From Actinocrinis puniceicyclus (lineage in GTDB: Bacteria > Actinomycetota > Actinomycetes > Streptomycetales > Catenulisporaceae), in the NCBI RefSeq assembly GCF_018283645.1, contig NZ_JAGSXH010000008.1, positions 1 to 64,000 on the forward strand: DNA of 64,000 nucleotides. Direction: 5' to 3'. The number at the start of each line of letters is the position of its first letter. Position 1 is the stretch's first letter. Position numbers and translations under genes: made by a program. Below the pieces are notes generated by a model. The model saw nothing but the letters and a program-made list of their open reading frames with translations, was not told the origin of the DNA and searched no databases. Shown in pieces: positions 1 through 64,000 of the stretch.

Positions 1-287
1 GCTTCATTTCTCCTGCTGTTGTGGGGGGTGGGGTGGGTTTGTTGTCTCGGTGACGGTGGGTGTCCTGCTTGTCATACCGGATGTGCCGGGTGTCTTGGTC
101 TCGTTGTGGGGCTGGGTTCTGGTGTGTGTGGGTGGTGGGTGTGGGGCGTTCGGGTCCGTGGGGTGTTTGTGAACTGGATAGTGGATGCGAGCATCTAGAT
201 CTCGATGATCGCGTGCCCTGTGGGGTGCGTGGTCTGGTCTTTATTTTTTTGGGTCTGGTTTCTGTTGTGTTTTTTGACGCCGAGCGT
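1..287 (+). other. 16S-23S internal transcribed spacer (3' part)
   Basis: Transcribed spacer leading into the 23S rRNA; the 16S gene lies upstream of the window. It is G- and T-rich and I see no tRNA gene in it. It contains the left arm of the pre-23S processing stem at 160-188. A TTTGTGAACT stretch inside that arm resembles the boxA-like antitermination/processing sequence seen in actinobacterial spacers; that role is inferred. Confidence 0.75.
160..188 (+). other. Left arm of pre-23S rRNA processing stem
   Basis: About 28 bases here are nearly perfectly complementary to 3456-3483, beyond the 3' end of the 23S gene. The shared core reads GAACTGGATAGTGGATGC on this side. Such long stems around 23S rRNA are the usual RNase III-type cleavage substrates of bacterial pre-rRNA. 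The pairing is seen directly; cleavage is inferred. Confidence 0.8.
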
Positions 288-3413
<3,126 letters not shown>

Positions 3414-3533
3414 ACACCCCCCAGGGGGGTGCTCGGTGGCCAGTGCACGACAGACGCATCCACTATCCGGTTCACAGACCCCCAACCACACCCCCCGCAC
3501 GCGGGGGGTGACCGGAACGGGAGGTCTGAGCAT
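3414..3533 (+). other. 23S-5S intergenic spacer with two strong hairpins
   Basis: Spacer between the 23S and 5S genes. It holds a C6/G6 hairpin at about 3416-3430, the right arm of the 23S processing stem at 3456-3483, and a second hairpin at 3491-3508 (CCCCCCGC facing GCGGGGGG). All are plausible processing structures. No gene. Confidence 0.7.
3456..3483 (+). other. Right arm of pre-23S rRNA processing stem
   Basis: Reverse complement of 160-188 with only one or two mismatches; the core reads GCATCCACTATCCGGTTCAC. It brings the two ends of the 23S precursor together for cleavage. Confidence 0.8.
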
Positions 3534-3653
3534 GTTGCGGCGGTCATAGCGGCGGGGAAACGCCCGGATCCCTTTCCGAACCCGGAAGCTAAGCCCGCCA
3601 GCGCCGAGGGTACTGCCGGGGCGACCCGGCGGGAGAGCAGGACACCGCCGCAC
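3534..3653 (+). rRNA. rrf: 5S ribosomal RNA
   Basis: About 120 nt. The conserved loop segments GGGGAAACGCCCGG, CCGAACCCGGAAGCTAAG and GGGAGAGCAGGACACCGCC follow each other as in actinobacterial 5S rRNA. The 5' GTTGCGGCGGT pairs with ACCGCCGCACAAC at the 3' end to form helix I. It is the last gene of the rRNA operon. Ends are estimated from helix I to within a few bases. Confidence 0.93.
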
Positions 3654-3667
3654 AACCAGTACAGTCC

Positions 3668-3705
3668 GGCCCTGCCCGGGACCACACAGGTCCCCGGGCA
3701 GGGCC
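3668..3705 (+). terminator. rRNA operon terminator hairpin
   Basis: Perfect 13-bp inverted repeat GGCCCTGCCCGGG / CCCGGGCAGGGCC around a 12-base loop, starting 15 bases after the 5S gene. There is no T tract behind it, which is common for high-GC actinobacterial terminators. Confidence 0.8.
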
Positions 3706-4028
3706 GCACCGCGTTCACGACCACCACCACCGCTACCACCACCGCTACCGCCCCACCGCCCACACCACTACGGCCGCTACCGCCCAGCGAAACACAGCGG
3801 CACAGCCGACCACACATGCCAGCCCGGCTCGGCGCAGGCCGCTCACAGCCCGCGACGCCGAAGCCGGGATTATCCACAGAGCGCAGGAAATCGGTGTTGT
3901 CCGCGAACTGATCGACAGCACCGACCGGTGGCAGGGCACGGACCACCGGATCCACGATGCGCCGCGCCAAGGTGTCCGTGAATCGGTCGGCGTGCGGCCG
4001 GTCGACGGATTTCCCGAGCCGGCCCGGA
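3706..4028. other. Non-coding gap with low-complexity ACC repeats
   Basis: Between the rRNA terminator and the 3' end of the minus-strand DUF58 gene. At about 3720-3765 it has a low-complexity run of ACC/GCT/ACC units. No convincing gene, promoter or mobile element; the open frames crossing it lack recognisable protein features. Confidence 0.6.
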
Positions 4029-5432
4029 CTACAACCGGCCGGCGGCCTTCAAGGCGAGATACCGATCCGCCAGCGCGGGAGCGAGCCGTTCGGGCACCGC
4101 GTCCACCACCTCGACGCCATGCCTGCCCAACAGCGCGGCGACCTGACGGCGCGTCGAGAGCGTGAGCTCGGCCGAAGCCGCCGCGAACACCGCGTCCGCG
4201 TCGCCGCGCGCCGAAGCCAGTTGCGCGACCCGCGGATCAGCCACCGAACCCACCAGCACCCTGTGTCGCCCCGTCAGCCGCCGCACCTGCGGCAGCAGCC
4301 CCTCGCCGATCGTGGCCGCGTCTATGCTGGTCAGCAACACCACCAGCGACGGCCTGCGAATCCGTTTGGTCAGGTGCGCGACCAGGGCCTCGGCATTGAG
4401 CTCGATCAGCGACGGTTCGAGCACCGCCATCGCGTCGCTGAACAGCGCCAACGTGCGGCCGGGCAGCGCGCCCGTGACCGACGCGCGCAGCCGCTGGTCA
4501 TAGGCGAGCAGGTCCACCCGGTCGCCGGCCCGCGTCGCCAGCGCCGTCAGCAGCAGCGCGGCGTCGATCGCCGAGTCCAGGCGCGGCACATCGCCCACCC
4601 GGCCCGCCGAAGCCCGACTGGTGTCCAACACGATCACCACGTGCCGGTCCCGCTCCGGCCGCCAGGTGCGCACCACCACGTCGTTGCGGCGCGCGGTCGC
4701 CCGCCAGTCGATCGACCGCACATCATCGCCGACCACGTATTCACGCAGCGAATCGAACTCGCTGCCCTGCCCGCGTACCAGCACCGGAGTACGTCCGTCC
4801 GTCTCGTGCAACCGAGCCAGCCGCGACGGCAGATGCTTGCGACTCTCGAACGGCGGCAACACGCGCAGCCGCCACGGCACCACCCGCGAAATCTGCCGGC
4901 CCGCCAAACCGAGCGGTCCCAGCGACCGGACGGTGACCCGGTCCGGCGCCCGATCCCCGCGGCGCGTCGGCGTCAGCACCGATTCGACCCGCAGCGTGCC
5001 GTGCGCCGCGATGGACAGTTCGTGACGCGGCTCCCTGGCCGGAGACGCGACGTGCCGCGGCGCCGCCGTGCGCACGAGATTCCCCGCGCTCGGCGTCCAG
5101 GAGTCACGCAGAGTTCCCCGCAGCTGCCGATCGCCCGCGTTGACCACGTCGAGGCCGACCGTCGCGCTCTCCCCGAGCCGCACCGTGCTGTCGCCGCCGC
5201 GGACGAACGCCAGGTCCCGCACCGAGCCCGCACGCAGCGCGTCCACCGCGATCCCGCAGCCGAGCGCCCCCTCGAAAGCCGCGATCCCCAGCCAGCCGGG
5301 TAGGTGGAACACGCCGGACACCACGCCCACCAGCGCCGACCCGGCCGCGGCGAGTGCCCCGGCGCGGCCCGTGAGCACCAGGCTGCCGCGGCCGGCGTCG
5401 CCGACGTTATTACGGAGCGCGGAGGCTCGCAT
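4029..5432 (-). CDS. DUF58 domain protein, last gene of MoxR operon
   Basis: 467 aa. Two hydrophobic stretches at about residues 24-66 anchor a cytoplasmic domain. The DUF58 signature LREYVVGDDVRSIDWRATAR lies at 229-248, followed by a von Willebrand A-like core with VVIVLDTSRAS at 265-275, a partly degenerate metal-site motif. Members of this family pair with MoxR ATPases, as here: the moxR stop is 17 bases upstream, so the two are probably co-translated. The family is thought to act with MoxR in maturing or assembling membrane or envelope complexes, but the substrate is unknown. ATG start at 5432 is the first in-frame start after the moxR stop. Confidence 0.88.
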   Translation of the reverse strand: MRASALRNNVGDAGRGSLVLTGRAGALAAAGSALVGVVSGVFHLPGWLGIAAFEGALGCGIAVDALRAGSVRDLAFVRGGDSTVRLGESATVGLDVVNAGDRQLRGTLRDSWTPSAGNLVRTAAPRHVASPAREPRHELSIAAHGTLRVESVLTPTRRGDRAPDRVTVRSLGPLGLAGRQISRVVPWRLRVLPPFESRKHLPSRLARLHETDGRTPVLVRGQGSEFDSLREYVVGDDVRSIDWRATARRNDVVVRTWRPERDRHVVIVLDTSRASAGRVGDVPRLDSAIDAALLLTALATRAGDRVDLLAYDQRLRASVTGALPGRTLALFSDAMAVLEPSLIELNAEALVAHLTKRIRRPSLVVLLTSIDAATIGEGLLPQVRRLTGRHRVLVGSVADPRVAQLASARGDADAVFAAASAELTLSTRRQVAALLGRHGVEVVDAVPERLAPALADRYLALKAAGRL

Positions 5433-5449
5433 CGCTCGCCGCCCGCCGG

Positions 5450-6498
<1,049 letters not shown>

Positions 6499-6502
<4 letters not shown>

Positions 6503-7773
6503 GATGACCGGACCTCCTGTTCCAGTTGGTCGAGGTGGTCCGCGAGCAGGACCAGGTCGGCTTCGGACTGCGGGGCGTCGCCGGCGAGCAGCCGGGCGAC
6601 CTCGTTCTCGGTGACGTCGAGCCGGGCGGCCACCGGCGCGACCAGCAGGGACGGATCGGCGTGCGCGCGCGCCGCGGGCACACCGAAATAACCCGCCAGC
6701 CGGCCCGCCGTCGCAGCGCGCAGTAGTTCCGCGGCGCGCCCGTGCGCGTTCGCGCGGCGATAAAGCCGCGCATGGCCTTCCACCGTCTCGGAGGCGCGCA
6801 CCGCGACCGGCAACTGCTCGGTGACGACCGCGCCGAGCCGCCGCCCCCGCCAATAGGCCACCAGCAGCACCGATATCAGCAGTTGGAGCAGCACCCACCA
6901 GATCCAGCTCGGCATCAGATCGGTGACTGTAGGCCGCTGCGCACCAGTGCTGCCGCTTCCGCCGCCGCCCGCCGGAATCGTCGTGGTGCTGCCCGGCGCG
7001 GGAGTGTTCTGATCCTGGTCGCCGGTGCACAGCGCGCCGCCGCAGTTGCTCAGCGAGGGATCCTCCTCGAAGCTCGGGGCGTACCAGACCAGCTTGGGAT
7101 GCGCGCCGAAGATCCGCAGCGCCAGTGCCGCGTCGCCGGCCGAGGCCAGTTCGTCGTTCTCGAAGAACGTGGCCGAGCCGAGAGCCACCACATCGTTCGC
7201 GCGGTTGCTGGAGTAGGCGAGCGTCGGGAAGCCGTTCACGAAATAGCAGCCTTCGACGGAACCCCCGGCCGCGTTCAGCGTGAACATCGCCGGCGAACCG
7301 GTCATCCGGATGCTTCCGGCCGCCACCGCGTCGGGTTGTTCACAGGCCGGGCGCGCGGAGCGGTCGGCACTGTCGGCGTATCCGTTGAAGTGGACACCGG
7401 GAACGAACGCGCTGAACACGGCCGGCTCGTTGTCGAGGATGACCACACGCCCGAACCCGGCTTCGGTCAACCGCGAGAGGACCTGGTCGTCCGGGTGCTC
7501 ATACGCGTCGATGACCAGCGTGCTGCGGGAGCCCGCGTAACTCGCCGCTTCGAGGGGATCCGATACGGGGTAGTACTCGACGCCCTGCTCGCCGAGCAGG
7601 TTCAGCAACGCGGTGTCGGAGGTCGGTTCGAGCAGCGGTGAGCTGTCGGCCGATCCGTCTGTGTGAAGGCCCGCTGATACTTGCGCGTGCGCCGGCGCGG
7701 TGGCCGCGACCGCAGTGAAGAGCATCGCTGCCGCGGCAGTCGATGACAGGGCACGCCTCACCGCGCTTCTCAC
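6499..7773 (-). CDS. DUF4350 domain membrane protein
   Basis: 424 aa. Signal peptide 1-30 ending in AHA, an extracytoplasmic domain of about 250 residues with four cysteines (144, 176, 244, 249), a Gly/Ser-rich linker, one membrane span at 289-308 and a cytoplasmic tail of about 115 residues. The N-terminal domain fits DUF4350, which is usually found in MoxR/DUF58 operons. No enzymatic motif is evident. The GTG start overlaps the stop of the DUF4129 gene by 4 nt, so translation is probably coupled. It may link an extracytoplasmic sensing domain to the MoxR machinery; that is inference. Confidence 0.82.
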
Positions 7774-8483
7774 TGCATGCCGCCGGGCATGGTAGGCGCG
7801 ATCGCGATCGGCAGTCGCAGCGTGTCCGGTTGCTGTGTGCGCACCAGTTCGTCAACCTCGCTGATCACCGCGTAAGCCTCGGGTGTGGCGACGTACTCAC
7901 CGTATTCGACCTCGTCGAAAGCGCGAGCCGCCGCGGCCAGCGCTTCGGCGTGTGCGGACAGGAACACGCCCGCATCCCGCGCCGCCTCGTCCGCGGTGCG
8001 GTCCGCGCGTTCCGGCAGCAGGCCGCGCTCGTCCAGGGTCGCGATCACCGCGCGGAACCGTTCCCGCACCGCCGCGGCCCAGTCGCTCCCGGCCGCGGCC
8101 AGTTCCGCGTCGTGGCGATGCAACGCGGCCCCGGTCAACACCGTGCGAGCCTCCCGGCCCGAGCCCGCGGACTTGGCGCCCGCCTTCGTCTGCTTGATCT
8201 TCTTCTCGGTTCGCGGCTTGCCGAGCCGGCGCAGCACCAGAAGCACCACGACGACGAGGAGAATGGCCGCCAGGATGATCAGGATGACCGTCAGCGCGTG
8301 GCCCGGTGACGGCGGACGCGCCGAAGGCGGGGAAGGCTGCGGCACCGCCGTGGACGGTGACGGGCTCGGCGGCGGACTCGGCGACTGCGGGGCGCGGTGA
8401 TACTGCGGCTTCGACAGCTCCTGGACAGCCCACTGCCGCGCCTGGTCGCTGCCGACCGTCACGGGCGTGTCGGCGTGCGGCAT
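7770..8483 (-). CDS. DUF4129 domain membrane protein
   Basis: 237 aa. A short N-terminal part with a Pro/Ser-rich stretch (residues 30-60), one membrane span at 63-85, then a cytoplasmic helical domain of DUF4129 type with the RTADEAARDA signature at about 170-180. DUF4129 occurs in actinobacterial envelope clusters and at the end of some transglutaminase-like proteins; its function is unknown. The ATG at 8483 begins 2 nt after the upstream gene's stop, with AAGGGG just before it. Confidence 0.82.
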   Translation of the reverse strand: MPHADTPVTVGSDQARQWAVQELSKPQYHRAPQSPSPPPSPSPSTAVPQPSPPSARPPSPGHALTVILIILAAILLVVVVLLVLRRLGKPRTEKKIKQTKAGAKSAGSGREARTVLTGAALHRHDAELAAAGSDWAAAVRERFRAVIATLDERGLLPERADRTADEAARDAGVFLSAHAEALAAAARAFDEVEYGEYVATPEAYAVISEVDELVRTQQPDTLRLPIAIAPTMPGGMQ

Positions 8484-8485
8484 GT

Positions 8486-9586
8486 TCAGCGCCCCTTCCC
8501 GGCCGTGAGTGCGCGCGCGACCCGCGCCCACGCGATGCGGATGTCGAGGCCCTCGCGGCGGAAGCGGCGGTCCACGTACAACATGACCGCCGCGGCCGCG
8601 CGGAACGGAGCCGTGAGTACCTGCACCAGCGTGAGCGCGAGTACGTAACCGGCCAGCCACCAGTACGCGGTGCCCGGCACCGGGTCGCCATTGAGCAGGT
8701 CGCGCACCCCGAACGCGGAACCGATGTAGTACTGGCAGCTGATCAGCGGCAGCATCGTGACCGTGGCGATCAGCAAGGTCAGCGACGTCGCCCACAGCAC
8801 CCGCCAGCGGCCGGCCGTCACCAGCCGGTGGGACCGGCGCAGCCCGCTGAGCCGCCGAGCGTCCTCCAGCGCGGCGGCCGGCGCCGCGACGGCCCAGTCG
8901 GCGGTGAGCACGGCGCACATCGGCCCGCAGAGGATGGTGATCCAGGCCATCGCCGCGCCGTGACCGCCCTGCGGATCGTCGACGACAAGGAGTGTGGCCA
9001 GCGCGTACAGGGCGACGAACACGGCGCGGGGGAATGCGGTGACCGCAGCCAGCGCGACGAGGCGTCCGAGGCGCTGTCGGGTCTCGCCCGTTCCAGCGCC
9101 GGCCGACGACGCTCCGTCCACGTAGCGCTTCACCGGCTCCGCGAAGAGGCCCGCCAGGATCGTGACGGCGAAACCCGAGCAGACGATCGGTAGTGCGGCG
9201 TGCACGACGAAGACGCCGAAGGTCCCCGCGCCCCGCGTCCGGCCGTACTCGACGAACGTGCTGCCGAGCTCGTCCGTGCTGATCACCGGATGCACCCTGG
9301 TCGCGGCCGCCACCGCCGAGTCGAACAGCCACGTCAGCATGAAGTCCACCAGCGCGGCCCCCACCACCAGCAGCGAGGTCCAGCCCAGCAGCGTCACGGG
9401 AACGGTCCGCACGGCGCCGACCGCGCCGTCGACCAGCTCGAGGATGCTCAGCGGCCGCAGCGGCACCGGCCGCGCGATCCGCTCGTCGGCCGCCGCCGGG
9501 CCGCGCCCGTCAGCGGCACGCAGCACTCTGGTCGCTTCGGGCGCGGGTGCGCCGGGAGAAGCCCAGGCCGTCGGCAGCTCCGGCAT
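8486..9586 (-). CDS. Polytopic membrane protein, glycerophosphodiester phosphodiesterase membrane-domain-like
   Basis: 366 aa with about six hydrophobic segments (for example VTLLGWTSLLVVGAALVDFM, TLLIATVTMLPLISCQYYIG and a C-terminal span near WWLAGYVLALTLV). It ends in a basic cytoplasmic tail with YVDRRFRREGLDIRIAW. This layout matches the membrane domain family annotated beside glycerophosphodiester phosphodiesterases, but there is no catalytic phosphodiesterase domain. First gene of the five-gene minus-strand operon, facing mtrA. The ATG at 9586 is preceded by GAGGTGGGGG; longer frames upstream run into the mtrA regulatory region. Confidence 0.72.
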   Translation of the reverse strand: MPELPTAWASPGAPAPEATRVLRAADGRGPAAADERIARPVPLRPLSILELVDGAVGAVRTVPVTLLGWTSLLVVGAALVDFMLTWLFDSAVAAATRVHPVISTDELGSTFVEYGRTRGAGTFGVFVVHAALPIVCSGFAVTILAGLFAEPVKRYVDGASSAGAGTGETRQRLGRLVALAAVTAFPRAVFVALYALATLLVVDDPQGGHGAAMAWITILCGPMCAVLTADWAVAAPAAALEDARRLSGLRRSHRLVTAGRWRVLWATSLTLLIATVTMLPLISCQYYIGSAFGVRDLLNGDPVPGTAYWWLAGYVLALTLVQVLTAPFRAAAAVMLYVDRRFRREGLDIRIAWARVARALTAGKGR

Positions 9587-9761
9587 CCCCCACCTCGTCT
9601 TAGCCCCACGTGACCGCCCCGCGACGGAGCAGGGCCACATCCTAATGCCTCGGCAGCCGAGGTTTCGGTGCTTCGGCGGCAGGAAGTCGGAAGAGCTGAG
9701 CTGTGCGTTTCCGGGACCCGATCCTGCGAATGTTGCTATTCGGCGACTAAATGATGCGAAG
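9587..9761. promoter_or_regulatory. Divergent promoter region between MoxR operon and mtrA
   Basis: 175 bp shared by two divergent operons. It contains an inverted repeat CCTCGG-CAG-CCGAGG at 9648-9662 and the mtrA -10-like box at its right end. A TAAGAC on the minus strand near 9602-9607 could serve the MoxR operon. Shared control by MtrA itself is plausible but not shown. Confidence 0.5.
9750..9755 (+). promoter_or_regulatory. -10-like box of mtrA (leaderless)
   Basis: AATGAT followed by 6 bases and the ATG at 9762. There is no Shine-Dalgarno sequence, so transcription probably begins at the start codon. Confidence 0.5.
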
Positions 9762-10448
9762 ATGAGCGGCATGAAGGGACGTGTGCTCATCGTCGATGAC
9801 GACACCGCGCTGGCCGAGATGCTCGGGATCGTGCTGCGCGGCGAGGGCTTCGAAACCGCGACGGTGTCCGACGGCGACCGCGCGTTCGGTGCTTTTCGCG
9901 AGTTCAAGCCGGATCTGGTGCTGCTCGACCTGATGCTGCCGGGACGCGACGGCATCGACGTGTGCCGGCAGATCCGGTCCGAGTCCGGCGTCCCGATCGT
10001 CATGCTCACCGCCAAGAGCGACACCGTGGACGTCGTGGTCGGTCTCGAATCCGGCGCCGACGACTACGTGATCAAGCCGTTCAAGCCGAAGGAACTGGTG
10101 GCGCGGGTACGTGCCAGGCTGCGCCGCGCGGACGAGCCGAAGCCGGAGACGCTCAACATAGGCGACCTTTCCATCGACGTCGCCGGCCACTCGGTCAAGC
10201 GCGGCGGTGATTCCATCGCGCTGACCCCGCTGGAGTTCGACCTGCTGGTCGCCCTCGCCCGCAAGCCCTGGCAGGTCTTCACCCGGGAGGTCCTGCTGGA
10301 GCAGGTGTGGGGTTACCGGCATGCCGCGGACACCCGCCTGGTCAATGTGCACGTGCAGCGGCTGCGTTCGAAGATTGAACACGACCCGGAGAAACCCGAG
10401 ATCGTGATCACCGTGCGCGGCGTGGGCTACAAGGCCGGCCCGGCCTGA
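9762..10448 (+). CDS. mtrA: Response regulator MtrA (OmpR/PhoB family)
   Basis: 228 aa. Receiver domain 1-125 with acidic pocket D12-D14, phospho-acceptor D56 in LLDLMLPGRDG, and the switch region MLTAKSD. C-terminal winged-helix DNA-binding domain with the strongly conserved ALARKPWQVFTREVLLEQVW stretch typical of MtrA. In actinobacteria MtrA controls cell wall, division, osmotic and developmental genes together with the sensor MtrB, encoded 190 bases downstream. The start at 9762 was chosen over the ATG at 9771 because the -10-like box sits 6 bases before it; upstream in-frame codons are not conserved. Confidence 0.97.
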   Translation: MSGMKGRVLIVDDDTALAEMLGIVLRGEGFETATVSDGDRAFGAFREFKPDLVLLDLMLPGRDGIDVCRQIRSESGVPIVMLTAKSDTVDVVVGLESGADDYVIKPFKPKELVARVRARLRRADEPKPETLNIGDLSIDVAGHSVKRGGDSIALTPLEFDLLVALARKPWQVFTREVLLEQVWGYRHAADTRLVNVHVQRLRSKIEHDPEKPEIVITVRGVGYKAGPA

Positions 10449-10575
10449 GCGGACCGGCCCGGGAACCCGAGGCGTCCGATTTGCGTCGTCTTGACGCAGG
10501 GGTGGCCCCGGCCCGGTCGGCCTGCCCACCGGGCAACGGCGCGTCGCGGCCCGCTGTGCGCGGGCGCGGTCCTTA

Positions 10576-10605
10576 CCGGACCGTGCACACCCGGACCGTG
10601 TACAC
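10576..10605 (+). repeat. 15-bp direct repeat in mtrA-mtrB gap
   Basis: Two adjacent copies of CCGGACCGTGYACAC (14 of 15 bases identical) lie 33 bases before the mtrB start. They could bind a dimeric regulator, since MtrA-like regulators bind direct repeats, or be chance. Confidence 0.45.
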
Positions 10606-10638
10606 CTCGGCTGAACAGCGGAACCAACGGTTGGAGCC

Positions 10639-12528
10639 ATGGGCGCAGGCATGGGAGCCAGAACGCGGCGCGCGCTTCGCGCGTTCGGCCGCACCCTGCG
10701 TGACCTGCCCGCCCGCTGGCGCCGATCGCTCCAGTTCCGCGTCGTGTCCGTCACCATGGTGCTTTCCCTCGGCGTCGCGGTCGGCCTCGGCTACTTCATA
10801 GCCCAGCGGGTCGCCGACGGCATCCTCAGCACCCGGATCGACGCCGCGAAGGAGCAGGCCAACGCCGGTTTCCAGAGCGCGGTGCAGGACTTCAAGAGCC
10901 TCGACCCGAGCATCGACACCGGTGTGCTCGCGATGACCGTCTCGCGTTCGCTGTGCCGCAGCAGCACCCTGTTCCAGGTGGTCGTCATCCTGGAGAAGGA
11001 CCAGGCCGCGATCTCGCCGGTCGCGTGCAACTCACTGGCGCCGTACAGCGTTCCCGGGGATCTGGAGAGCAAGGTCCACGGCGCCGCCTCCGGCCAGGCG
11101 TACTACGAGTTCGCCACCGTCGACTACGACAAGCCGCAGGGCAAGGTGGACGCCGTCGTCTACGGACAGCGCGTCGCGGCGAGCAACAGCGGCGTCGATC
11201 TGACCGCGGACATCTACTACTTCTTCCCGCTCAGCCAGGACGAACAGAACCTCCAACTGGTCGAGCTCTCCCTGGTGATCGCCGGTCTGATCCTGGTGCT
11301 CGCCCTGGTCGGCATCGCGTGGTTCGTCTCGCGCCAGGTCGTCAGCCCCGTGCGGATGGCCGCCGGGATCGCCGAGCGGCTGGCCGCCGGGCGCCTGGAG
11401 GAGCGGATGCGGGTGCGCGGCGAGGACGATCTGGCCTCGCTCGCGAACTCCTTCAACAAGATGGCCGCGAACCTGCAGAACCAGATCCGCCGGCTGGAGG
11501 AGCTCTCCCGGGTCCAGCGCCGCTTCGTCTCCGACGTCTCCCACGAACTGCGCACCCCGTTGACCACGGTGCGGATGGCCGCCGACCTCATCCATGAGGC
11601 GCGCGACGATTTCGACCCGGTGGTCTCCCGCTCCGCCGAACTGCTGCAGAACCAACTGGACCGCTTCGAGGAACTGCTCGCGGACCTGCTGGAGATCAGC
11701 CGCTTCGACGCCGGGGCCGCGATCCTCGACGCCGAGCCGGTCGACCTGCGCGCGCTGGTCCAACGGGTCGTGGACAGTTGCGCGCCGCTGGCGGAACGCA
11801 AGGGCAGCCCCGTCGTCGTGGAGGCGCCCGGCGAGCCGTGCGTCGCCGAGGTCGACGCGCGCCGGATCGACCGGGTGATGCGCAACCTGATCGTCAACGC
11901 CATCGAGCACGGCGAGGGCCGCGAGGTGCTGGTCAAGGTCGCGGTCGCGGACGACGCGGTCGCCGTCGCGGTGCGCGACCACGGTGTCGGGCTGCGCCCC
12001 GGCGAGTCCTCGCTGGTGTTCAACCGGTTCTGGCGGGCCGATCCGGCGCGCGCGCGCACGACCGGAGGCACCGGCCTGGGCCTGGCGATCGCGTTGGAGG
12101 ACGCCAGGCTGCACCACGGCTGGCTCCAGGCCTGGGGCGAACCGGGTGGCGGCTCCCAGTTCCGGCTGACCGTGCCCCGCAACACCCGGGTGGAACTGCT
12201 GCGCTCGCCGATCCCGCTCGAGCCGGAGGATTCCAGCCACCGCCTGCGCCGCCGCCACACCTCGGATGAGCAGGCGGCCCAACCGGCCGTGACCCGGCCT
12301 CGCACGATCCTGGATCCGGCCGCGTCGACGCGCCCGGGCGCGCTGCGCGGCAACGGCACGTCCGCTGGTTCGCCCGGTGGTCAGGACGCGGCCGCGATCG
12401 ACCGGGCGACCGTGTCCAGTGCGCCGTCGATCACCGGCTTCGGCGACGGAGACCTGCGCGGTGACGTGCGCGGTGACGTGCATGGCGGCGAGGGTGGCGG
12501 CTCGGGCGGCGGGAGCGGGAATGACTAG
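10639..12528 (+). CDS. mtrB: Sensor histidine kinase MtrB
   Basis: 629 aa. Membrane spans at about 36-55 and 212-232 flank an extracytoplasmic sensor domain of about 155 residues. Then come a HAMP domain (to about 286), HisKA with phospho-accepting His302 in SDVSHELRTPL, and an HATPase domain with the N box NLIVNAIEHG near 416 and G boxes DHGVGL and TGGTGLGLAIA. The last 90 residues are a low-complexity tail ending in Gly/Asp repeats. Partner kinase of MtrA. The ATG start has TTGGAGCC just upstream. The 3' end overlaps lpqB by 8 nt. Confidence 0.96.
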   Translation: MGAGMGARTRRALRAFGRTLRDLPARWRRSLQFRVVSVTMVLSLGVAVGLGYFIAQRVADGILSTRIDAAKEQANAGFQSAVQDFKSLDPSIDTGVLAMTVSRSLCRSSTLFQVVVILEKDQAAISPVACNSLAPYSVPGDLESKVHGAASGQAYYEFATVDYDKPQGKVDAVVYGQRVAASNSGVDLTADIYYFFPLSQDEQNLQLVELSLVIAGLILVLALVGIAWFVSRQVVSPVRMAAGIAERLAAGRLEERMRVRGEDDLASLANSFNKMAANLQNQIRRLEELSRVQRRFVSDVSHELRTPLTTVRMAADLIHEARDDFDPVVSRSAELLQNQLDRFEELLADLLEISRFDAGAAILDAEPVDLRALVQRVVDSCAPLAERKGSPVVVEAPGEPCVAEVDARRIDRVMRNLIVNAIEHGEGREVLVKVAVADDAVAVAVRDHGVGLRPGESSLVFNRFWRADPARARTTGGTGLGLAIALEDARLHHGWLQAWGEPGGGSQFRLTVPRNTRVELLRSPIPLEPEDSSHRLRRRHTSDEQAAQPAVTRPRTILDPAASTRPGALRGNGTSAGSPGGQDAAAIDRATVSSAPSITGFGDGDLRGDVRGDVHGGEGGGSGGGSGND

Positions 12529-14383
12529 CGGAAAGGCGGCGCGCGCCGCGGCAGCCGGGCTGCTGGCCGTGCTCGGCCTGCTCACGGCCGGCTGCGTGAA
12601 CCTGCCCGCGGACTCCGGGGTCAACGCGGTCAGCAAACAGACCGAAGCCGGCAGCGGCTCGGACGTGCGGATCTGGCCGCAGGCGCCGCGGCGGGACCAG
12701 GACCAGGCGTCGATCGTGGAGGGCTTTCTCCAGACCGCGGCCAGCGATCCGAGCAACCTGGCCATCGCCCGCGCGTACCTCACCAGCGACGCCCGGAACT
12801 GGGATCCGTCCAAGGTCGTCGTCTTCGGCAGCGACGAGACCAGCCCCACGTCGCTGCCCAAGCAGCCCGACACCGTGCAGATAAGCGGAACGGTCGTGGC
12901 GACCGTCGGGGACGACGGCACCTACCAGCCGCTGGCCGACGCGCAGCACAAGACCTACTACTTCCACGTGAAGCGCGACGACGCCAAGGGCTACTACCAG
13001 ATCGACCAGTTGCCGTCCGGCGACTTCGGCATCGCGATGACGCAGGAGACCTTCCGAGCCAACTACACCGAGTACAACCTCTACTATCTCAACGCGGACG
13101 CCCCGGACGCGAGCATGGTCCCGGTGCCGGTGTACGTGCGCTCCCAGCCGGACTCCTCGGTCGCCGAGAACCTGGCGGAGAAGCTGGTCAAGGGGCCCGC
13201 GCAGTGGCTCGACGCGGCGGCGGGCCCCGTCTCGCAGATCGACCTCGCCGGCCCGGGCAACGCGGTGAGCATCACCGCCGACGGAACGGCCGAGGTAGCG
13301 GTCAAGACGCCGAACGCGTGCACGGGGCACGCGCACGGCGTCTGCGAGAGGCTCGCGGCCGAATTCCTGGCCACGTTCAGCAATCTGGCCTCGGTCAACC
13401 GCGTGGCCATCGTCGACGCGCACGGCAGCGAACTGGGCGTCGCGGACTCGGTCGAGAACGTCATGCGGCAGTACCACCTCGGACCGGTGGGTTCGGTGCC
13501 CGGCACCTACTACTATCTCGGCGCCAAGGACCACCGGGTCTACTACGACGACGGCAAGAACACCCGGCCCGAACAGGTCGGCCCCGCGGACCGCCGCTAC
13601 TCGCAGCTCGCCGTGACCGACTATGACGGCCGTCAGTCCGTCGCGGCGGTCGTCGATGACCACGGCGCCGACCTCTACCTCGGGGAACCGGGCAATCCGG
13701 CGACCCGCGCGCCGACGTGGACCGGTGCCATCAGCTCACTGAGCTGGGACGCCCTGGGGCATCTGTGGTTCATCGACCAGGCCGGCGGCACGCCCGTGCT
13801 GTATCGGCTCGACATCACCCAGGGCCTTGAGGCGCGGCCGCAGCGGGTCGACCTGATCGGCGCCGACGCCGGCCCCATCACGATCAAGCAGCTCGCGGTC
13901 GCACCGGACGGCCGGCGAGTCGCCGTGGTGTACTCCGAGACCGTCGCGGGTTCCGGCACGGTCTACTCCGTCGGGCTCGGGGTCTACGAGAACAGCGTCG
14001 CGGGCCAGCTGCTGGACCTCGCGGAGGCGGTCAACAACCCGATGGTCTACCAGTGGCACGCCGTATCCGACATCGACTGGCACAGTAGCCAGACGTTCCA
14101 GTCCCTGGCCGTGCTCGGTGGCTCGCAGGCCTCCTCGCCGTCGGTGATCTCCGAGCTCTACGCGGACGGATCGCCGGTGACCAGCGCCAACGACCTGACC
14201 GCGGTCACCGTCAACCCGCCGAACGGCACCAGCGGCATCGAGTGGACCGGCGGCACGCTGCTGGCGACCTATCGCACCGCCCAGGGTGACGATCAGATCA
14301 GCCAGTACGCGTTCACCAGCGGTTCGTGGAACCCGCAGGGCACGACGGCCGTGGACGGTCTTTCCCCCAGCTATACCGACTGA
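12521..14383 (+). CDS. lpqB: Lipoprotein LpqB
   Basis: 620 aa. Lipoprotein signal peptide with lipobox LTAGC (Cys25). A GerMN (sporulation/germination) domain lies in the middle region, about residues 60-310, followed by a C-terminal beta-propeller-like LpqB domain. LpqB is the third gene of the mtrAB operon in actinobacteria and is reported to interact with the MtrB sensor and modulate its signalling. The ATG at 12521 overlaps the mtrB stop by 8 nt, with GGGAGCGGGA before it, so co-translation is likely. Confidence 0.95.
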   Translation: MTSGKAARAAAAGLLAVLGLLTAGCVNLPADSGVNAVSKQTEAGSGSDVRIWPQAPRRDQDQASIVEGFLQTAASDPSNLAIARAYLTSDARNWDPSKVVVFGSDETSPTSLPKQPDTVQISGTVVATVGDDGTYQPLADAQHKTYYFHVKRDDAKGYYQIDQLPSGDFGIAMTQETFRANYTEYNLYYLNADAPDASMVPVPVYVRSQPDSSVAENLAEKLVKGPAQWLDAAAGPVSQIDLAGPGNAVSITADGTAEVAVKTPNACTGHAHGVCERLAAEFLATFSNLASVNRVAIVDAHGSELGVADSVENVMRQYHLGPVGSVPGTYYYLGAKDHRVYYDDGKNTRPEQVGPADRRYSQLAVTDYDGRQSVAAVVDDHGADLYLGEPGNPATRAPTWTGAISSLSWDALGHLWFIDQAGGTPVLYRLDITQGLEARPQRVDLIGADAGPITIKQLAVAPDGRRVAVVYSETVAGSGTVYSVGLGVYENSVAGQLLDLAEAVNNPMVYQWHAVSDIDWHSSQTFQSLAVLGGSQASSPSVISELYADGSPVTSANDLTAVTVNPPNGTSGIEWTGGTLLATYRTAQGDDQISQYAFTSGSWNPQGTTAVDGLSPSYTD

Positions 14384-14441
14384 TCGAATGTGCGCTGATC
14401 ACACTTGCGTCGTTTGACCGTGCGCGCCCGAATCCCCGCCT

Positions 14442-14447
14442 TATGAT
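14442..14447 (+). promoter_or_regulatory. -10 box of the ComF-like gene (leaderless)
   Basis: TATGAT, 5 of 6 matches to the -10 consensus, ends 6 bases before the GTG start at 14454. No ribosome binding site. Confidence 0.6.
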
Positions 14448-14453
14448 CACCGC

Positions 14454-15176
14454 GTGGGGGAGGAGTCGGCTCGGTCCAGGCGGCGGTTCTGGTGGAATGC
14501 GCTGCTGGACCTCGCGCTGCCCGCGGAGTGTGCCGGCTGTGGCCGCACCGGCGGCGACGAGGTGATCGCGGGTCTGTGCGGTTCCTGCGCCCTCGCGCTC
14601 GACGGACCGCCCACGCCGGTCCGGCCGGCGCGCCGTCCGGCCGGGCTGCCTCCGGTGTATGCGCTGGCCCCGTACCGGGATCCGGTCCGCGACGTCATCA
14701 TCGCCCAGAAGGAACGCAACCGGCTGGACCTGGCCCGCCCGCTCGGCCTGCGGCTGGCCGGGGCCGCGCTGGCCGCCGGCCCGGATGCCGCCGCCGTGTG
14801 GCTGGTTCCCGCTCCGTCCACGCGCGCCACGGTCCGTCGTCGCGGCCACGATCCGGTGCACCGCATGGCACGCGTCGCCGCCGCGCAACTGCGCGCCCTC
14901 GGGCGCACCGCCAACGTCCTTCCGGCACTGCGCCACCAGCGGGTCGTCACCGATCAAGTCGGCCTCACCCACCAGGAACGGGTGCGCAACCTCTCCGGTG
15001 CGCTCACCGTTCGCCGTGCCGCTTCGCGGCGCCTGAGCCAGCGGCCTGTCATCCTCGTCGACGACGTCGTGACCAGCGGGGCCACCCTCGCCGAGGCCGC
15101 GCGGGCTCTCGGCACCGCCGGTGCGGTGCCGCTCGGCGCGGCGGTCCTGGCCGCCACCCGGTTCCGCGACCACTGA
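14454..15176 (+). CDS. ComF/ComFC-type phosphoribosyltransferase-like protein
   Basis: 240 aa. N-terminal zinc-ribbon-like cysteines 26, 29, 42 and 45 (CxxC...CxxC), then a type I phosphoribosyltransferase fold with the PRPP loop VILVDDVVTSGAT at 199-211. ComF proteins are tied to DNA uptake in competent bacteria, but most actinobacterial members sit next to lpqB, as here, and have no proven role. The GTG start is fixed by the leaderless -10 box. Confidence 0.88.
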   Translation: MGEESARSRRRFWWNALLDLALPAECAGCGRTGGDEVIAGLCGSCALALDGPPTPVRPARRPAGLPPVYALAPYRDPVRDVIIAQKERNRLDLARPLGLRLAGAALAAGPDAAAVWLVPAPSTRATVRRRGHDPVHRMARVAAAQLRALGRTANVLPALRHQRVVTDQVGLTHQERVRNLSGALTVRRAASRRLSQRPVILVDDVVTSGATLAEAARALGTAGAVPLGAAVLAATRFRDH

Positions 15177-15795
15177 GCCGCGGCGCCCCGCGCCGCGCTG
15201 ACCTGCGCTTTCGGACCGAACCAGCGCGCCTGCGGGCTCGCCGGGTCCTCGAACCGCCGTGTGTTCGAGCCGCCGTGTTTTCGAACCGACTGCGCGTGGC
15301 GCCCGTGCTCACCGGCAGGCCCACCCCGCGAGATCAGGAGGCCACGCTGAACTCCCAGCCGCGCGAGCCACGCCACGCCATAGTGCGCCACCGCAAAAGG
15401 CCAGGTGGGGATGGATTCTTATCACCCAGTTGGCGGACTAGGCCCAACGGCCCCTACCGTTCACGCGTTTGGCGCATTACGTTCAAGGCTATGAGCAGCG
15501 CACGAAGCGACTGTAGGCGCGAAGTCGTGTACACCCCGACGCTCCTGGCCGGAACCTGACGCGGCATCTGAGTCGTTACCCCTCCAAAGCCGGATCTTCC
15601 CGGCATCGGTTGACAACCGGCAATCCAGTCCCAGGAGGTGGTGCCCCGACCCACTAACGACACAGCCCCTCCGAATCAGCGGAGCGCGACCCCGCGGCGA
15701 AATCCGGGGACCGCGCCCGAGCCGCGGGCGGGCCCGTACGAGGGCCGCGCGGCACGGCGTCAGAACAGACAGCGAGCACGAAAAGGGAGACGCGC
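15177..15795. promoter_or_regulatory. Long intergenic region upstream of hpf
   Basis: 619 bp without a convincing gene. It contains a 16-bp tandem repeat at 15249-15290 and a TTGACA near 15610 without a clear -10 partner. I compared it with common riboswitch cores and found no match. It probably holds the hpf promoter and a long leader. Confidence 0.5.
15249..15290 (+). repeat. 16-bp tandem repeat (2.6 copies)
   Basis: Units TCGAACCGCCGTGTGT and TCGAGCCGCCGTGTTT, followed by a partial third copy TCGAACCGAC. Located 70 bases after the ComF-like gene. Function unknown. Confidence 0.7.
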
Positions 15796-16491
15796 GTGGA
15801 CATCGTGGTGAAGGGCCGCAAGACCGAGGTGACCGAGAGGTTCCGTAAGCACGTCCTGGAGAAGCTCTCGCGGGTCGAGCGCTTCGACGGCAAGGCCATC
15901 AGCCTCGACGTGGAGTTGTCCAAGGAGCGCAACCCGCGGCAGTCCGAACGCTGCGACCGGATCGAGATCACGCTGCGCACCAGGGGCCCGGTCGTGCGGG
16001 CCGAGGCCTGCGCCGGCGATCCGTACGCCGCGCTGGACCTGGCCACCGGCAAGCTGGAGGCCCGCCTGCGCCGCGCAGCCGACCGCCGCCGGGTCCACCA
16101 CGGCAGGCGCAGCCCGGTCTCGGTGTCGGTGGCCACCTCGACCCTGGCCGAACTCGAGGCCGCCGAACTGGCCGCGTCCCAGCGTCCCGCGCCCGAGCCG
16201 GAGTCCGAGGGCCGCGATGTGCGGCACGTCGGCCCGATCGAGGTCGAGGGCGACGGGCCGATGATCGTACGCGAGAAGAACCACACCGCCCCGCCGATGG
16301 ACCTGTCCCAGGCGCTCTACGAGATGGAGTTGGTCGGTCACGACTTCTACCTCTTCGTGGACGCCGAGACCAAGCAGCCCTCCGTCGTCTACCGTCGCCG
16401 CGGATACGACTACGGCGTGATCCATCTGGAGGAGAGCGGCGCCGCCCACTACTCCGGCGAGGACCGATCCGACAGCGCCTCAGCCGCCTGA
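15796..16491 (+). CDS. hpf: Long-form ribosome hibernation promoting factor
   Basis: 231 aa. N-terminal RaiA/YfiA-type domain (about 1-105) that binds the 30S decoding region, a variable linker, and the C-terminal dimerisation domain of long HPF (about 175-225, with MELVGHDFYLFVDAET and VVYRRRGYDYGVIHL). Long HPF joins ribosomes into inactive 100S dimers in stationary phase or stress. The GTG start has AAAAGGGAGA before it. Its position after the mtrAB-lpqB-comF group matches other actinomycetes. Confidence 0.95.
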   Translation: MDIVVKGRKTEVTERFRKHVLEKLSRVERFDGKAISLDVELSKERNPRQSERCDRIEITLRTRGPVVRAEACAGDPYAALDLATGKLEARLRRAADRRRVHHGRRSPVSVSVATSTLAELEAAELAASQRPAPEPESEGRDVRHVGPIEVEGDGPMIVREKNHTAPPMDLSQALYEMELVGHDFYLFVDAETKQPSVVYRRRGYDYGVIHLEESGAAHYSGEDRSDSASAA

Positions 16492-16633
16492 CAGCGGCGG
16501 TCCGACCTGACTGACGATGCGACAGCAGGCGCGGATCCGGGCAGTTCCGGCCGGGTCGCCCGAAGACGTGGTGACCACCTCCCGAACGGCACTGTCAATC
16601 CCGGGTCCGCGCCAGCTATTATCAGGTTTCGCC

Positions 16634-16639
16634 GATACT
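16634..16639 (+). promoter_or_regulatory. -10-like box upstream of response regulator gene
   Basis: GATACT ending 5 bases before an ATG at 16645 that opens a 29-codon frame. It may drive the short leader frame and the response regulator gene. Confidence 0.4.
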
Positions 16640-16644
16640 GTGCG

Positions 16645-16734
16645 ATGATGACTCGGTCACTCAGCGTCTCCGGCGTCCCGTCCGGGAGTAACGGGCGCCT
16701 GCCCGGACCGGCTGATCCAGGTTCAAGGGGGTAG
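16645..16734 (+). CDS. Possible 29-codon leader peptide
   Basis: Short frame beginning MMTRSLSVSGVPSG that starts 5 bases after a -10-like box and stops 6 bases before the GTG of the response regulator gene. No similarity recognised. It could be a translated leader coupling into the next gene, or chance. Confidence 0.25.
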   Translation: MMTRSLSVSGVPSGSNGRLPGPADPGSRG

Positions 16735-16740
16735 GGACAG

Positions 16741-17559
16741 GTGACCCAATCCGAATCCGGCCGACCGGCCGGCGGGCGCCCCGAGGGCGTACCGGTCCAG
16801 CCCGGTCGCCCGCGCGCCGACGCCCCGGCGCCCGGTCGTACCCGTTCCGCCTCCCCCTCACCGGCTCGGGGCGCGACCGCCTCGGCCGACGCCGATCCCA
16901 TCAGGGTCCTGCTGGTCGACGACCACGCCCTGCTGCGCCGCGGCCTGGACATCGTGCTCCAGCAGGAGCCGGACATCGAGGTGGTCGGCGAGGCCGGTGA
17001 CGGCGCCGAGGCGGTCGAGAAGGCGGGCGAACTGCTGCCCGACGTGGTGCTGCTCGACGTGAAGATGCCCCGGCGCGGCGGCATCGAGGCGGCCGCCGCG
17101 ATCAAGGAGGTGGCCCCCTCCACCCGGGTCGTGATGCTCACCATGAGCGACGAGGAAGCCGACCTCTACGAGGCGATCAAAGCCGGCGCCACCGGTTACC
17201 TGCTCAAGGAGATTCCGCCGCACGAGATCGCCGACTCGATCCGCGCGGTGGCCGGCGGCCAGTCGCTGATCACTCCGTCGATGGCGACCAAGCTGCTGAG
17301 CGAGTTCGCCACGATGGCCAGGCACGGCGAGGAGCGGCGCGAACAGGCGCCGCCCGCGCCCAAGCTGACCGACCGCGAGCTGGAGGTGCTCAAGCTCATC
17401 GCCACCGGCGCGAACAACAGCAAGATCGCCAAGACCCTGTTCATCAGCGAGAACACGGTCAAGAACCACGTGCGAAACATCCTGGAGAAGCTCCAGCTGC
17501 ACTCCCGGATGGAAGCCGTGATGTACGCGGTGCGTGAGAAGATCCTCGACCTTCCGTGA
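16741..17559 (+). CDS. NarL/LuxR-family response regulator
   Basis: 272 aa. A low-complexity N-terminal extension (1-52) precedes the receiver domain, with acidic pocket D60/D61 and phospho-acceptor D106 in VVLLDVKMP. The C-terminal LuxR helix-turn-helix lies at about 205-265 (LTDRELEVLKLIATGANNSK, then TVKNHVRNIL). There is no kinase gene beside it, so the partner is unknown. It is an orphan regulator at a conserved place after hpf. The extension is unusual for the family; a shorter product starting nearer residue 50 cannot be excluded. Confidence 0.9.
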   Translation: MTQSESGRPAGGRPEGVPVQPGRPRADAPAPGRTRSASPSPARGATASADADPIRVLLVDDHALLRRGLDIVLQQEPDIEVVGEAGDGAEAVEKAGELLPDVVLLDVKMPRRGGIEAAAAIKEVAPSTRVVMLTMSDEEADLYEAIKAGATGYLLKEIPPHEIADSIRAVAGGQSLITPSMATKLLSEFATMARHGEERREQAPPAPKLTDRELEVLKLIATGANNSKIAKTLFISENTVKNHVRNILEKLQLHSRMEAVMYAVREKILDLP

Positions 17560-17644
17560 CGCGCGCCGCGGGCGTCCTTCACGGCGTCCCGGGCCCGGTC
17601 CTGCGCGATGAGCCGTCGCGGCGATGCTTGGCCGCGAGATGCCC

Positions 17645-17650
17645 TACGCT
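17645..17650 (+). promoter_or_regulatory. -10-like box of cation antiporter gene
   Basis: TACGCT ends 8 bases before the ATG at 17659; no ribosome binding site for this ATG. Confidence 0.4.
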
Positions 17651-17658
17651 CGGCGGTC

Positions 17659-18870
17659 ATGACGACCATGCCGCCTGCAAGGCCGCCGCAGACCGCGCAA
17701 CGTTCCCTCATCGGCACAGCGCTACGCCGCTCCGACATCGTCATCATGGCGGGCGCGGCCGTCTTCACGCTCGGTGCCGTGCTCGCCAAGGGCGCGGGCG
17801 CGGTGGTGCCGTTCGTCGTCTCCGCGGTGGCGGTCGCGCTGCTCGCCGCGCTGGTCGGCCGGGCGGTGGACCACCTCGCGGACCGGCTCGGCGCCGGCGC
17901 GGTCGGCGTGCTGCAGTCGGCGCTGGGCAACCTGCCGGAGTTGTTCATCTGCATCTTCGCGCTGCGCTCACACCTGCTCGACGTGGTCACCTCCGCGATC
18001 ATCGGCTCGATCCTGGGCAACCTGCTGCTGGTACTCGGGCTCTCCTTCTTCGTCGGCGGCCGCAAGCACGGCGTGTTGCGGTTCTCGCAGCCGCGAGCCC
18101 GGATGATCATGGCACTGATGATCCTGTCGGTGGCCGCCATGCTGGTGCCCTCGCTGGCCTCGTACGTCCACGCCGCCGCCGCCAGCCATGAGGCCGGGCT
18201 CTCCCGGATCACCGCGGTCGTGCTGCTGGTGGTTTTCGCGCTCTCGATCCCCGCCTCGGTGCGCCGCGAGGAGGCCGCCGGCCGCGGACAGCGCCGGGAA
18301 CAGGGCGGTCGTGCGACGCGACAGGCCGCCGGCAGTGGTCAGAGCGCCGATCAGAGCGCCGATCAGGACGCGGCACCGGATCACGCCGCCGAGCGCGAGG
18401 AAGGCCACCGCTGGCCGCTCGCCCTGGCCGTGTCGGTGCTCGCCGTGACCGGGTTGCTCGCGGCGTACGTCTCCGACCTGTTCGTCAGCGCGCTGCAACC
18501 GGCGATGAACGCGATGCACATCTCCGAGGCGTTCGCGGGCCTGGTGATCGTGGCCATCGCGGGCAACGCGGTGGAGAACGCGGTCGGCGTCAAGCTGGCC
18601 TGGCAGAACCAGGCGGACCACGCGCTCTCGGTGATCCTCAACAGCCCGCTGCAGATCGCGCTGGTGCTCGCCCCGGTACTGGTGCTGCTCTCCCCGCTGG
18701 TCGGCGGCGCGGCCTTCACCCTGGTGTTCAACCCGATGCTGGTGTCGACGGTCGGGATCTCCACCCTCGCGGTCGCCTTCCTGGTCTCCGACGGCGAGTC
18801 GGACTGGCTGGAGGGCGCGACGATGGTCGGCCTGTACATCCTGATCGCGGCCGCGTTCTGGTGGGGATAG
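17659..18870 (+). CDS. CaCA-family cation/proton antiporter
   Basis: 403 aa, about ten or eleven membrane spans in two homologous halves. The alpha repeats carry GNLPELFICIFAL (90-102) in the first half and IAGNAVENAVGVKLA in the second, the pattern of CAX-type Ca2+/H+ exchangers. A hydrophilic acidic loop (about 195-250, with a tandem SADQ repeat) separates the halves. It probably exports Ca2+ or a similar divalent ion using the proton gradient. An alternative ATG at 17608 would add 17 residues; 17659 was preferred because of the -10-like box before it. Confidence 0.88.
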   Translation: MTTMPPARPPQTAQRSLIGTALRRSDIVIMAGAAVFTLGAVLAKGAGAVVPFVVSAVAVALLAALVGRAVDHLADRLGAGAVGVLQSALGNLPELFICIFALRSHLLDVVTSAIIGSILGNLLLVLGLSFFVGGRKHGVLRFSQPRARMIMALMILSVAAMLVPSLASYVHAAAASHEAGLSRITAVVLLVVFALSIPASVRREEAAGRGQRREQGGRATRQAAGSGQSADQSADQDAAPDHAAEREEGHRWPLALAVSVLAVTGLLAAYVSDLFVSALQPAMNAMHISEAFAGLVIVAIAGNAVENAVGVKLAWQNQADHALSVILNSPLQIALVLAPVLVLLSPLVGGAAFTLVFNPMLVSTVGISTLAVAFLVSDGESDWLEGATMVGLYILIAAAFWWG

Positions 18871-19007
18871 CCGGCAGAGGTGCGTGACCCGTCGCGCAGG
18901 TGCCTTCTATCGTTCCCGATGGGGTCCTGAGTCCCTTCATCCCCCGGCTCGGCGCAGGCAGCGTGGGCAGTGGAAAGGTCCGCGCACCCGACGGAGATGA
19001 GGTCACC

Positions 19008-20216
19008 ATGGCCAGCAAGCGAGTAGTGGTTCTCGGCGGCAACTTCGGCGGTCTGGCGGCCGCGCTGGAGGTCAAGCACGAACTGGGTGACGAGGTCGAA
19101 GTCCAGGTGATCTCGGCCTCGGACCGATTCCTGTTCAACCCGTCGCTGATCTGGCTGCCGTTCGGAAAACGCTCCGCCCGGGACATCACCTTCCCGCTGG
19201 AGCCGACCTTCGACGCGCACGGCGTGGACTTCCTGCACGCCGAGGCGACCGCCATCGATCCGGCCAAGCGCACGGTGACCGCCGGTGGCCGCGACTATGG
19301 GTATGACTACCTGATCATCGCTACCGGGTACCAGAACAACTTCGCGGTCGCCCCGGGACTCGGGCCCGACGGTTACGCACAGACGATCACCACGCTGGCC
19401 GACGCCGAGCGGGCCGCGACCGCGTGGCGCAAGTTCCTCGACGACCCGGGCCCGGTGGTAGTGGGAGCGACGCAGGGCGCGGCCTGCTTCGGCGCGGCCT
19501 ACGAGTTCCTGTTCAACGTCTCCTACCAGTTGCGAAAGGCGAAGCTGCACGGTCAGTCGCAGCTTACGTACTTCACCCCGGAACCGTTCCTCGGGCACTT
19601 CGGGATCGGCGGTCTGCCCGGCGGGCAGAAGCTGCTGTCGATGTTCCTCAAGAAGGAGGGCATCAAGGCGCTGACCGACGTCAGCGTGCAGGAGGTCACC
19701 GGCGACCAGGTGAAACTGACCGACGGCACGTCGCTTCCCTTCCGGTATTCGATGGTGGTGCCGCCGTTCGTCGGGCAGGCTCTCGTGCGCTCGGTTCCGG
19801 GTCTGAGCGACGAGAAGGGCTTCATCCCGGTCGATGACACCTACCAGTCGAAGGGGTTCCCGGAGATCTACGCCGCGGGCGTCGCCGCGCAGGTGCCGAT
19901 TCCGTGGCAGACCTCCGTGCCGGTCGGGATCCCGAAGACCGGCTTCCCCACCGAGTCGATGGCCAAGGTCGCGGCTCACAACGTCGTGGCGGCCATCAAG
20001 GGCGAACCGCCCGTGGCGCACAAGGAGTTCGCGGAGATGGCCGCGGTGTGCCTGATGGACGCGGGCAACAACGGCGTCATGATCCTCGCCGACCACATGC
20101 TGCCGCCGCGCCGCGCCGGGATCATGATCCCCGGCCCCCAGGTACACGCGATGAAGCTCGGGTTCGAGAAGTACTACCTGTGGAAGAGCCGGCACGGCTA
20201 CGTGCGTCTTCCCTGA
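19008..20216 (+). CDS. Sulfide:quinone oxidoreductase-like FAD flavoprotein
   Basis: 402 aa. N-terminal dinucleotide motif VVVLGGNFGGLAAA (about 6-19), second FAD motif YLIIATGYQ, and the SQR-type segment GATQGAACFGAAYEF with Cys160; a second conserved cysteine is Cys348 in AAVCLMDAG. These correspond to the two redox-active cysteines of SQR; the third cysteine of some types is missing. It would oxidise sulfide and pass electrons to menaquinone at the membrane surface. It could also be a related type II NADH dehydrogenase-like enzyme. ATG 19008 was chosen for the upstream GGAGATGAGG. Confidence 0.78.
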   Translation: MASKRVVVLGGNFGGLAAALEVKHELGDEVEVQVISASDRFLFNPSLIWLPFGKRSARDITFPLEPTFDAHGVDFLHAEATAIDPAKRTVTAGGRDYGYDYLIIATGYQNNFAVAPGLGPDGYAQTITTLADAERAATAWRKFLDDPGPVVVGATQGAACFGAAYEFLFNVSYQLRKAKLHGQSQLTYFTPEPFLGHFGIGGLPGGQKLLSMFLKKEGIKALTDVSVQEVTGDQVKLTDGTSLPFRYSMVVPPFVGQALVRSVPGLSDEKGFIPVDDTYQSKGFPEIYAAGVAAQVPIPWQTSVPVGIPKTGFPTESMAKVAAHNVVAAIKGEPPVAHKEFAEMAAVCLMDAGNNGVMILADHMLPPRRAGIMIPGPQVHAMKLGFEKYYLWKSRHGYVRLP

Positions 20217-20326
20217 CGGGCGGCGCTGCCGAGAGGGCGTTCGGACGACCCGATTCGGGGCGGCGTGTCCCGCCCGGGATGTGCCAGACTAGGCCCCGGT
20301 CCTCGCCAAGGCGGGGGCCGGAGCCA

Positions 20327-20397
20327 TCCCGGGTCGTCTAAGGGCAGGACAATCGGTTTTGGTCCGATTAATGGGGGTTCGAATCCTCCCCCGGGAG
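20327..20397 (+). tRNA. tRNA-Gln (anticodon TTG)
   Basis: 71 nt. Acceptor stem TCCCGGG pairs with CCCGGGA. The anticodon stem ATCGG/CCGAT encloses the loop TTTTGGT with anticodon TTG, and the T arm has GGTTCGAATCC. The discriminator base is G and CTG follows, so the CCA end is not encoded. It stands alone between the SQR-like gene and glmU. Confidence 0.95.
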
Positions 20398-20608
20398 CTG
20401 TTCGTCTCGGCGGCCGCGCGGGCACGGGGCCGATGATCAGCCGGTAGGCTCGGTGCCGAACCAGCAGCCGATGCGCGCTCTTCGGACTCGACCAGGCGGC
20501 GGCGCGGGGTTCACCGACGAGAGGCGCCCCACGCCGAGCCGCGGGGTAGCCTACGGCCGCCACGAGGCACGGTTGAGTGCCGAAGAGCCACGATGCCAGG
20601 AGACCGGT

Positions 20609-22120
20609 GTGTCCGAGCCGACCGCGTCAGCCCCCGTCCGTCCCGCAGCCGTCCTGATCCTCGCCGCGGGCGAGGGCAAGCGGATGAGGTCCGCGACTCC
20701 CAAGGTGCTGCACACCCTCTGTGGACGCACCATGCTGGGGCATGTGGTCGCCGCGGCGCGGGAACTCGCACCGGAACGACTGGTGGTGGTCGTGGGGCAC
20801 GGCCGCGAGCAGGTGTCGGCGATGCTGGCGGAAACCGACGCGGCGGCGCTGCCCGTGGTGCAGGAGGTGCAGCACGGTACCGGCCACGCGGTACGCATCG
20901 CGATGGAGGCCATCGCCGCGCAGGGCGCCATCGACGGCACGGTCCTGGTGACGTACGGCGACACGCCGCTGCTGACCGCCGCGACCCTGGACGCACTGGT
21001 GACGGTGCATCAGGAGACCGGCAACGCGGTGACGGTGCTGACCGCGAACGTGCCGGATCCCACGGGATACGGCCGGATCGTGCGCCGGGACGGCGCGGTG
21101 GAGCGGATCGTCGAGCAGCGGGACGCCTCGCCGCAGCAGGCTGCGATCCGGGAGGTCAACTCGGGCGTGTACGCCTTCGACGCGAAGCTGCTGGCGCAGG
21201 GCCTGTCCCGGTTGACCACGGCGAACGCGCAGGGCGAGGAGTACCTGACCGACGTGCTCGGGATCCTGGCCGGGGACGGGCATCGCGTCGGCGCGCTCAC
21301 GGTCGCGGACCATCACGAGATCCTCGGCGCGAACGACCGCGCGCAGTTGGCCCAGCTGCGCCGGATCTTCAACGCGCGGCTGACCGGGCATTGGATGCGT
21401 GAGGGCGTCACCATCGTCGACCCCGACACCACGTGGATCGACGTTCAGGTCGCGCTGGAGCCGGATGTGGTGCTGCTGCCGAACACCCAGCTGTGCGGTG
21501 CGACGCGGATCGCGGTTGGCGCCGAGGTGGGGCCGAACTGCACGCTCACGGACACGGTGGTCGGTTCGGGCGCGCGTGTGACCAACGCCACGACCGAGGG
21601 CGCGGTGATCGGGGAGGCGGCGACCGTCGGTCCGTACACGTACTTGCGGCCCGGCACGCGGCTGGGCCGCAAGGCGAAGGCCGGCGGCTTCGTCGAGATG
21701 AAGAACGCACAGGTCGGCGACGGCTCGAAGGTGCCGCACCTGTCTTACGTCGGGGACGCGACGATCGGCGAGGGCTGCAACATCGGCGCGGGGACGATCA
21801 CGGCGAACTTCGACGGGGTGCGCAAGCACCATACGCGGATCGGCGATCACGTCTTCGTCGGCACGGATACGGTGCTGATCGCGCCGGTGCAGGTGGCCGA
21901 CGGTGCGTTCGTGGCGGCCGGATCGGCGATCACGCAGTGCGTGCCGGCGGGGTCGCTCGCCGTGGCGCGCGGTCGGCAGCGCAACGTCGAAGGCTGGGTG
22001 GAGCGCACTCGTCCGGACACGAAGGCCGCACGGGCCGCGCAGGCCGCGCAGGAGGCACATGCGGCTGCGCAGTCCGCCGAGGCGGGCGAGCCTGCGCAAC
22101 GGGAGGCCGACGATGCGTAG
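20609..22120 (+). CDS. glmU: Bifunctional UDP-N-acetylglucosamine pyrophosphorylase / glucosamine-1-phosphate acetyltransferase
   Basis: 503 aa. The N-terminal uridylyltransferase domain has the nucleotide loop LAAGEGKRMRSATPKVLH (18-35) and YGDTPLL. The C-terminal left-handed beta helix acetyltransferase domain (from about 265) has RPGTRLGRKAKAGGFVEMK and ANFDGVRKHHTRIGD with its catalytic His. It makes UDP-GlcNAc for peptidoglycan. A low-complexity Ala/Glu tail ends the protein. The GTG at 20609 follows CCAGGAGACC. It precedes prs, as in other actinomycetes. Confidence 0.96.
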   Translation: MSEPTASAPVRPAAVLILAAGEGKRMRSATPKVLHTLCGRTMLGHVVAAARELAPERLVVVVGHGREQVSAMLAETDAAALPVVQEVQHGTGHAVRIAMEAIAAQGAIDGTVLVTYGDTPLLTAATLDALVTVHQETGNAVTVLTANVPDPTGYGRIVRRDGAVERIVEQRDASPQQAAIREVNSGVYAFDAKLLAQGLSRLTTANAQGEEYLTDVLGILAGDGHRVGALTVADHHEILGANDRAQLAQLRRIFNARLTGHWMREGVTIVDPDTTWIDVQVALEPDVVLLPNTQLCGATRIAVGAEVGPNCTLTDTVVGSGARVTNATTEGAVIGEAATVGPYTYLRPGTRLGRKAKAGGFVEMKNAQVGDGSKVPHLSYVGDATIGEGCNIGAGTITANFDGVRKHHTRIGDHVFVGTDTVLIAPVQVADGAFVAAGSAITQCVPAGSLAVARGRQRNVEGWVERTRPDTKAARAAQAAQEAHAAAQSAEAGEPAQREADDA

Positions 22121-22405
22121 CCTTATCGGGACAGTCGAGCAGCTGGATGTGTTGTGCCGCGGCTTGGCGCGGCGTCGTGCAATCGGACCTGAATGCACGG
22201 TTGACCACGGGTAAACATGCGGACGATAGCAGCAGTTGTTCTGAGACCATAGGATGAAAGACAAGGCCCGGCTTAGCCGGACGGCCAGGACGAATCGCCC
22301 TCAATCCGCCCAGCGGACCGGGCGCGGATGCCGGGCCGACCGGGTTTCGCGCCGCCGCGCGCAGCCGGATCGGACCGTGGCAGCGACCCCTGGGGAGTGC
22401 GTGCA
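22121..22405. promoter_or_regulatory. glmU-prs intergenic region with possible promoter
   Basis: 285 bp. A TAGGAT at 22250-22255 could be a -10 box for prs, leaving a leader of about 145 nt. Just after it is a small hairpin CCGGC-TTA-GCCGG at 22268-22280. No gene. Confidence 0.45.
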
Positions 22406-23383
22406 GTGACCGGGATCTTGGCGACCGGCCAGAAGAAGCTGATGCTGTTCTCCGGCCGGGCGCACCCGGAACTGGCCCGGCAGGTCGCCCGGGAACTGGG
22501 CGTCGAGCTCGCGCCGACGCGGGCCTTCGACTTCGCCAACGGCGAGATCTACGTTCGCTTCGAGGAGTCGGTGCGCGGCTGTGACGCCTTCGTGCTGCAG
22601 AGCCACACCGCGCCGATCAACCAGTGGATCATGGAGCAGCTGATCATGGTCGACGCGCTCAAGCGCGCCTCGGCCAAGCGGATCACCGTGATCATGCCCT
22701 TCTACGGTTACGCGCGCCAGGACAAGAAGCACCGCGGCCGCGAGCCCATCTCCGCCCGGCTGATGGCGGACCTGTTCAAGCAGGCGGGCGCGGACCGGCT
22801 GATGGCGATCGATCTGCACACGGATCAGATCCAGGGGTACTTCGACGGGCCGGTCGACCACCTGTGGGCGATGCCGCTGCTGGTGAAGTACATCAGGGAG
22901 AACATCGACATCTCCCGGATGACGATCGTGTCCCCGGACGCGGGGCGGGTGAAGGTCGCCGACAAGTGGAGCGACAAGCTCGGCGCACCGATCGCGATCG
23001 TGCACAAGCGCCGGGACATCAACGTGGCGAACCAGGTGTCGGTGCACGAAATCGTCGGTGACATCCGCGGCCGGGTGTGTGTGCTCGTAGACGACATGAT
23101 CGACACCGCCGGCACGATCTGCGCGGCGGCGGAGGCTCTCTACGAGAACGGCGCGGCGGAGGTGATCATCGTCTCGACGCACGCGGTGTTTTCGGGCCCT
23201 GCGATCGACCGGCTGAAGAATTCGCGGGTGAGCCAGGTCATCGTGACGGACACCCTGCCGCTGGCCGAGGAGCAGCGTTTCGACAAGCTGACCGTGCTGT
23301 CCGTCGCCCCGATCGTCGCCCGCGCGATCTCGGAGGTCTTCGAGGACGGGTCGGTCACCTCGATGTTCGAGGGCGACGCGTAG
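22406..23383 (+). CDS. prs: Ribose-phosphate pyrophosphokinase (PRPP synthetase)
   Basis: 325 aa. Two phosphoribosyltransferase-type domains. FANGEIYVRFEESVRG lies in the first; the ATP region is YGYARQDKKHRGREP; the PRPP-binding loop VLVDDMIDTAGT is at 226-237. It makes PRPP from ribose 5-phosphate and ATP for nucleotides, histidine and tryptophan. The GTG start has GGGGAG 8 bases upstream. The TAG stop is followed directly, in the same frame, by a fragment of a secreted-protein domain (next entry). Confidence 0.96.
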   Translation: MTGILATGQKKLMLFSGRAHPELARQVARELGVELAPTRAFDFANGEIYVRFEESVRGCDAFVLQSHTAPINQWIMEQLIMVDALKRASAKRITVIMPFYGYARQDKKHRGREPISARLMADLFKQAGADRLMAIDLHTDQIQGYFDGPVDHLWAMPLLVKYIRENIDISRMTIVSPDAGRVKVADKWSDKLGAPIAIVHKRRDINVANQVSVHEIVGDIRGRVCVLVDDMIDTAGTICAAAEALYENGAAEVIIVSTHAVFSGPAIDRLKNSRVSQVIVTDTLPLAEEQRFDKLTVLSVAPIVARAISEVFEDGSVTSMFEGDA

Positions 23384-23632
23384 CAGTCCTCCGGGAACGT
23401 GACCGCGGTCGTGTTGAACGTGACCGTGACCGCTCCGACCGCGAGCGGCTATCTGACGGTGTATCCGGATGGCGCGCCGCGTCCGACCGTGTCGAACCTG
23501 AATTTCAGCGCGGGAGAGGTGATCCCGAACCTGGTGGTCGTCCCGGTGGTGAACGGCAAGGTGGACTTCTACAACGGCACCGGCGGGAACGTGCACGTCA
23601 TCGCGGATGTGGCGGGCTACTTCTCAAACTGA
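23384..23632 (+). pseudogene. Orphan secreted-protein domain fragment in frame behind prs stop
   Basis: After the prs TAG, the same reading frame continues without a break for 82 codons. From a GTG at 23399 it reads [20 protein letters not shown] and later [16 protein letters not shown] and VIADVAGYF. This motif family occurs as a domain in large exported actinobacterial proteins, usually near the C-terminus. Here there is no signal peptide, no parent gene and only a poor ribosome binding site. The most likely reading is the 3' remnant of a lost gene. A read-through extension of Prs, or a small 77-residue protein, are alternatives. Confidence 0.6.
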
Positions 23633-23874
23633 CCGATCCGCCGCGGCCATCTCGCGCCGCGCGGGCCCGGCCGCGCTCGCCGTAGTCAAGCGGCGTGCGC
23701 GGCTCGGGTAGAATCGGGCGAGTTGCCCGGCGAGGGAGGGACCGAGTATCGGTCCGCTCCGTGATCGACGTGCCGATCGAGATGAGGCGACACGGCGGGC
23801 AGGGCCCGCCTCCGCCTCGGTGTCGAGTTGCGCCAGATCGCCCAGGCTTCCCGATTCCGAGGAGGAGAAAGACC

Positions 23875-24507
23875 GTGTCTGAAGTCCGCATCAGCGCCGA
23901 ACCCCGCGACACCTTCGGCAAGGGCGCCGCGCGCCAGCTGCGCCGCGACGGCAAGATCCCGGCCGTGCTGTACGGCCACAAGGAGGAGCCGGTCCACCTG
24001 GCGCTGCCCGAGCACGAGCTGTTCCTGGCGCTCAAGACCCCGAACGTGCTGCTCAACCTGGACCTGGGCGACCGGCGCCAGCTGGCGCTGCCCAAGGCCG
24101 TGCAGAAGGACCCGGTACGCCGCAGCATCGAGCACGTCGACCTGCTGCTGGTGCGCCGCGGCGAGAAGGTCACCGTCGAGATCCCGATCGTGACGGTCGG
24201 CGACGTGGTGTCCGGCGGCCTGCTGGAGCACACCCTGAACGTGCTCTCGATCGAGGCCGAGGCCACCCACATCCCCGGATCGGTCGAGGTCTCGGTCCAG
24301 GGCCTGGAGATCGGCGGCCAGATCCTGGCCAAGGAGGTCACCCTGCCGCGCGGCGCCGAGCTGGTCACCGACCCGGAACACCTGGTCGTGCACGTGCTGG
24401 CCGCGCCGACCGCGGAGCAGATGGCCGGGACGGGCGCCGAGGCCGAGCCGGAGGCCGGGGCTGGCGAGAGCGAGACCGCCTCGCCCGAGGCGGGCGAAGA
24501 GAGCTGA
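23875..24507 (+). CDS. rplY: 50S ribosomal protein L25, general stress protein Ctc type
   Basis: 210 aa. The N-terminal L25 domain that binds 5S rRNA (1-95, with GKGAARQLRRDGKIPAVLYG) is followed by the TL5/Ctc beta domain (about 100-185) and an acidic Glu/Ala-rich tail. It sits at the 5S rRNA of the large subunit. The GTG start has a strong GGAGGAG. It precedes pth with a strong palindrome in between. Confidence 0.95.
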   Translation: MSEVRISAEPRDTFGKGAARQLRRDGKIPAVLYGHKEEPVHLALPEHELFLALKTPNVLLNLDLGDRRQLALPKAVQKDPVRRSIEHVDLLLVRRGEKVTVEIPIVTVGDVVSGGLLEHTLNVLSIEAEATHIPGSVEVSVQGLEIGGQILAKEVTLPRGAELVTDPEHLVVHVLAAPTAEQMAGTGAEAEPEAGAGESETASPEAGEES

Positions 24508-24525
24508 GCCCGGCAGCACCGGGCC

Positions 24526-24561
24526 GGCGCCGCACCCCGGAACGTTCCGGGGTGCGGCGCC
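24526..24561 (+). terminator. Perfect 36-bp palindrome after L25 gene
   Basis: Arms GGCGCCGCACCCCGGAAC and its exact reverse complement, 18 bp each, meet with no extra bases. It starts 18 bases after the L25 stop and ends 63 bases before pth. Probably a terminator or attenuator hairpin, without a T tract. Confidence 0.75.
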
Positions 24562-24624
24562 GCCGTCTGGACCGCCGCGCGAGCGGCGGGCCGGTTCGTC
24601 GAGGGAAGGGCGCGGGTCGCACAG

Positions 24625-25215
24625 ATGGCGGCGGACAACGCACCATGGCTGGTACTCGGCCTGGGCAATCCCGGGCCGGGTTACGCGGCGACCCGGCACA
24701 ACGCCGGTTTCATGGTGGTGGACCTGCTCGCCGAACGGATGGGCGCCCGGTTCAAGGCGCACCGCGGCGGCGCCGACGTGGTGGAGGGCCGGATCGGCGG
24801 AACCCGGGTGGTGCTGGCGAAACCGAAGTCGTTCATGAACCTCTCCGGCGGCCCGGCCGCCTCGCTGCGGGATTTCTTCAAGGTGCCGGCGGAGCGGATC
24901 GCGGTGGTGCACGACGAACTCGATCTGCCATACGGCACGCTGCGGCTCAAGCGCGGCGGCGGCGACAACGGGCACAACGGCCTGCGCTCGATCAGCAAGT
25001 CGCTGGGTACCCGCGAGTATCTGCGGGTCCGCTTCGGGATCGGCCGCCCGCCGGGCCGGCAGGACCCGGCGGACTTCGTGCTCAAGCCGTTCTCCTCGGC
25101 GGAGAACAAGGAACTGCCGTTCCACGTCGATCGCGCGGCGGACGCGGTCGAGTCGCTGGTCACCGAGAGCCTGGAGGCCGCGCAGAACCGCTACCACCCG
25201 CCGGACGTGCGCTGA
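24625..25215 (+). CDS. pth: Peptidyl-tRNA hydrolase
   Basis: 196 aa, normal family length. [20 protein letters not shown] holds the catalytic His25; SFMNLSGG holds Asn72; [11 protein letters not shown] holds Asp97; [10 protein letters not shown] holds Asn118. It frees tRNA from peptides released by stalled ribosomes. The order L25-pth is typical of actinomycetes. Confidence 0.96.
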
Positions 25216-25351
25216 TCCGCCTTCCGCGGGTGACGGCGTGTCAGCGGCGGGGCCGCGCGGACACCGGGCCCGGTTTCGCGGGCGGCCCGAAGGCGGCCGC
25301 CCATCACCGCAGGAGCGCGCGACCGGCCGGTGGATCGCACGCGGTGGGTGC

Positions 25352-25357
25352 GAGGAT
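25352..25357 (+). promoter_or_regulatory. -10-like box of hemL (leaderless)
   Basis: GAGGAT ends 6 bases before the GTG start at 25364. No Shine-Dalgarno sequence for that start, unless GAGGA itself is read as one. Confidence 0.45.
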
Positions 25358-25363
25358 GGTCCG

Positions 25364-26677
25364 GTGAGCTACGACTACGACGCCCCCGAGTCCCAGAAGT
25401 TGTTCGACCGCGCGCAGGTGGTGACGCCGGGCGGGGTGAACTCGCCGGTGCGGGCGTTTCGCGGGGTCGGCGGCACCCCGCGGTTCATGGTGTCCGGCAA
25501 GGGCGCCTATCTCACCGACGCGGACGGCCGCGAGTACGTGGACCTGGTCTGCTCGTGGGGGCCGCTGATCCTCGGACACGCGCACCCGGCCGTGCTTGAG
25601 GCCACCCGCGCCGCGCTGGCGCGCGGCACCTCCTTCGGCACGCCGAGCGAGGGCGAGGTGGCGCTGGCCGAAGCGATCGTGGAGCGGATCGAACCGGTCG
25701 AGCAGGTGCGGCTGGTCTCCTCCGGGACCGAGGCGACGATGTCGGCGATCCGGCTGGCGCGGGGCTTCACCGGCCGCTCGAAGGTGGTGAAGTTCGCGGG
25801 CTGCTACCACGGGCACGTGGACTCGCTGCTGGCCGCCGCCGGGTCCGGGCTCGCCACGCTCGCGCTGCCGGACACCCCGGGAGTGACGGGCGCGCAGGCC
25901 GGGGACACGATCGTGCTGCCCTATAACGACATCGAGGCGGTGCGGGCCGCGTTCGCCGAGTTCGGCGACGAGATCGCCTGCCTGATCACCGAGGCGGCCG
26001 CGGGGAACATGGGCGTGGTCCCGCCGCTGGAGGGCTTCAACGCCGCGCTTCGCGACGTGTGTCACGAGCACGGCGCGCTGTTCGTCTCGGACGAGGTGAT
26101 GACCGGTTTCCGGGCCTCGCGCACCGGCTGGTTCGGCATCGACGGCGTCGCGGCGGACCTGATGACCTTCGGCAAGGTGATGGGCGGCGGTTTCCCGACC
26201 GCGGCGTTCGGCGGACGGGCCGAGGTGATGGCGCGGCTCGCTCCGGCCGGCCCGGTCTACCAGGCCGGGACGCTGTCGGGCAACCCGGTCGCCACGGCCG
26301 CGGGGCTGGCGACGCTGCGCAACTGCACCCCGGAGGTGTACGAGCACTTGCATCGCACCGCCCGGGAGATCGCCGGGCTGGCATCCGAGGCGCTGGCGAA
26401 GGAAGGGCTCGCCCATCGGGTGCAGTTCGCCGGCACGATGTTCTCGATCTTCTTCGCCGAGGAGCCGGTCGTGGACTACGCGGGGGCGAAGCGGCAGGAC
26501 ACCGAGCGGTTCCGGGCCTTCTTCCACGCGATGCTGGCCGAGGGCGTCTATCTGCCGCCGAGCGCGTTCGAGGCCTGGTTCGTATCGGCTGCGCACGACG
26601 GCGGCGCGGTGGACCGCATCGCGGCGGCGCTGCCGGTGGCGGCTCGCGCGGCCGCGGCCGCCACCGCGCGCCGGTGA
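25364..26677 (+). CDS. hemL: Glutamate-1-semialdehyde 2,1-aminomutase
   Basis: 437 aa. Class III aminotransferase fold. [13 protein letters not shown] is at the N-terminus, and the pyridoxal phosphate lysine is Lys271 in [27 protein letters not shown] and [10 protein letters not shown] are further cofactor and substrate motifs. It converts glutamate semialdehyde to 5-aminolevulinate, the first committed tetrapyrrole precursor. Its place just before the cytochrome c assembly genes links heme supply to cytochrome maturation. Confidence 0.96.
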
Positions 26678-26679
26678 CC

Positions 26680-26704
26680 GTTTCGCGGCAGGCGGGCGCG
26701 AAAC
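26680..26704 (+). terminator. 8-bp inverted repeat after hemL
   Basis: GTTTCGCG and CGCGAAAC around a 9-base loop, 2 bases after the hemL stop and 21 bases before the -10 box of the next gene. It could be a weak terminator or an operator. Confidence 0.45.
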
Positions 26705-26725
26705 CGGCCGTTGCGTTCTCTCGCA

Positions 26726-26731
26726 TAGGAT
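26726..26731 (+). promoter_or_regulatory. -10 box of histidine phosphatase gene (leaderless)
   Basis: TAGGAT ends 7 bases before the ATG at 26739. This favours that ATG over the one at 26730, which overlaps the box. Confidence 0.55.
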
Positions 26732-26738
26732 GCGCGGC

Positions 26739-27404
26739 ATGACGCAGATCGATCCCGGTGTGAAGACCACGGTTCACCTGATGCGACACGGCGAGGTATA
26801 CAACCCGACCGGGATCCTCTACGGCAGGCTGCCCGACTTCCACCTGTCGGAACTCGGTCGCAAGATGGCCGAGCGGGCCGCCGAGTTCTTCGGGGAGCGG
26901 GACATCGTCGCGGTGGTCGCCTCGCCGCTGGATCGGGCGCAGGAGACCGCCGCGCCGATCGCCGCGCGGCTCGGCCTGGAAGTGGGCAGCGACGCGCGGC
27001 TTATCGAGGCCGCGAACTACTTCGAGGGCAAGCGGTTCAGTGTCGGCGACGGGGTGCTCAAGCGGCCGAGCGTGTGGTTTCGGCTGTACAACCCGCTGCG
27101 GCCGTCCTGGGGCGAGCCGTATAAGCACCAGGTGGAGCGGGTCAGCGCGGCGCTGGAAGCGGCCCGGGACAAGGCGGTGGGGCACGAGGCCGTGTGTGTC
27201 AGCCACCAACTGCCGATCTGGGTGACGCGGCTGGCCGCCGAGCACCGTCGGCTGTGGCACGATCCGCGGCGCCGCGAGTGCACGCTGGCCTCGGTGACCT
27301 CGTTCCGCTTCGTCGGCGCGAAGCTGGTGGGGATCGACTACCAGGAGCCGGCGAAGGACCTGCTGCCGCTCAAGAGCACCAAGAAGTTCGTCGCCGGAGC
27401 CTGA
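26739..27404 (+). CDS. Histidine phosphatase (phosphoglycerate mutase-like) family protein
   Basis: 221 aa. The phosphohistidine motif LMRHGEV includes His17; the second catalytic region VSHQLPIW lies near 150, and VASPLDRAQETAAPIA is a further family motif. The superfamily covers phosphatases and mutases of many small substrates, so the substrate is unknown. It is the conserved neighbour between hemL and the cytochrome c biogenesis operon in actinomycetes, but no direct role there is proven. Confidence 0.85.
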   Translation: MTQIDPGVKTTVHLMRHGEVYNPTGILYGRLPDFHLSELGRKMAERAAEFFGERDIVAVVASPLDRAQETAAPIAARLGLEVGSDARLIEAANYFEGKRFSVGDGVLKRPSVWFRLYNPLRPSWGEPYKHQVERVSAALEAARDKAVGHEAVCVSHQLPIWVTRLAAEHRRLWHDPRRRECTLASVTSFRFVGAKLVGIDYQEPAKDLLPLKSTKKFVAGA

Positions 27405-27435
27405 CCCCCGCCGCTTTGCCCGAATAAGCCCGTGC

Positions 27436-27441
27436 GAGACT
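27436..27441 (+). promoter_or_regulatory. -10-like box of cytochrome c assembly operon (leaderless)
   Basis: GAGACT ends 6 bases before the ATG at 27448; no ribosome binding site. Confidence 0.45.
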
Positions 27442-27447
27442 CTTCGC

Positions 27448-28047
27448 ATGGTCGTACCCGAAGCTGTCCGGTCGCGCCGCCGCGCGGCCGCGGCGCTCGT
27501 CTGCGCGTTCATGGGCGCCGCGGTGCTGGCGGGCTGCTCGAACTCCGTCGGCGGGGCCGGCGACACCGGTTACGTCGCCGCGGCCAAGACCGGTGTGACG
27601 AACATCGATCCGGGCCAGCGCGAAGCCGCTCCGACCCTGTCCGGCACGACGCTCGACGGCAAGAAGCTGGCCCTGGCCGACTACCGCGGCAAGGTCGTGG
27701 TGGTCAACGTGTGGGGCTCATGGTGCGCGCCCTGCCGGCTGGAGGCTCCCGCGCTGGAGGAGACTTACCAGAAGTACCAGGCCAAGGGCGTGCAGTTCCT
27801 GGGCATCAACGTGCGCGACACCAACGCCTCGGCGCTCGCGTTCGTCGGCGCCGACGGCCTCACCTATCCGTCGCTGCAAGACCCGGACGAGACGTTGCTG
27901 CTGGCGTTCAAGACCGTCGTGCCGCCGACCGACATCCCCTCCAGCATCATCGTGGACCGCAGCGGCAAGGTCGCGACGCGGATCATCGGCGGCACCACCG
28001 AGCCACAGCTCGCGCAGGCGCTCGACAAGGTCCTGAGCGGGAGCTGA
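27448..28047 (+). CDS. TlpA/ResA-like thiol-disulfide oxidoreductase lipoprotein
   Basis: 199 aa. Lipoprotein signal with lipobox VLAGC (Cys30), then a thioredoxin fold with active site WCAPC (Cys93 and Cys96) and the cis-proline region TDIPSS. Anchored outside the membrane, it would reduce the CxxCH cysteines of apocytochrome c before heme attachment. First of four genes (TlpA, CcdA, ResB, CcsB) forming cytochrome c biogenesis system II. The next gene begins 1 nt after its stop. Confidence 0.93.
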   Translation: MVVPEAVRSRRRAAAALVCAFMGAAVLAGCSNSVGGAGDTGYVAAAKTGVTNIDPGQREAAPTLSGTTLDGKKLALADYRGKVVVVNVWGSWCAPCRLEAPALEETYQKYQAKGVQFLGINVRDTNASALAFVGADGLTYPSLQDPDETLLLAFKTVVPPTDIPSSIIVDRSGKVATRIIGGTTEPQLAQALDKVLSGS

Positions 28048-28048
28048 C

Positions 28049-28888
28049 GTGTCCACCTCGGGTGTCGAATCGCTGATGTACGGCGGCTCGCTGCTGCTGG
28101 CCGCGCCGGTGGCGCTCGCCGCCGGGGCGGTCTCCTTCGCCTCGCCCTGCGTGCTGCCGCTCGTGCCCGGATACCTTTCGTACGTCACCGGGATGTCGGC
28201 GGTCGACGCCCAGGATGTTCAAGCCCGCCGGGCCGCGCAGGCCCTGGCACAGGAAGGGGTTGCGGCGCGGGCGGCCGCCGCCGAGCGGCGCAGGCTGCGC
28301 GGGCGCACGATCCTCGGCGCGGCGTTGTTCGTCCTCGGATTCACCGTGGTGTTCGTGTCCGCCGGCGCGGCCTTCGGTTACGCCGGCTCGGACCTGATCG
28401 TGCATCAGCGTGTGCTTGAGCAGGTGTTCGGCAGCCTGGTGATCCTGCTGGGACTGTTCTTCGCGGGTGCGGTGCCGCAGCGCTGGTCGGGCTGGTTGCA
28501 GCGCGACGTCCGGCTGCATTACCGGCCGGCCGTCGGGTTGGCCGGCGCGCCGCTGCTGGGTGTGGTCTTCGGTATCGGCTGGACCCCGTGCCTCGGCCCG
28601 ACGCTCGCCGCCGTGCAGACGCTGGCCTGGACGCAGGCGTCGGCGGGGCGTGGAGCGTTCCTGTCGGCGGTGTACTGCATCGGCCTGGGGCTGCCCTTCA
28701 TACTGACCGCCGTCGCGTTCCGCCGGGCGATGACCGCCTTCGGCTGGATCAAGCGGCATTACGCCGCGGTGACCCGGGTGGGTGGCGCGATGCTCGTGAT
28801 CGTGGGCGCGGCGATGGTCAGCGGGGTGTGGGATCACCTGCTGCACGTGATGCAGGGATGGTTCCCCGGCTTCAGCCTGCCGCTGTGA
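28049..28888 (+). CDS. ccdA: Cytochrome c biogenesis protein CcdA (electron transfer across membrane)
   Basis: 279 aa with about six or seven membrane spans. The two reactive cysteines are Cys34 in SFASPCVLPLVPGYLSY and Cys181 in GIGWTPCLGPTLA, the CcdA/DsbD pattern. It passes reducing equivalents from cytoplasmic thioredoxin to the extracytoplasmic TlpA/ResA-like protein. A charged loop of about 35 residues (54-86) after the first span is longer than in minimal CcdA proteins. GTG start 1 nt after the upstream stop. Confidence 0.93.
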   Translation: MSTSGVESLMYGGSLLLAAPVALAAGAVSFASPCVLPLVPGYLSYVTGMSAVDAQDVQARRAAQALAQEGVAARAAAAERRRLRGRTILGAALFVLGFTVVFVSAGAAFGYAGSDLIVHQRVLEQVFGSLVILLGLFFAGAVPQRWSGWLQRDVRLHYRPAVGLAGAPLLGVVFGIGWTPCLGPTLAAVQTLAWTQASAGRGAFLSAVYCIGLGLPFILTAVAFRRAMTAFGWIKRHYAAVTRVGGAMLVIVGAAMVSGVWDHLLHVMQGWFPGFSLPL

Positions 28889-28922
28889 GGGCGGGAGAGC
28901 TAGATGATCCGAGGCGGAGAGC

Positions 28923-30665
28923 GTGACTGAGCAGCAGACCGACAAGCGGGCCGAGGGCGACGCGCCGGACGCGCAGGGCGCGCCGGCCGGCGACGTCGGC
29001 GGCGAGTTCGCCGAGGCCGGCCGGCTCTCGACCGCGCCGCGCCCGGACACCGCCGTCGCGGTGCCCCGGCTCGGCACCAGGGAACTGCTGCGCTGGATGT
29101 GGCGGCAGCTGACCTCGATGCGGATCGCGCTGACGCTGCTGTTCCTGCTCTCGGTCGCGGCGATTCCCGGTTCGCTGCTGCCGCAGCGCGAGATCGACCC
29201 GAGCAAGGTGCTCCAGTTCTTCGGCGCGCACAAGACGTGGGCGCCGATCCTGGACAGGCTCCAACTGTTCGACGTCTTCGAGTCGGTGTGGTTCGGCGCG
29301 ATCTACGTCCTGCTGTTCGTCTCCCTGGTCGGCTGCATCCTGCCGCGTTCGGTGGCGCACTACCTGGCGATGCGCGGGACGCCGCCGGCCGCGCCGCGCA
29401 ACCTCAAGCGGCTGCCGGTGCACGCATCGTTCCGGACCGGGGCTCCCGCCGAGCAGGCCCTGGCCGCGGCGGGAAAGCGGCTCAAGCACCGGCGTTTCCG
29501 CACCGCCGCCGGCACGGACACCGGCGGCGCCTGGGTCGCGGCGGAGAAGGGCTACCTGCGCGAGACCGGGAACCTGGTCTTCCACCTGGCGCTGCTGGGC
29601 ATCCTCGTCGCGGTCGCCATCGGGCACTTCTTCGGGTTCAAGGGAGCCCGGCTGGTCACGGAGGGCACCGGGTTCTGCGACACCGTCGCCGGCTACGACT
29701 CGCTGACGAAGGGTCAGGCGGTCTCCGACGCGGATCTGCCGCCCTTCTGCATCCGGCTGGACAAGTTCACCGCCAGCTACCAGGAAAGCGGCGACCAGAT
29801 CGGCCAGCCGCGCACCTTCGACGCCTACGCGACCTACCAGGCCAGCCCGTCGAGTCCGCAGCAGAAGGTGGACGTGCGGGTCAACGAGCCGATCACGGTC
29901 AACGGCACGAACATCTTCCTCGAAGGCCACGGCTACGCCCCCGTCGTCACGGTCAAGGACGGCGAGGGCAAGGTCGTGTACGACGGCCCGGTCACCTTCC
30001 TCGGCATCGACGCGAACTTCACCTCCAACGGCGCGATCAAGGTCCCGGACGCCAAGCCGAAGGGCCTGGGTTTCCAGGGCTATCTGCTGCCCACCGCGCT
30101 GATCATGCCGGGCTCGATGCCGGCCTCCGTGTTCCCGGCGGCACAGAACCCGGTGCTGATTCTGACCGCGTACGCCGGGAATCTGAACATGGACTCCGGC
30201 GAGTCGCAGAGCGTTTACACGCTGGACACGAGCAGGATGACCCGGCTGGACGTCAAGAACAAGAAGGACGCGGCGTCCGGCAACGCGCTGATGCTGGCGG
30301 TCGGGCAGAGCGCCACGCTGCCGAACGGCCTGGGCTCGATCACCTTCGACGGCGTCAAGCAGTGGGCGCAGTTCAACATCGCCTACGATCCCGGCCAGCC
30401 GATCGCGCTCGGTTCGGCGGCCTTCGCCGTGCTCGGCCTGGTCGGTTCGCTGGGCATCCGCCGCCGCCGGATCTGGGTGCGCGTCAGCGAGACGGGTGAC
30501 GGCGCGCGGCTGGTCGAGGTGGCCGGGCTGGCCCGCACCGAGGGCGCGACGCCGACCGCCGAGGTGACCCAGGCCGCCGAGGCGCTGGCCGCCGATCTGG
30601 GCGTCGTCCCGGACGAACACGAGCAACAGGGCAAGTCCACCCCGCGCACTGGAGCATCAGCGTGA
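28923..30665 (+). CDS. resB: Cytochrome c biogenesis protein ResB
   Basis: 580 aa. An acidic N-terminal tail is followed by three spans (TSMRIALTLLFLLSVAAIPG, ESVWFGAIYVLLFVSLVGCI, ETGNLVFHLALLGILVAVAI), a large extracytoplasmic domain and a final span near IALGSAAFAVLGLVGSLGIR. ResB and CcsB together move heme across the membrane and attach it to apocytochrome c. GTG start with GGAGAGC before it. Overlaps ccsB by 4 nt. Confidence 0.93.
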   Translation: MTEQQTDKRAEGDAPDAQGAPAGDVGGEFAEAGRLSTAPRPDTAVAVPRLGTRELLRWMWRQLTSMRIALTLLFLLSVAAIPGSLLPQREIDPSKVLQFFGAHKTWAPILDRLQLFDVFESVWFGAIYVLLFVSLVGCILPRSVAHYLAMRGTPPAAPRNLKRLPVHASFRTGAPAEQALAAAGKRLKHRRFRTAAGTDTGGAWVAAEKGYLRETGNLVFHLALLGILVAVAIGHFFGFKGARLVTEGTGFCDTVAGYDSLTKGQAVSDADLPPFCIRLDKFTASYQESGDQIGQPRTFDAYATYQASPSSPQQKVDVRVNEPITVNGTNIFLEGHGYAPVVTVKDGEGKVVYDGPVTFLGIDANFTSNGAIKVPDAKPKGLGFQGYLLPTALIMPGSMPASVFPAAQNPVLILTAYAGNLNMDSGESQSVYTLDTSRMTRLDVKNKKDAASGNALMLAVGQSATLPNGLGSITFDGVKQWAQFNIAYDPGQPIALGSAAFAVLGLVGSLGIRRRRIWVRVSETGDGARLVEVAGLARTEGATPTAEVTQAAEALAADLGVVPDEHEQQGKSTPRTGASA

Positions 30666-31696
30666 TCAACGAGAACCTCGCGCACTACAGCAACCTGTTC
30701 ATCGCGCTGGCGCTGGTCGCCTACGCCTTCGCGTTCTTCGCGTACTGCGGCGAGTGGGCGTTCGGCTCGCGCTCGCGGATCGGCGCGAAGGCGGCCGCGG
30801 TGGGCCGGTCCGGCCAGGCTCGGACCGCCGCGGCGGCCGCGCCCGAGGATGCGGTCGCGTCGGTGGGGGCGTCCGGGGTGTCCGTGCTCACTCGCACCGT
30901 GCAGGAGGGCGAGGAGCCCACGGTCGCCGGCGGCTCGCTGCGCGCGGAGATCGTCGGCCGTTTCGCCGTGATGGCCACTTTCATCGGTTTCCTCCTGCAC
31001 GCCTCCGGCGTGCTGTGCCGCGGCCTGGCCGCGCAACGGGTGCCGTGGGCGAACATGTACGAGTTCTCCTGCGCCGCCGCGCTCGCCATGGCCTTCGCGT
31101 ACCTGGTGCTGCTGGTGACCGGCCGCAAGGCACGGTGGCTCGGCCTGCCGGTTTCGTTCATCGTGCTGTTGACGCTCGGCCTTGCGTACACGGTGCTCTA
31201 CACCGACGCCGAGGAACTGGTTCCGGCGCTGCACTCGTACTGGCTGTATATCCACGTCACCGCCGCGGTGCTGTCCACCGGGGCGTTCGGGGTCGCGACC
31301 ATCGCCACGGTCCTGTACCTGGTCAAGGCGGCGGCTGAGGACGGCAGGCTGCCGCGGCTTGGCGGCGTGCTGGAGCGGGTGCCGTCCTCCGGCGCCCTGG
31401 ACCGCACCGCGTACCGGGTGATCGCGTTCATCTTCCCGCTGTGGACGTTCGCGGTGATCGCGGGCGCGATCTGGGCGCAGAAAGCCTGGGGCCGGTACTG
31501 GGGCTGGGACCCGAAGGAGACCTGGTCCTTCATCGTGTGGGTGATCTACGCGGCCTACCTGCACGCGCGGGCGACCCACGGTTGGAAGGGCCGCGCCGCC
31601 GCCTGGATCGCACTCGCTGCTTTCGTGTGCGTCATGTTCAATTACTTCGGGGTTAATACACTGCTCACAGGCAAGCACAGTTACGCCGGGCTGTAG
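30662..31696 (+). CDS. ccsB: Cytochrome c biogenesis protein CcsB/ResC (heme handling)
   Basis: 344 aa, about eight spans. The tryptophan-rich heme-binding WWD motif GRYWGWDPKETWSF lies near 278-292, with conserved His residues in the surrounding spans (for example LHASGVLCRGL). Partner of ResB in the heme lyase. Begins with a GTGA overlap on the resB stop, so the pair is translationally coupled. A variable charged loop follows the first span. Confidence 0.94.
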   Translation: MINENLAHYSNLFIALALVAYAFAFFAYCGEWAFGSRSRIGAKAAAVGRSGQARTAAAAAPEDAVASVGASGVSVLTRTVQEGEEPTVAGGSLRAEIVGRFAVMATFIGFLLHASGVLCRGLAAQRVPWANMYEFSCAAALAMAFAYLVLLVTGRKARWLGLPVSFIVLLTLGLAYTVLYTDAEELVPALHSYWLYIHVTAAVLSTGAFGVATIATVLYLVKAAAEDGRLPRLGGVLERVPSSGALDRTAYRVIAFIFPLWTFAVIAGAIWAQKAWGRYWGWDPKETWSFIVWVIYAAYLHARATHGWKGRAAAWIALAAFVCVMFNYFGVNTLLTGKHSYAGL

Positions 31697-31847
31697 GGTT
31701 CCCCGCAGCGCACCGCCTTATCAAGATCCGTAATAGACCGTCCGGCAACCGGGCGGGATCGCGCAGCGTCCTGAAAGGCGACGACAGGGTGTGAGCGAGC
31801 CGGGAAGACCGGCCGTGCGAAACCCTCTTGCGGAAGGATCTGGCCTG

Positions 31848-34034
31848 ATGAGCGACGATCGCGGCTGGTACCCGGCATACGGGGCCGACGACCGCGGCGG
31901 AGAGGGTAGGCGCCGGGAAGAACCCGGCTACGACCCTTACGCGCAGGGCCAGGGTTCCGTCCGCCCCGGGCAGGGCGAGGGCGTTGCATACCCCGTGAAC
32001 CGCGGGGGACAGCCGCGTGACCCCCGCCGGGTACCGCCACCGCCGCAGCAGCGGCAGCCGCAGCCGCAGGACCAGTGGTCCGCGGATCCGTACGCGCGCC
32101 AGGGACGCGACGGCCGCGGCCCGGGCTCCGGGGGCGGTTCCGGGGGCGGCTGGCCGCCCCGCGAAGGGTGGGCGCCGGGAGCGGCGGGCCGCGGCGCCGA
32201 GCGGGCCGCGCCCGCGGACGCCTATCCGTCGCGCGACCCGTACTCGGGCAATGCCGCGTGGGCCCCGGCCGGTGCGCAGCCGCAGATCCCGAGCCGGCGC
32301 GGCGCGCCCGGCGGTGACGGCGGCCAGGATGACTGGGTGCCGCGCTCCCGTGCCGGTCGCGCGGGGGAGCGAGGGGACCTGGGCCGCACCGCCGTCGCCT
32401 CGGGGGCCGTGGGGATCGCGGACGGGAACATCAACGACGACGTCGACCTGGACGAACTGGACCCGAGCGGCCGTGCCCGGCGCGCGGCCGCGGCGGGCCG
32501 CGGTGGCGGTGGCAGGCGCCCGGCCACCGGCAGGCGCAAGGCGATCAAGTGGACCGCGATCGGTGTCTCGACGCTCCTGGTCGCGATACTCGGCATCGGC
32601 GCCTACGTGGTGCTGCACCTGACCGGCAACATCAAGCACACCGCGCTGCTGCAGAACGGCGCCACGCAGTCGCCGGAGCCGACCGACAGTTACGGCCGCT
32701 CCCAGCTCAACCTCCTCGTCATAGGCTCGGACTCGCGTAACAACCCGGCGGACTGCGCCATCGGCCACGACTGCGGGCCGGGCGCGAACGCGGACGTCGA
32801 GATGGTCGTGCACCTTTCCGCCGACCGCTCCAACGCCACCGTCATGTCGATTCCGCGCGACACCGTGGTCATGCTGCCGCGCTGCACCGACCCGGTCAAC
32901 CACACCAGCGGCGGCGGGTTCGTCGCGACGATCAACAGTTCGCTGCAGTGGGGTCCGTCCTGCACGGTGCTGGCCGTTCACCAACTGACCGGGCTGACCA
33001 TCGACCATTTCGTGATGGTCGACTTCGTCGGCGTCGAGTCGCTCTCGAACGCGCTCGGCGGTGTCCAGGTGTGCGTCACGAACAAGATGGCCGACCCGAA
33101 CTCGCGGCTTCGGCTGAACAAGGGCATCAACATGGTCCAGGGCGCCAGCGCCCTGGCGTTCGTGCGCACCCGCCACGGCTTCTACGACGGCTCCGACCTC
33201 GGCCGGGAAAAGGCGCAGCACTACTTCCTCGGGCAGATGATCAAGGAAGTGCGCGCCACCATGAACCTGTCCGACTTCGGCACGCTGCTCAAGGTGGCCG
33301 ACGCGGCGACCAAGGCGCTCACCGTGGACGACGGCCTCAGCGGCGTCACCGGCCTGGAGGGTCTGGCCACGACGATGAACCGGGTGCCCACGAGCCGCAT
33401 CTCCTTCGTGACGATGCCGTGGAACGTCGACCCGGCCAGCCCGGCGCACGTCCAGGTCGCGCAGCCCTACGCGGAACAGATGTTCCAGAACATCCGCAAC
33501 GACGTGCCGTACTCGAGCGGCCCGGGTGCGAAGAGCAGCGCCGCGGCCAGTGGCGCCCCGGCCCCGAGCAGCGCGCCTCCGGCGACCTCGGCCGTCGCCG
33601 TGAACAAGGCCGCGGTGCGCGTCCAGGTCCTCAACGGCAGCGGCGTGGCCGGCCGCGCCGGCGCGATCCGCGACGCGCTCTCGGGCCAGGGCTTCTCGCT
33701 GGCGACGGTGGGCGGCAACGCCGCCGCCGCCTCCGCCACGAAGGTCTACTACCCCTCGAACCGCGCCGACTCGGCGGCGGCGGTGGCCTCCGCCCTCGGA
33801 CTGCCGAACTCCGCGCTCAAGGAGTCCGGCGCGTACTCGGAGGTGGCCGTGGTGCTCGGCACCGACTGGACCTCCGGCACCACCTTCGGCGGTGCGGGTG
33901 CCTCGGGTTCGGGTTCGGGTGCGGGTGCGACGCCTACCGCGGCAGCGAGCGCCCCGGCGGTCTCCTCGCTGTCGAACGCCGGGGACACCGGCAACACCTG
34001 CATCCCGGTGAACCCGTTCTACGTCGTCAAGTAG
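31848..34034 (+). CDS. LytR-CpsA-Psr family cell-wall glycopolymer ligase
   Basis: 728 aa. A long Gly/Pro/Arg-rich cytoplasmic N-terminus (1-230), one span at about 235-257, then the LCP domain with IGSDSRNN, the phosphate-site arginines in MSIPRDTVVML and ALAFVRTRHGF. A LytR_C domain (from about 588, VQVLNGSGVAGRAGAIR) follows, then a low-complexity end. LCP enzymes transfer wall polymers such as teichoic acid or arabinogalactan to peptidoglycan outside the membrane. ATG 31848 was chosen for GGAAGGA 9 bases upstream; a GTG at 31791 would add 19 residues. Confidence 0.92.
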   Translation: MSDDRGWYPAYGADDRGGEGRRREEPGYDPYAQGQGSVRPGQGEGVAYPVNRGGQPRDPRRVPPPPQQRQPQPQDQWSADPYARQGRDGRGPGSGGGSGGGWPPREGWAPGAAGRGAERAAPADAYPSRDPYSGNAAWAPAGAQPQIPSRRGAPGGDGGQDDWVPRSRAGRAGERGDLGRTAVASGAVGIADGNINDDVDLDELDPSGRARRAAAAGRGGGGRRPATGRRKAIKWTAIGVSTLLVAILGIGAYVVLHLTGNIKHTALLQNGATQSPEPTDSYGRSQLNLLVIGSDSRNNPADCAIGHDCGPGANADVEMVVHLSADRSNATVMSIPRDTVVMLPRCTDPVNHTSGGGFVATINSSLQWGPSCTVLAVHQLTGLTIDHFVMVDFVGVESLSNALGGVQVCVTNKMADPNSRLRLNKGINMVQGASALAFVRTRHGFYDGSDLGREKAQHYFLGQMIKEVRATMNLSDFGTLLKVADAATKALTVDDGLSGVTGLEGLATTMNRVPTSRISFVTMPWNVDPASPAHVQVAQPYAEQMFQNIRNDVPYSSGPGAKSSAAASGAPAPSSAPPATSAVAVNKAAVRVQVLNGSGVAGRAGAIRDALSGQGFSLATVGGNAAAASATKVYYPSNRADSAAAVASALGLPNSALKESGAYSEVAVVLGTDWTSGTTFGGAGASGSGSGAGATPTAAASAPAVSSLSNAGDTGNTCIPVNPFYVVK

Positions 34035-34060
34035 CAGCGCCGCCACCCGCGCACGATCCC

Positions 34061-34099
34061 GGCTGCACGCGGGCTGCGCCGGCTGCATGCGGCTGCGCC
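34061..34099 (+). repeat. Imperfect 20-bp tandem repeat
   Basis: GGCTGCACGCGGGCTGCGCC followed directly by a 19-base copy differing by one substitution and one deletion. Upstream of the RibD-like gene. Confidence 0.6.
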
Positions 34100-34110
34100 G
34101 GCCGGTAGCC

Positions 34111-34116
34111 CACAAT
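34111..34116 (+). promoter_or_regulatory. -10-like box of RibD-like gene (leaderless)
   Basis: CACAAT ends 6 bases before the GTG at 34123; a second in-frame GTG follows at 34129. Confidence 0.4.
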
Positions 34117-34122
34117 GGAGCG

Positions 34123-35247
34123 GTGACTGTGACAGCGCCCTGGGTCGTCCTCAGCTGTACGACCTCGCTCGACGGCTGCCTGGATGACACGGCCGCGCGG
34201 CGGCTGCTGCTGTCCAACGACGCGGACTTCGACCGGGTCGACGCGTTGCGCGCGTCCGTGGACGCGATCCTGGTCGGCGCGGGCACTGTGCGCGCGGACA
34301 ACCCCCGGCTGCTGGTGCGCTCCGCGACACGGCGCGCTGCCCGCGTGGCCCGCGGTGAACCGGCGAGCCCGCTGCGGGTGGTGCTGTCCGGCTCCGGAGA
34401 GCTTGATCCCGCTGCCGCGGTGTTCGCCGCGGAGGGCGCCGAGACGATCGTGTACCCGGCGGCCGGCCGCGGGGTCGGCGGCCGGCCGGTGGACCCGGGC
34501 GAGGTGCTGGACGATCTGGCGCGGCGCGGGGTGCGGCGGTTGATGGTCGAGGGCGGCGCTTCGGTGCTCACCCGGTTCCTGGCCGACGACCTGGCCGACG
34601 AGCTCCAGTTCTCCGTGGCGCCGTTCCTCATCGGCGATCCCGCGGCGCCGCGCGCCTTCGGCCCGGCCGGCTATCCGCAGTCCTGCGACCGCCGGATGAT
34701 CCTCGCCGACAGCGGCGCGCTCGGCGACGTGCAGTTCTCCCGCTATCTGGTCGACCGCCGCGCGCGGGACGGATCAGCCCGGGGGCGCGGCGCGGACCTG
34801 CGCCTGTTGCGCCTGGCCGTGGAGCTGTCGCGCTCCTGCCCGCGGGTCTCCGGCGCGTACTCGGTCGGCGCGATCGTCACCGACGGCCGGGGCGCGGTGA
34901 TCTCGACGGGGTACTCGCGGGAACTGCTGCGCGGCCTCGGCGACCCGGAGAAGAACCACGCCGAGGAGGTTGCGCTCGCCAAGCTGGACCCCGCGGATCC
35001 GCGGCTTAAGCAGGCGACGCTGTACACCTCGCTCGAACCCTGCTCGCCGCGCGCTTCCCGGCCACTGAGCTGCACGGACCACATCCTCGCGGCCGGCATC
35101 CCGCGGGTCGTGCTGGCGCTGCGTGAGCCGGCGCTGCTCGCGGTGTGCGACGGCGCCGACCGGTTGCGCGCCGCGGGGGTCGAGGTCGTCGAGCTGCCTG
35201 AACTGGGCGCACAGGTGCGCGAGGTCAACTCCCACCTGCTGGGTTGA
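34123..35247 (+). CDS. RibD-like reductase-deaminase fusion with reversed domain order
   Basis: 374 aa. Residues 1-210 are a RibD C-type/dihydrofolate reductase-like domain (SLDGCLDD, VGAGTVRADNPRLLVR, LMVEGGASVLTRFL). Residues 225-374 are a zinc-dependent cytidine/deoxycytidylate deaminase-like domain with ligands His279 (HAEE, catalytic Glu281), Cys307 and Cys317. Bacterial RibD has the deaminase first and the reductase second; here the order is inverted. It could act in riboflavin synthesis or on another pyrimidine-like substrate. It is not next to other rib genes. Start fixed by the -10-like box. Confidence 0.82.
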   Translation: MTVTAPWVVLSCTTSLDGCLDDTAARRLLLSNDADFDRVDALRASVDAILVGAGTVRADNPRLLVRSATRRAARVARGEPASPLRVVLSGSGELDPAAAVFAAEGAETIVYPAAGRGVGGRPVDPGEVLDDLARRGVRRLMVEGGASVLTRFLADDLADELQFSVAPFLIGDPAAPRAFGPAGYPQSCDRRMILADSGALGDVQFSRYLVDRRARDGSARGRGADLRLLRLAVELSRSCPRVSGAYSVGAIVTDGRGAVISTGYSRELLRGLGDPEKNHAEEVALAKLDPADPRLKQATLYTSLEPCSPRASRPLSCTDHILAAGIPRVVLALREPALLAVCDGADRLRAAGVEVVELPELGAQVREVNSHLLG

Positions 35248-35293
35248 CGGGCGCGGACGAGGGCGGCGCCCGCGCCTGCCGGAAACCGCCCTG

Positions 35294-35336
35294 CGGATGC
35301 TTGAGCGGTGATCCCGCCGTGGATACTTGAGCCATG
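35294..35336 (+). repeat. Duplicated 17-bp start cassette upstream of ubiD-like gene
   Basis: CGGATGCTTGAGCGGTG (35294-35310) and TGGATACTTGAGCCATG (35320-35336) share 13 of 17 bases. Each has a -10-like hexamer 6 bases before a start codon (GTG 35308, ATG 35334), in different frames. Confidence 0.55.
35322..35327 (+). promoter_or_regulatory. -10-like box of ubiD-like gene (leaderless)
   Basis: GATACT, 4 of 6 consensus matches, ends 6 bases before the ATG at 35334. No ribosome binding site. Confidence 0.5.
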
Positions 35337-36785
35337 GCCTACGAAGATCTGCGCTCCTTCCTGCGGACGTTGGAGCGCGAGGGGGAGCTGCGCCGGATCA
35401 AGGCCCAGGTCGACCCGTACCTGGAGGTCGGCGAGATCACCGACCGGGTGCAGAAGGCGCACGGCCCCGCGCTGCTGTTCGAGAACGTCAAGGGTTCGGA
35501 CCTGCCGTTGGCGATGAACGTGTTCGGGACGCGGCGCCGGCTGTGCCTCGCGCTGGGCATCGAGAGCCTCGACGAGATCGGCGAGCGGATCGGAGAGCTG
35601 CTCAAGCCCGAGCTGCCGCACGGGCTGTCCGGGTTCAAGGACGCGCTGGGCAAGGTGGCGCAGCTGCGCTCGGTTCCGCCGAAGCACGTCAGGAGCGCGC
35701 CGTGCCAGCAGATCGTCCTGACGGACGATCAGGTCGACCTCGACGCGCTGCCCGCGTTGCACACGTGGCCGCAGGACGGCGGCGCGTTCTTCAACCTGGG
35801 CCTGACGCACACCAAGCATCCTGAGACCGGCCTGCGCAACCTCGGGCTGTACCGGCTCCAGCGGCACGACGCGCGCACCATCGGCATGCACTGGCAGATC
35901 CACAAGGACTCCACCAACCACTACGCCGTGGCCCAGCGCCGCGGCGAGCGGTTGCCCGTGGCCGTGGCCTTCGGCTGTCCACCGGTGGTCACCTACGCCG
36001 CGACGGCGCCGCTGCCGGCCGACATCGACGAGTACATGTTCGCCGGGTTCGTGCAGCGCGAACGGGTCGAGCTGGTGGACTGCAAGACCGTGCCGCTCCA
36101 GGTGCCCGCGCACTGCGAGGTGGTGCTCGAAGGCTGGCTCGAACCCGGCGTCGTGCGGCCCGAGGGTCCGTTCGGCGACCACACGGGCTTCTACACGCCG
36201 GTCGAGCCCTTCCCGGCGCTGACCGTCACCGCCGTGACGATGCGCAAGAACGCGTTGTTGCAGTCGATCGTGGTGGGCCGGCCGCCGACCGAGGACGGAC
36301 CGTTGGGGAAGGCCACGGAGCGGTTCTTCCTGCCGCTGCTCAAGACGATCATCCCGGACATCGTGGACTACGATCTGCCGGAGACCGGCGGCTTCCACAA
36401 CTGCGCGATCGTGTCCATCGACAAGCGCTACCCGAAGCACGCGCAGAAGGTGATGAACGCGATCTGGGGCGCGCACCTGATGTCGCTGACCAAACTGATC
36501 GTGGTCGTGGACGCGGACTGCGACGTGCACGACTACGCCGAGGTGTCCTGGCGCGCGTTCGGGAACGTGGACTACGCGCGGGACCTGCTGTTGACCGAAG
36601 GCCCGGTGGACCATCTGGACCACGCCTCGTATCAGCAGTTCTGGGGCGGCAAGCTCGGCATCGACGCGACCCGTAAGCTGCCGGGCGAGGGTTACACCCG
36701 CAGCGGGGGCTGGCCCGAGATGATCGCGCCGGACCCGGCGACCGCGGCGCTGGTGGACCGCCGCTGGAAGGAATACGGACTGTGA
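35334..36785 (+). CDS. UbiD-family decarboxylase, menaquinone (futalosine) pathway
   Basis: 483 aa, full UbiD length. Conserved stretches include NLGLYRLQRHDARTIGMHWQ, EGPFGDHTGFYTP and KAVMNAIWG-like KVMNAIWGAHLMSLTK. UbiD enzymes use prenylated FMN, which the UbiX homologue encoded 1.9 kb downstream would supply. In the futalosine route this enzyme is proposed to decarboxylate the prenylated 1,4-dihydroxy-6-naphthoate intermediate made by MqnP. Overlaps mqnP by 4 nt, so the two are translated together. Confidence 0.9.
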   Translation: MAYEDLRSFLRTLEREGELRRIKAQVDPYLEVGEITDRVQKAHGPALLFENVKGSDLPLAMNVFGTRRRLCLALGIESLDEIGERIGELLKPELPHGLSGFKDALGKVAQLRSVPPKHVRSAPCQQIVLTDDQVDLDALPALHTWPQDGGAFFNLGLTHTKHPETGLRNLGLYRLQRHDARTIGMHWQIHKDSTNHYAVAQRRGERLPVAVAFGCPPVVTYAATAPLPADIDEYMFAGFVQRERVELVDCKTVPLQVPAHCEVVLEGWLEPGVVRPEGPFGDHTGFYTPVEPFPALTVTAVTMRKNALLQSIVVGRPPTEDGPLGKATERFFLPLLKTIIPDIVDYDLPETGGFHNCAIVSIDKRYPKHAQKVMNAIWGAHLMSLTKLIVVVDADCDVHDYAEVSWRAFGNVDYARDLLLTEGPVDHLDHASYQQFWGGKLGIDATRKLPGEGYTRSGGWPEMIAPDPATAALVDRRWKEYGL

Positions 36786-37702
36786 GCGCGACGGCCCCGG
36801 TCGAGAGCGTCGCGTCGGCTCACGGCGTCGGCGGGAAGTTCAAGGCGTTCAAGAGCCTGGTGCTGCTGGAGCACTCGGTGTTCGCGCTGCCTTTCGCGTA
36901 CATCGCGGCGCTCACCGCGATGTACCGCGCCACACGCAGCGTGCACTGGCTGCAACTGCTGCTGATCACACTGGCTATGATCGGCGCGCGCACGTTCGCG
37001 ATGGCGGTCAACCGGATCATCGACCGCGAGTTCGACGCGCGCAACCCGCGCACGGCCGGGCGGGAACTGGTCACCGGGGTGCTCACGGTGCGCACGGCGT
37101 GGATCGGGGCGGTGCTGGCTCTCGGTCTGTTCCTCGGCTCGGCCGCGGCACTCAATACGCTGGCTCTCGCGCTCGCGCCGGTCGCCGTCATCCCGCTGGT
37201 GGTCTACCCGTACGGCAAACGCTTCACGGACGTGCCCCATGCGCTGCTGGCGCTCGCGCAGGCGGTCGGCCCGACCGGGGCGTGGATCGCGGTGACCGGC
37301 CGGTGGTCCTGGGACGCGGTGGTGCTCGGCCTGGCGGTCGGGATCTGGATCGGCGGGTTCGACCTGATATTCGCGTTGCAGGATATCGACACGGACCGCG
37401 CGCAGGGGCTCGGTTCGGTGCCGGCGCGGTGGGGTGTGCGCACGGCGCTGATCGGTGCGCGCGCGTCGCACGCGGTCACCACGGCGCTGTTCGTCTGGTT
37501 CGGGCTGCTGACCGGCGCGGGCGTGTTCTGGTGGCTGGGCCTCGTCGTCGTCGCCGGGGCGTTCGTGTACGAACACTCCCTGCTGCATCCCGACGACCTG
37601 TCGCGGCTCAACCGGGCGTTCTTCACCGTGAACGGATTCGTGGGTATCGCGCTGTTCTGCTTCGCACTGCTGGACCTGGTGACCCGCGGGCTGCGCGGCT
37701 GA
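36782..37702 (+). CDS. mqnP: MqnP-type UbiA prenyltransferase
   Basis: 306 aa, about eight spans. First Asp-rich motif NRIIDREFDARNPRT (NxxxDxxxD: Asn77, Asp81, Asp85) and second DLIFALQDIDTDRAQG (about 192-207) bind the prenyl diphosphate through Mg2+. It attaches the polyprenyl chain to 1,4-dihydroxy-6-naphthoate in the membrane. The GTGA overlap with the UbiD gene supports one pathway step pair. Confidence 0.92.
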   Translation: MSATAPVESVASAHGVGGKFKAFKSLVLLEHSVFALPFAYIAALTAMYRATRSVHWLQLLLITLAMIGARTFAMAVNRIIDREFDARNPRTAGRELVTGVLTVRTAWIGAVLALGLFLGSAAALNTLALALAPVAVIPLVVYPYGKRFTDVPHALLALAQAVGPTGAWIAVTGRWSWDAVVLGLAVGIWIGGFDLIFALQDIDTDRAQGLGSVPARWGVRTALIGARASHAVTTALFVWFGLLTGAGVFWWLGLVVVAGAFVYEHSLLHPDDLSRLNRAFFTVNGFVGIALFCFALLDLVTRGLRG

Positions 37703-37828
37703 CCCGCCGCCATCCGCGTCGCCCGCGTCGCCCGGGCCGCCGGGTATCGGTTTGACAGCGTGTCCGCCCGGCGCAAGACTGTCGCGTTCTGATCCAGCGA
37801 ATCAATACACTTATCCATCGGGGGGATC

Positions 37829-38581
37829 GTGAGCAACGACAGTCCTTTCGCGGCGCCCGGAAACGAAGCGCCCGTGCCCGCGGCGGACGGCGCAACGCTG
37901 CAGGCGCCGCCGCCGACTGGGCCGGCCGCCACGGCGATGGCCGCTCCGGCGTGGCCTGCCGCGCCCGGCGCCATGGCGCCGGGGCAGGCGGGCTACGGGG
38001 GCATTCCCGCCGTACCGCCTCAGCCGCTGCGGCCCAACCGCGTCCTCGCCATCCTGCTGATCGTGGTGAGCGCGGCGTACGTGGTGCTGTGTCTGGTCGA
38101 GATCTCGGCGTTGGCGCACCGGGTCTCGCTGGCCAACCAGCTGATCTCCGACCCGACGTCGGTCACGCTCGATCAGGCGGACTCCGCTGACAGCACGGTC
38201 TCCGGCCTGAGCATCGTCGCGCTCGTGGTGTTCTTCGGCACACTCGTGGTGATGGGCATCTGGCAGAGCTCGTTACGGAAGACCTTCGGACCGACCGGCC
38301 AGTACCAGGGGATTTTGCGGCAGGGCGGTTATCAGGTCTTCCGCGTCGTGTGGCTCGTGTCGATCGCCATGTCGATCTTCCTGCGCGGCGGCGGCACGCT
38401 CGACACGCCCCAGGACGTGATCAGTCACGACCACAAGTACATGATCTACTTCGGCCTGCGCGCCGCGCTCGGCGTGCTGCTGATCTTCCTGGCCGTCCGC
38501 CTGATGCGGGTCACGCAGCGCGCGGTCACGCTCGCGCAGACCGGCTACAGCCCGGACGCGGCGCAGTTCCTCCAGCAGTGA
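37829..38581 (+). CDS. DUF4328 domain membrane protein
   Basis: 250 aa. A Pro/Ala-rich cytoplasmic N-terminus (1-65) is followed by four hydrophobic spans (VLAILLIVVSAAYVVLCLVE, IVALVVFFGTLVVMGIW, VFRVVWLVSIAMSIFL and a C-terminal one). A conserved tryptophan patch GIWQSS lies in the middle, as in the DUF4328 family. Function unknown. It lies inside the menaquinone gene run but has its own ribosome binding site (GGGGGGATC before the GTG) and a terminator after it, so a link to the pathway is not shown. Confidence 0.78.
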   Translation: MSNDSPFAAPGNEAPVPAADGATLQAPPPTGPAATAMAAPAWPAAPGAMAPGQAGYGGIPAVPPQPLRPNRVLAILLIVVSAAYVVLCLVEISALAHRVSLANQLISDPTSVTLDQADSADSTVSGLSIVALVVFFGTLVVMGIWQSSLRKTFGPTGQYQGILRQGGYQVFRVVWLVSIAMSIFLRGGGTLDTPQDVISHDHKYMIYFGLRAALGVLLIFLAVRLMRVTQRAVTLAQTGYSPDAAQFLQQ

Positions 38582-38604
38582 GGACGGTCGGAAGCTGACC
38601 CGAG

Positions 38605-38637
38605 CGGGCCGCGCGGTGCACCACACCGTGCGGCCCG
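38605..38637 (+). terminator. Terminator after DUF4328 gene
   Basis: 14-bp stem (CGGGCCGCGCGGTG against CACCGTGCGGCCCG with one G-T pair) with a 5-base loop, followed by the T-rich GTTTCGTTT. It starts 23 bases after the stop. Confidence 0.8.
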
Positions 38638-38663
38638 GTTTCGTTTCCGGGACGCGCACCGGC

Positions 38664-38669
38664 AATCAT
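38664..38669 (+). promoter_or_regulatory. -10-like box of ubiX (leaderless)
   Basis: AATCAT, 4 of 6 consensus matches, ends 6 bases before the ATG at 38676. Confidence 0.45.
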
Positions 38670-38675
38670 GAATCC

Positions 38676-39380
38676 ATGACCGGAGCTCAGCAGGCAGCGC
38701 GCAAACCGTGGGTCGTCGGCGTTTCCGGCGCGTCCGGTACACCGTACGCGGCGGCCGCGCTGCGCGGCCTGTTGGAGGCGGGCGAGAGCGTCGACCTCGT
38801 GGTGAGCCGGGCGGCGCGGCTGACCATCCTGGACGAGACCGGGATCGGGTTCCGCGACGCTCAATGGCGTGACGACCTCGCGCAATGGCTCGGCTGGGAC
38901 GGTGGCGGCGAGGCGGACAAGAAGGCCCGGGAACTGCTCGACGCGGTACGTTACTGGGCCGCCGGGGACCTGGCCGCCGGGCCGTCCTCGGGCAGTTACC
39001 CGGTGAAGGGCATGCTCGTGATCCCCGCGTCCACGGCCTCGGTCGCGGGCATCCGGCTCGGCCTGTCGAAAGACCTGCTGCAACGCGCCGCCGACGTCAC
39101 GCTCAAGGAACGCAGACCGCTGGTGCTCGTCGTGCGGGAGACGCCGCTCAACTCGCAGACGCTGGAGCATCTGCTCGCGCTCAGCCGCGCCGGTGTAGTC
39201 GTACTGCCGGCCTCGCCGGGCTTCTACGCGGGCGCGCAGGACGTTCAGCGCCTTGTGGACTTCGTGGCCGGCAAGGCGCTCGACGTGCTCGGGGTCGAAC
39301 ATTCGCTGTTACGGCGCTGGCAGGGCGAACTCGGAAGCGCGCTGGCGCAGCAGGACGCGCGCCCGAGCGGACCTCGCTGA
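38676..39380 (+). CDS. ubiX: Flavin prenyltransferase UbiX
   Basis: 234 aa. GVSGASGTPYAAAALRGLL at the N-terminus is the flavin/phosphate loop. MLVIPASTASVAGIRLGLSK and ERRPLVLVVRETPLN are hallmark UbiX segments with the prenyl phosphate-binding Ser/Arg residues. It prenylates FMN, making the cofactor of the UbiD-type decarboxylase encoded upstream. A central insert (about 55-95) makes it somewhat longer than the usual 190-200 residues. Confidence 0.93.
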   Translation: MTGAQQAARKPWVVGVSGASGTPYAAAALRGLLEAGESVDLVVSRAARLTILDETGIGFRDAQWRDDLAQWLGWDGGGEADKKARELLDAVRYWAAGDLAAGPSSGSYPVKGMLVIPASTASVAGIRLGLSKDLLQRAADVTLKERRPLVLVVRETPLNSQTLEHLLALSRAGVVVLPASPGFYAGAQDVQRLVDFVAGKALDVLGVEHSLLRRWQGELGSALAQQDARPSGPR

Positions 39381-39574
39381 GAACGGACCCCGCCGAGCCT
39401 TCGAATCCACGCTGATCATCCCGATTTGCGCGTGAGAACGAAGGTTGTAGCGTGGATGCGGCGGCCCGTTGAAAAGCGTCTGCGCGTTATTCGCCCGGCG
39501 GCTGGCAACCCAGGTTCGGCTGCACAGGTCCGGCGACCGTGGGACCGGACCGGACACCCTCCAAGGGGGAGCAG

Positions 39575-40033
39575 ATGGATGCCGTCGACCGCACGCTCAT
39601 CGAGACGTTGCGCGCCAACGGTCGCGCCACGTACGCCGAACTGGCCCGGCTGGTCGGCCTCTCCGGCCCGACGGTCACCGACCGGATCAGCCGGCTTGAG
39701 CAGGCCGGGGTGATCACCGGATACCGCGCCGTGATCAACCCCGGTTCGGTGGGACTCGGCGTCACCGCGCTCATCGGGGTCCTGCTTTCAGACGCCGCCG
39801 ACCTGGAGGACGTCGGGCGCCGGCTGCGGGACGTCCCCGAGATCGAGGACTGCTGGTTCGTGGCGGGGGAGGAGTCGTACCTGCTGAAGGTGCGGGCCGC
39901 CGACCCGGTGGGCCTGGAGAAGATCCTCGGCCGGCTCAACCGCATCCGCGGTGTCGCCCGCACCCGCACCACGGTCGCGCTGTCGACCAAGTGGGAGGGG
40001 CGCCAGCCACCGCTCGACGCGGAACAGTTGTGA
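39575..40033 (+). CDS. Lrp/AsnC-family transcriptional regulator
   Basis: 152 aa. N-terminal helix-turn-helix (about 1-50, LIETLRANGRATYAELARLV, then VTDRISRLE) and a C-terminal ligand-binding RAM domain (about 60-145). The family senses amino acids or similar small molecules as octamers. ATG start with AAGGGGGAGC. Its place between ubiX and mqnE in the menaquinone run suggests local control, but no operator is proven. Confidence 0.9.
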   Translation: MDAVDRTLIETLRANGRATYAELARLVGLSGPTVTDRISRLEQAGVITGYRAVINPGSVGLGVTALIGVLLSDAADLEDVGRRLRDVPEIEDCWFVAGEESYLLKVRAADPVGLEKILGRLNRIRGVARTRTTVALSTKWEGRQPPLDAEQL

Positions 40034-40171
40034 CGGGCCGCCCGATCCGGCTGCGGCCCGAGGCCGCTCCTGCGTCTGTCTGTGCGCCCGGCCGCGCGCC
40101 GCGGACGCCGGGCGATGACATAGGCTCGTAGTTCAGTCGACCCTTTCACGCCATCAGGGAGGCCGTGAGCC

Positions 40172-41335
40172 ATGGACGCCGGACTCAAGCGCGAGCTCGA
40201 AGAGAAGGTGCTCGCCGGGCAGCGGCTGAGCTTCGATGACGGCGTGGCCCTGTACGCGGCCGACGACCTGGCCTGGCTCGGCGAGCTGGCCCACCACGTG
40301 CGCACAGTGAAGAACGGCGACCGGGTGTACTTCAACGTCAACCGGCACCTGAACATGACGAACGTCTGCTCCGCGTCGTGTGCGTACTGCTCGTTCCAGC
40401 GCAAGCCGGGCGAGAAGGACGCGTACACGATGCGTATCGACGAGGCGGTGCGGCTGGCCAAGGCGATGGAGCCGGACGGCATCACCGAGCTGCACATCGT
40501 CAACGGCCTGCACCCGACCCTGCCGTGGCGCTACTACCCCAAGTCGATCCGGGAGCTGAAGGCGGTGCTGCCCGGGGTCTCCATCAAGGCGTTCACCGCG
40601 ACCGAGATCCACTGGTTCGAGAAGATCTCCGGGATGAGCGCCGACGCGATCCTGGACGAGCTGATCGACGCCGGGCTCGAGTCCCTGACCGGTGGCGGCG
40701 CGGAGATCTTCGACTGGGAGGTGCGCTCGAAGATCGTGGATCACGCGACGCACTGGGAGGACTGGTCCCGCATCCACCGGCTCGCGCACGGCAAGGGGCT
40801 GCGTACGCCCTCGACGATGTTGTACGGGCACATCGAAGAGCCGCGGCACCGGGTGGACCACGTGCTGCGGCTTCGCGAGCTGCAGGACGAGACCGGCGGG
40901 TTCGCCGTGTTCATCCCGCTGCGCTTCCAGCACGACTTCCACGACTCGAAGGACGGCAAGCAGCGCAACCGGCTGATGACCCAGCCGATGGCGACCGGGG
41001 CCGAGGCGCTGCGCACCTTCGCGGTCTCCCGGCTGCTGCTGGACAACTTCGACCACGTCAAGTGCTTCTGGGTCATGCACGGGCTGACGACCGCCCAGCT
41101 GGCGTTGAACCACGGCGTGGACGACCTGGACGGCTCCGTGGTCGAGTACAAGATCACGCATGACGCGGACCGGTTCGGCACCCCGGACAGGATGACCCGC
41201 GAGGACCTGCTGGAGCTGATCCGCGACGCCGGGTTCACGCCGGTCGAGCGCAACACGCGCTACGAGGTGGTGCGGGAGTTCGCCGGACCGGACCCGGACC
41301 GGCGCGAGCAGCCGCAGGCGATGAGCTTCGGCTGA
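40172..41335 (+). CDS. mqnE: Aminodeoxyfutalosine synthase
   Basis: 387 aa radical SAM enzyme. The iron-sulfur cysteines are Cys66, Cys70 and Cys73 in NVCSASCAYCSFQRKPGEKD. ELHIVNGLHPTLPWRYYP and SLTGGGAEIFDWEVR separate MqnE from the related MqnC. It joins the MqnA product to SAM-derived adenosine, making aminodeoxyfutalosine. The ATG is preceded by GGGAGGCC. It reads as the first of a string of mqn genes with the GNAT and DUF4229 genes in between. Confidence 0.95.
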   Translation: MDAGLKRELEEKVLAGQRLSFDDGVALYAADDLAWLGELAHHVRTVKNGDRVYFNVNRHLNMTNVCSASCAYCSFQRKPGEKDAYTMRIDEAVRLAKAMEPDGITELHIVNGLHPTLPWRYYPKSIRELKAVLPGVSIKAFTATEIHWFEKISGMSADAILDELIDAGLESLTGGGAEIFDWEVRSKIVDHATHWEDWSRIHRLAHGKGLRTPSTMLYGHIEEPRHRVDHVLRLRELQDETGGFAVFIPLRFQHDFHDSKDGKQRNRLMTQPMATGAEALRTFAVSRLLLDNFDHVKCFWVMHGLTTAQLALNHGVDDLDGSVVEYKITHDADRFGTPDRMTREDLLELIRDAGFTPVERNTRYEVVREFAGPDPDRREQPQAMSFG

Positions 41336-41355
41336 CCGCCGCGACCATGAAATTG

Positions 41356-41394
41356 CATGCGTCATGCGGAAAGTTCATGCATACTTGACGCATG
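41356..41394 (+). promoter_or_regulatory. Inverted repeat over GNAT gene start, candidate operator
   Basis: CATGCGTCA (41356-41364) and its exact reverse complement TGACGCATG (41386-41394), 21 bases apart, flank the -10-like box and include the ATG start. A bound regulator would block transcription of the GNAT gene. Confidence 0.45.
41380..41385 (+). promoter_or_regulatory. -10 box of GNAT gene (leaderless)
   Basis: CATACT ends 6 bases before the ATG at 41392; no ribosome binding site. Confidence 0.5.
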
Positions 41395-41943
41395 ACGCTG
41401 GAATTCGCGGTCGACCCCGAGCTGACCGAGACGCTGCGGGCGCAGATCCTCGCCTGCTGGACCGAGGTGTCCAACGCCGGCGGCGCGGTGGGTTTCGTGC
41501 CGCCGGTCACGACGGAGGACGTGCGGCCGGACGCGGAAAGGCTCTACGCGGCCGTCGAAAGCGGCCAGGACCGGTTGATCATCGGGCGCGAGACGGGGGC
41601 CGCCGCAGCGGGCGCGGCGGACGGCGGGCGGCTGGCGGCGGTGGCCACCCTCTCGGGCCACCTGTTCCGGCTCACCGACCACTGGCGCACGGTCAAGCGG
41701 GTGATGGTCCATCCGGACTTCCAGGGGCGCGGTTACGGTCTGTCACTGATGGCCGAGGTGGAACGGGTGGCGCGCGCGATGGGCCTGGAGATGATCACCC
41801 TGGACCTGCGCGGCGGCACCGGCAACGACGCCTTCTACAAGAAGTGCGGGTATGTCGAATTCGGCCGCCTGCCCGGGGCGTTGCGGCTGAGCGCCGATGA
41901 CTACCGGGACCGGATCTACATGGTGCTTCCTCTGCGCGAATGA
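41392..41943 (+). CDS. GNAT-family N-acetyltransferase
   Basis: 183 aa. The acetyl-CoA loop is VKRVMVHPDFQGRGYGLSL (about 102-120; RGYG-type Q/RxxGxG/A motif), followed by the GNAT core ending in NDAFYKKCGYVEFG. The acceptor substrate cannot be read from sequence. It lies between mqnE and a DUF4229 gene with its own leaderless promoter and a palindrome over its start, suggesting independent control. Confidence 0.85.
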   Translation: MTLEFAVDPELTETLRAQILACWTEVSNAGGAVGFVPPVTTEDVRPDAERLYAAVESGQDRLIIGRETGAAAAGAADGGRLAAVATLSGHLFRLTDHWRTVKRVMVHPDFQGRGYGLSLMAEVERVARAMGLEMITLDLRGGTGNDAFYKKCGYVEFGRLPGALRLSADDYRDRIYMVLPLRE

Positions 41944-42074
41944 ACCGAGCGGGAAGGTGTCTCCCGCGTCCGACACCTGGGGATCGGCGCCCGGCGGGCG
42001 TGGGGTACCGTGAAATCGTCGCGCGAAAAAAGGTTGCGCCCGCCAGGGCAGCGGTATCACTAGGGGTTGCGATC

Positions 42075-42473
42075 ATGAGCGAGCGAGTCGGCGAGAAGCA
42101 GGCCACAGCCACAGCCACGGCGCGCGCCGCGAACGCCGCCACGGCGGACAAGTCGCCCCCGCTCCCCGAGGCCACGCAGCGCCAGCCCGCGCTCGAGACC
42201 CGCCACGCGGTGCTCCGGTACACCACGCTGCGGCTGGCGCTCTTCCTGGCCGCGCTCGTGGTGGTGTGGGGTATCGCAGTGGTCTTCCACATGGACCTCG
42301 GCTCCCAGCTGTCCCGGCTCACCCTGCTCGCGGTATCCCTGCTGCTCTCCAGCGCCGCGTCGTTCATCGTGCTGTCCAAGCAGCGCGACGCCATGTCCGC
42401 CGGGATCGTCGCCCGCACGCAGCGGCTGGGCAGGAAGTTCGACGACGCGGCATCCTTCGAGGACGAAGAGTGA
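42075..42473 (+). CDS. DUF4229 domain small membrane protein
   Basis: 132 aa. A cytoplasmic N-terminus of about 50 residues, two spans (LRLALFLAALVVVWGIAVVF and LLAVSLLLSSAASFIVL) and a charged C-terminus with the DUF4229-type RTQRLGRKFDDAA. Function unknown. The family is a regular neighbour of the futalosine genes in actinomycetes as far as I recall, so a role in quinone membrane steps is possible but unproven. ATG chosen with AGGGG upstream. Confidence 0.8.
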   Translation: MSERVGEKQATATATARAANAATADKSPPLPEATQRQPALETRHAVLRYTTLRLALFLAALVVVWGIAVVFHMDLGSQLSRLTLLAVSLLLSSAASFIVLSKQRDAMSAGIVARTQRLGRKFDDAASFEDEE

Positions 42474-42509
42474 CCGGATTGTCGCGCAGTGTGCGTTCCG
42501 TGCGGGTGA

Positions 42510-43436
<927 letters not shown>

Positions 43437-43595
43437 GCTGGGGACGGCATTGAACGCTCTTCGAATTCAGCCGGGGCTCGGGGCGGCCATGGGCTTCGCG
43501 CCGCTTCGCGCCGGGTGCCCGCCACGGTGACCGGCGCCGCGCTCCAGGCTGAGTTCGACGAGGGGGATTCGACCCGGAAGGTCGGTAGGGAACAG

Positions 43596-44768
43596 ATGGT
43601 TTCGCTCGGCACCGAACTGCAGGACGCCCTCGACCGCGCCGCCGACGGCGGCCGGATCAGCGAGCAGGAGGCCCTGGAGCTCTACCGGCACGCCCCGCTG
43701 CACGCGCTCGGCCGCGCGGCCGACGCCGCGCGCCGCAAGCGCTTCGCCGGCACCGCGGACATCGCGACGTACATCATCGAGCGGAATATCAACTACACCA
43801 ACGTGTGCGTCACGGCGTGCAAGTTCTGCGCGTTCTACGCCCCGCCCAAGTCGGAGAAGGGCTGGTCCCGCGACCTCGACGAGATCCTGCGCCGCTGCGG
43901 CGAGACGGTGCAGCTCGGCGGCACCCAGATCATGTTCCAGGGCGGCCATCACCCGGACTACGGCGTCGAGTACTACGAGACCGCGTTCCGCGCCATCAAG
44001 GCCCAGTACCCGCAGCTGGTGATCCATTCGCTCGGCGCGTCCGAGGTGCAGCACATGGCCAAGGTCTCCGGCGTGGGCATCGAGGAGGCGATCGCCCGGC
44101 TCAAGACGGCCGGCCTGGACTCCTTCGCCGGCGCGGGCGCGGAACTGCTGCCCGCGCGGCCGCGCAACGTCATCGCCCCGCTCAAGGAGTCCGGCGAGCG
44201 CTGGCTGGAGATCATGGAGAGCGCGCACCGCCTCGGCCTGGAGTCCACCTCGACCATGCTGATGGGCACCGGTGAGACCAACACGGAGCGGATCCGGCAC
44301 ATCGCGATGATCCGCGAGGTGCAGGACCGCACCGGCGGTTTCCGCGCCTTCATCCCCTACACCTACCAGCCGGAGAACAACCATCTCAAGGGCCGCACTC
44401 AGGCCACCACGATCGAGTACATCCGGATGATCGCGATCGCCCGGCTGTTCCTGCACAACGTCGCGCACATCCAGGGCTCCTGGCTGACGGTCGGCAAGGA
44501 GGCCGGGCAGTTGACGTTGCACTACGGCGCGGACGACCTCGGTTCGGTGATGCTGGAGGAGAACGTGGTCTCCTCGGCCGGCGCGCGGCACCGCTCCAAC
44601 CGCATGGAACTGATCAACCTCATTCGCACCGCCGGACGCGTCCCCGCGCAGCGCGACACGCTCTACAACCACCTGGTCGTGCACACCGACCCGGCCGACG
44701 ACCCCGTCGACGACCAGGTGCGCTCACACATCGCCTCCACGGCGCTTCCGCTGGTCGAGGTCGGCTGA
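43596..44768 (+). CDS. mqnC: Cyclic dehypoxanthinyl futalosine synthase
   Basis: 390 aa radical SAM enzyme. Iron-sulfur cysteines Cys71, Cys75 and Cys78 in NVCVTACKFCAFYAPPK; GGTQIMFQGGHHPDYG and DSFAGAGAELLPARPR are MqnC hallmarks. It closes the second ring of dehypoxanthine futalosine. ATG 43596 was chosen because homologues begin close to this point and TAGGGA lies just upstream; a GTG at 43515 would add 27 non-conserved residues. Confidence 0.95.
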   Translation: MVSLGTELQDALDRAADGGRISEQEALELYRHAPLHALGRAADAARRKRFAGTADIATYIIERNINYTNVCVTACKFCAFYAPPKSEKGWSRDLDEILRRCGETVQLGGTQIMFQGGHHPDYGVEYYETAFRAIKAQYPQLVIHSLGASEVQHMAKVSGVGIEEAIARLKTAGLDSFAGAGAELLPARPRNVIAPLKESGERWLEIMESAHRLGLESTSTMLMGTGETNTERIRHIAMIREVQDRTGGFRAFIPYTYQPENNHLKGRTQATTIEYIRMIAIARLFLHNVAHIQGSWLTVGKEAGQLTLHYGADDLGSVMLEENVVSSAGARHRSNRMELINLIRTAGRVPAQRDTLYNHLVVHTDPADDPVDDQVRSHIASTALPLVEVG

Positions 44769-44803
44769 CCGGCGCCGGGAGACATCGCGAGTCGCCGCGA
44801 CCG

Positions 44804-44830
44804 GCCCGCCGGCCGGACCGCCTGGCGGGC
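44804..44830 (+). terminator. Possible terminator after mqnC
   Basis: Inverted repeat GCCCGCC / GGCGGGC with a 13-base loop, 36 bases after the mqnC stop. Short stem and no T tract. Confidence 0.4.
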
Positions 44831-44899
44831 GGGCGCCGCACAAGGTTTCGGTTCGCTGGAGGAGCCGTGTCGTTCGGTCGGGCCCCGCTGAATCCTGAT

Positions 44900-44905
44900 T
44901 AGGAT
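44900..44905 (+). promoter_or_regulatory. -10 box of membrane glycosyltransferase-like gene (leaderless)
   Basis: TAGGAT ends 6 bases before the GTG at 44912. Confidence 0.55.
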
Positions 44906-44911
44906 GCGCGG

Positions 44912-46663
44912 GTGAGCGTATCGGTCGGTCGCGCACGGATTCCTGATCCCCGGGCGCTGCGGTCTGGAGGTTCCGCGACCGCGCCGACCGGCTCCAGCCG
45001 GTCCGGGAGCGCTGCTCTCCTGCCGGCCGCCGCGGTCCTCCTCGGCGTCGTCGTTGCGATCGTGGCGGCCGTGGCGACCGGCGGCATCTCGATTCCGCAC
45101 AATGACGGCTGGTCGTACAGCCGCGCCGCGCAGGTCTTCGCTCGTACCGGGCACGTCCGATTGTTCAACTGGAACAAGATGGGGCTGGTCGGGATGTTCA
45201 TCCCGCTCGGTCCGCTGGGCGCGTCCGTCACCGTTCAGCAGTGCTTTGTCGCCGCGCTCGCGATCGTCGGGCTGCTTGCGGGATACGACGTGCTGCGGCC
45301 TATGCTCGGCAGCCGCCGCGCCGGCCTCGGCACGCTCGTCATCGCGCTGTGGCCGTCGTTCGGATTGCTCGCCACCTCGTTCCACACCGATATCCCAGCC
45401 TTCGCCGCCATCACCCTGACGCTGGCCTTCGGCCGCAGGGCGCTCGATCTCTGCTCGCCGTGCCGGCTGTACGCGGCCTGCCTGGTCGGCCTGTGGGGCG
45501 CGACGATCCGCGAGCAGGCCCTGGCCGCGCCGGCGGCCGTGCTTGCCGCCGCCCTCCTTCGGCCCGAGACGCGCCGCGCGCTGGGTCTCACCCGCATCCT
45601 GGCCGTCGGCGTGGCACTGATGGCCGGCCTCGGCGCGTTCGAACTGTGGCGGCGCGGCGTTCCCGGTGGCGGTGCGCCGCCGTTCGCGAACAGCATCCTG
45701 ACCACACGGCTGGTCACCGCGCAGGCCGGCGAGGCGTGGCTGACGATCTCACTCGGCGTCAGCCCGGCCGTATTGCTCGGGTCGCGGCCGCTGCGCTGGT
45801 CGCGACCCGCCCGAGTGGCCGCACTGCTGGCGTTGTGCGGCTGCGTCGCATCGGCTCTCGCCAACCCGCCGTTCCTCGGCAATTACGTCGACCGCACCGG
45901 CGCTTACGCGAGCGCGTACCTCGGAAGCCGCCCGCGGATCTTCCCTCACCTCGCCTGGGACCTGCTCATCGTCCTGGCCTGCGTCTCCGGGGCGCTGCTT
46001 GCCGGCTTGGCGGTCGAGCGCGTCCGCGGGCTGCGTGTCGAGGTCAGCTTGTTCGCGCTGCTGACGTTGCTGGGTTCCGCCATGGAAGTGGGCCAGGGCA
46101 CTGCTCTGTTCGATCGCTACATGCTTCCGCTTGCGCTGCCGGCTGTCGCCCTCGCGCTGCTCGACCCGATCGGCCTGGAAGCGATCGGCCTGGAAGCGAT
46201 CCGGCCGCGACTGGTGCGCGTGGCCGTATCAGCGGCAGCGGGCGCCCTCATGGCCGGTACCGCGCTGCTGATCACCATAAGCACACTGGTTTTCGACAGT
46301 GCGGTCTGGAACGCGGCGCAGCATATCGTCGACCGCGGTTCGGCCTCCGCCGGATATGTCGACGCGGGCCTGGACTGGGCCGGCTGGCACTCGACGACCG
46401 GGATGGGCGAGAGCCCCGCCGCCGATGCGGAGTTCGGCATCTACCGGCGGGACGCCTTCCTTTCGAACCATCAGCAGTGCTACGTGGTCGCCGCTTCGCC
46501 GCAACGCGACGTCGGCTGGACTCTCGTCGAGACGCCCCGGTACCGCAGATACGGCCTCTTCGGCGCCGCTCACCTGTACGTTTACCGGACCGCTGAGACC
46601 CCGTGTCACGATGGGGGCGGCCCTTCCCGAAGGGGCTCGGCCGGACCCCGCCCGATCCAATAG
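44912..46663 (+). CDS. Polytopic membrane protein, GT-C glycosyltransferase-like
   Basis: 583 aa. A basic N-terminus, then about ten to twelve spans. After the first span comes ISIPHNDGWSYSRAAQVF, an Asp-containing loop like the catalytic loop of ArnT/Pmt (GT39/83-type) lipid-linked sugar transferases, and LATSFHTDIPAFAAITLTLA further on. The C-terminal 150 residues are extracytoplasmic with two or more cysteines. Substrate unknown. It sits between mqnC and mqnX with its own promoter, an apparent guest in the menaquinone run. A 15-bp tandem duplication lies inside it. Confidence 0.65.
   Translation: MSVSVGRARIPDPRALRSGGSATAPTGSSRSGSAALLPAAAVLLGVVVAIVAAVATGGISIPHNDGWSYSRAAQVFARTGHVRLFNWNKMGLVGMFIPLGPLGASVTVQQCFVAALAIVGLLAGYDVLRPMLGSRRAGLGTLVIALWPSFGLLATSFHTDIPAFAAITLTLAFGRRALDLCSPCRLYAACLVGLWGATIREQALAAPAAVLAAALLRPETRRALGLTRILAVGVALMAGLGAFELWRRGVPGGGAPPFANSILTTRLVTAQAGEAWLTISLGVSPAVLLGSRPLRWSRPARVAALLALCGCVASALANPPFLGNYVDRTGAYASAYLGSRPRIFPHLAWDLLIVLACVSGALLAGLAVERVRGLRVEVSLFALLTLLGSAMEVGQGTALFDRYMLPLALPAVALALLDPIGLEAIGLEAIRPRLVRVAVSAAAGALMAGTALLITISTLVFDSAVWNAAQHIVDRGSASAGYVDAGLDWAGWHSTTGMGESPAADAEFGIYRRDAFLSNHQQCYVVAASPQRDVGWTLVETPRYRRYGLFGAAHLYVYRTAETPCHDGGGPSRRGSAGPRPIQ
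46168..46197 (+). repeat. 15-bp tandem duplication inside coding sequence
   Basis: Two exact copies of GATCGGCCTGGAAGC in frame within the membrane glycosyltransferase-like gene, giving a repeated IGLEA peptide between spans. Likely a replication-slippage event. Confidence 0.85.
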
Positions 46664-46666
46664 GCT
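46661..46666 (+). promoter_or_regulatory. -10 box of mqnX (leaderless)
   Basis: TAGGCT ends 6 bases before the ATG at 46673. The box overlaps the stop codon of the preceding gene. Confidence 0.55.
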
Positions 46667-46672
46667 CATCGC

Positions 46673-47971
46673 ATGCTGACACTGCACAGTGCGCCCGTCG
46701 TCGTTCCCGTCACCCGTGAGCCGATCGTGGACGGCGCCGTGCTGGTGGACGGTGACCGGATCGCGGCCGTCGGCCCGCGCGGGCGGCTCGCCGCGCAGCA
46801 TCCCGGCGCGCGGGAGCGGGTCTGGACGGGCATGCTGACCCCCGGGCTGGTCAACGCGCACGCGCACCTTCAGTACACGGACTTCGAGGAGCTCAACGCG
46901 CTCGGCGAGCCCTTCCCGGTGTGGCTGGGCCACATGGTCGCCAAGCGCTCCACCTTCGACGACGCGCTATGGCAGGAATCCGCCCGCCGCGGGCTGCACC
47001 TGATGTTCCGCAGCGGCACCACGGCCGTGGCCGACATCGTCACCGAGCCCGCGGTTCTCGGTCCGACCGCCCGCAGCGCGATCGCCGGGATCTCCTACCT
47101 GGAGGCGGTCTTCGAGGACGCGCGCAGCTGGTCGGACTCCGGCCGCGCCCGCATGCTGGCCGCGCTGGACGCCGCACCGTCCGGTCGCACCCTCGGGCTG
47201 TCGCCGCACACCCCTTACACGATCTCGACCTCGGTCTTCGTGGACTGTCTCGCCATCGCCCGCGAACGCGGGCTGCGCACCCACACGCATGTGGCCGAGT
47301 CCCCGGCCGAGGTTCAGTACGTGGCCACCGGCGGCGGTCCGTTCGCGCAGGACATGCTGCGCTTCGGCAAGGCGATGGAGCTGATCCGCGACGGAGGCAG
47401 CGGCCTGAGTCCGGTCGGGTACCTCGACAAGATCGGCGCTCTCGGCCCCGACGTGCACGCGGCGCACTGCGTGCACTGCGATGCGGCGGACCGTGACGTG
47501 CTTCGCGCCAGGGGCGTCTACGCGGCGTTGTGCGTCAGGTCGAACCGCATCCTCCAGGCCGGCGAGCCGCCGGTCGCCGAATACCTGGCCGAGGGCTCGC
47601 CGTTCGCGATCGGCACCGACTCCCTGGCCTCCAGCCCGAGTCTCGACCTGCTGGAGGAGGCCGCGACGCTGCGGGATCTCGCGCTGGTGCAGGGCTACAC
47701 CGAACCGGACCTCGACCGGCGGATCGTCGAGGCCGCCACGCTCGGCGGCGCGGCGGCCATGAGCCTGTCGGACGTCGGGCGGCTCGAGGAGGGCGCCCGC
47801 GCGGACCTCGCGGTGTTCGAGGTTCCGGCGCTCGAAGCCGTGGCGGGCGCCGACCCGCGCCAGGTCTACTCGGCACTGCTGGACGCCGCAGCCGCCAAGA
47901 CGCACCGCTGCCTCGCGACCGTGCTCGGCGGCACGATCGTGCACCGCGCAATGCCCGGCTCGTCCGATTAG
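46673..47971 (+). CDS. mqnX: Amidohydrolase, probable aminodeoxyfutalosine deaminase
   Basis: 432 aa. Amidohydrolase fold with metal ligands in LVNAHAHLQ (His63, His65), HTHVAE (204-209), AHCVHCD and GTDSLASS (Asp316). This is the pattern of the MqnX/chlorohydrolase-adenosine deaminase-like group. In context it would deaminate aminodeoxyfutalosine to futalosine. Related guanine or S-adenosylhomocysteine deaminases share the motifs, so the assignment rests partly on position between mqnC and menG. Converges with menG 14 bases later. Confidence 0.75.
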   Translation: MLTLHSAPVVVPVTREPIVDGAVLVDGDRIAAVGPRGRLAAQHPGARERVWTGMLTPGLVNAHAHLQYTDFEELNALGEPFPVWLGHMVAKRSTFDDALWQESARRGLHLMFRSGTTAVADIVTEPAVLGPTARSAIAGISYLEAVFEDARSWSDSGRARMLAALDAAPSGRTLGLSPHTPYTISTSVFVDCLAIARERGLRTHTHVAESPAEVQYVATGGGPFAQDMLRFGKAMELIRDGGSGLSPVGYLDKIGALGPDVHAAHCVHCDAADRDVLRARGVYAALCVRSNRILQAGEPPVAEYLAEGSPFAIGTDSLASSPSLDLLEEAATLRDLALVQGYTEPDLDRRIVEAATLGGAAAMSLSDVGRLEEGARADLAVFEVPALEAVAGADPRQVYSALLDAAAAKTHRCLATVLGGTIVHRAMPGSSD

Positions 47972-47985
47972 GGCCGATGCTCGGG

Positions 47986-48675
47986 TCAGGCGCGGGCGCG
48001 GTGCAGGGCGACGATGCCGCCGGTCAGGTTGCGCCAGGCCACACCTGACCACCCGGAAGCGCGGATGAGCGTCCCGAGCCCCTTCTGGTCGGGCCAGGCG
48101 CGGATCGATTCGGCGAGGTAGATGTACGCATCCGGATTCGACGCGACCCGCTGCGCGATCGCCGGGAGTGCCCGCATCAGGTACTCGATGTAAACCGTGC
48201 GCAACGGCCCGTTGGTCGGATGTGAGAACTCGCACACCACCAGGCGCCCGCCCGGCTTGGTCACCCGGCGCAGTTCGCGCAGCGCGGCCGTCGTGTCGGT
48301 GATGTTGCGCAGCCCGAAGGAGATCGTCACCGCGTCGAAGGCGCCGTCGCGGAACGGCAGCCGCAGCGCGTCGCCGGCGATGAAGGCCGTCTGCGGATTG
48401 CGCTGCCGGCCGACCCCCAGCATGCCGAGGGAGAAATCACAGGCCACCACGGACGCCCCGGCCTGCTGGAACGGAATCGACGAGGTGCCGGTCCCGGCAG
48501 CGAGATCGAGGACTCGCTCGCCCGGATGCGCGTCGACCGCCGCTGCCACCGCTTGCCGCCAAGCGCGCGTCTGACCCATCGACAGCACGTCGTTCGTCAG
48601 GTCGTACCGGTCCGCCACACCGTCGAACATCGCGGCGACTTCGTGCGGTTCCTTGTCCAGGAAGGCTCTGCTCAT
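47986..48675 (-). CDS. menG: Demethylmenaquinone methyltransferase
   Basis: 229 aa class I SAM-dependent methyltransferase of the UbiE/MenG family. [19 protein letters not shown] is the family signature, [10 protein letters not shown] (55-64) the SAM loop, and [10 protein letters not shown] the second signature. It performs the last ring methylation of menaquinone. The ATG at 48675 has no ribosome binding site but has a -10-like box 6 bases upstream on its strand. Confidence 0.93.
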
Positions 48676-48681
48676 GGACCT

Positions 48682-48687
48682 ATCCTG
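48682..48687 (-). promoter_or_regulatory. -10-like box of menG (leaderless)
   Basis: On the minus strand CAGGAT ends 6 bases before the ATG at 48675. It lies only 18 bases from the opposing box at 48705. Confidence 0.5.
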
Positions 48688-48704
48688 GCACCTTCGAAAG
48701 AAAG

Positions 48705-48710
48705 TAGGAC
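48705..48710 (+). promoter_or_regulatory. -10-like box of dimethylformamidase-like gene
   Basis: TAGGAC ends 7 bases before the GTG at 48718; it faces the menG box, so the two divergent promoters must overlap. Confidence 0.45.
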
Positions 48711-48717
48711 GCAGGCG

Positions 48718-50349
48718 GTGTCTTTCCAGCGTCACTCGGAAGAGTGTCACACCGACCGCCCCGGGACTCGCCGGGGACTGCTGCGGGCACTCGCGTCCGC
48801 GGCCGGGCTCGGGCTGGCCCTGACCGCGGCGACCGCGTGCAGCGGCGCCGGCGGCGCTCCTGCCACGGCGGGCTCGGCCGGGGGCAACGCGACGGCCGCC
48901 GCCTCGCCGTCGCCCAGCCTGAGCGACGTCGCGGCGGAGAACGCCAAGCCCGGCACGACGGCCTGGAACATCCCGGCCGGTGCTGTCGGCCCGCAGAACG
49001 CCATCCAGGGCTACACGGACCAGGCATCGGTGACGCCGGGCCAGTCTTTCAAGCTCTTCGTCTCCACCACTGCGCCCGCGTTCACCGCGACCGCGTACCG
49101 CATCGGTTACTACAGGGGCACGAACGGACGCCAGATCTGGCAGTCCTCGAGCACTCCCGGCAAGCTACAGACCGCGCAGAGCATCACGCCATCCACACAC
49201 ACCGTCGAGTGTGAGTGGTCGCCATCGCTGACCGTCTCCACCGCGTCATGGCCGCCCGGCGATTACTTGATCAAACTCGTCGCCTCGAACGGTCACGGTC
49301 AGCGATACGTACCGCTCACCGTGCGCTCCACGGATACGGCCGGGAAGATCGTCCTCGTCGCGGGAATCACGACCTGGCAGGCGTACAACGCCTGGGGCGG
49401 TTACTCGCTCTACCACGGGCTGACCGGCTCCGGGGACCGCGCGCGCGCCGTCTCCTTCGACCGGCCCTACCTCGATCCGGACGAGGAGGCGGGCGACGGC
49501 CTCTTCTTCCCCTTCGACCAGGGGCTGGTGACCTTCGCCGAGGAACACGACCTGCCGGTCGCCTACGCGACCGATCTCGAACTGGAGACCGATCCCGCCC
49601 TGTTCGCACACGCCGCCGCGATCGTCACCGACGGGCACGACGAGTACTACTCGGCCGCAATGCGCCAAACCCTCACCGCGGCGCGCGGCGCGGGGACGAA
49701 CCTCGCGTTCCTCGGCGCGAACGCGATCTTCCGGCACGTCCGCTGGGGCTCGACCCGGGTCGGAGCGGATCGCCTGATCATCTGCTACAAGGACGCCGCC
49801 TCCGATCCGATGTTCTCGACGGACAAGACGCAGACCACGCAAGACTGGCGGGACGGACCCGACCCGCGCCCTGAGAACGTCCTGACCGGCGCGTACTACC
49901 AGTGCAACCCGGTCGACGCGCCGTATGTCGTCTACGACCCGGCGAACTGGATCTTCGCCGGGACGGGTGTGAGCAAGGGCACACGCTTCCCCGGTCTGGT
50001 CGGACCCGAGTACGACCGCGTCGTCGACATCCCGACCACGCCGCACCCGATCGAGGTGCTCAGCCACTCTCCGCTGACGTGCGACGGTCACAGCGGTTAT
50101 CAGGAGTCGGCGTATTACACGACGTCCTCCGGCGCAGGGGTCTTCGATGCGGGCACCATGCGCTGGGTGTGCGCGCTCGGCAATCGCTGCGCATCGCACC
50201 TGAACGAGGCCGGTCGTGCCTTCGTACGCACCGCGACGCTCAATCTCCTCACCGCCTACGCGCAGGGACCGGCAGGCAAGATCCACGCTGCTCACGACAA
50301 CACCGCCGCCGACGGTGTACCGCACTCCGGTGGGCCGGGTATCGACTGA
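48718..50349 (+). CDS. Secreted N,N-dimethylformamidase beta subunit-like protein
   Basis: 543 aa. A twin-arginine-like N-terminus (TRRGLLRAL) with a hydrophobic stretch ending near ATACSG is an export signal and possibly a lipoprotein anchor, though the lipobox is weak. Next is a beta-sandwich region with [19 protein letters not shown], then the dimethylformamidase C-terminal-like domain ([54 protein letters not shown]). These domains occur in many exported proteins of unknown substrate. It is divergent from menG. Confidence 0.75.
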
Positions 50350-50413
50350 TCATCGCGCGTTCTCCGCTGATCGCAGACGGGCCGGTGCGCGCCATCGCGT
50401 CACCGGCTCTGTC

Positions 50414-50419
50414 TAGACT
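50414..50419 (+). promoter_or_regulatory. -10 box of geranylgeranyl reductase-family gene (leaderless)
   Basis: TAGACT ends 6 bases before the GTG at 50426; no ribosome binding site. Confidence 0.55.
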
Positions 50420-50425
50420 GCTTCC

Positions 50426-51730
50426 GTGCCGACTGAACACGCCGCCGCGCAGGACCGCGCCGCCTCCGAGAACAACGCCGACGCGATCGTCGTCGGCGCC
50501 GGGCCGGCCGGAGCGGCCACGGCCTACCACCTCGCCCAGACCGGGCTCGATGTGCTGTTGCTGGAGAAGACCGAGTTCCCGCGCGAGAAGATCTGCGGCG
50601 ACGGCCTGACCCCGCGCGCGGTCACCCAGTTGATCCGCATGGGCATCGACACCTCGCCGGAAGCCGGTTGGCTGCACAACAAGGGCCTGCGCATCATCGG
50701 CGGGGGCCGGCGCCTGGAGCTGGAGTGGCCGGAGCTGGCCTCGCACCCGAACTACGGTCTGGTACGCCCGCGCTCGGACTTCGACGAACTGCTGGCCCGC
50801 CAGGCGCAGAAGGCCGGAGCGCGGCTGCTGGAGCAGTGCAACGTCACCGGCCCGATCCGGGACGAGCGCACCTCGCGGATCGTCGGGGTGACCGCGAAGC
50901 TCGGTTCGCAGAAGCGGGAGACGGTGTTCCGCGCGCCGATCGTCGTCGCCGCGGACGGCAACTCCACGCGGCTGTCCATCGCGATGGGCCTGCACAAGAG
51001 GGACGACCGGCCGATGGGCGTGGCGTACCGGGCTTATTACCGCAACCCGCGGCACAACGACGACTGGCTTGAATCCTGGCTCGAGCTGCGGGACGCCGAG
51101 CACCCCGACCTGCTGCTGCCCGGTTACGGCTGGATCTTCGGCATGGGTGACGGCACGTCCAACATCGGCCTGGGCATCCTCAACACCTCGACCGCGTTCG
51201 GCAGCGTGGACTATCGCGACATGATGCGCCGCTGGCTGGCCACGACCCCGCCGGAGTGGGAGCTGACCGAGGAGAACCGCACCGGCCCCATCCGCGGCGC
51301 GGCGTTGCCGATGGGCTTCAACCGCAAGCCGCACTACACCCGCGGCCTGCTGCTGGTCGGCGACGCGGGCGGCATGGTCAACCCGTTCAACGGCGAGGGC
51401 ATCGCGTACGCGATGGAGTCCGGGGAGATCGCGGCGAAGGTCATCGCGCAGGCCCATTCGCGCCGGACCGCCTATGACAGGGAACTGGCACTGTCCGACT
51501 ATCCCAAGGTGCTGAGCCAGACCTACGGCGGTTACTACACGCTCGGCCGGCTGTTCGTGGGCCTGATCGGCAATCCGAAGGTCATGCGCGTGGCCACGCA
51601 GCGCGGTCTGTCCCACGCGATGCTGATGCGGTTCACGCTCAAGCTGCTGGCGAACCTGACCGACCCGCGCGGCGGCGACGTGATGGACCGGATCATCAAC
51701 GGCCTGAGCAAGGTCACACCCAGCGCATAG
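50426..51730 (+). CDS. Geranylgeranyl reductase-family FAD oxidoreductase (menaquinone side-chain reductase-like)
   Basis: 434 aa. FAD loop IVVGAGPAGAATAYHLA (GxGxxG at 24-29), the family motif REKICGDGLTPRAV, the second FAD site GLLLVGDAGGMVNPFNGEGI, and YGWIFGMGDG. The family reduces isoprenoid double bonds; actinobacterial homologues partly saturate the menaquinone tail (MenJ). Its place between the mqn genes and the nuo operon fits that role. Confidence 0.87.
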   Translation: MPTEHAAAQDRAASENNADAIVVGAGPAGAATAYHLAQTGLDVLLLEKTEFPREKICGDGLTPRAVTQLIRMGIDTSPEAGWLHNKGLRIIGGGRRLELEWPELASHPNYGLVRPRSDFDELLARQAQKAGARLLEQCNVTGPIRDERTSRIVGVTAKLGSQKRETVFRAPIVVAADGNSTRLSIAMGLHKRDDRPMGVAYRAYYRNPRHNDDWLESWLELRDAEHPDLLLPGYGWIFGMGDGTSNIGLGILNTSTAFGSVDYRDMMRRWLATTPPEWELTEENRTGPIRGAALPMGFNRKPHYTRGLLLVGDAGGMVNPFNGEGIAYAMESGEIAAKVIAQAHSRRTAYDRELALSDYPKVLSQTYGGYYTLGRLFVGLIGNPKVMRVATQRGLSHAMLMRFTLKLLANLTDPRGGDVMDRIINGLSKVTPSA

Positions 51731-51941
51731 CGGTGTGGATCCGCGCGCCGCGCTCCGGACGCCATCCGCGTGCCAGTCCGCAGGGTCCGCGCGCTGTCCA
51801 GCACTACCGACACGCGGTGCTGCCGACGGGGTGGGCTGGCTGACTTGTGACGGATCCGGCCGCTAGGATTGATCGTGTTCTCGGCAGTGAAGAGTCGTCA
51901 ATCCGAGCGGGCGGCCCACGAACAACCAGGGAGGCAGCGTC

Positions 51942-52579
51942 ATGGCGTACTCGACCCAAATGGCCGCAGCGCTGTCCGGTGCAACCAGGGCCAGATCCGC
52001 AGTTGGCGACAGGACCGTGGCTCCGGCCCCTTTCTTCACCCCGAGCTGGGAATAAAGCCTCGTGCGCTCTACTCGTTTCGGGACATACTCGCGCTGCGTG
52101 CGTTCGCCCGGCTGCGTGAAGAATTCTCGCTCCAAGCCCTGCGCCGCGCGGTGGGTAATCTCCGTGAACTAGGTGAGATCGATCACCTGTCCGCATACAG
52201 TCTCGTCGCGGAGGGCAAGTCGATCGTCTTGTACGAGGATGACGAGCATGGCACTGATCTGCTGAAGACGCCTGGTCAACGGGTAGTCGCGACCCTCGCG
52301 GACATCATGGCGCCCTTTACTCCGCGTCCGGGCGTGATCGTTCCTCACCTGCTGCACCCATATGACCACGTCTCACTGGACCCGGAGACACAGGGTGGAC
52401 AACCCGTGATCACTGGAACTCGGGTCCCGAGCGAGGAAGTCGCCGCCTTGTTGCGCGACGGCGTCCCGGCCGAAAAGATCGCCGAATACTATCCGTCGGT
52501 CAATGCCGAAGCCGCGCGGGATGCCGAACGCTTCGCCCGATACGTCGGCAGCTACTCCACCGGAAGTCGTGCTGCTTGA
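51942..52579 (+). pseudogene. DUF433 antitoxin-like gene with frameshift
   Basis: The ATG at 51942 has a strong GGGAGG and reads MAYSTQMAAALSGAT in one frame. The rest, QGQIRSWRQDRGSGP through the DUF433 domain (QPVITGTRVPSEEVAALLRD) to the stop at 52579, is in another frame. Family members read GAT-x-GQI without a break. One missing G in the GGG run at 51988-51990 restores a continuous protein of 212 residues with an N-terminal MerR-like helix-turn-helix and a C-terminal DUF433 domain. Probably an inactivated antitoxin; a sequencing error or programmed frameshift is possible. Confidence 0.78.
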
Positions 52580-52620
52580 TGTGGGTCCTCGTCGATGAGA
52601 ACTCCGCCTGGCGTCCCTAA
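52579..52620 (+). pseudogene. Truncated PIN-like toxin stub behind DUF433 gene
   Basis: An ATG overlapping the DUF433 stop by one base begins MWVLVDENSAWRP and stops after 13 codons. VLVDEN is the opening of DUF5615/PIN-like toxins that normally follow DUF433 antitoxins. The rest of the toxin is not found in any frame downstream, so this appears to be the remnant of a deleted partner. Confidence 0.5.
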
Positions 52621-52852
52621 GCGTGCACCCTGATCGTCATGAGCGGGACACGCGGGCTTGGCTGTGACGACGACACCCGGCCGTTTGTGAGCAGCCGTGC
52701 GCGCGAGTGCACAAGCGCCCACCGTGATCGGCTTCTACCTGACGTAGAGCTTCGAATCAAGTCGGACGTCCGGATCCTGAGAGGACTTTCGCCTCTTACA
52801 TCCGGCGGTCCACGCGTTCGCGAACACGTTCCACGGCGGTGTCACGGGCCCG

Positions 52853-52868
52853 TGTGAAGATCGTCACA
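52853..52868 (+). promoter_or_regulatory. CRP/Rex-like palindrome upstream of nuoA
   Basis: TGTGAAGATCGTCACA matches the CRP-family consensus TGTGA-N6-TCACA at all ten positions. Read with one more base each side it also matches the Rex operator TTGTGAA-N4-TTCACAA at 12 of 14 positions. Rex is known to control nuo in Streptomyces, which favours a redox regulator; CRP is the alternative. Confidence 0.6.
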
Positions 52869-52917
52869 AGCCTGTCTCAACGACCAACTGACTTGTCCAA
52901 ATGCGCCCTGACCTGGG

Positions 52918-52933
52918 CGTGATTGAGATCACA
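52918..52933 (+). promoter_or_regulatory. Second CRP-like palindrome upstream of nuoA
   Basis: CGTGATTGAGATCACA matches TGTGA-N6-TCACA at nine of ten positions and contains the perfect repeat GTGAT-TGAG-ATCAC. It is centred 65 bp after the first site and about 44 bp before the start expected from TAGGTT at 52958, near a classic activator position. Confidence 0.5.
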
Positions 52934-53170
52934 CAGCGCGTGGGGCCAGGCAAGAGCTAGGTTACGGATCAACGGGCCGCCTAAAGGGGGCCCCGTGGCG
53001 AGTATCACATCGCCCAGGCCGTAGGATTGCCGTCGATCGGCAGTACCGACGGCCGATTCCGCCCCCGGCTTGTGAACGGCTTCACGAGGCGGGCCGGTCA
53101 GGGGGCGGCTGCCACCCGTCGACGAGGACGCCGGCGGACTACGACTAGCGGCGGAAAGGTGGCGGCACGC

Positions 53171-53530
53171 GTGGACACGTACGTGCCGATCCTGGCCCTG
53201 GGCCTGATCGCGGCGGCGTTCGCGATCTTCTCGGTGGTCATCGGCTCGCTTACCGGTCCGAAACGGTACAACCGGGCCAAGCTCGACAGCTACGAGTGCG
53301 GCATCGAGCCGACCCCGCAGCCGGTCGGCGGCGGTCGGTTCCCGGTCAAGTACTACCTGACCGCGATGCTCTTCATCGTCTTCGACATCGAGATCGTCTT
53401 CCTCTACCCGTGGGCCGTCGCCTTCGACGCGCTCGGCTGGTTCGGGCTCGCGGAGATGGTCCTGTTCGTCCTAACCGTCCTGGTCGCTTACGCCTACGTG
53501 TGGCGGCGCGGCGGCCTGGACTGGGACTGA
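53171..53530 (+). CDS. nuoA: NADH-quinone oxidoreductase subunit A
   Basis: 119 aa, three membrane spans. The conserved loop [22 protein letters not shown] follows span 1; [16 protein letters not shown] is the acidic second span. Part of the membrane arm at the quinone-site junction. First gene of the complex I operon. The GTG at 53171 follows AAGGTGG. A gap of 11 bases separates it from nuoB. Confidence 0.96.
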
Positions 53531-53541
53531 AAGGTTCTGCG

Positions 53542-54096
53542 ATGGGCCTAGAGGAGAAGCTCCCGAGCGGGTTCATGCTCTCCACGGTGGAGGGACTGGC
53601 CGGGTACATGCGCAAGGGCTCGCTGTGGCCCGCCACCTTCGGGCTGGCCTGCTGCGCGATCGAGATGATGGCCACCGGGGCCGGTCGCTACGACCTGGCC
53701 CGCTTCGGCATGGAGGTCTTCCGGGCATCGCCGCGTCAGGCCGACCTGATGATCGTGGCCGGCCGGGTGAGCCAGAAGATGGCCCCGGTGCTGCGCCAGA
53801 TCTACGACCAGATGCCCAACCCCAAGTGGGTGATCGCCATGGGCGTGTGCGCATCCTCCGGCGGGATGTTCAACAACTACGCGATCGTGCAGGGCGTCGA
53901 CCACGTCGTGCCGGTGGACATCTACCTGCCCGGCTGCCCGCCGCGGCCGGAGATGCTGATGGACGCGATCATCAAGCTGCACGCCGAGATCCAGGCCATG
54001 CCGCTGGGCGTGGACCGGGAGAAGGCGGCGCGCGCGGCGGAGCAGGCCGCGCTCAAGGCACTGCCCACCATCGAGATGAAGGGGCTGCTGGCGTGA
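53542..54096 (+). CDS. nuoB: NADH-quinone oxidoreductase subunit B
   Basis: 184 aa. Ligands of the terminal cluster N2 are Cys37, Cys38 ([11 protein letters not shown]), Cys103 ([11 protein letters not shown]) and Cys132 (LPGCPPRPE). It passes electrons to menaquinone at the interface with NuoD. AAAGG upstream; the stop overlaps nuoC by 4 nt. Confidence 0.97.
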
Positions 54097-54839
54097 GCGG
54101 CGAAGAAGCGGCCGTCGAGAAGCCGCAGCCGCTGGCCGTGCAGGAGGCTGAGATCGTCGCGGTCCGCAAGGGCATGTTCCCGAGCGGCGGCGCCGGTTTC
54201 CGCAGCGGTGGCGGCGACACCTCCGGCTACGGCCGGCTGGAGCGCAGGATCGAACTGCCTGGACAGTCCCCGCGGCCGTACGGCCCGGGGGACTCGTACG
54301 GAGCCTTCGACGAGATCGAGAACGAGCTCTTCGGCGCGCTCGACGAGCAGGGCTTGGCCCCCGAACTCGCCATCGAGCGCGTGGTGGTGCATCGCGGCCA
54401 GATCACCTTCCAGGTCCGGCGCGAACACCTGGTGCAGGTGGCACGGACGCTGCGCGACGACCCGGCGCTGAGATTCGAGCTGTGCCTCGGCGTGTCCGGC
54501 GTGCACTTCCCGTACGAGACCGGGCGCGAACTGCACGTGCTGGTGCCGCTGATGTCGATCACGCACAACCGGCGCATCCACCTGGAGACCACCTGTCCCG
54601 ACAGCGACCCGCACATGCCGTCGCTGTACAGCGTGTACCCGGCCGTGGACTGGCACGAGCGCGAGACCTGGGACATGTTCGGGATCGTCTTCGACGGCCA
54701 CCCGTCGCTGACCCGGATCCTGATGCCGGACGACTGGCCCGGGCACCCGCAGCGCAAGGACTATCCGCTCGGCGGCATCCCGGTCGAGTTCAAGGGCGCC
54801 CAGATCCCGGCGCCGGACCAGCGGAGGTCGTACCAGTGA
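54093..54839 (+). CDS. nuoC: NADH-quinone oxidoreductase subunit C
   Basis: 248 aa. A Gly-rich N-terminal extension of about 75 residues precedes the 30-kDa subunit domain, with [20 protein letters not shown] and [20 protein letters not shown] as signatures. A structural subunit of the connecting module, separate from NuoD here (fused in E. coli). GTGA overlap with nuoB and with nuoD. Confidence 0.96.
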
Positions 54840-56242
54840 CCATTCACGCGGAGAGGGCGGCCGGCGACATGTCAGACGCCTCCAAGCCGGACGCGGGCGC
54901 ACCGCCCACGACCGAGGAACTGCACGGCGACCCCTACGGCTCCGGAGACGAGCACGGCGGCCGGGTCTTCACCGTCAACGGCGGGGACTGGGACGAGATC
55001 GCCGAATCGCTCGGCGAGGCGCCCGAGGAGCGCATCGTCGTCAACATGGGCCCGCAGCACCCGTCCACGCACGGGGTGCTGCGGCTGATCCTCGAACTCG
55101 AAGGCGAGACGGTCACCGAGACCCGCGTCGGCATCGGTTACCTGCACACCGGCATCGAGAAGAACCTCGAATACCGCAACTGGACTCAGGGCACGACGTT
55201 CGTCACGCGGATGGACTACCTGACCCCGTTCTTCCAGGAGGCGGCCTACTGCCTCGCGGTGGAGAAGCTGCTGGACATCGAGGAGCAGGTCCCGGACCGC
55301 GCCAGCGTCGTGCGGGTCATGCTGATGGAGCTCAACCGGATCTCCTCGCACCTGGTGGCGATCGCCACCGGCGGCATGGAGATGGGCGCGCTGTCCGTGA
55401 TGATCTTCGGTTTCCGCGAGCGGGAACTGGTGCTCGACATCTTCGAGATGATCACCGGCCTGCGGATGAACCACGCGTACATCCGGCCCGGCGGGCTGGC
55501 CCAGGACCTGCCGCCCGGCGCGGTGGACAAGGTGCGCGAGTTCCTGGCGCTGATGCCCAAGCGGATGAAGGACATCGCCGCGCTCTGCAACGAGAACGCG
55601 ATCTTCAAGGGCCGCACCGAGGGCGTCGGGCACCTGGACCTGACCGGGTGCATGGCGCTCGGCATCACCGGCCCGATCCTGCGGTCCACCGGCCTGCCGC
55701 ACGACCTGCGCAAGGCGCAGCCGTACTGCGGATACGAGAACTACGACTTCGAGGTCTGCACCTGGGACACCAGCGACGCCTACGGGCGTTACCGGCTGCG
55801 CATGGACGAGATCGCCGAATCGCTCAAGATCGTCGAGCAGTGTCTCGACAAGCTCAAGCCCGGACCGGTCATGGTCGAGGACAAGAAGATCGCCTGGCCC
55901 GCTCAGCTGGCCCTGGGCGGCGACGGCATGGGCAACTCGCTCGACCACATCCGGCACATCATGGGCGAATCCATGGAGGCACTGATCCACCACTTCAAGC
56001 TGGTGACCGAGGGCTTCCACGTGCCGCCCGGCCAGGCGTACGTCGCCGTCGAGTCGGCCAAGGGCGAACTGGGCTGCCACGTGGTCTCCGACGGGGGAAC
56101 CCGGCCGTACCGGGTGCACTTCCGCGACCCTTCCTTCAACAACCTCCAGGCCACGGCCGCGATGTGCGAGGGCTCCATGGTGGCCGACGTGATCGTCGCG
56201 GTCGCCTCGATCGACCCCGTCATGGGAGGGGTGGACCGGTGA
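54836..56242 (+). CDS. nuoD: NADH-quinone oxidoreductase subunit D
   Basis: 468 aa. 49-kDa-type subunit related to the [NiFe] hydrogenase large subunit: [30 protein letters not shown] (quinone-site His and Tyr region) and [11 protein letters not shown] near the end. With NuoB it forms the quinone pocket. The GTG overlaps the nuoC stop and follows GGAGGT; an internal ATG at 54869 would drop a poorly conserved leader. Confidence 0.97.
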
Positions 56243-56996
56243 CGGACGTGTTCATCACCAGCAATCCGCAGCTTCCCGGCGCGAACACCACGGCGCCGGC
56301 GACGCAGACTTCGTACGCTGACGCGCCGGAGGTGCGTGAGCGCTTGGTCAAGGACGCCCAAGTGCTCATCGCGCGCTACCCGCAGCCGCGTTCGGCACTG
56401 CTGCCGCTGCTGCACCTGGTGCAGTCGCAGGACGGCTACGTCACCGGCGACGGCGTGCAGTTCTGCGCCGAGATGCTGGGACTGTCCACCGCCGAGGTCT
56501 CCGCGGTCTCGACGTTCTACTCGATGTACAAGAACAAGCCGGTCGGCGACTACCACGTCGGGGTGTGCACCAACGCCCTGTGCGCGATCATGGGCGGCGA
56601 CGAGATCTTCGCGACGCTCAAGGCGCACCTGGCGGTCGGCAACGACGAGCGCACCTCGCCGAGCCAGGGTGAGCGCTCGCTCACGCTGGAGCACATCGAG
56701 TGCAACGCCGCCTGCGACTTCGCCCCGGTCATGACGGTCAACTGGGAGTTCTTCGACAACATGACCCCGACCAGCGCGGTCGAGCTGGTGGACGCGCTGC
56801 TGGCGGGGCACGAGGTCAGCGCGAGCCGCGGCCCGGCGGTGTGCAGCTTCCGGCAGACCGAGCGGATCCTGGCGGGTTTCGAGGACGAGCGGCCGGACGC
56901 CGTGCACGCGGGCGGCTCGGCCGGACCGGCGAGCCTGGAGGGCCTGAAGCTGGCCCGCCAGCAACAGCAGGACTCTGACGGTGCGGAGGACCGGGC

Positions 56997-57000
<4 letters not shown>
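56239..57000 (+). CDS. nuoE: NADH-quinone oxidoreductase subunit E
   Basis: 253 aa. Thioredoxin-like [2Fe-2S] subunit of the NADH module with ligands Cys110, Cys115 (CTNALC), Cys155 and Cys159 (CNAAC). The C-terminal 60-70 residues beyond the usual domain are a polar extension of unknown role. GTGA overlap with nuoD, ATGA overlap with nuoF. Confidence 0.96.
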
Positions 57001-58312
<1,312 letters not shown>

Positions 58313-58316
<4 letters not shown>

Positions 58317-60937
58317 CCGTCACGACGAACGCTGTGCCGAACCAGAACACCCCCGCGCAGGGCGGTGGCGCGGACGGCCAGGCGCCCGCGGTGCCGGAGG
58401 GCTACGTCTCGGTGACCGTGGACGGCATCCCGACGATCGCGCCCAAGGGCGAGCTGATCATCCGGGTCGCCGAGCGGATCGGCATCGCGATCCCGCGGTT
58501 CTGCGACCACCCGCTGCTCGACCCGGTCGGCGCCTGCCGCCAGTGCCTGGTCGAGGTTGAGGGGCAGCGCAAGCCGATGGCCTCCTGCACCACCACCGTC
58601 AGCGACGGCATGGTGGTCAGGACCCAGCTCACCTCTCCGGTCGCGGACAAGGCACAGCAGGGCGTGATGGAGCTGCTGCTGATCAACCACCCGCTGGACT
58701 GCCCGGTGTGCGACAAGGGCGGCGAGTGCCCGCTACAGAACCAGGCGCTGTCCAACGGCCGCGGCGAGAGCCGGTTCGCGGGCGTCAAGCGCACCTTCAC
58801 CAAGCCGATCAACGTCTCCACCCAGGTGCTGCTGGACCGCGAGCGCTGCATCAGCTGCGCCCGCTGCACCCGGTTCGCCGCCGAGATCGCCGGCGACCCG
58901 TTCATCACCCTGATCGAACGCGGCGCGAGCCAGCAGGTCGGCATCTCGGTGGCCGGGGACCAGGAGTTCGCCTCCTACTTCTCCGGCAACACCGTGCAGA
59001 TCTGCCCGGTCGGCGCGCTGACCGGCGCCGCCTACCGCTTCCGTGCCCGCCCCTTCGACCTGGTCTCCTCGCCGAGCGCGTGCGAGCACTGCGCCGCCGG
59101 ATGCGCACTGCGCACCGACCACCGGCGCGGCAAGGTGCTGCGCCGCATGGCCGGGGAGGACCCCGAGGTCAACGAGGAGTGGAACTGCGACAAGGGCCGC
59201 TGGGCCTTCCAGTACGCGACCTCGCGCGACCGCATCCGCACCCCGCTGGTGCGCCGGGACGGCGAACTGGTGCCGGCCTCCTGGCCGGAAGCCCTCGACG
59301 CGGCCGCCCTCGGGCTGCGCGCGGCGCGCGGCGCGGCCGGCGTCCTGGTCGGCGGGCGCAGCACCCTCGAAGACGCCTACGCGTACGGCAAGTTCGCGCG
59401 CGTCGCCCTGGACACGAACGACATCGACTTCCGGGCCCGCCCGCACTCGGTCGAGGAGGCCGAGTTCCTGGCCGCGCACGTGGCCGGCCGCAGCCCGGTC
59501 ACCGGCGGCCGGCTGCCCCTCACCTACCAGGACCTCGACAAGGCCCCGGCGGTGCTGCTGGTCGGCTTCGAGCCCGAGGACGAGTCGCCGATCGTGTTCC
59601 TGCGGCTGCGCAAGGCGGTGCGCAAGAACCGGCTGGCGGTGATCGCCATAGCGCCGTTCGCCACCCGCGCTCTGACCAAGCTCAGCGCCGCGCTGCTCAA
59701 GGCGGCCCCGCACACCGAGCCGGAGTTCCTGACCGCGCTCGCCGCCGGGACCGCGCAGGCCGGGCTCGACGCCGCCGGGCAGGAGGCGGCGCGGCTGCTG
59801 CGCGAGCCCGGCGCGGTGATCCTCGTCGGCGAGCGGCTGGCCTGCGTACCGGGGGCGCTGAGTGCCGCGCTGCGGCTGGCCGAGGCCAGCGGCGCCAAGC
59901 TCGGCTGGATCCCGCGGCGGGCCGGGGAGCGCGGCGCGGTCGAAGCCGGCGCGGTGTACAACCTGCTGCCCGGCGGCCGCCCGGCCGAGGACTCGCGGGC
60001 CCGTGCCGAGGTCGCCGCCGCCTGGGGAGCGCGCGCGCTGCCGACGCTGGACGGCCGCGACGGCGACGCGATCCTCGAAGCCGCCCGCGCCGGGACGATC
60101 AAGGCCCTGGTGGTCGGCGGCGTGGACCCGGACGACCTGCCCGACCCGGCCGGCGCGCTGGCCGCGCTGGAGACCGCCGGATTCGTGGTGGCGCTGGAGC
60201 AGCGGCCCTCCGCGGTGACCGAGCGCGCCGACGTGGTGCTGCCGGTGGCCGCGCTCGCCGAGAAGGCCGGGACGTTCCTGGACTGGGAGGGCCGCCCGCG
60301 CACCTTCGACGCGGCGCTCTCGCCCGACGCCGTGCAGACCGCCGGCGGCGGCATGCCCGACCTGCGGGTCCTCGACAGCGTCGCGGACGCGATGGACGTG
60401 CACCTCGGGCTGCCCGACGTCGCCACGGCCCGCCGTGAACTGGCCGCGCTCGGCCCCTGGGACGGCATCCCCGCCCCGCGGCCCTACGCGCAGGCCCGAC
60501 CGCTGCCCGCACCCGCGGCCGGCCAGGCGGTACTGGCCACCCATCACCTGCTGCTCGACGACGGCCGGCTCCAGATCGGCGAGAGGTACCTGGCCGGTAC
60601 CGCGCGTGAGCCGGTGGTGCGCCTCTCCGCGGCCACCGCGGCCGAGATCGGCGCGGCGCAGGGCGACGCGGTGTCGGTGTCCACGGACGCCGGGACGATC
60701 ACCCTGCCGCTGGCGATCGACGCACTGCCCGACCGGGTGGTGTGGCTGCCGACGAACTCGCCGGGCTCGCACGTTCGCGCCACGCTGTGCGCGGACACCG
60801 GCGCGGTGGTCGGCATCGCGCGCGCGGTGCCGGCCGCGCTGCTCGACCCGGCAGCCGCCGCCCCGGGCGCCGTCGCGGCGAGCGCCGCCGCGCGCGTCGC
60901 GGACACTCCGAGCCAACCCACCGAGGTGGAGGGCTGA
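58313..60937 (+). CDS. nuoG: NADH-quinone oxidoreductase subunit G
   Basis: 874 aa. [2Fe-2S] domain with [20 protein letters not shown], the His-ligated cluster [17 protein letters not shown], and two more clusters (CISCARC, CPVGAL). CEHCAAGC and [10 protein letters not shown] suggest an extra N7-type cluster. The rest is a molybdopterin oxidoreductase-like domain without a cofactor role, degenerate towards an Ala-rich end. The ATG overlaps nuoF; the stop overlaps the nuoH ATG by one base. Confidence 0.96.
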
Positions 60938-62307
60938 TGCCGCAGTTTCCGGACGCTGTGTCCAATCAGAACATGACGAACTGGTTCCTCGGGAGCTTCG
61001 ACACCCACATCCCGTGGTGGTTCATCCTGGTCGTGATCAAGGCGGTGGCCGCGTTCGCGATCCTGGTCGTGCTGACCCTGTTCAACATCTGGTACGAGCG
61101 GCGCGTGGTGTCGTTCATGCAGATGCGCATCGGCCCGAACCGGGTCGGGCCGCAGGGTCTGCTCCAGTCCCTGGCGGACGGGGTGAAGCTCGCGCTCAAG
61201 GAGGACATCGTCCCGACGAACGCCGACAAGCCGGTGTTCTGGATCGCGCCGCTGCTCTCCGCGATCCCGGCCTTCCTGGCCATCGCGGTGATCCCGTGGG
61301 GGCCGGCGGTGTCTATCTTCGGGCACTGGACCACGCTGCAACTGGTCGACCTGCCGGTCGGGGTGCTCTACGTCCTCGCCATCTCGTCGATCGGCATCTA
61401 CGGCATCGTGCTCGCCGGCTGGTCCTCCGGTTCGACCTACCCGCTGCTCGGCGCGCTGCGCTCCTCCGCCCAGATGATCTCCTACGAGGTCGCCATGGGT
61501 CTGTCCTTCGCCGGCGTGTTCCTTTACGCGGGCACCATGTCCCCCAGCGGGATCGTGAACGCGCAGCAGCACGGCTGGTACTTCTACATGCTGCCGCTGT
61601 CCGCGATCATCTACATCATCGCGATGGTCGGCGAGACCAACCGGGCGCCCTTCGACCTGCCCGAGGCCGAGGGCGAACTGGTCGGCGGCTTCCACACCGA
61701 GTACTCCTCGCTGAAGTTCGCGCTGTTCTTCCTGGCCGAGTACATCAACCTGGTCACCGTCTCCGCGCTGGCCGTCACGATGTTCTTCGGCGGCTGGCGG
61801 GCCCCCGTGCCGATCAGCCTGTGGTCGGGCGCGAACAGCGGCTGGTACCCGATGCTCTGGTTCATGATCAAGCTGCTGATCTTCGTGTTCGTGTTCATCT
61901 GGCTGCGCGGCACGCTGCCGCGGCTGCGCTACGACCAGTTCATGGCCTTCGGATGGAAGGTCCTGATCCCGGTCTCCGTGCTGTGGCTGCTGGTGGTCGC
62001 GCTCTTCCGGCAGCTGCGCAACGCCGGGGACCTGGACCGGGCGCACGCGGTCCCGATCGGGATCGGCATCGCCGCGGTGTTCCTGCTGCTGGTCGTCGCG
62101 CTGGAAGTGCGCGAGCGCAACCAGATCCGGCGCACCCCGCCGCCCACCGTCCCCGACTACGAGCCGCTGGCCGGCGGGTTCCCGGTGCCGCCGATGCCCG
62201 GTCAGAGCGCCCCGGCCGTCCCGCGCCGGCCCCAGTTCGCCCGCACGGCCGCTGCGCCCGCGCCGGCTCTGAACGGCACCACCGCCGAGGAGGCGAGCAC
62301 CCGATGA
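60937..62307 (+). CDS. nuoH: NADH-quinone oxidoreductase subunit H
   Basis: 456 aa, about eight spans. [19 protein letters not shown] and [20 protein letters not shown] are the quinone-channel signatures. It joins the membrane arm to the peripheral arm at the quinone site. A cytoplasmic Pro/Ala-rich tail of about 60 residues is longer than in E. coli NuoH. Starts in a TGATG junction with nuoG. Confidence 0.97.
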
Positions 62308-62903
62308 GCAGTGACGAGAAGGACAAGGGCACGGGCCCGCTGGCCGGGGTCGCCGGCTTCGGCGTCACCTTCGCCACCATGTTCAGGAAGGCGAACACCG
62401 AGCAGTACCCGGAGGAGAAGAATCCGACGGCGCTGCGCTTTCACGGCCGCCACCAGCTCAACCGGCACCCGGACGGCCTGGAGAAGTGCATCGGCTGCGA
62501 ACTGTGCGCCTGGGCCTGCCCCGCCGACGCGATCTACGTGGAGGGCGCGGACAACACCGAGGAGGAGCGATTCTCCCCGGGCGAGCGGTACGGCAAGGTC
62601 TACCAGATCAACTACCTGCGCTGCATTCTGTGCGGGCTGTGCATCGAGGCCTGCCCGACCCGCGCGCTGACCATGACGAACGAGTACGAGCTCGCCGACA
62701 CCAGCCGCCAGGCGCTGATCTACACCAAGGACCAGCTGCTGGCCGGGCTGACCGACGGCATGGTGCCCGCGCCGCACCCGATGCAGCCGGGCACCAACGA
62801 GAAGGACTACTACAAGGGCCAGGTCACCCGCGCGAGCGATGAGCAGCTTGCCGAGTACGAGCAGCGCGCGGCCGACGAGGGCGAACCGGAGGCCGTGCGA
62901 TGA
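62304..62903 (+). CDS. nuoI: NADH-quinone oxidoreductase subunit I
   Basis: 199 aa. Two [4Fe-4S] ferredoxin motifs: [12 protein letters not shown] (Cys62, 65, 68, 72) and [12 protein letters not shown] (Cys107, 110, 113, 117), carrying clusters N6a and N6b. It bridges NuoG and NuoB. 4-nt overlaps with nuoH and nuoJ. Confidence 0.97.
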
Positions 62904-63790
62904 GCGCCGCGCTGCTCGCGACGCAGAGCGCCGCGACGCACCTGCTGGCCGGGCCGGTCACCTCGACCGGGGGCGGCGAGACCTTCCTGTTCTGGGTCGG
63001 CGCGAGCATCTCGGTGCTCGGCGCGCTGGGCCTGATCTTCTCCAAGAAGGCCGTGCACTCGGCGCTGTGCCTCGCGGGGGTGATGATCTGCCTGGCGCTG
63101 TTCTACATGGCCCAGGGCGCCGTGTTCCTCGGCGTCGTGCAGATCGTGGTGTACACCGGCGCGATCATGATGCTGTTCCTGTTCGTCCTGATGCTGATCG
63201 GCATCGACGCGCCCGAGTCGCTGACCGAGACGATCCGCGGGCAGCGCTGGGCGGCCGTCCTGGTCGCGGTGCTCTTCGGCGCGATCCTGATCGGCGTGTT
63301 CGCGCACGCGAAGCTGGGTCCGTTCGCCGGGATGGACCAGGCGAACGCCGCGGCCGGCGGGAACGTGCCGTCCCTGGCGCACCTGCTGTTCGCCCGCTAC
63401 TTCTGGGCCTTCGAAGTCTCCTCGGCGGTGCTGATCACCTCCGCGCTCGGTGCGATGGTCCTGGCGCACCGCGAACGGGTCACCGCGCGCAGGACGCAGA
63501 AGGAACTGGCGGCCGACCGCTTCAAGCGGTACTCGAAGGACCCATCCGTCATCGTCACCCCGATGCCGAACCCAGGCGTCTACGCGCAGCACAACGCGGT
63601 AGACACCCCGGCACTGCTGCCCGACGGCAGCATCGCGCAGCTGAGCGTCAACGCGACGCTGCGGGCGCAGGGCGAGGTGCGTGGCATCACCCCGCTTCCC
63701 GTCCCGCTGCCGCATGAGGCCGCCGACGGGGACGGCGCGAGCCCGGCCGGGGCGAACGGCTCCGGACGGCACGAGGAGGTAGGGGCATGA
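62900..63790 (+). CDS. nuoJ: NADH-quinone oxidoreductase subunit J
   Basis: 296 aa, five membrane spans. The conserved third span [21 protein letters not shown] holds the pi-bulge region of the membrane arm. The C-terminal 100 residues are a polar cytoplasmic tail, longer than in most NuoJ proteins. ATGA overlaps on both sides. Confidence 0.96.
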
Positions 63791-64000
63791 ACCCGGACAG
63801 CTACCTGTACCTGTCGGCGATCCTGTTCAGTCTCGGCGCGCTCGGCGTGCTGATCCGCCGCGACGCGATCGTGGTGTTCATGTGCATCGAGCTGATGCTC
63901 AATGCCGCCAACCTGGCCTTCGTCACCTTCTCCCGCATGCACGGGCGGCTCGACGGCCAGATCTTCGCGTTCTTCACCATGGTGGTCGCGGCCGCCGAGG
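63787..64000 (+). CDS. nuoK: NADH-quinone oxidoreductase subunit K (cut by window end)
   Basis: The first 71 codons are present. [20 protein letters not shown] forms span 1 and [20 protein letters not shown] span 2, with the conserved Glu of the proton channel ([10 protein letters not shown]); span 3 begins [13 protein letters not shown]. The 3' end lies beyond the window. ATGA overlap with nuoJ; nuoL-N are expected next. Confidence 0.96.

Follow-up and report, generated by a model that had tools for sequence, protein, structure and literature searches.

In Streptomyces avermitilis, nuoA1 is bound and repressed by Rex, which is released by NADH; the operator there, TTGTGACCTGCTTCACAT, has been footprinted with Rex, and nuoA1 shares this regulator with rex, atpI, and wblE (PMC5355995). 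The transcription start of nuoA1 was placed downstream of the Rex box, with protection from −42 to −16, while at cydA1 and wblE the same protein also uses sites 3′ of the start, and it binds some sites with two mismatches (PMC5355995). For CRP, the other regulator that concerns us here, the core of the binding motif is GTG-N8-CAC (PMC10033298). Two further regulators were considered as binders before nuoA: RsrR, which in S. venezuelae has its nuo site inside the operon, before nuoH (PMC5015018), and Gbn, for which no site before nuoA is given (PMC9239103).

The nuo control region of Actinocrinis puniceicyclus

We analysed a window of 64,000 nucleotides from Actinocrinis puniceicyclus, an actinobacterium of the order Streptomycetales, in which the nuo operon (complex I) has its control region at positions 52853-53170. 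The genes downstream were already taken for nuo in an initial annotation of the window, and Pfam matches for NuoA (PF00507, E 3.6e-36) and NuoF (PF01512) bear this out. NADH enters respiration mainly through complex I, whose operon is preceded, from 5′ to 3′, by a distal CRP-type site, a second CRP-type site, a possible promoter P1, a third CRP-like site, a promoter P2, and a predicted Rex operator:

52853-52868, no strand: distal CRP-type palindrome TGTGAAGATCGTCACA, 0 mismatches to TGTGAN6TCACA (10/10)
52918-52933, no strand: CRP-type palindrome 2, CGTGATTGAGATCACA, 9/10 to TGTGAN6TCACA
52958-52963, plus strand: TAGGTT, possible −10 element of a putative promoter P1, TACGTT in three relatives
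52994-53009, no strand: CRP-like palindrome 3, CGTGGCGAGTATCACA, 8/10 with the GTG-N8-CAC core kept, 12 bp before TAGGAT
53022-53027, plus strand: TAGGAT, −10 element of P2, a promoter predicted from conservation
53070-53087, no strand: predicted Rex operator TTGTGAACGGCTTCACGA, the genome's best match, conserved order-wide, its counterpart footprinted in S. avermitilis
53171-53530, plus strand: nuoA (PF00507), first gene of the operon, with a GTG start backed by alignment with relatives

A gene for a DUF433 protein (PF04255) occupies window positions 51869-52579, between a geranylgeranyl reductase-like gene and nuoA. For comparison, footprinting drew on the sequence 5′ of nuoA in 14 genomes of the family, our own included, and in 42 Streptomyces-type genomes of the order; the group labels, Streptomyces-type and Catenulispora-type, are ones that we infer.

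Predicted Rex operator and promoters

Against the Rex consensus TTGTGAAN4TTCACAA, the box at 53070-53087 differs at a single position, which makes it the top match genome-wide. Every one of the 14 family loci has a Rex box before nuoA, as do 41 of the 42 loci of Streptomyces type. Judged by sequence, the true Rex operator before nuoA is this predicted one, which the initial annotation overlooked along with palindrome 3 (52994-53009) and TAGGAT. The genome encodes one Rex, recognized by PF06971 and by the NCBIfam Rex equivalog (367 bits, cut-off 226). Only six sites genome-wide have two or fewer mismatches to the Rex consensus, and the five others lie before rex itself, with the predicted operator TTGTGCGCGCGTTCACAA, before atpI (the ATP synthase operon), before a WhiB-family gene that adjoins a sensor kinase, at the start of hemE, and at the distal palindrome. 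Rex of S. avermitilis acts on rex, atpI, wblE, and nuoA1 through sequences very similar to the boxes found here. The site at the hemE start (L046:2054-2069) is at the same time a perfect CRP-form site.

Consensus scanning for sigma-70 promoters and terminators gave no matches, and P2 has no −35 element recognisable by consensus promoter scan. Its −10 element, by comparison, is strongly conserved: TAGGAT is invariant in the 14 family loci, and TAGGAT or TAAGAT is present in 41 of 42 Streptomyces-type loci. P2 is probably the ancestral nuo promoter, with an expected start at about 53034. TAGGTT, the −10 element originally proposed, remains plausible as a promoter element but appears specific to one lineage: the position is occupied in our genome and, changed to TACGTT but again 24 bp from palindrome 2, in three relatives, and the putative promoter is confined to these four, whereas the order-wide −10 element is TAGGAT. 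The nuoA1 start reported for S. avermitilis disagrees with P2 as the sole promoter; because that start is 3′ of the Rex box (PMC5355995), there may be an additional promoter at that place.

The distance from the −10 element of P2 to the Rex box is 15 bp in Streptomyces-type loci, 42 bp here, and between 42 and 107 bp across the family (15, 42, 47, and 84-107 bp by genus). This variation, set beside the fixed 11-12 bp between palindrome 3 and the −10 element, fits a Rex box that would act as a roadblock.

CRP-type palindromes

The distal palindrome is, as first described, a perfect CRP-form site that also matches 12 of 14 positions of the Rex consensus (over 52852-52869); the 9/10 match of palindrome 2, the 65-bp spacing between the two, and the roughly 44 bp from palindrome 2 to the start expected from TAGGTT were likewise given correctly. 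Perfect TGTGAN6TCACA sites number seven in the 6.77-Mb genome, the distal palindrome among them, with none for a reversed control pattern; at one mismatch or fewer there are 69 CRP-form sites against 25 for the control. In the 591-bp gap before nuoA, three CRP-form sites with at most one mismatch occur where 0.009 are expected; 3000 first-order simulations of the gap never produced three. Over the whole window, at two or fewer mismatches, the count is 12 against 12.3 by chance; the CRP-form signal is therefore local to the cluster before nuoA. The lack of a window-wide excess is what one would expect if the palindromes were a functionless chance cluster, but the local count, conservation in 55 loci, and a footprint that already contradicts the idea leave that explanation scarcely credible.

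The distal palindrome is found only in our genome and three relatives (L009-L011), and was not found at that place in Catenulispora-type or Streptomyces-type loci. In the three relatives all ten arm bases (10/10) are kept, the six spacer bases differ, and neither half retains GTGAA/TTCAC, a core present at least once in each of the other Rex-type boxes examined; in the footprinting, kept arms with changed spacers are seen at both the distal and the Rex sites, a pattern that speaks for function. Conserved arms combined with loss of the Rex-specific inner bases suggest that selection at the distal site acts on the CRP form. The identity of 52853-52868 as a Rex operator, proposed in the initial annotation, was therefore rejected, a better operator being available at 53070-53087, although weak binding of Rex to the distal palindrome is possible. 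A wider version of that proposal would have the distal palindrome serve as a shared Rex/CRP site and TAGGTT as the main promoter. The 12/14 match, the tolerance of S. avermitilis Rex for two mismatches at some sites (PMC5355995), and the P1 element, which persists in three relatives as TACGTT without a change of spacing, speak for it; with the inner Rex bases lost in those same relatives, a better operator at 53070, and TAGGAT rather than TAGGTT conserved order-wide, we regard it as very improbable. The two palindromes initially described are best read, from their sequence and conservation, as CRP-type sites. Helical phasing between them, which the initial annotation placed about six turns apart, was also discarded: they are separated by 65 bp in our genome but by about 91 bp in the relatives, a difference of roughly half a turn, so the phase is not preserved.

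Palindromes 2 and 3 are more widely distributed. The counterparts of palindrome 2 are GGTGATCTCGATCACA in Catenulispora-type and GGTGGTGGAGATCACA in Streptomyces-type loci, and palindrome 3 has a counterpart at a fixed 11-12 bp before the −10 element in each of the 14 family loci (in three as a one-base variant outside the pattern of the script, read directly) and in 41 of 42 Streptomyces-type loci. The order-wide layout is thus palindrome 2, palindrome 3, 11-12 bp, TAGGAT or TAAGAT, and the Rex box; just one of the 42 Streptomyces-type loci falls short of it, every element is present in all 14 family loci, and the single locus from a third family (L028) is without the module. Further conserved blocks (CATCCGACTTCATGATCGTTCGTCAG and TATCCGGTTGGATGATCTTCGT) lie 5′ of palindrome 2 in Streptomyces- and Catenulispora-type nuoA loci (L022-L037 and L012-L021).

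Measured from P2, the Streptomyces-type loci have palindrome 2 near −65 and the Catenulispora-type loci near −61, the second of these being a classical position of an upstream CRP site, as in the class I promoters of E. coli. Here palindrome 2 lies at about −108 of P2, but near −44 of the possible P1. The centre of palindrome 3 falls near −32 of P2 in all genera, an odd position for an activator that counts against the explanation we favor.

Palindromes 2 and 3 match only 8-9 of the 10 CRP consensus bases (only 8 in Streptomyces-type loci) and their spacers are partly conserved, so another regulator may use both. This raises an alternative in which Rex alone controls nuo and the CRP-form palindromes serve a different regulator, or palindrome 3 simply belongs to the promoter contacted by RNA polymerase. 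The imperfect, spacer-conserved palindromes and the locking of palindrome 3 to the −10 element are consistent with it, as is the lack of any report of CRP at an actinobacterial nuo operon in the literature searched, the main S. coelicolor CRP study lying outside that search. Weighing more heavily, the distal site is a perfect CRP form whose arms are kept while its spacer changes, perfect CRP-form sites are enriched genome-wide, and a CRP with a matching recognition helix is encoded; we consider control by Rex alone unlikely.

Compared with M. tuberculosis CRP (E 5e-84), that orthologue has the same recognition-helix motif, and its cyclic-nucleotide pocket motifs are intact; CRP is present in 26 of 26 genomes searched, with 88-92% identity in the three closest relatives. 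Adenylate cyclase presents a difficulty. In a search that covered the PF00211 class, nothing here scored over the cut-off and no protein proved homologous to Cya of the Catenulispora type, and the Streptomyces/Catenulispora-type enzyme was found neither here nor in the three relatives (G001, G003, and G005); in G003 and G005, cyclase-domain proteins occur only in frames longer than 1000 aa. This missing canonical adenylate cyclase counts against the explanation we favor and makes cAMP no more than a possible signal for CRP. The CRP gene itself (L002:1153-1938, minus strand, C66 of our genome, G000) is strongly conserved in these relatives despite the usual cyclase not being found. Separately, an ORF with only a remote likeness to cyclases (L004:275-1168, minus strand; E 0.19 to PF00211, under the cut-off) stands divergently next to a second CRP/FNR-type gene (L004:1327-2121), and the two are possibly a private second-messenger pair.

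Beyond the order, among 58 nuoA upstream regions, Rex boxes occur in 10 (0 expected) and CRP-form sites in 5 (0.25 expected), which suggests that both inputs recur in other families; none of the 58 regions has both. The CRP-form sites, in other families of the class, have one mismatch and lie 47-93 bp before nuoA (L099, L100, L101, L107, and L110).

Probable joint control of nuo and its relation to known systems

Taken together, the conserved sites and the regulator genes make it likely that nuo is under joint Rex and CRP-type control, with the Rex operator at 53070-53087, CRP-type palindromes upstream, and P2 as the conserved promoter. The combined Rex and CRP control of the initial annotation thus holds in outline, with its Rex site misplaced and its promoter revised. 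Under joint control, the CRP orthologue would bind the upstream palindromes and activate transcription. Palindrome 2 would act from near −44 of P1, and its counterpart in relatives from near −61 to −65 of P2; palindrome 3, which overlaps the −35 region, could stand in for the missing −35 element or tune the promoter. At low NADH, Rex would bind 3′ of P2 (at about +37 to +54 in our genome) and block promoter clearance or elongation, and at high NADH it would be released, so that complex I would be made when NADH is available to oxidise. If the palindromes are used in this way, their conservation would place nuo under another global signal as well, throughout an order of antibiotic producers.

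A bolder proposal, which we put forward as a speculation with the balance well against it, is that complex I of Streptomycetales is governed by a dual switch of ancestral origin, in which a CRP-type activator sits on a tandem palindrome before one invariant promoter and Rex acts as a downstream block, and that in the present lineage, which lacks the canonical cyclase, CRP works without the cAMP of that enzyme and an extra perfect CRP site has been gained.

Two described systems come closest. Actinobacterial CRP/GlxR regulons (S. coelicolor SCO3571, M. tuberculosis Rv3676, and C. glutamicum GlxR) involve an orthologous protein with the same recognition-helix motif, and the palindromes here share their GTG-N8-CAC core; they differ from our genome in that the usual adenylate cyclase was not found in it. 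The Streptomyces Rex regulon (nuoA1-N1, rex-hem, atpI, and wblE; PMC5355995) includes the same operon with a near-identical operator before nuoA, and its other known targets also have boxes in our genome, although in Streptomyces-type loci the Rex box lies 15 bp beyond the conserved −10 element and here 42 bp. The regulation is of a known kind in an arrangement conserved across the order, and its Rex half is established in Streptomyces.
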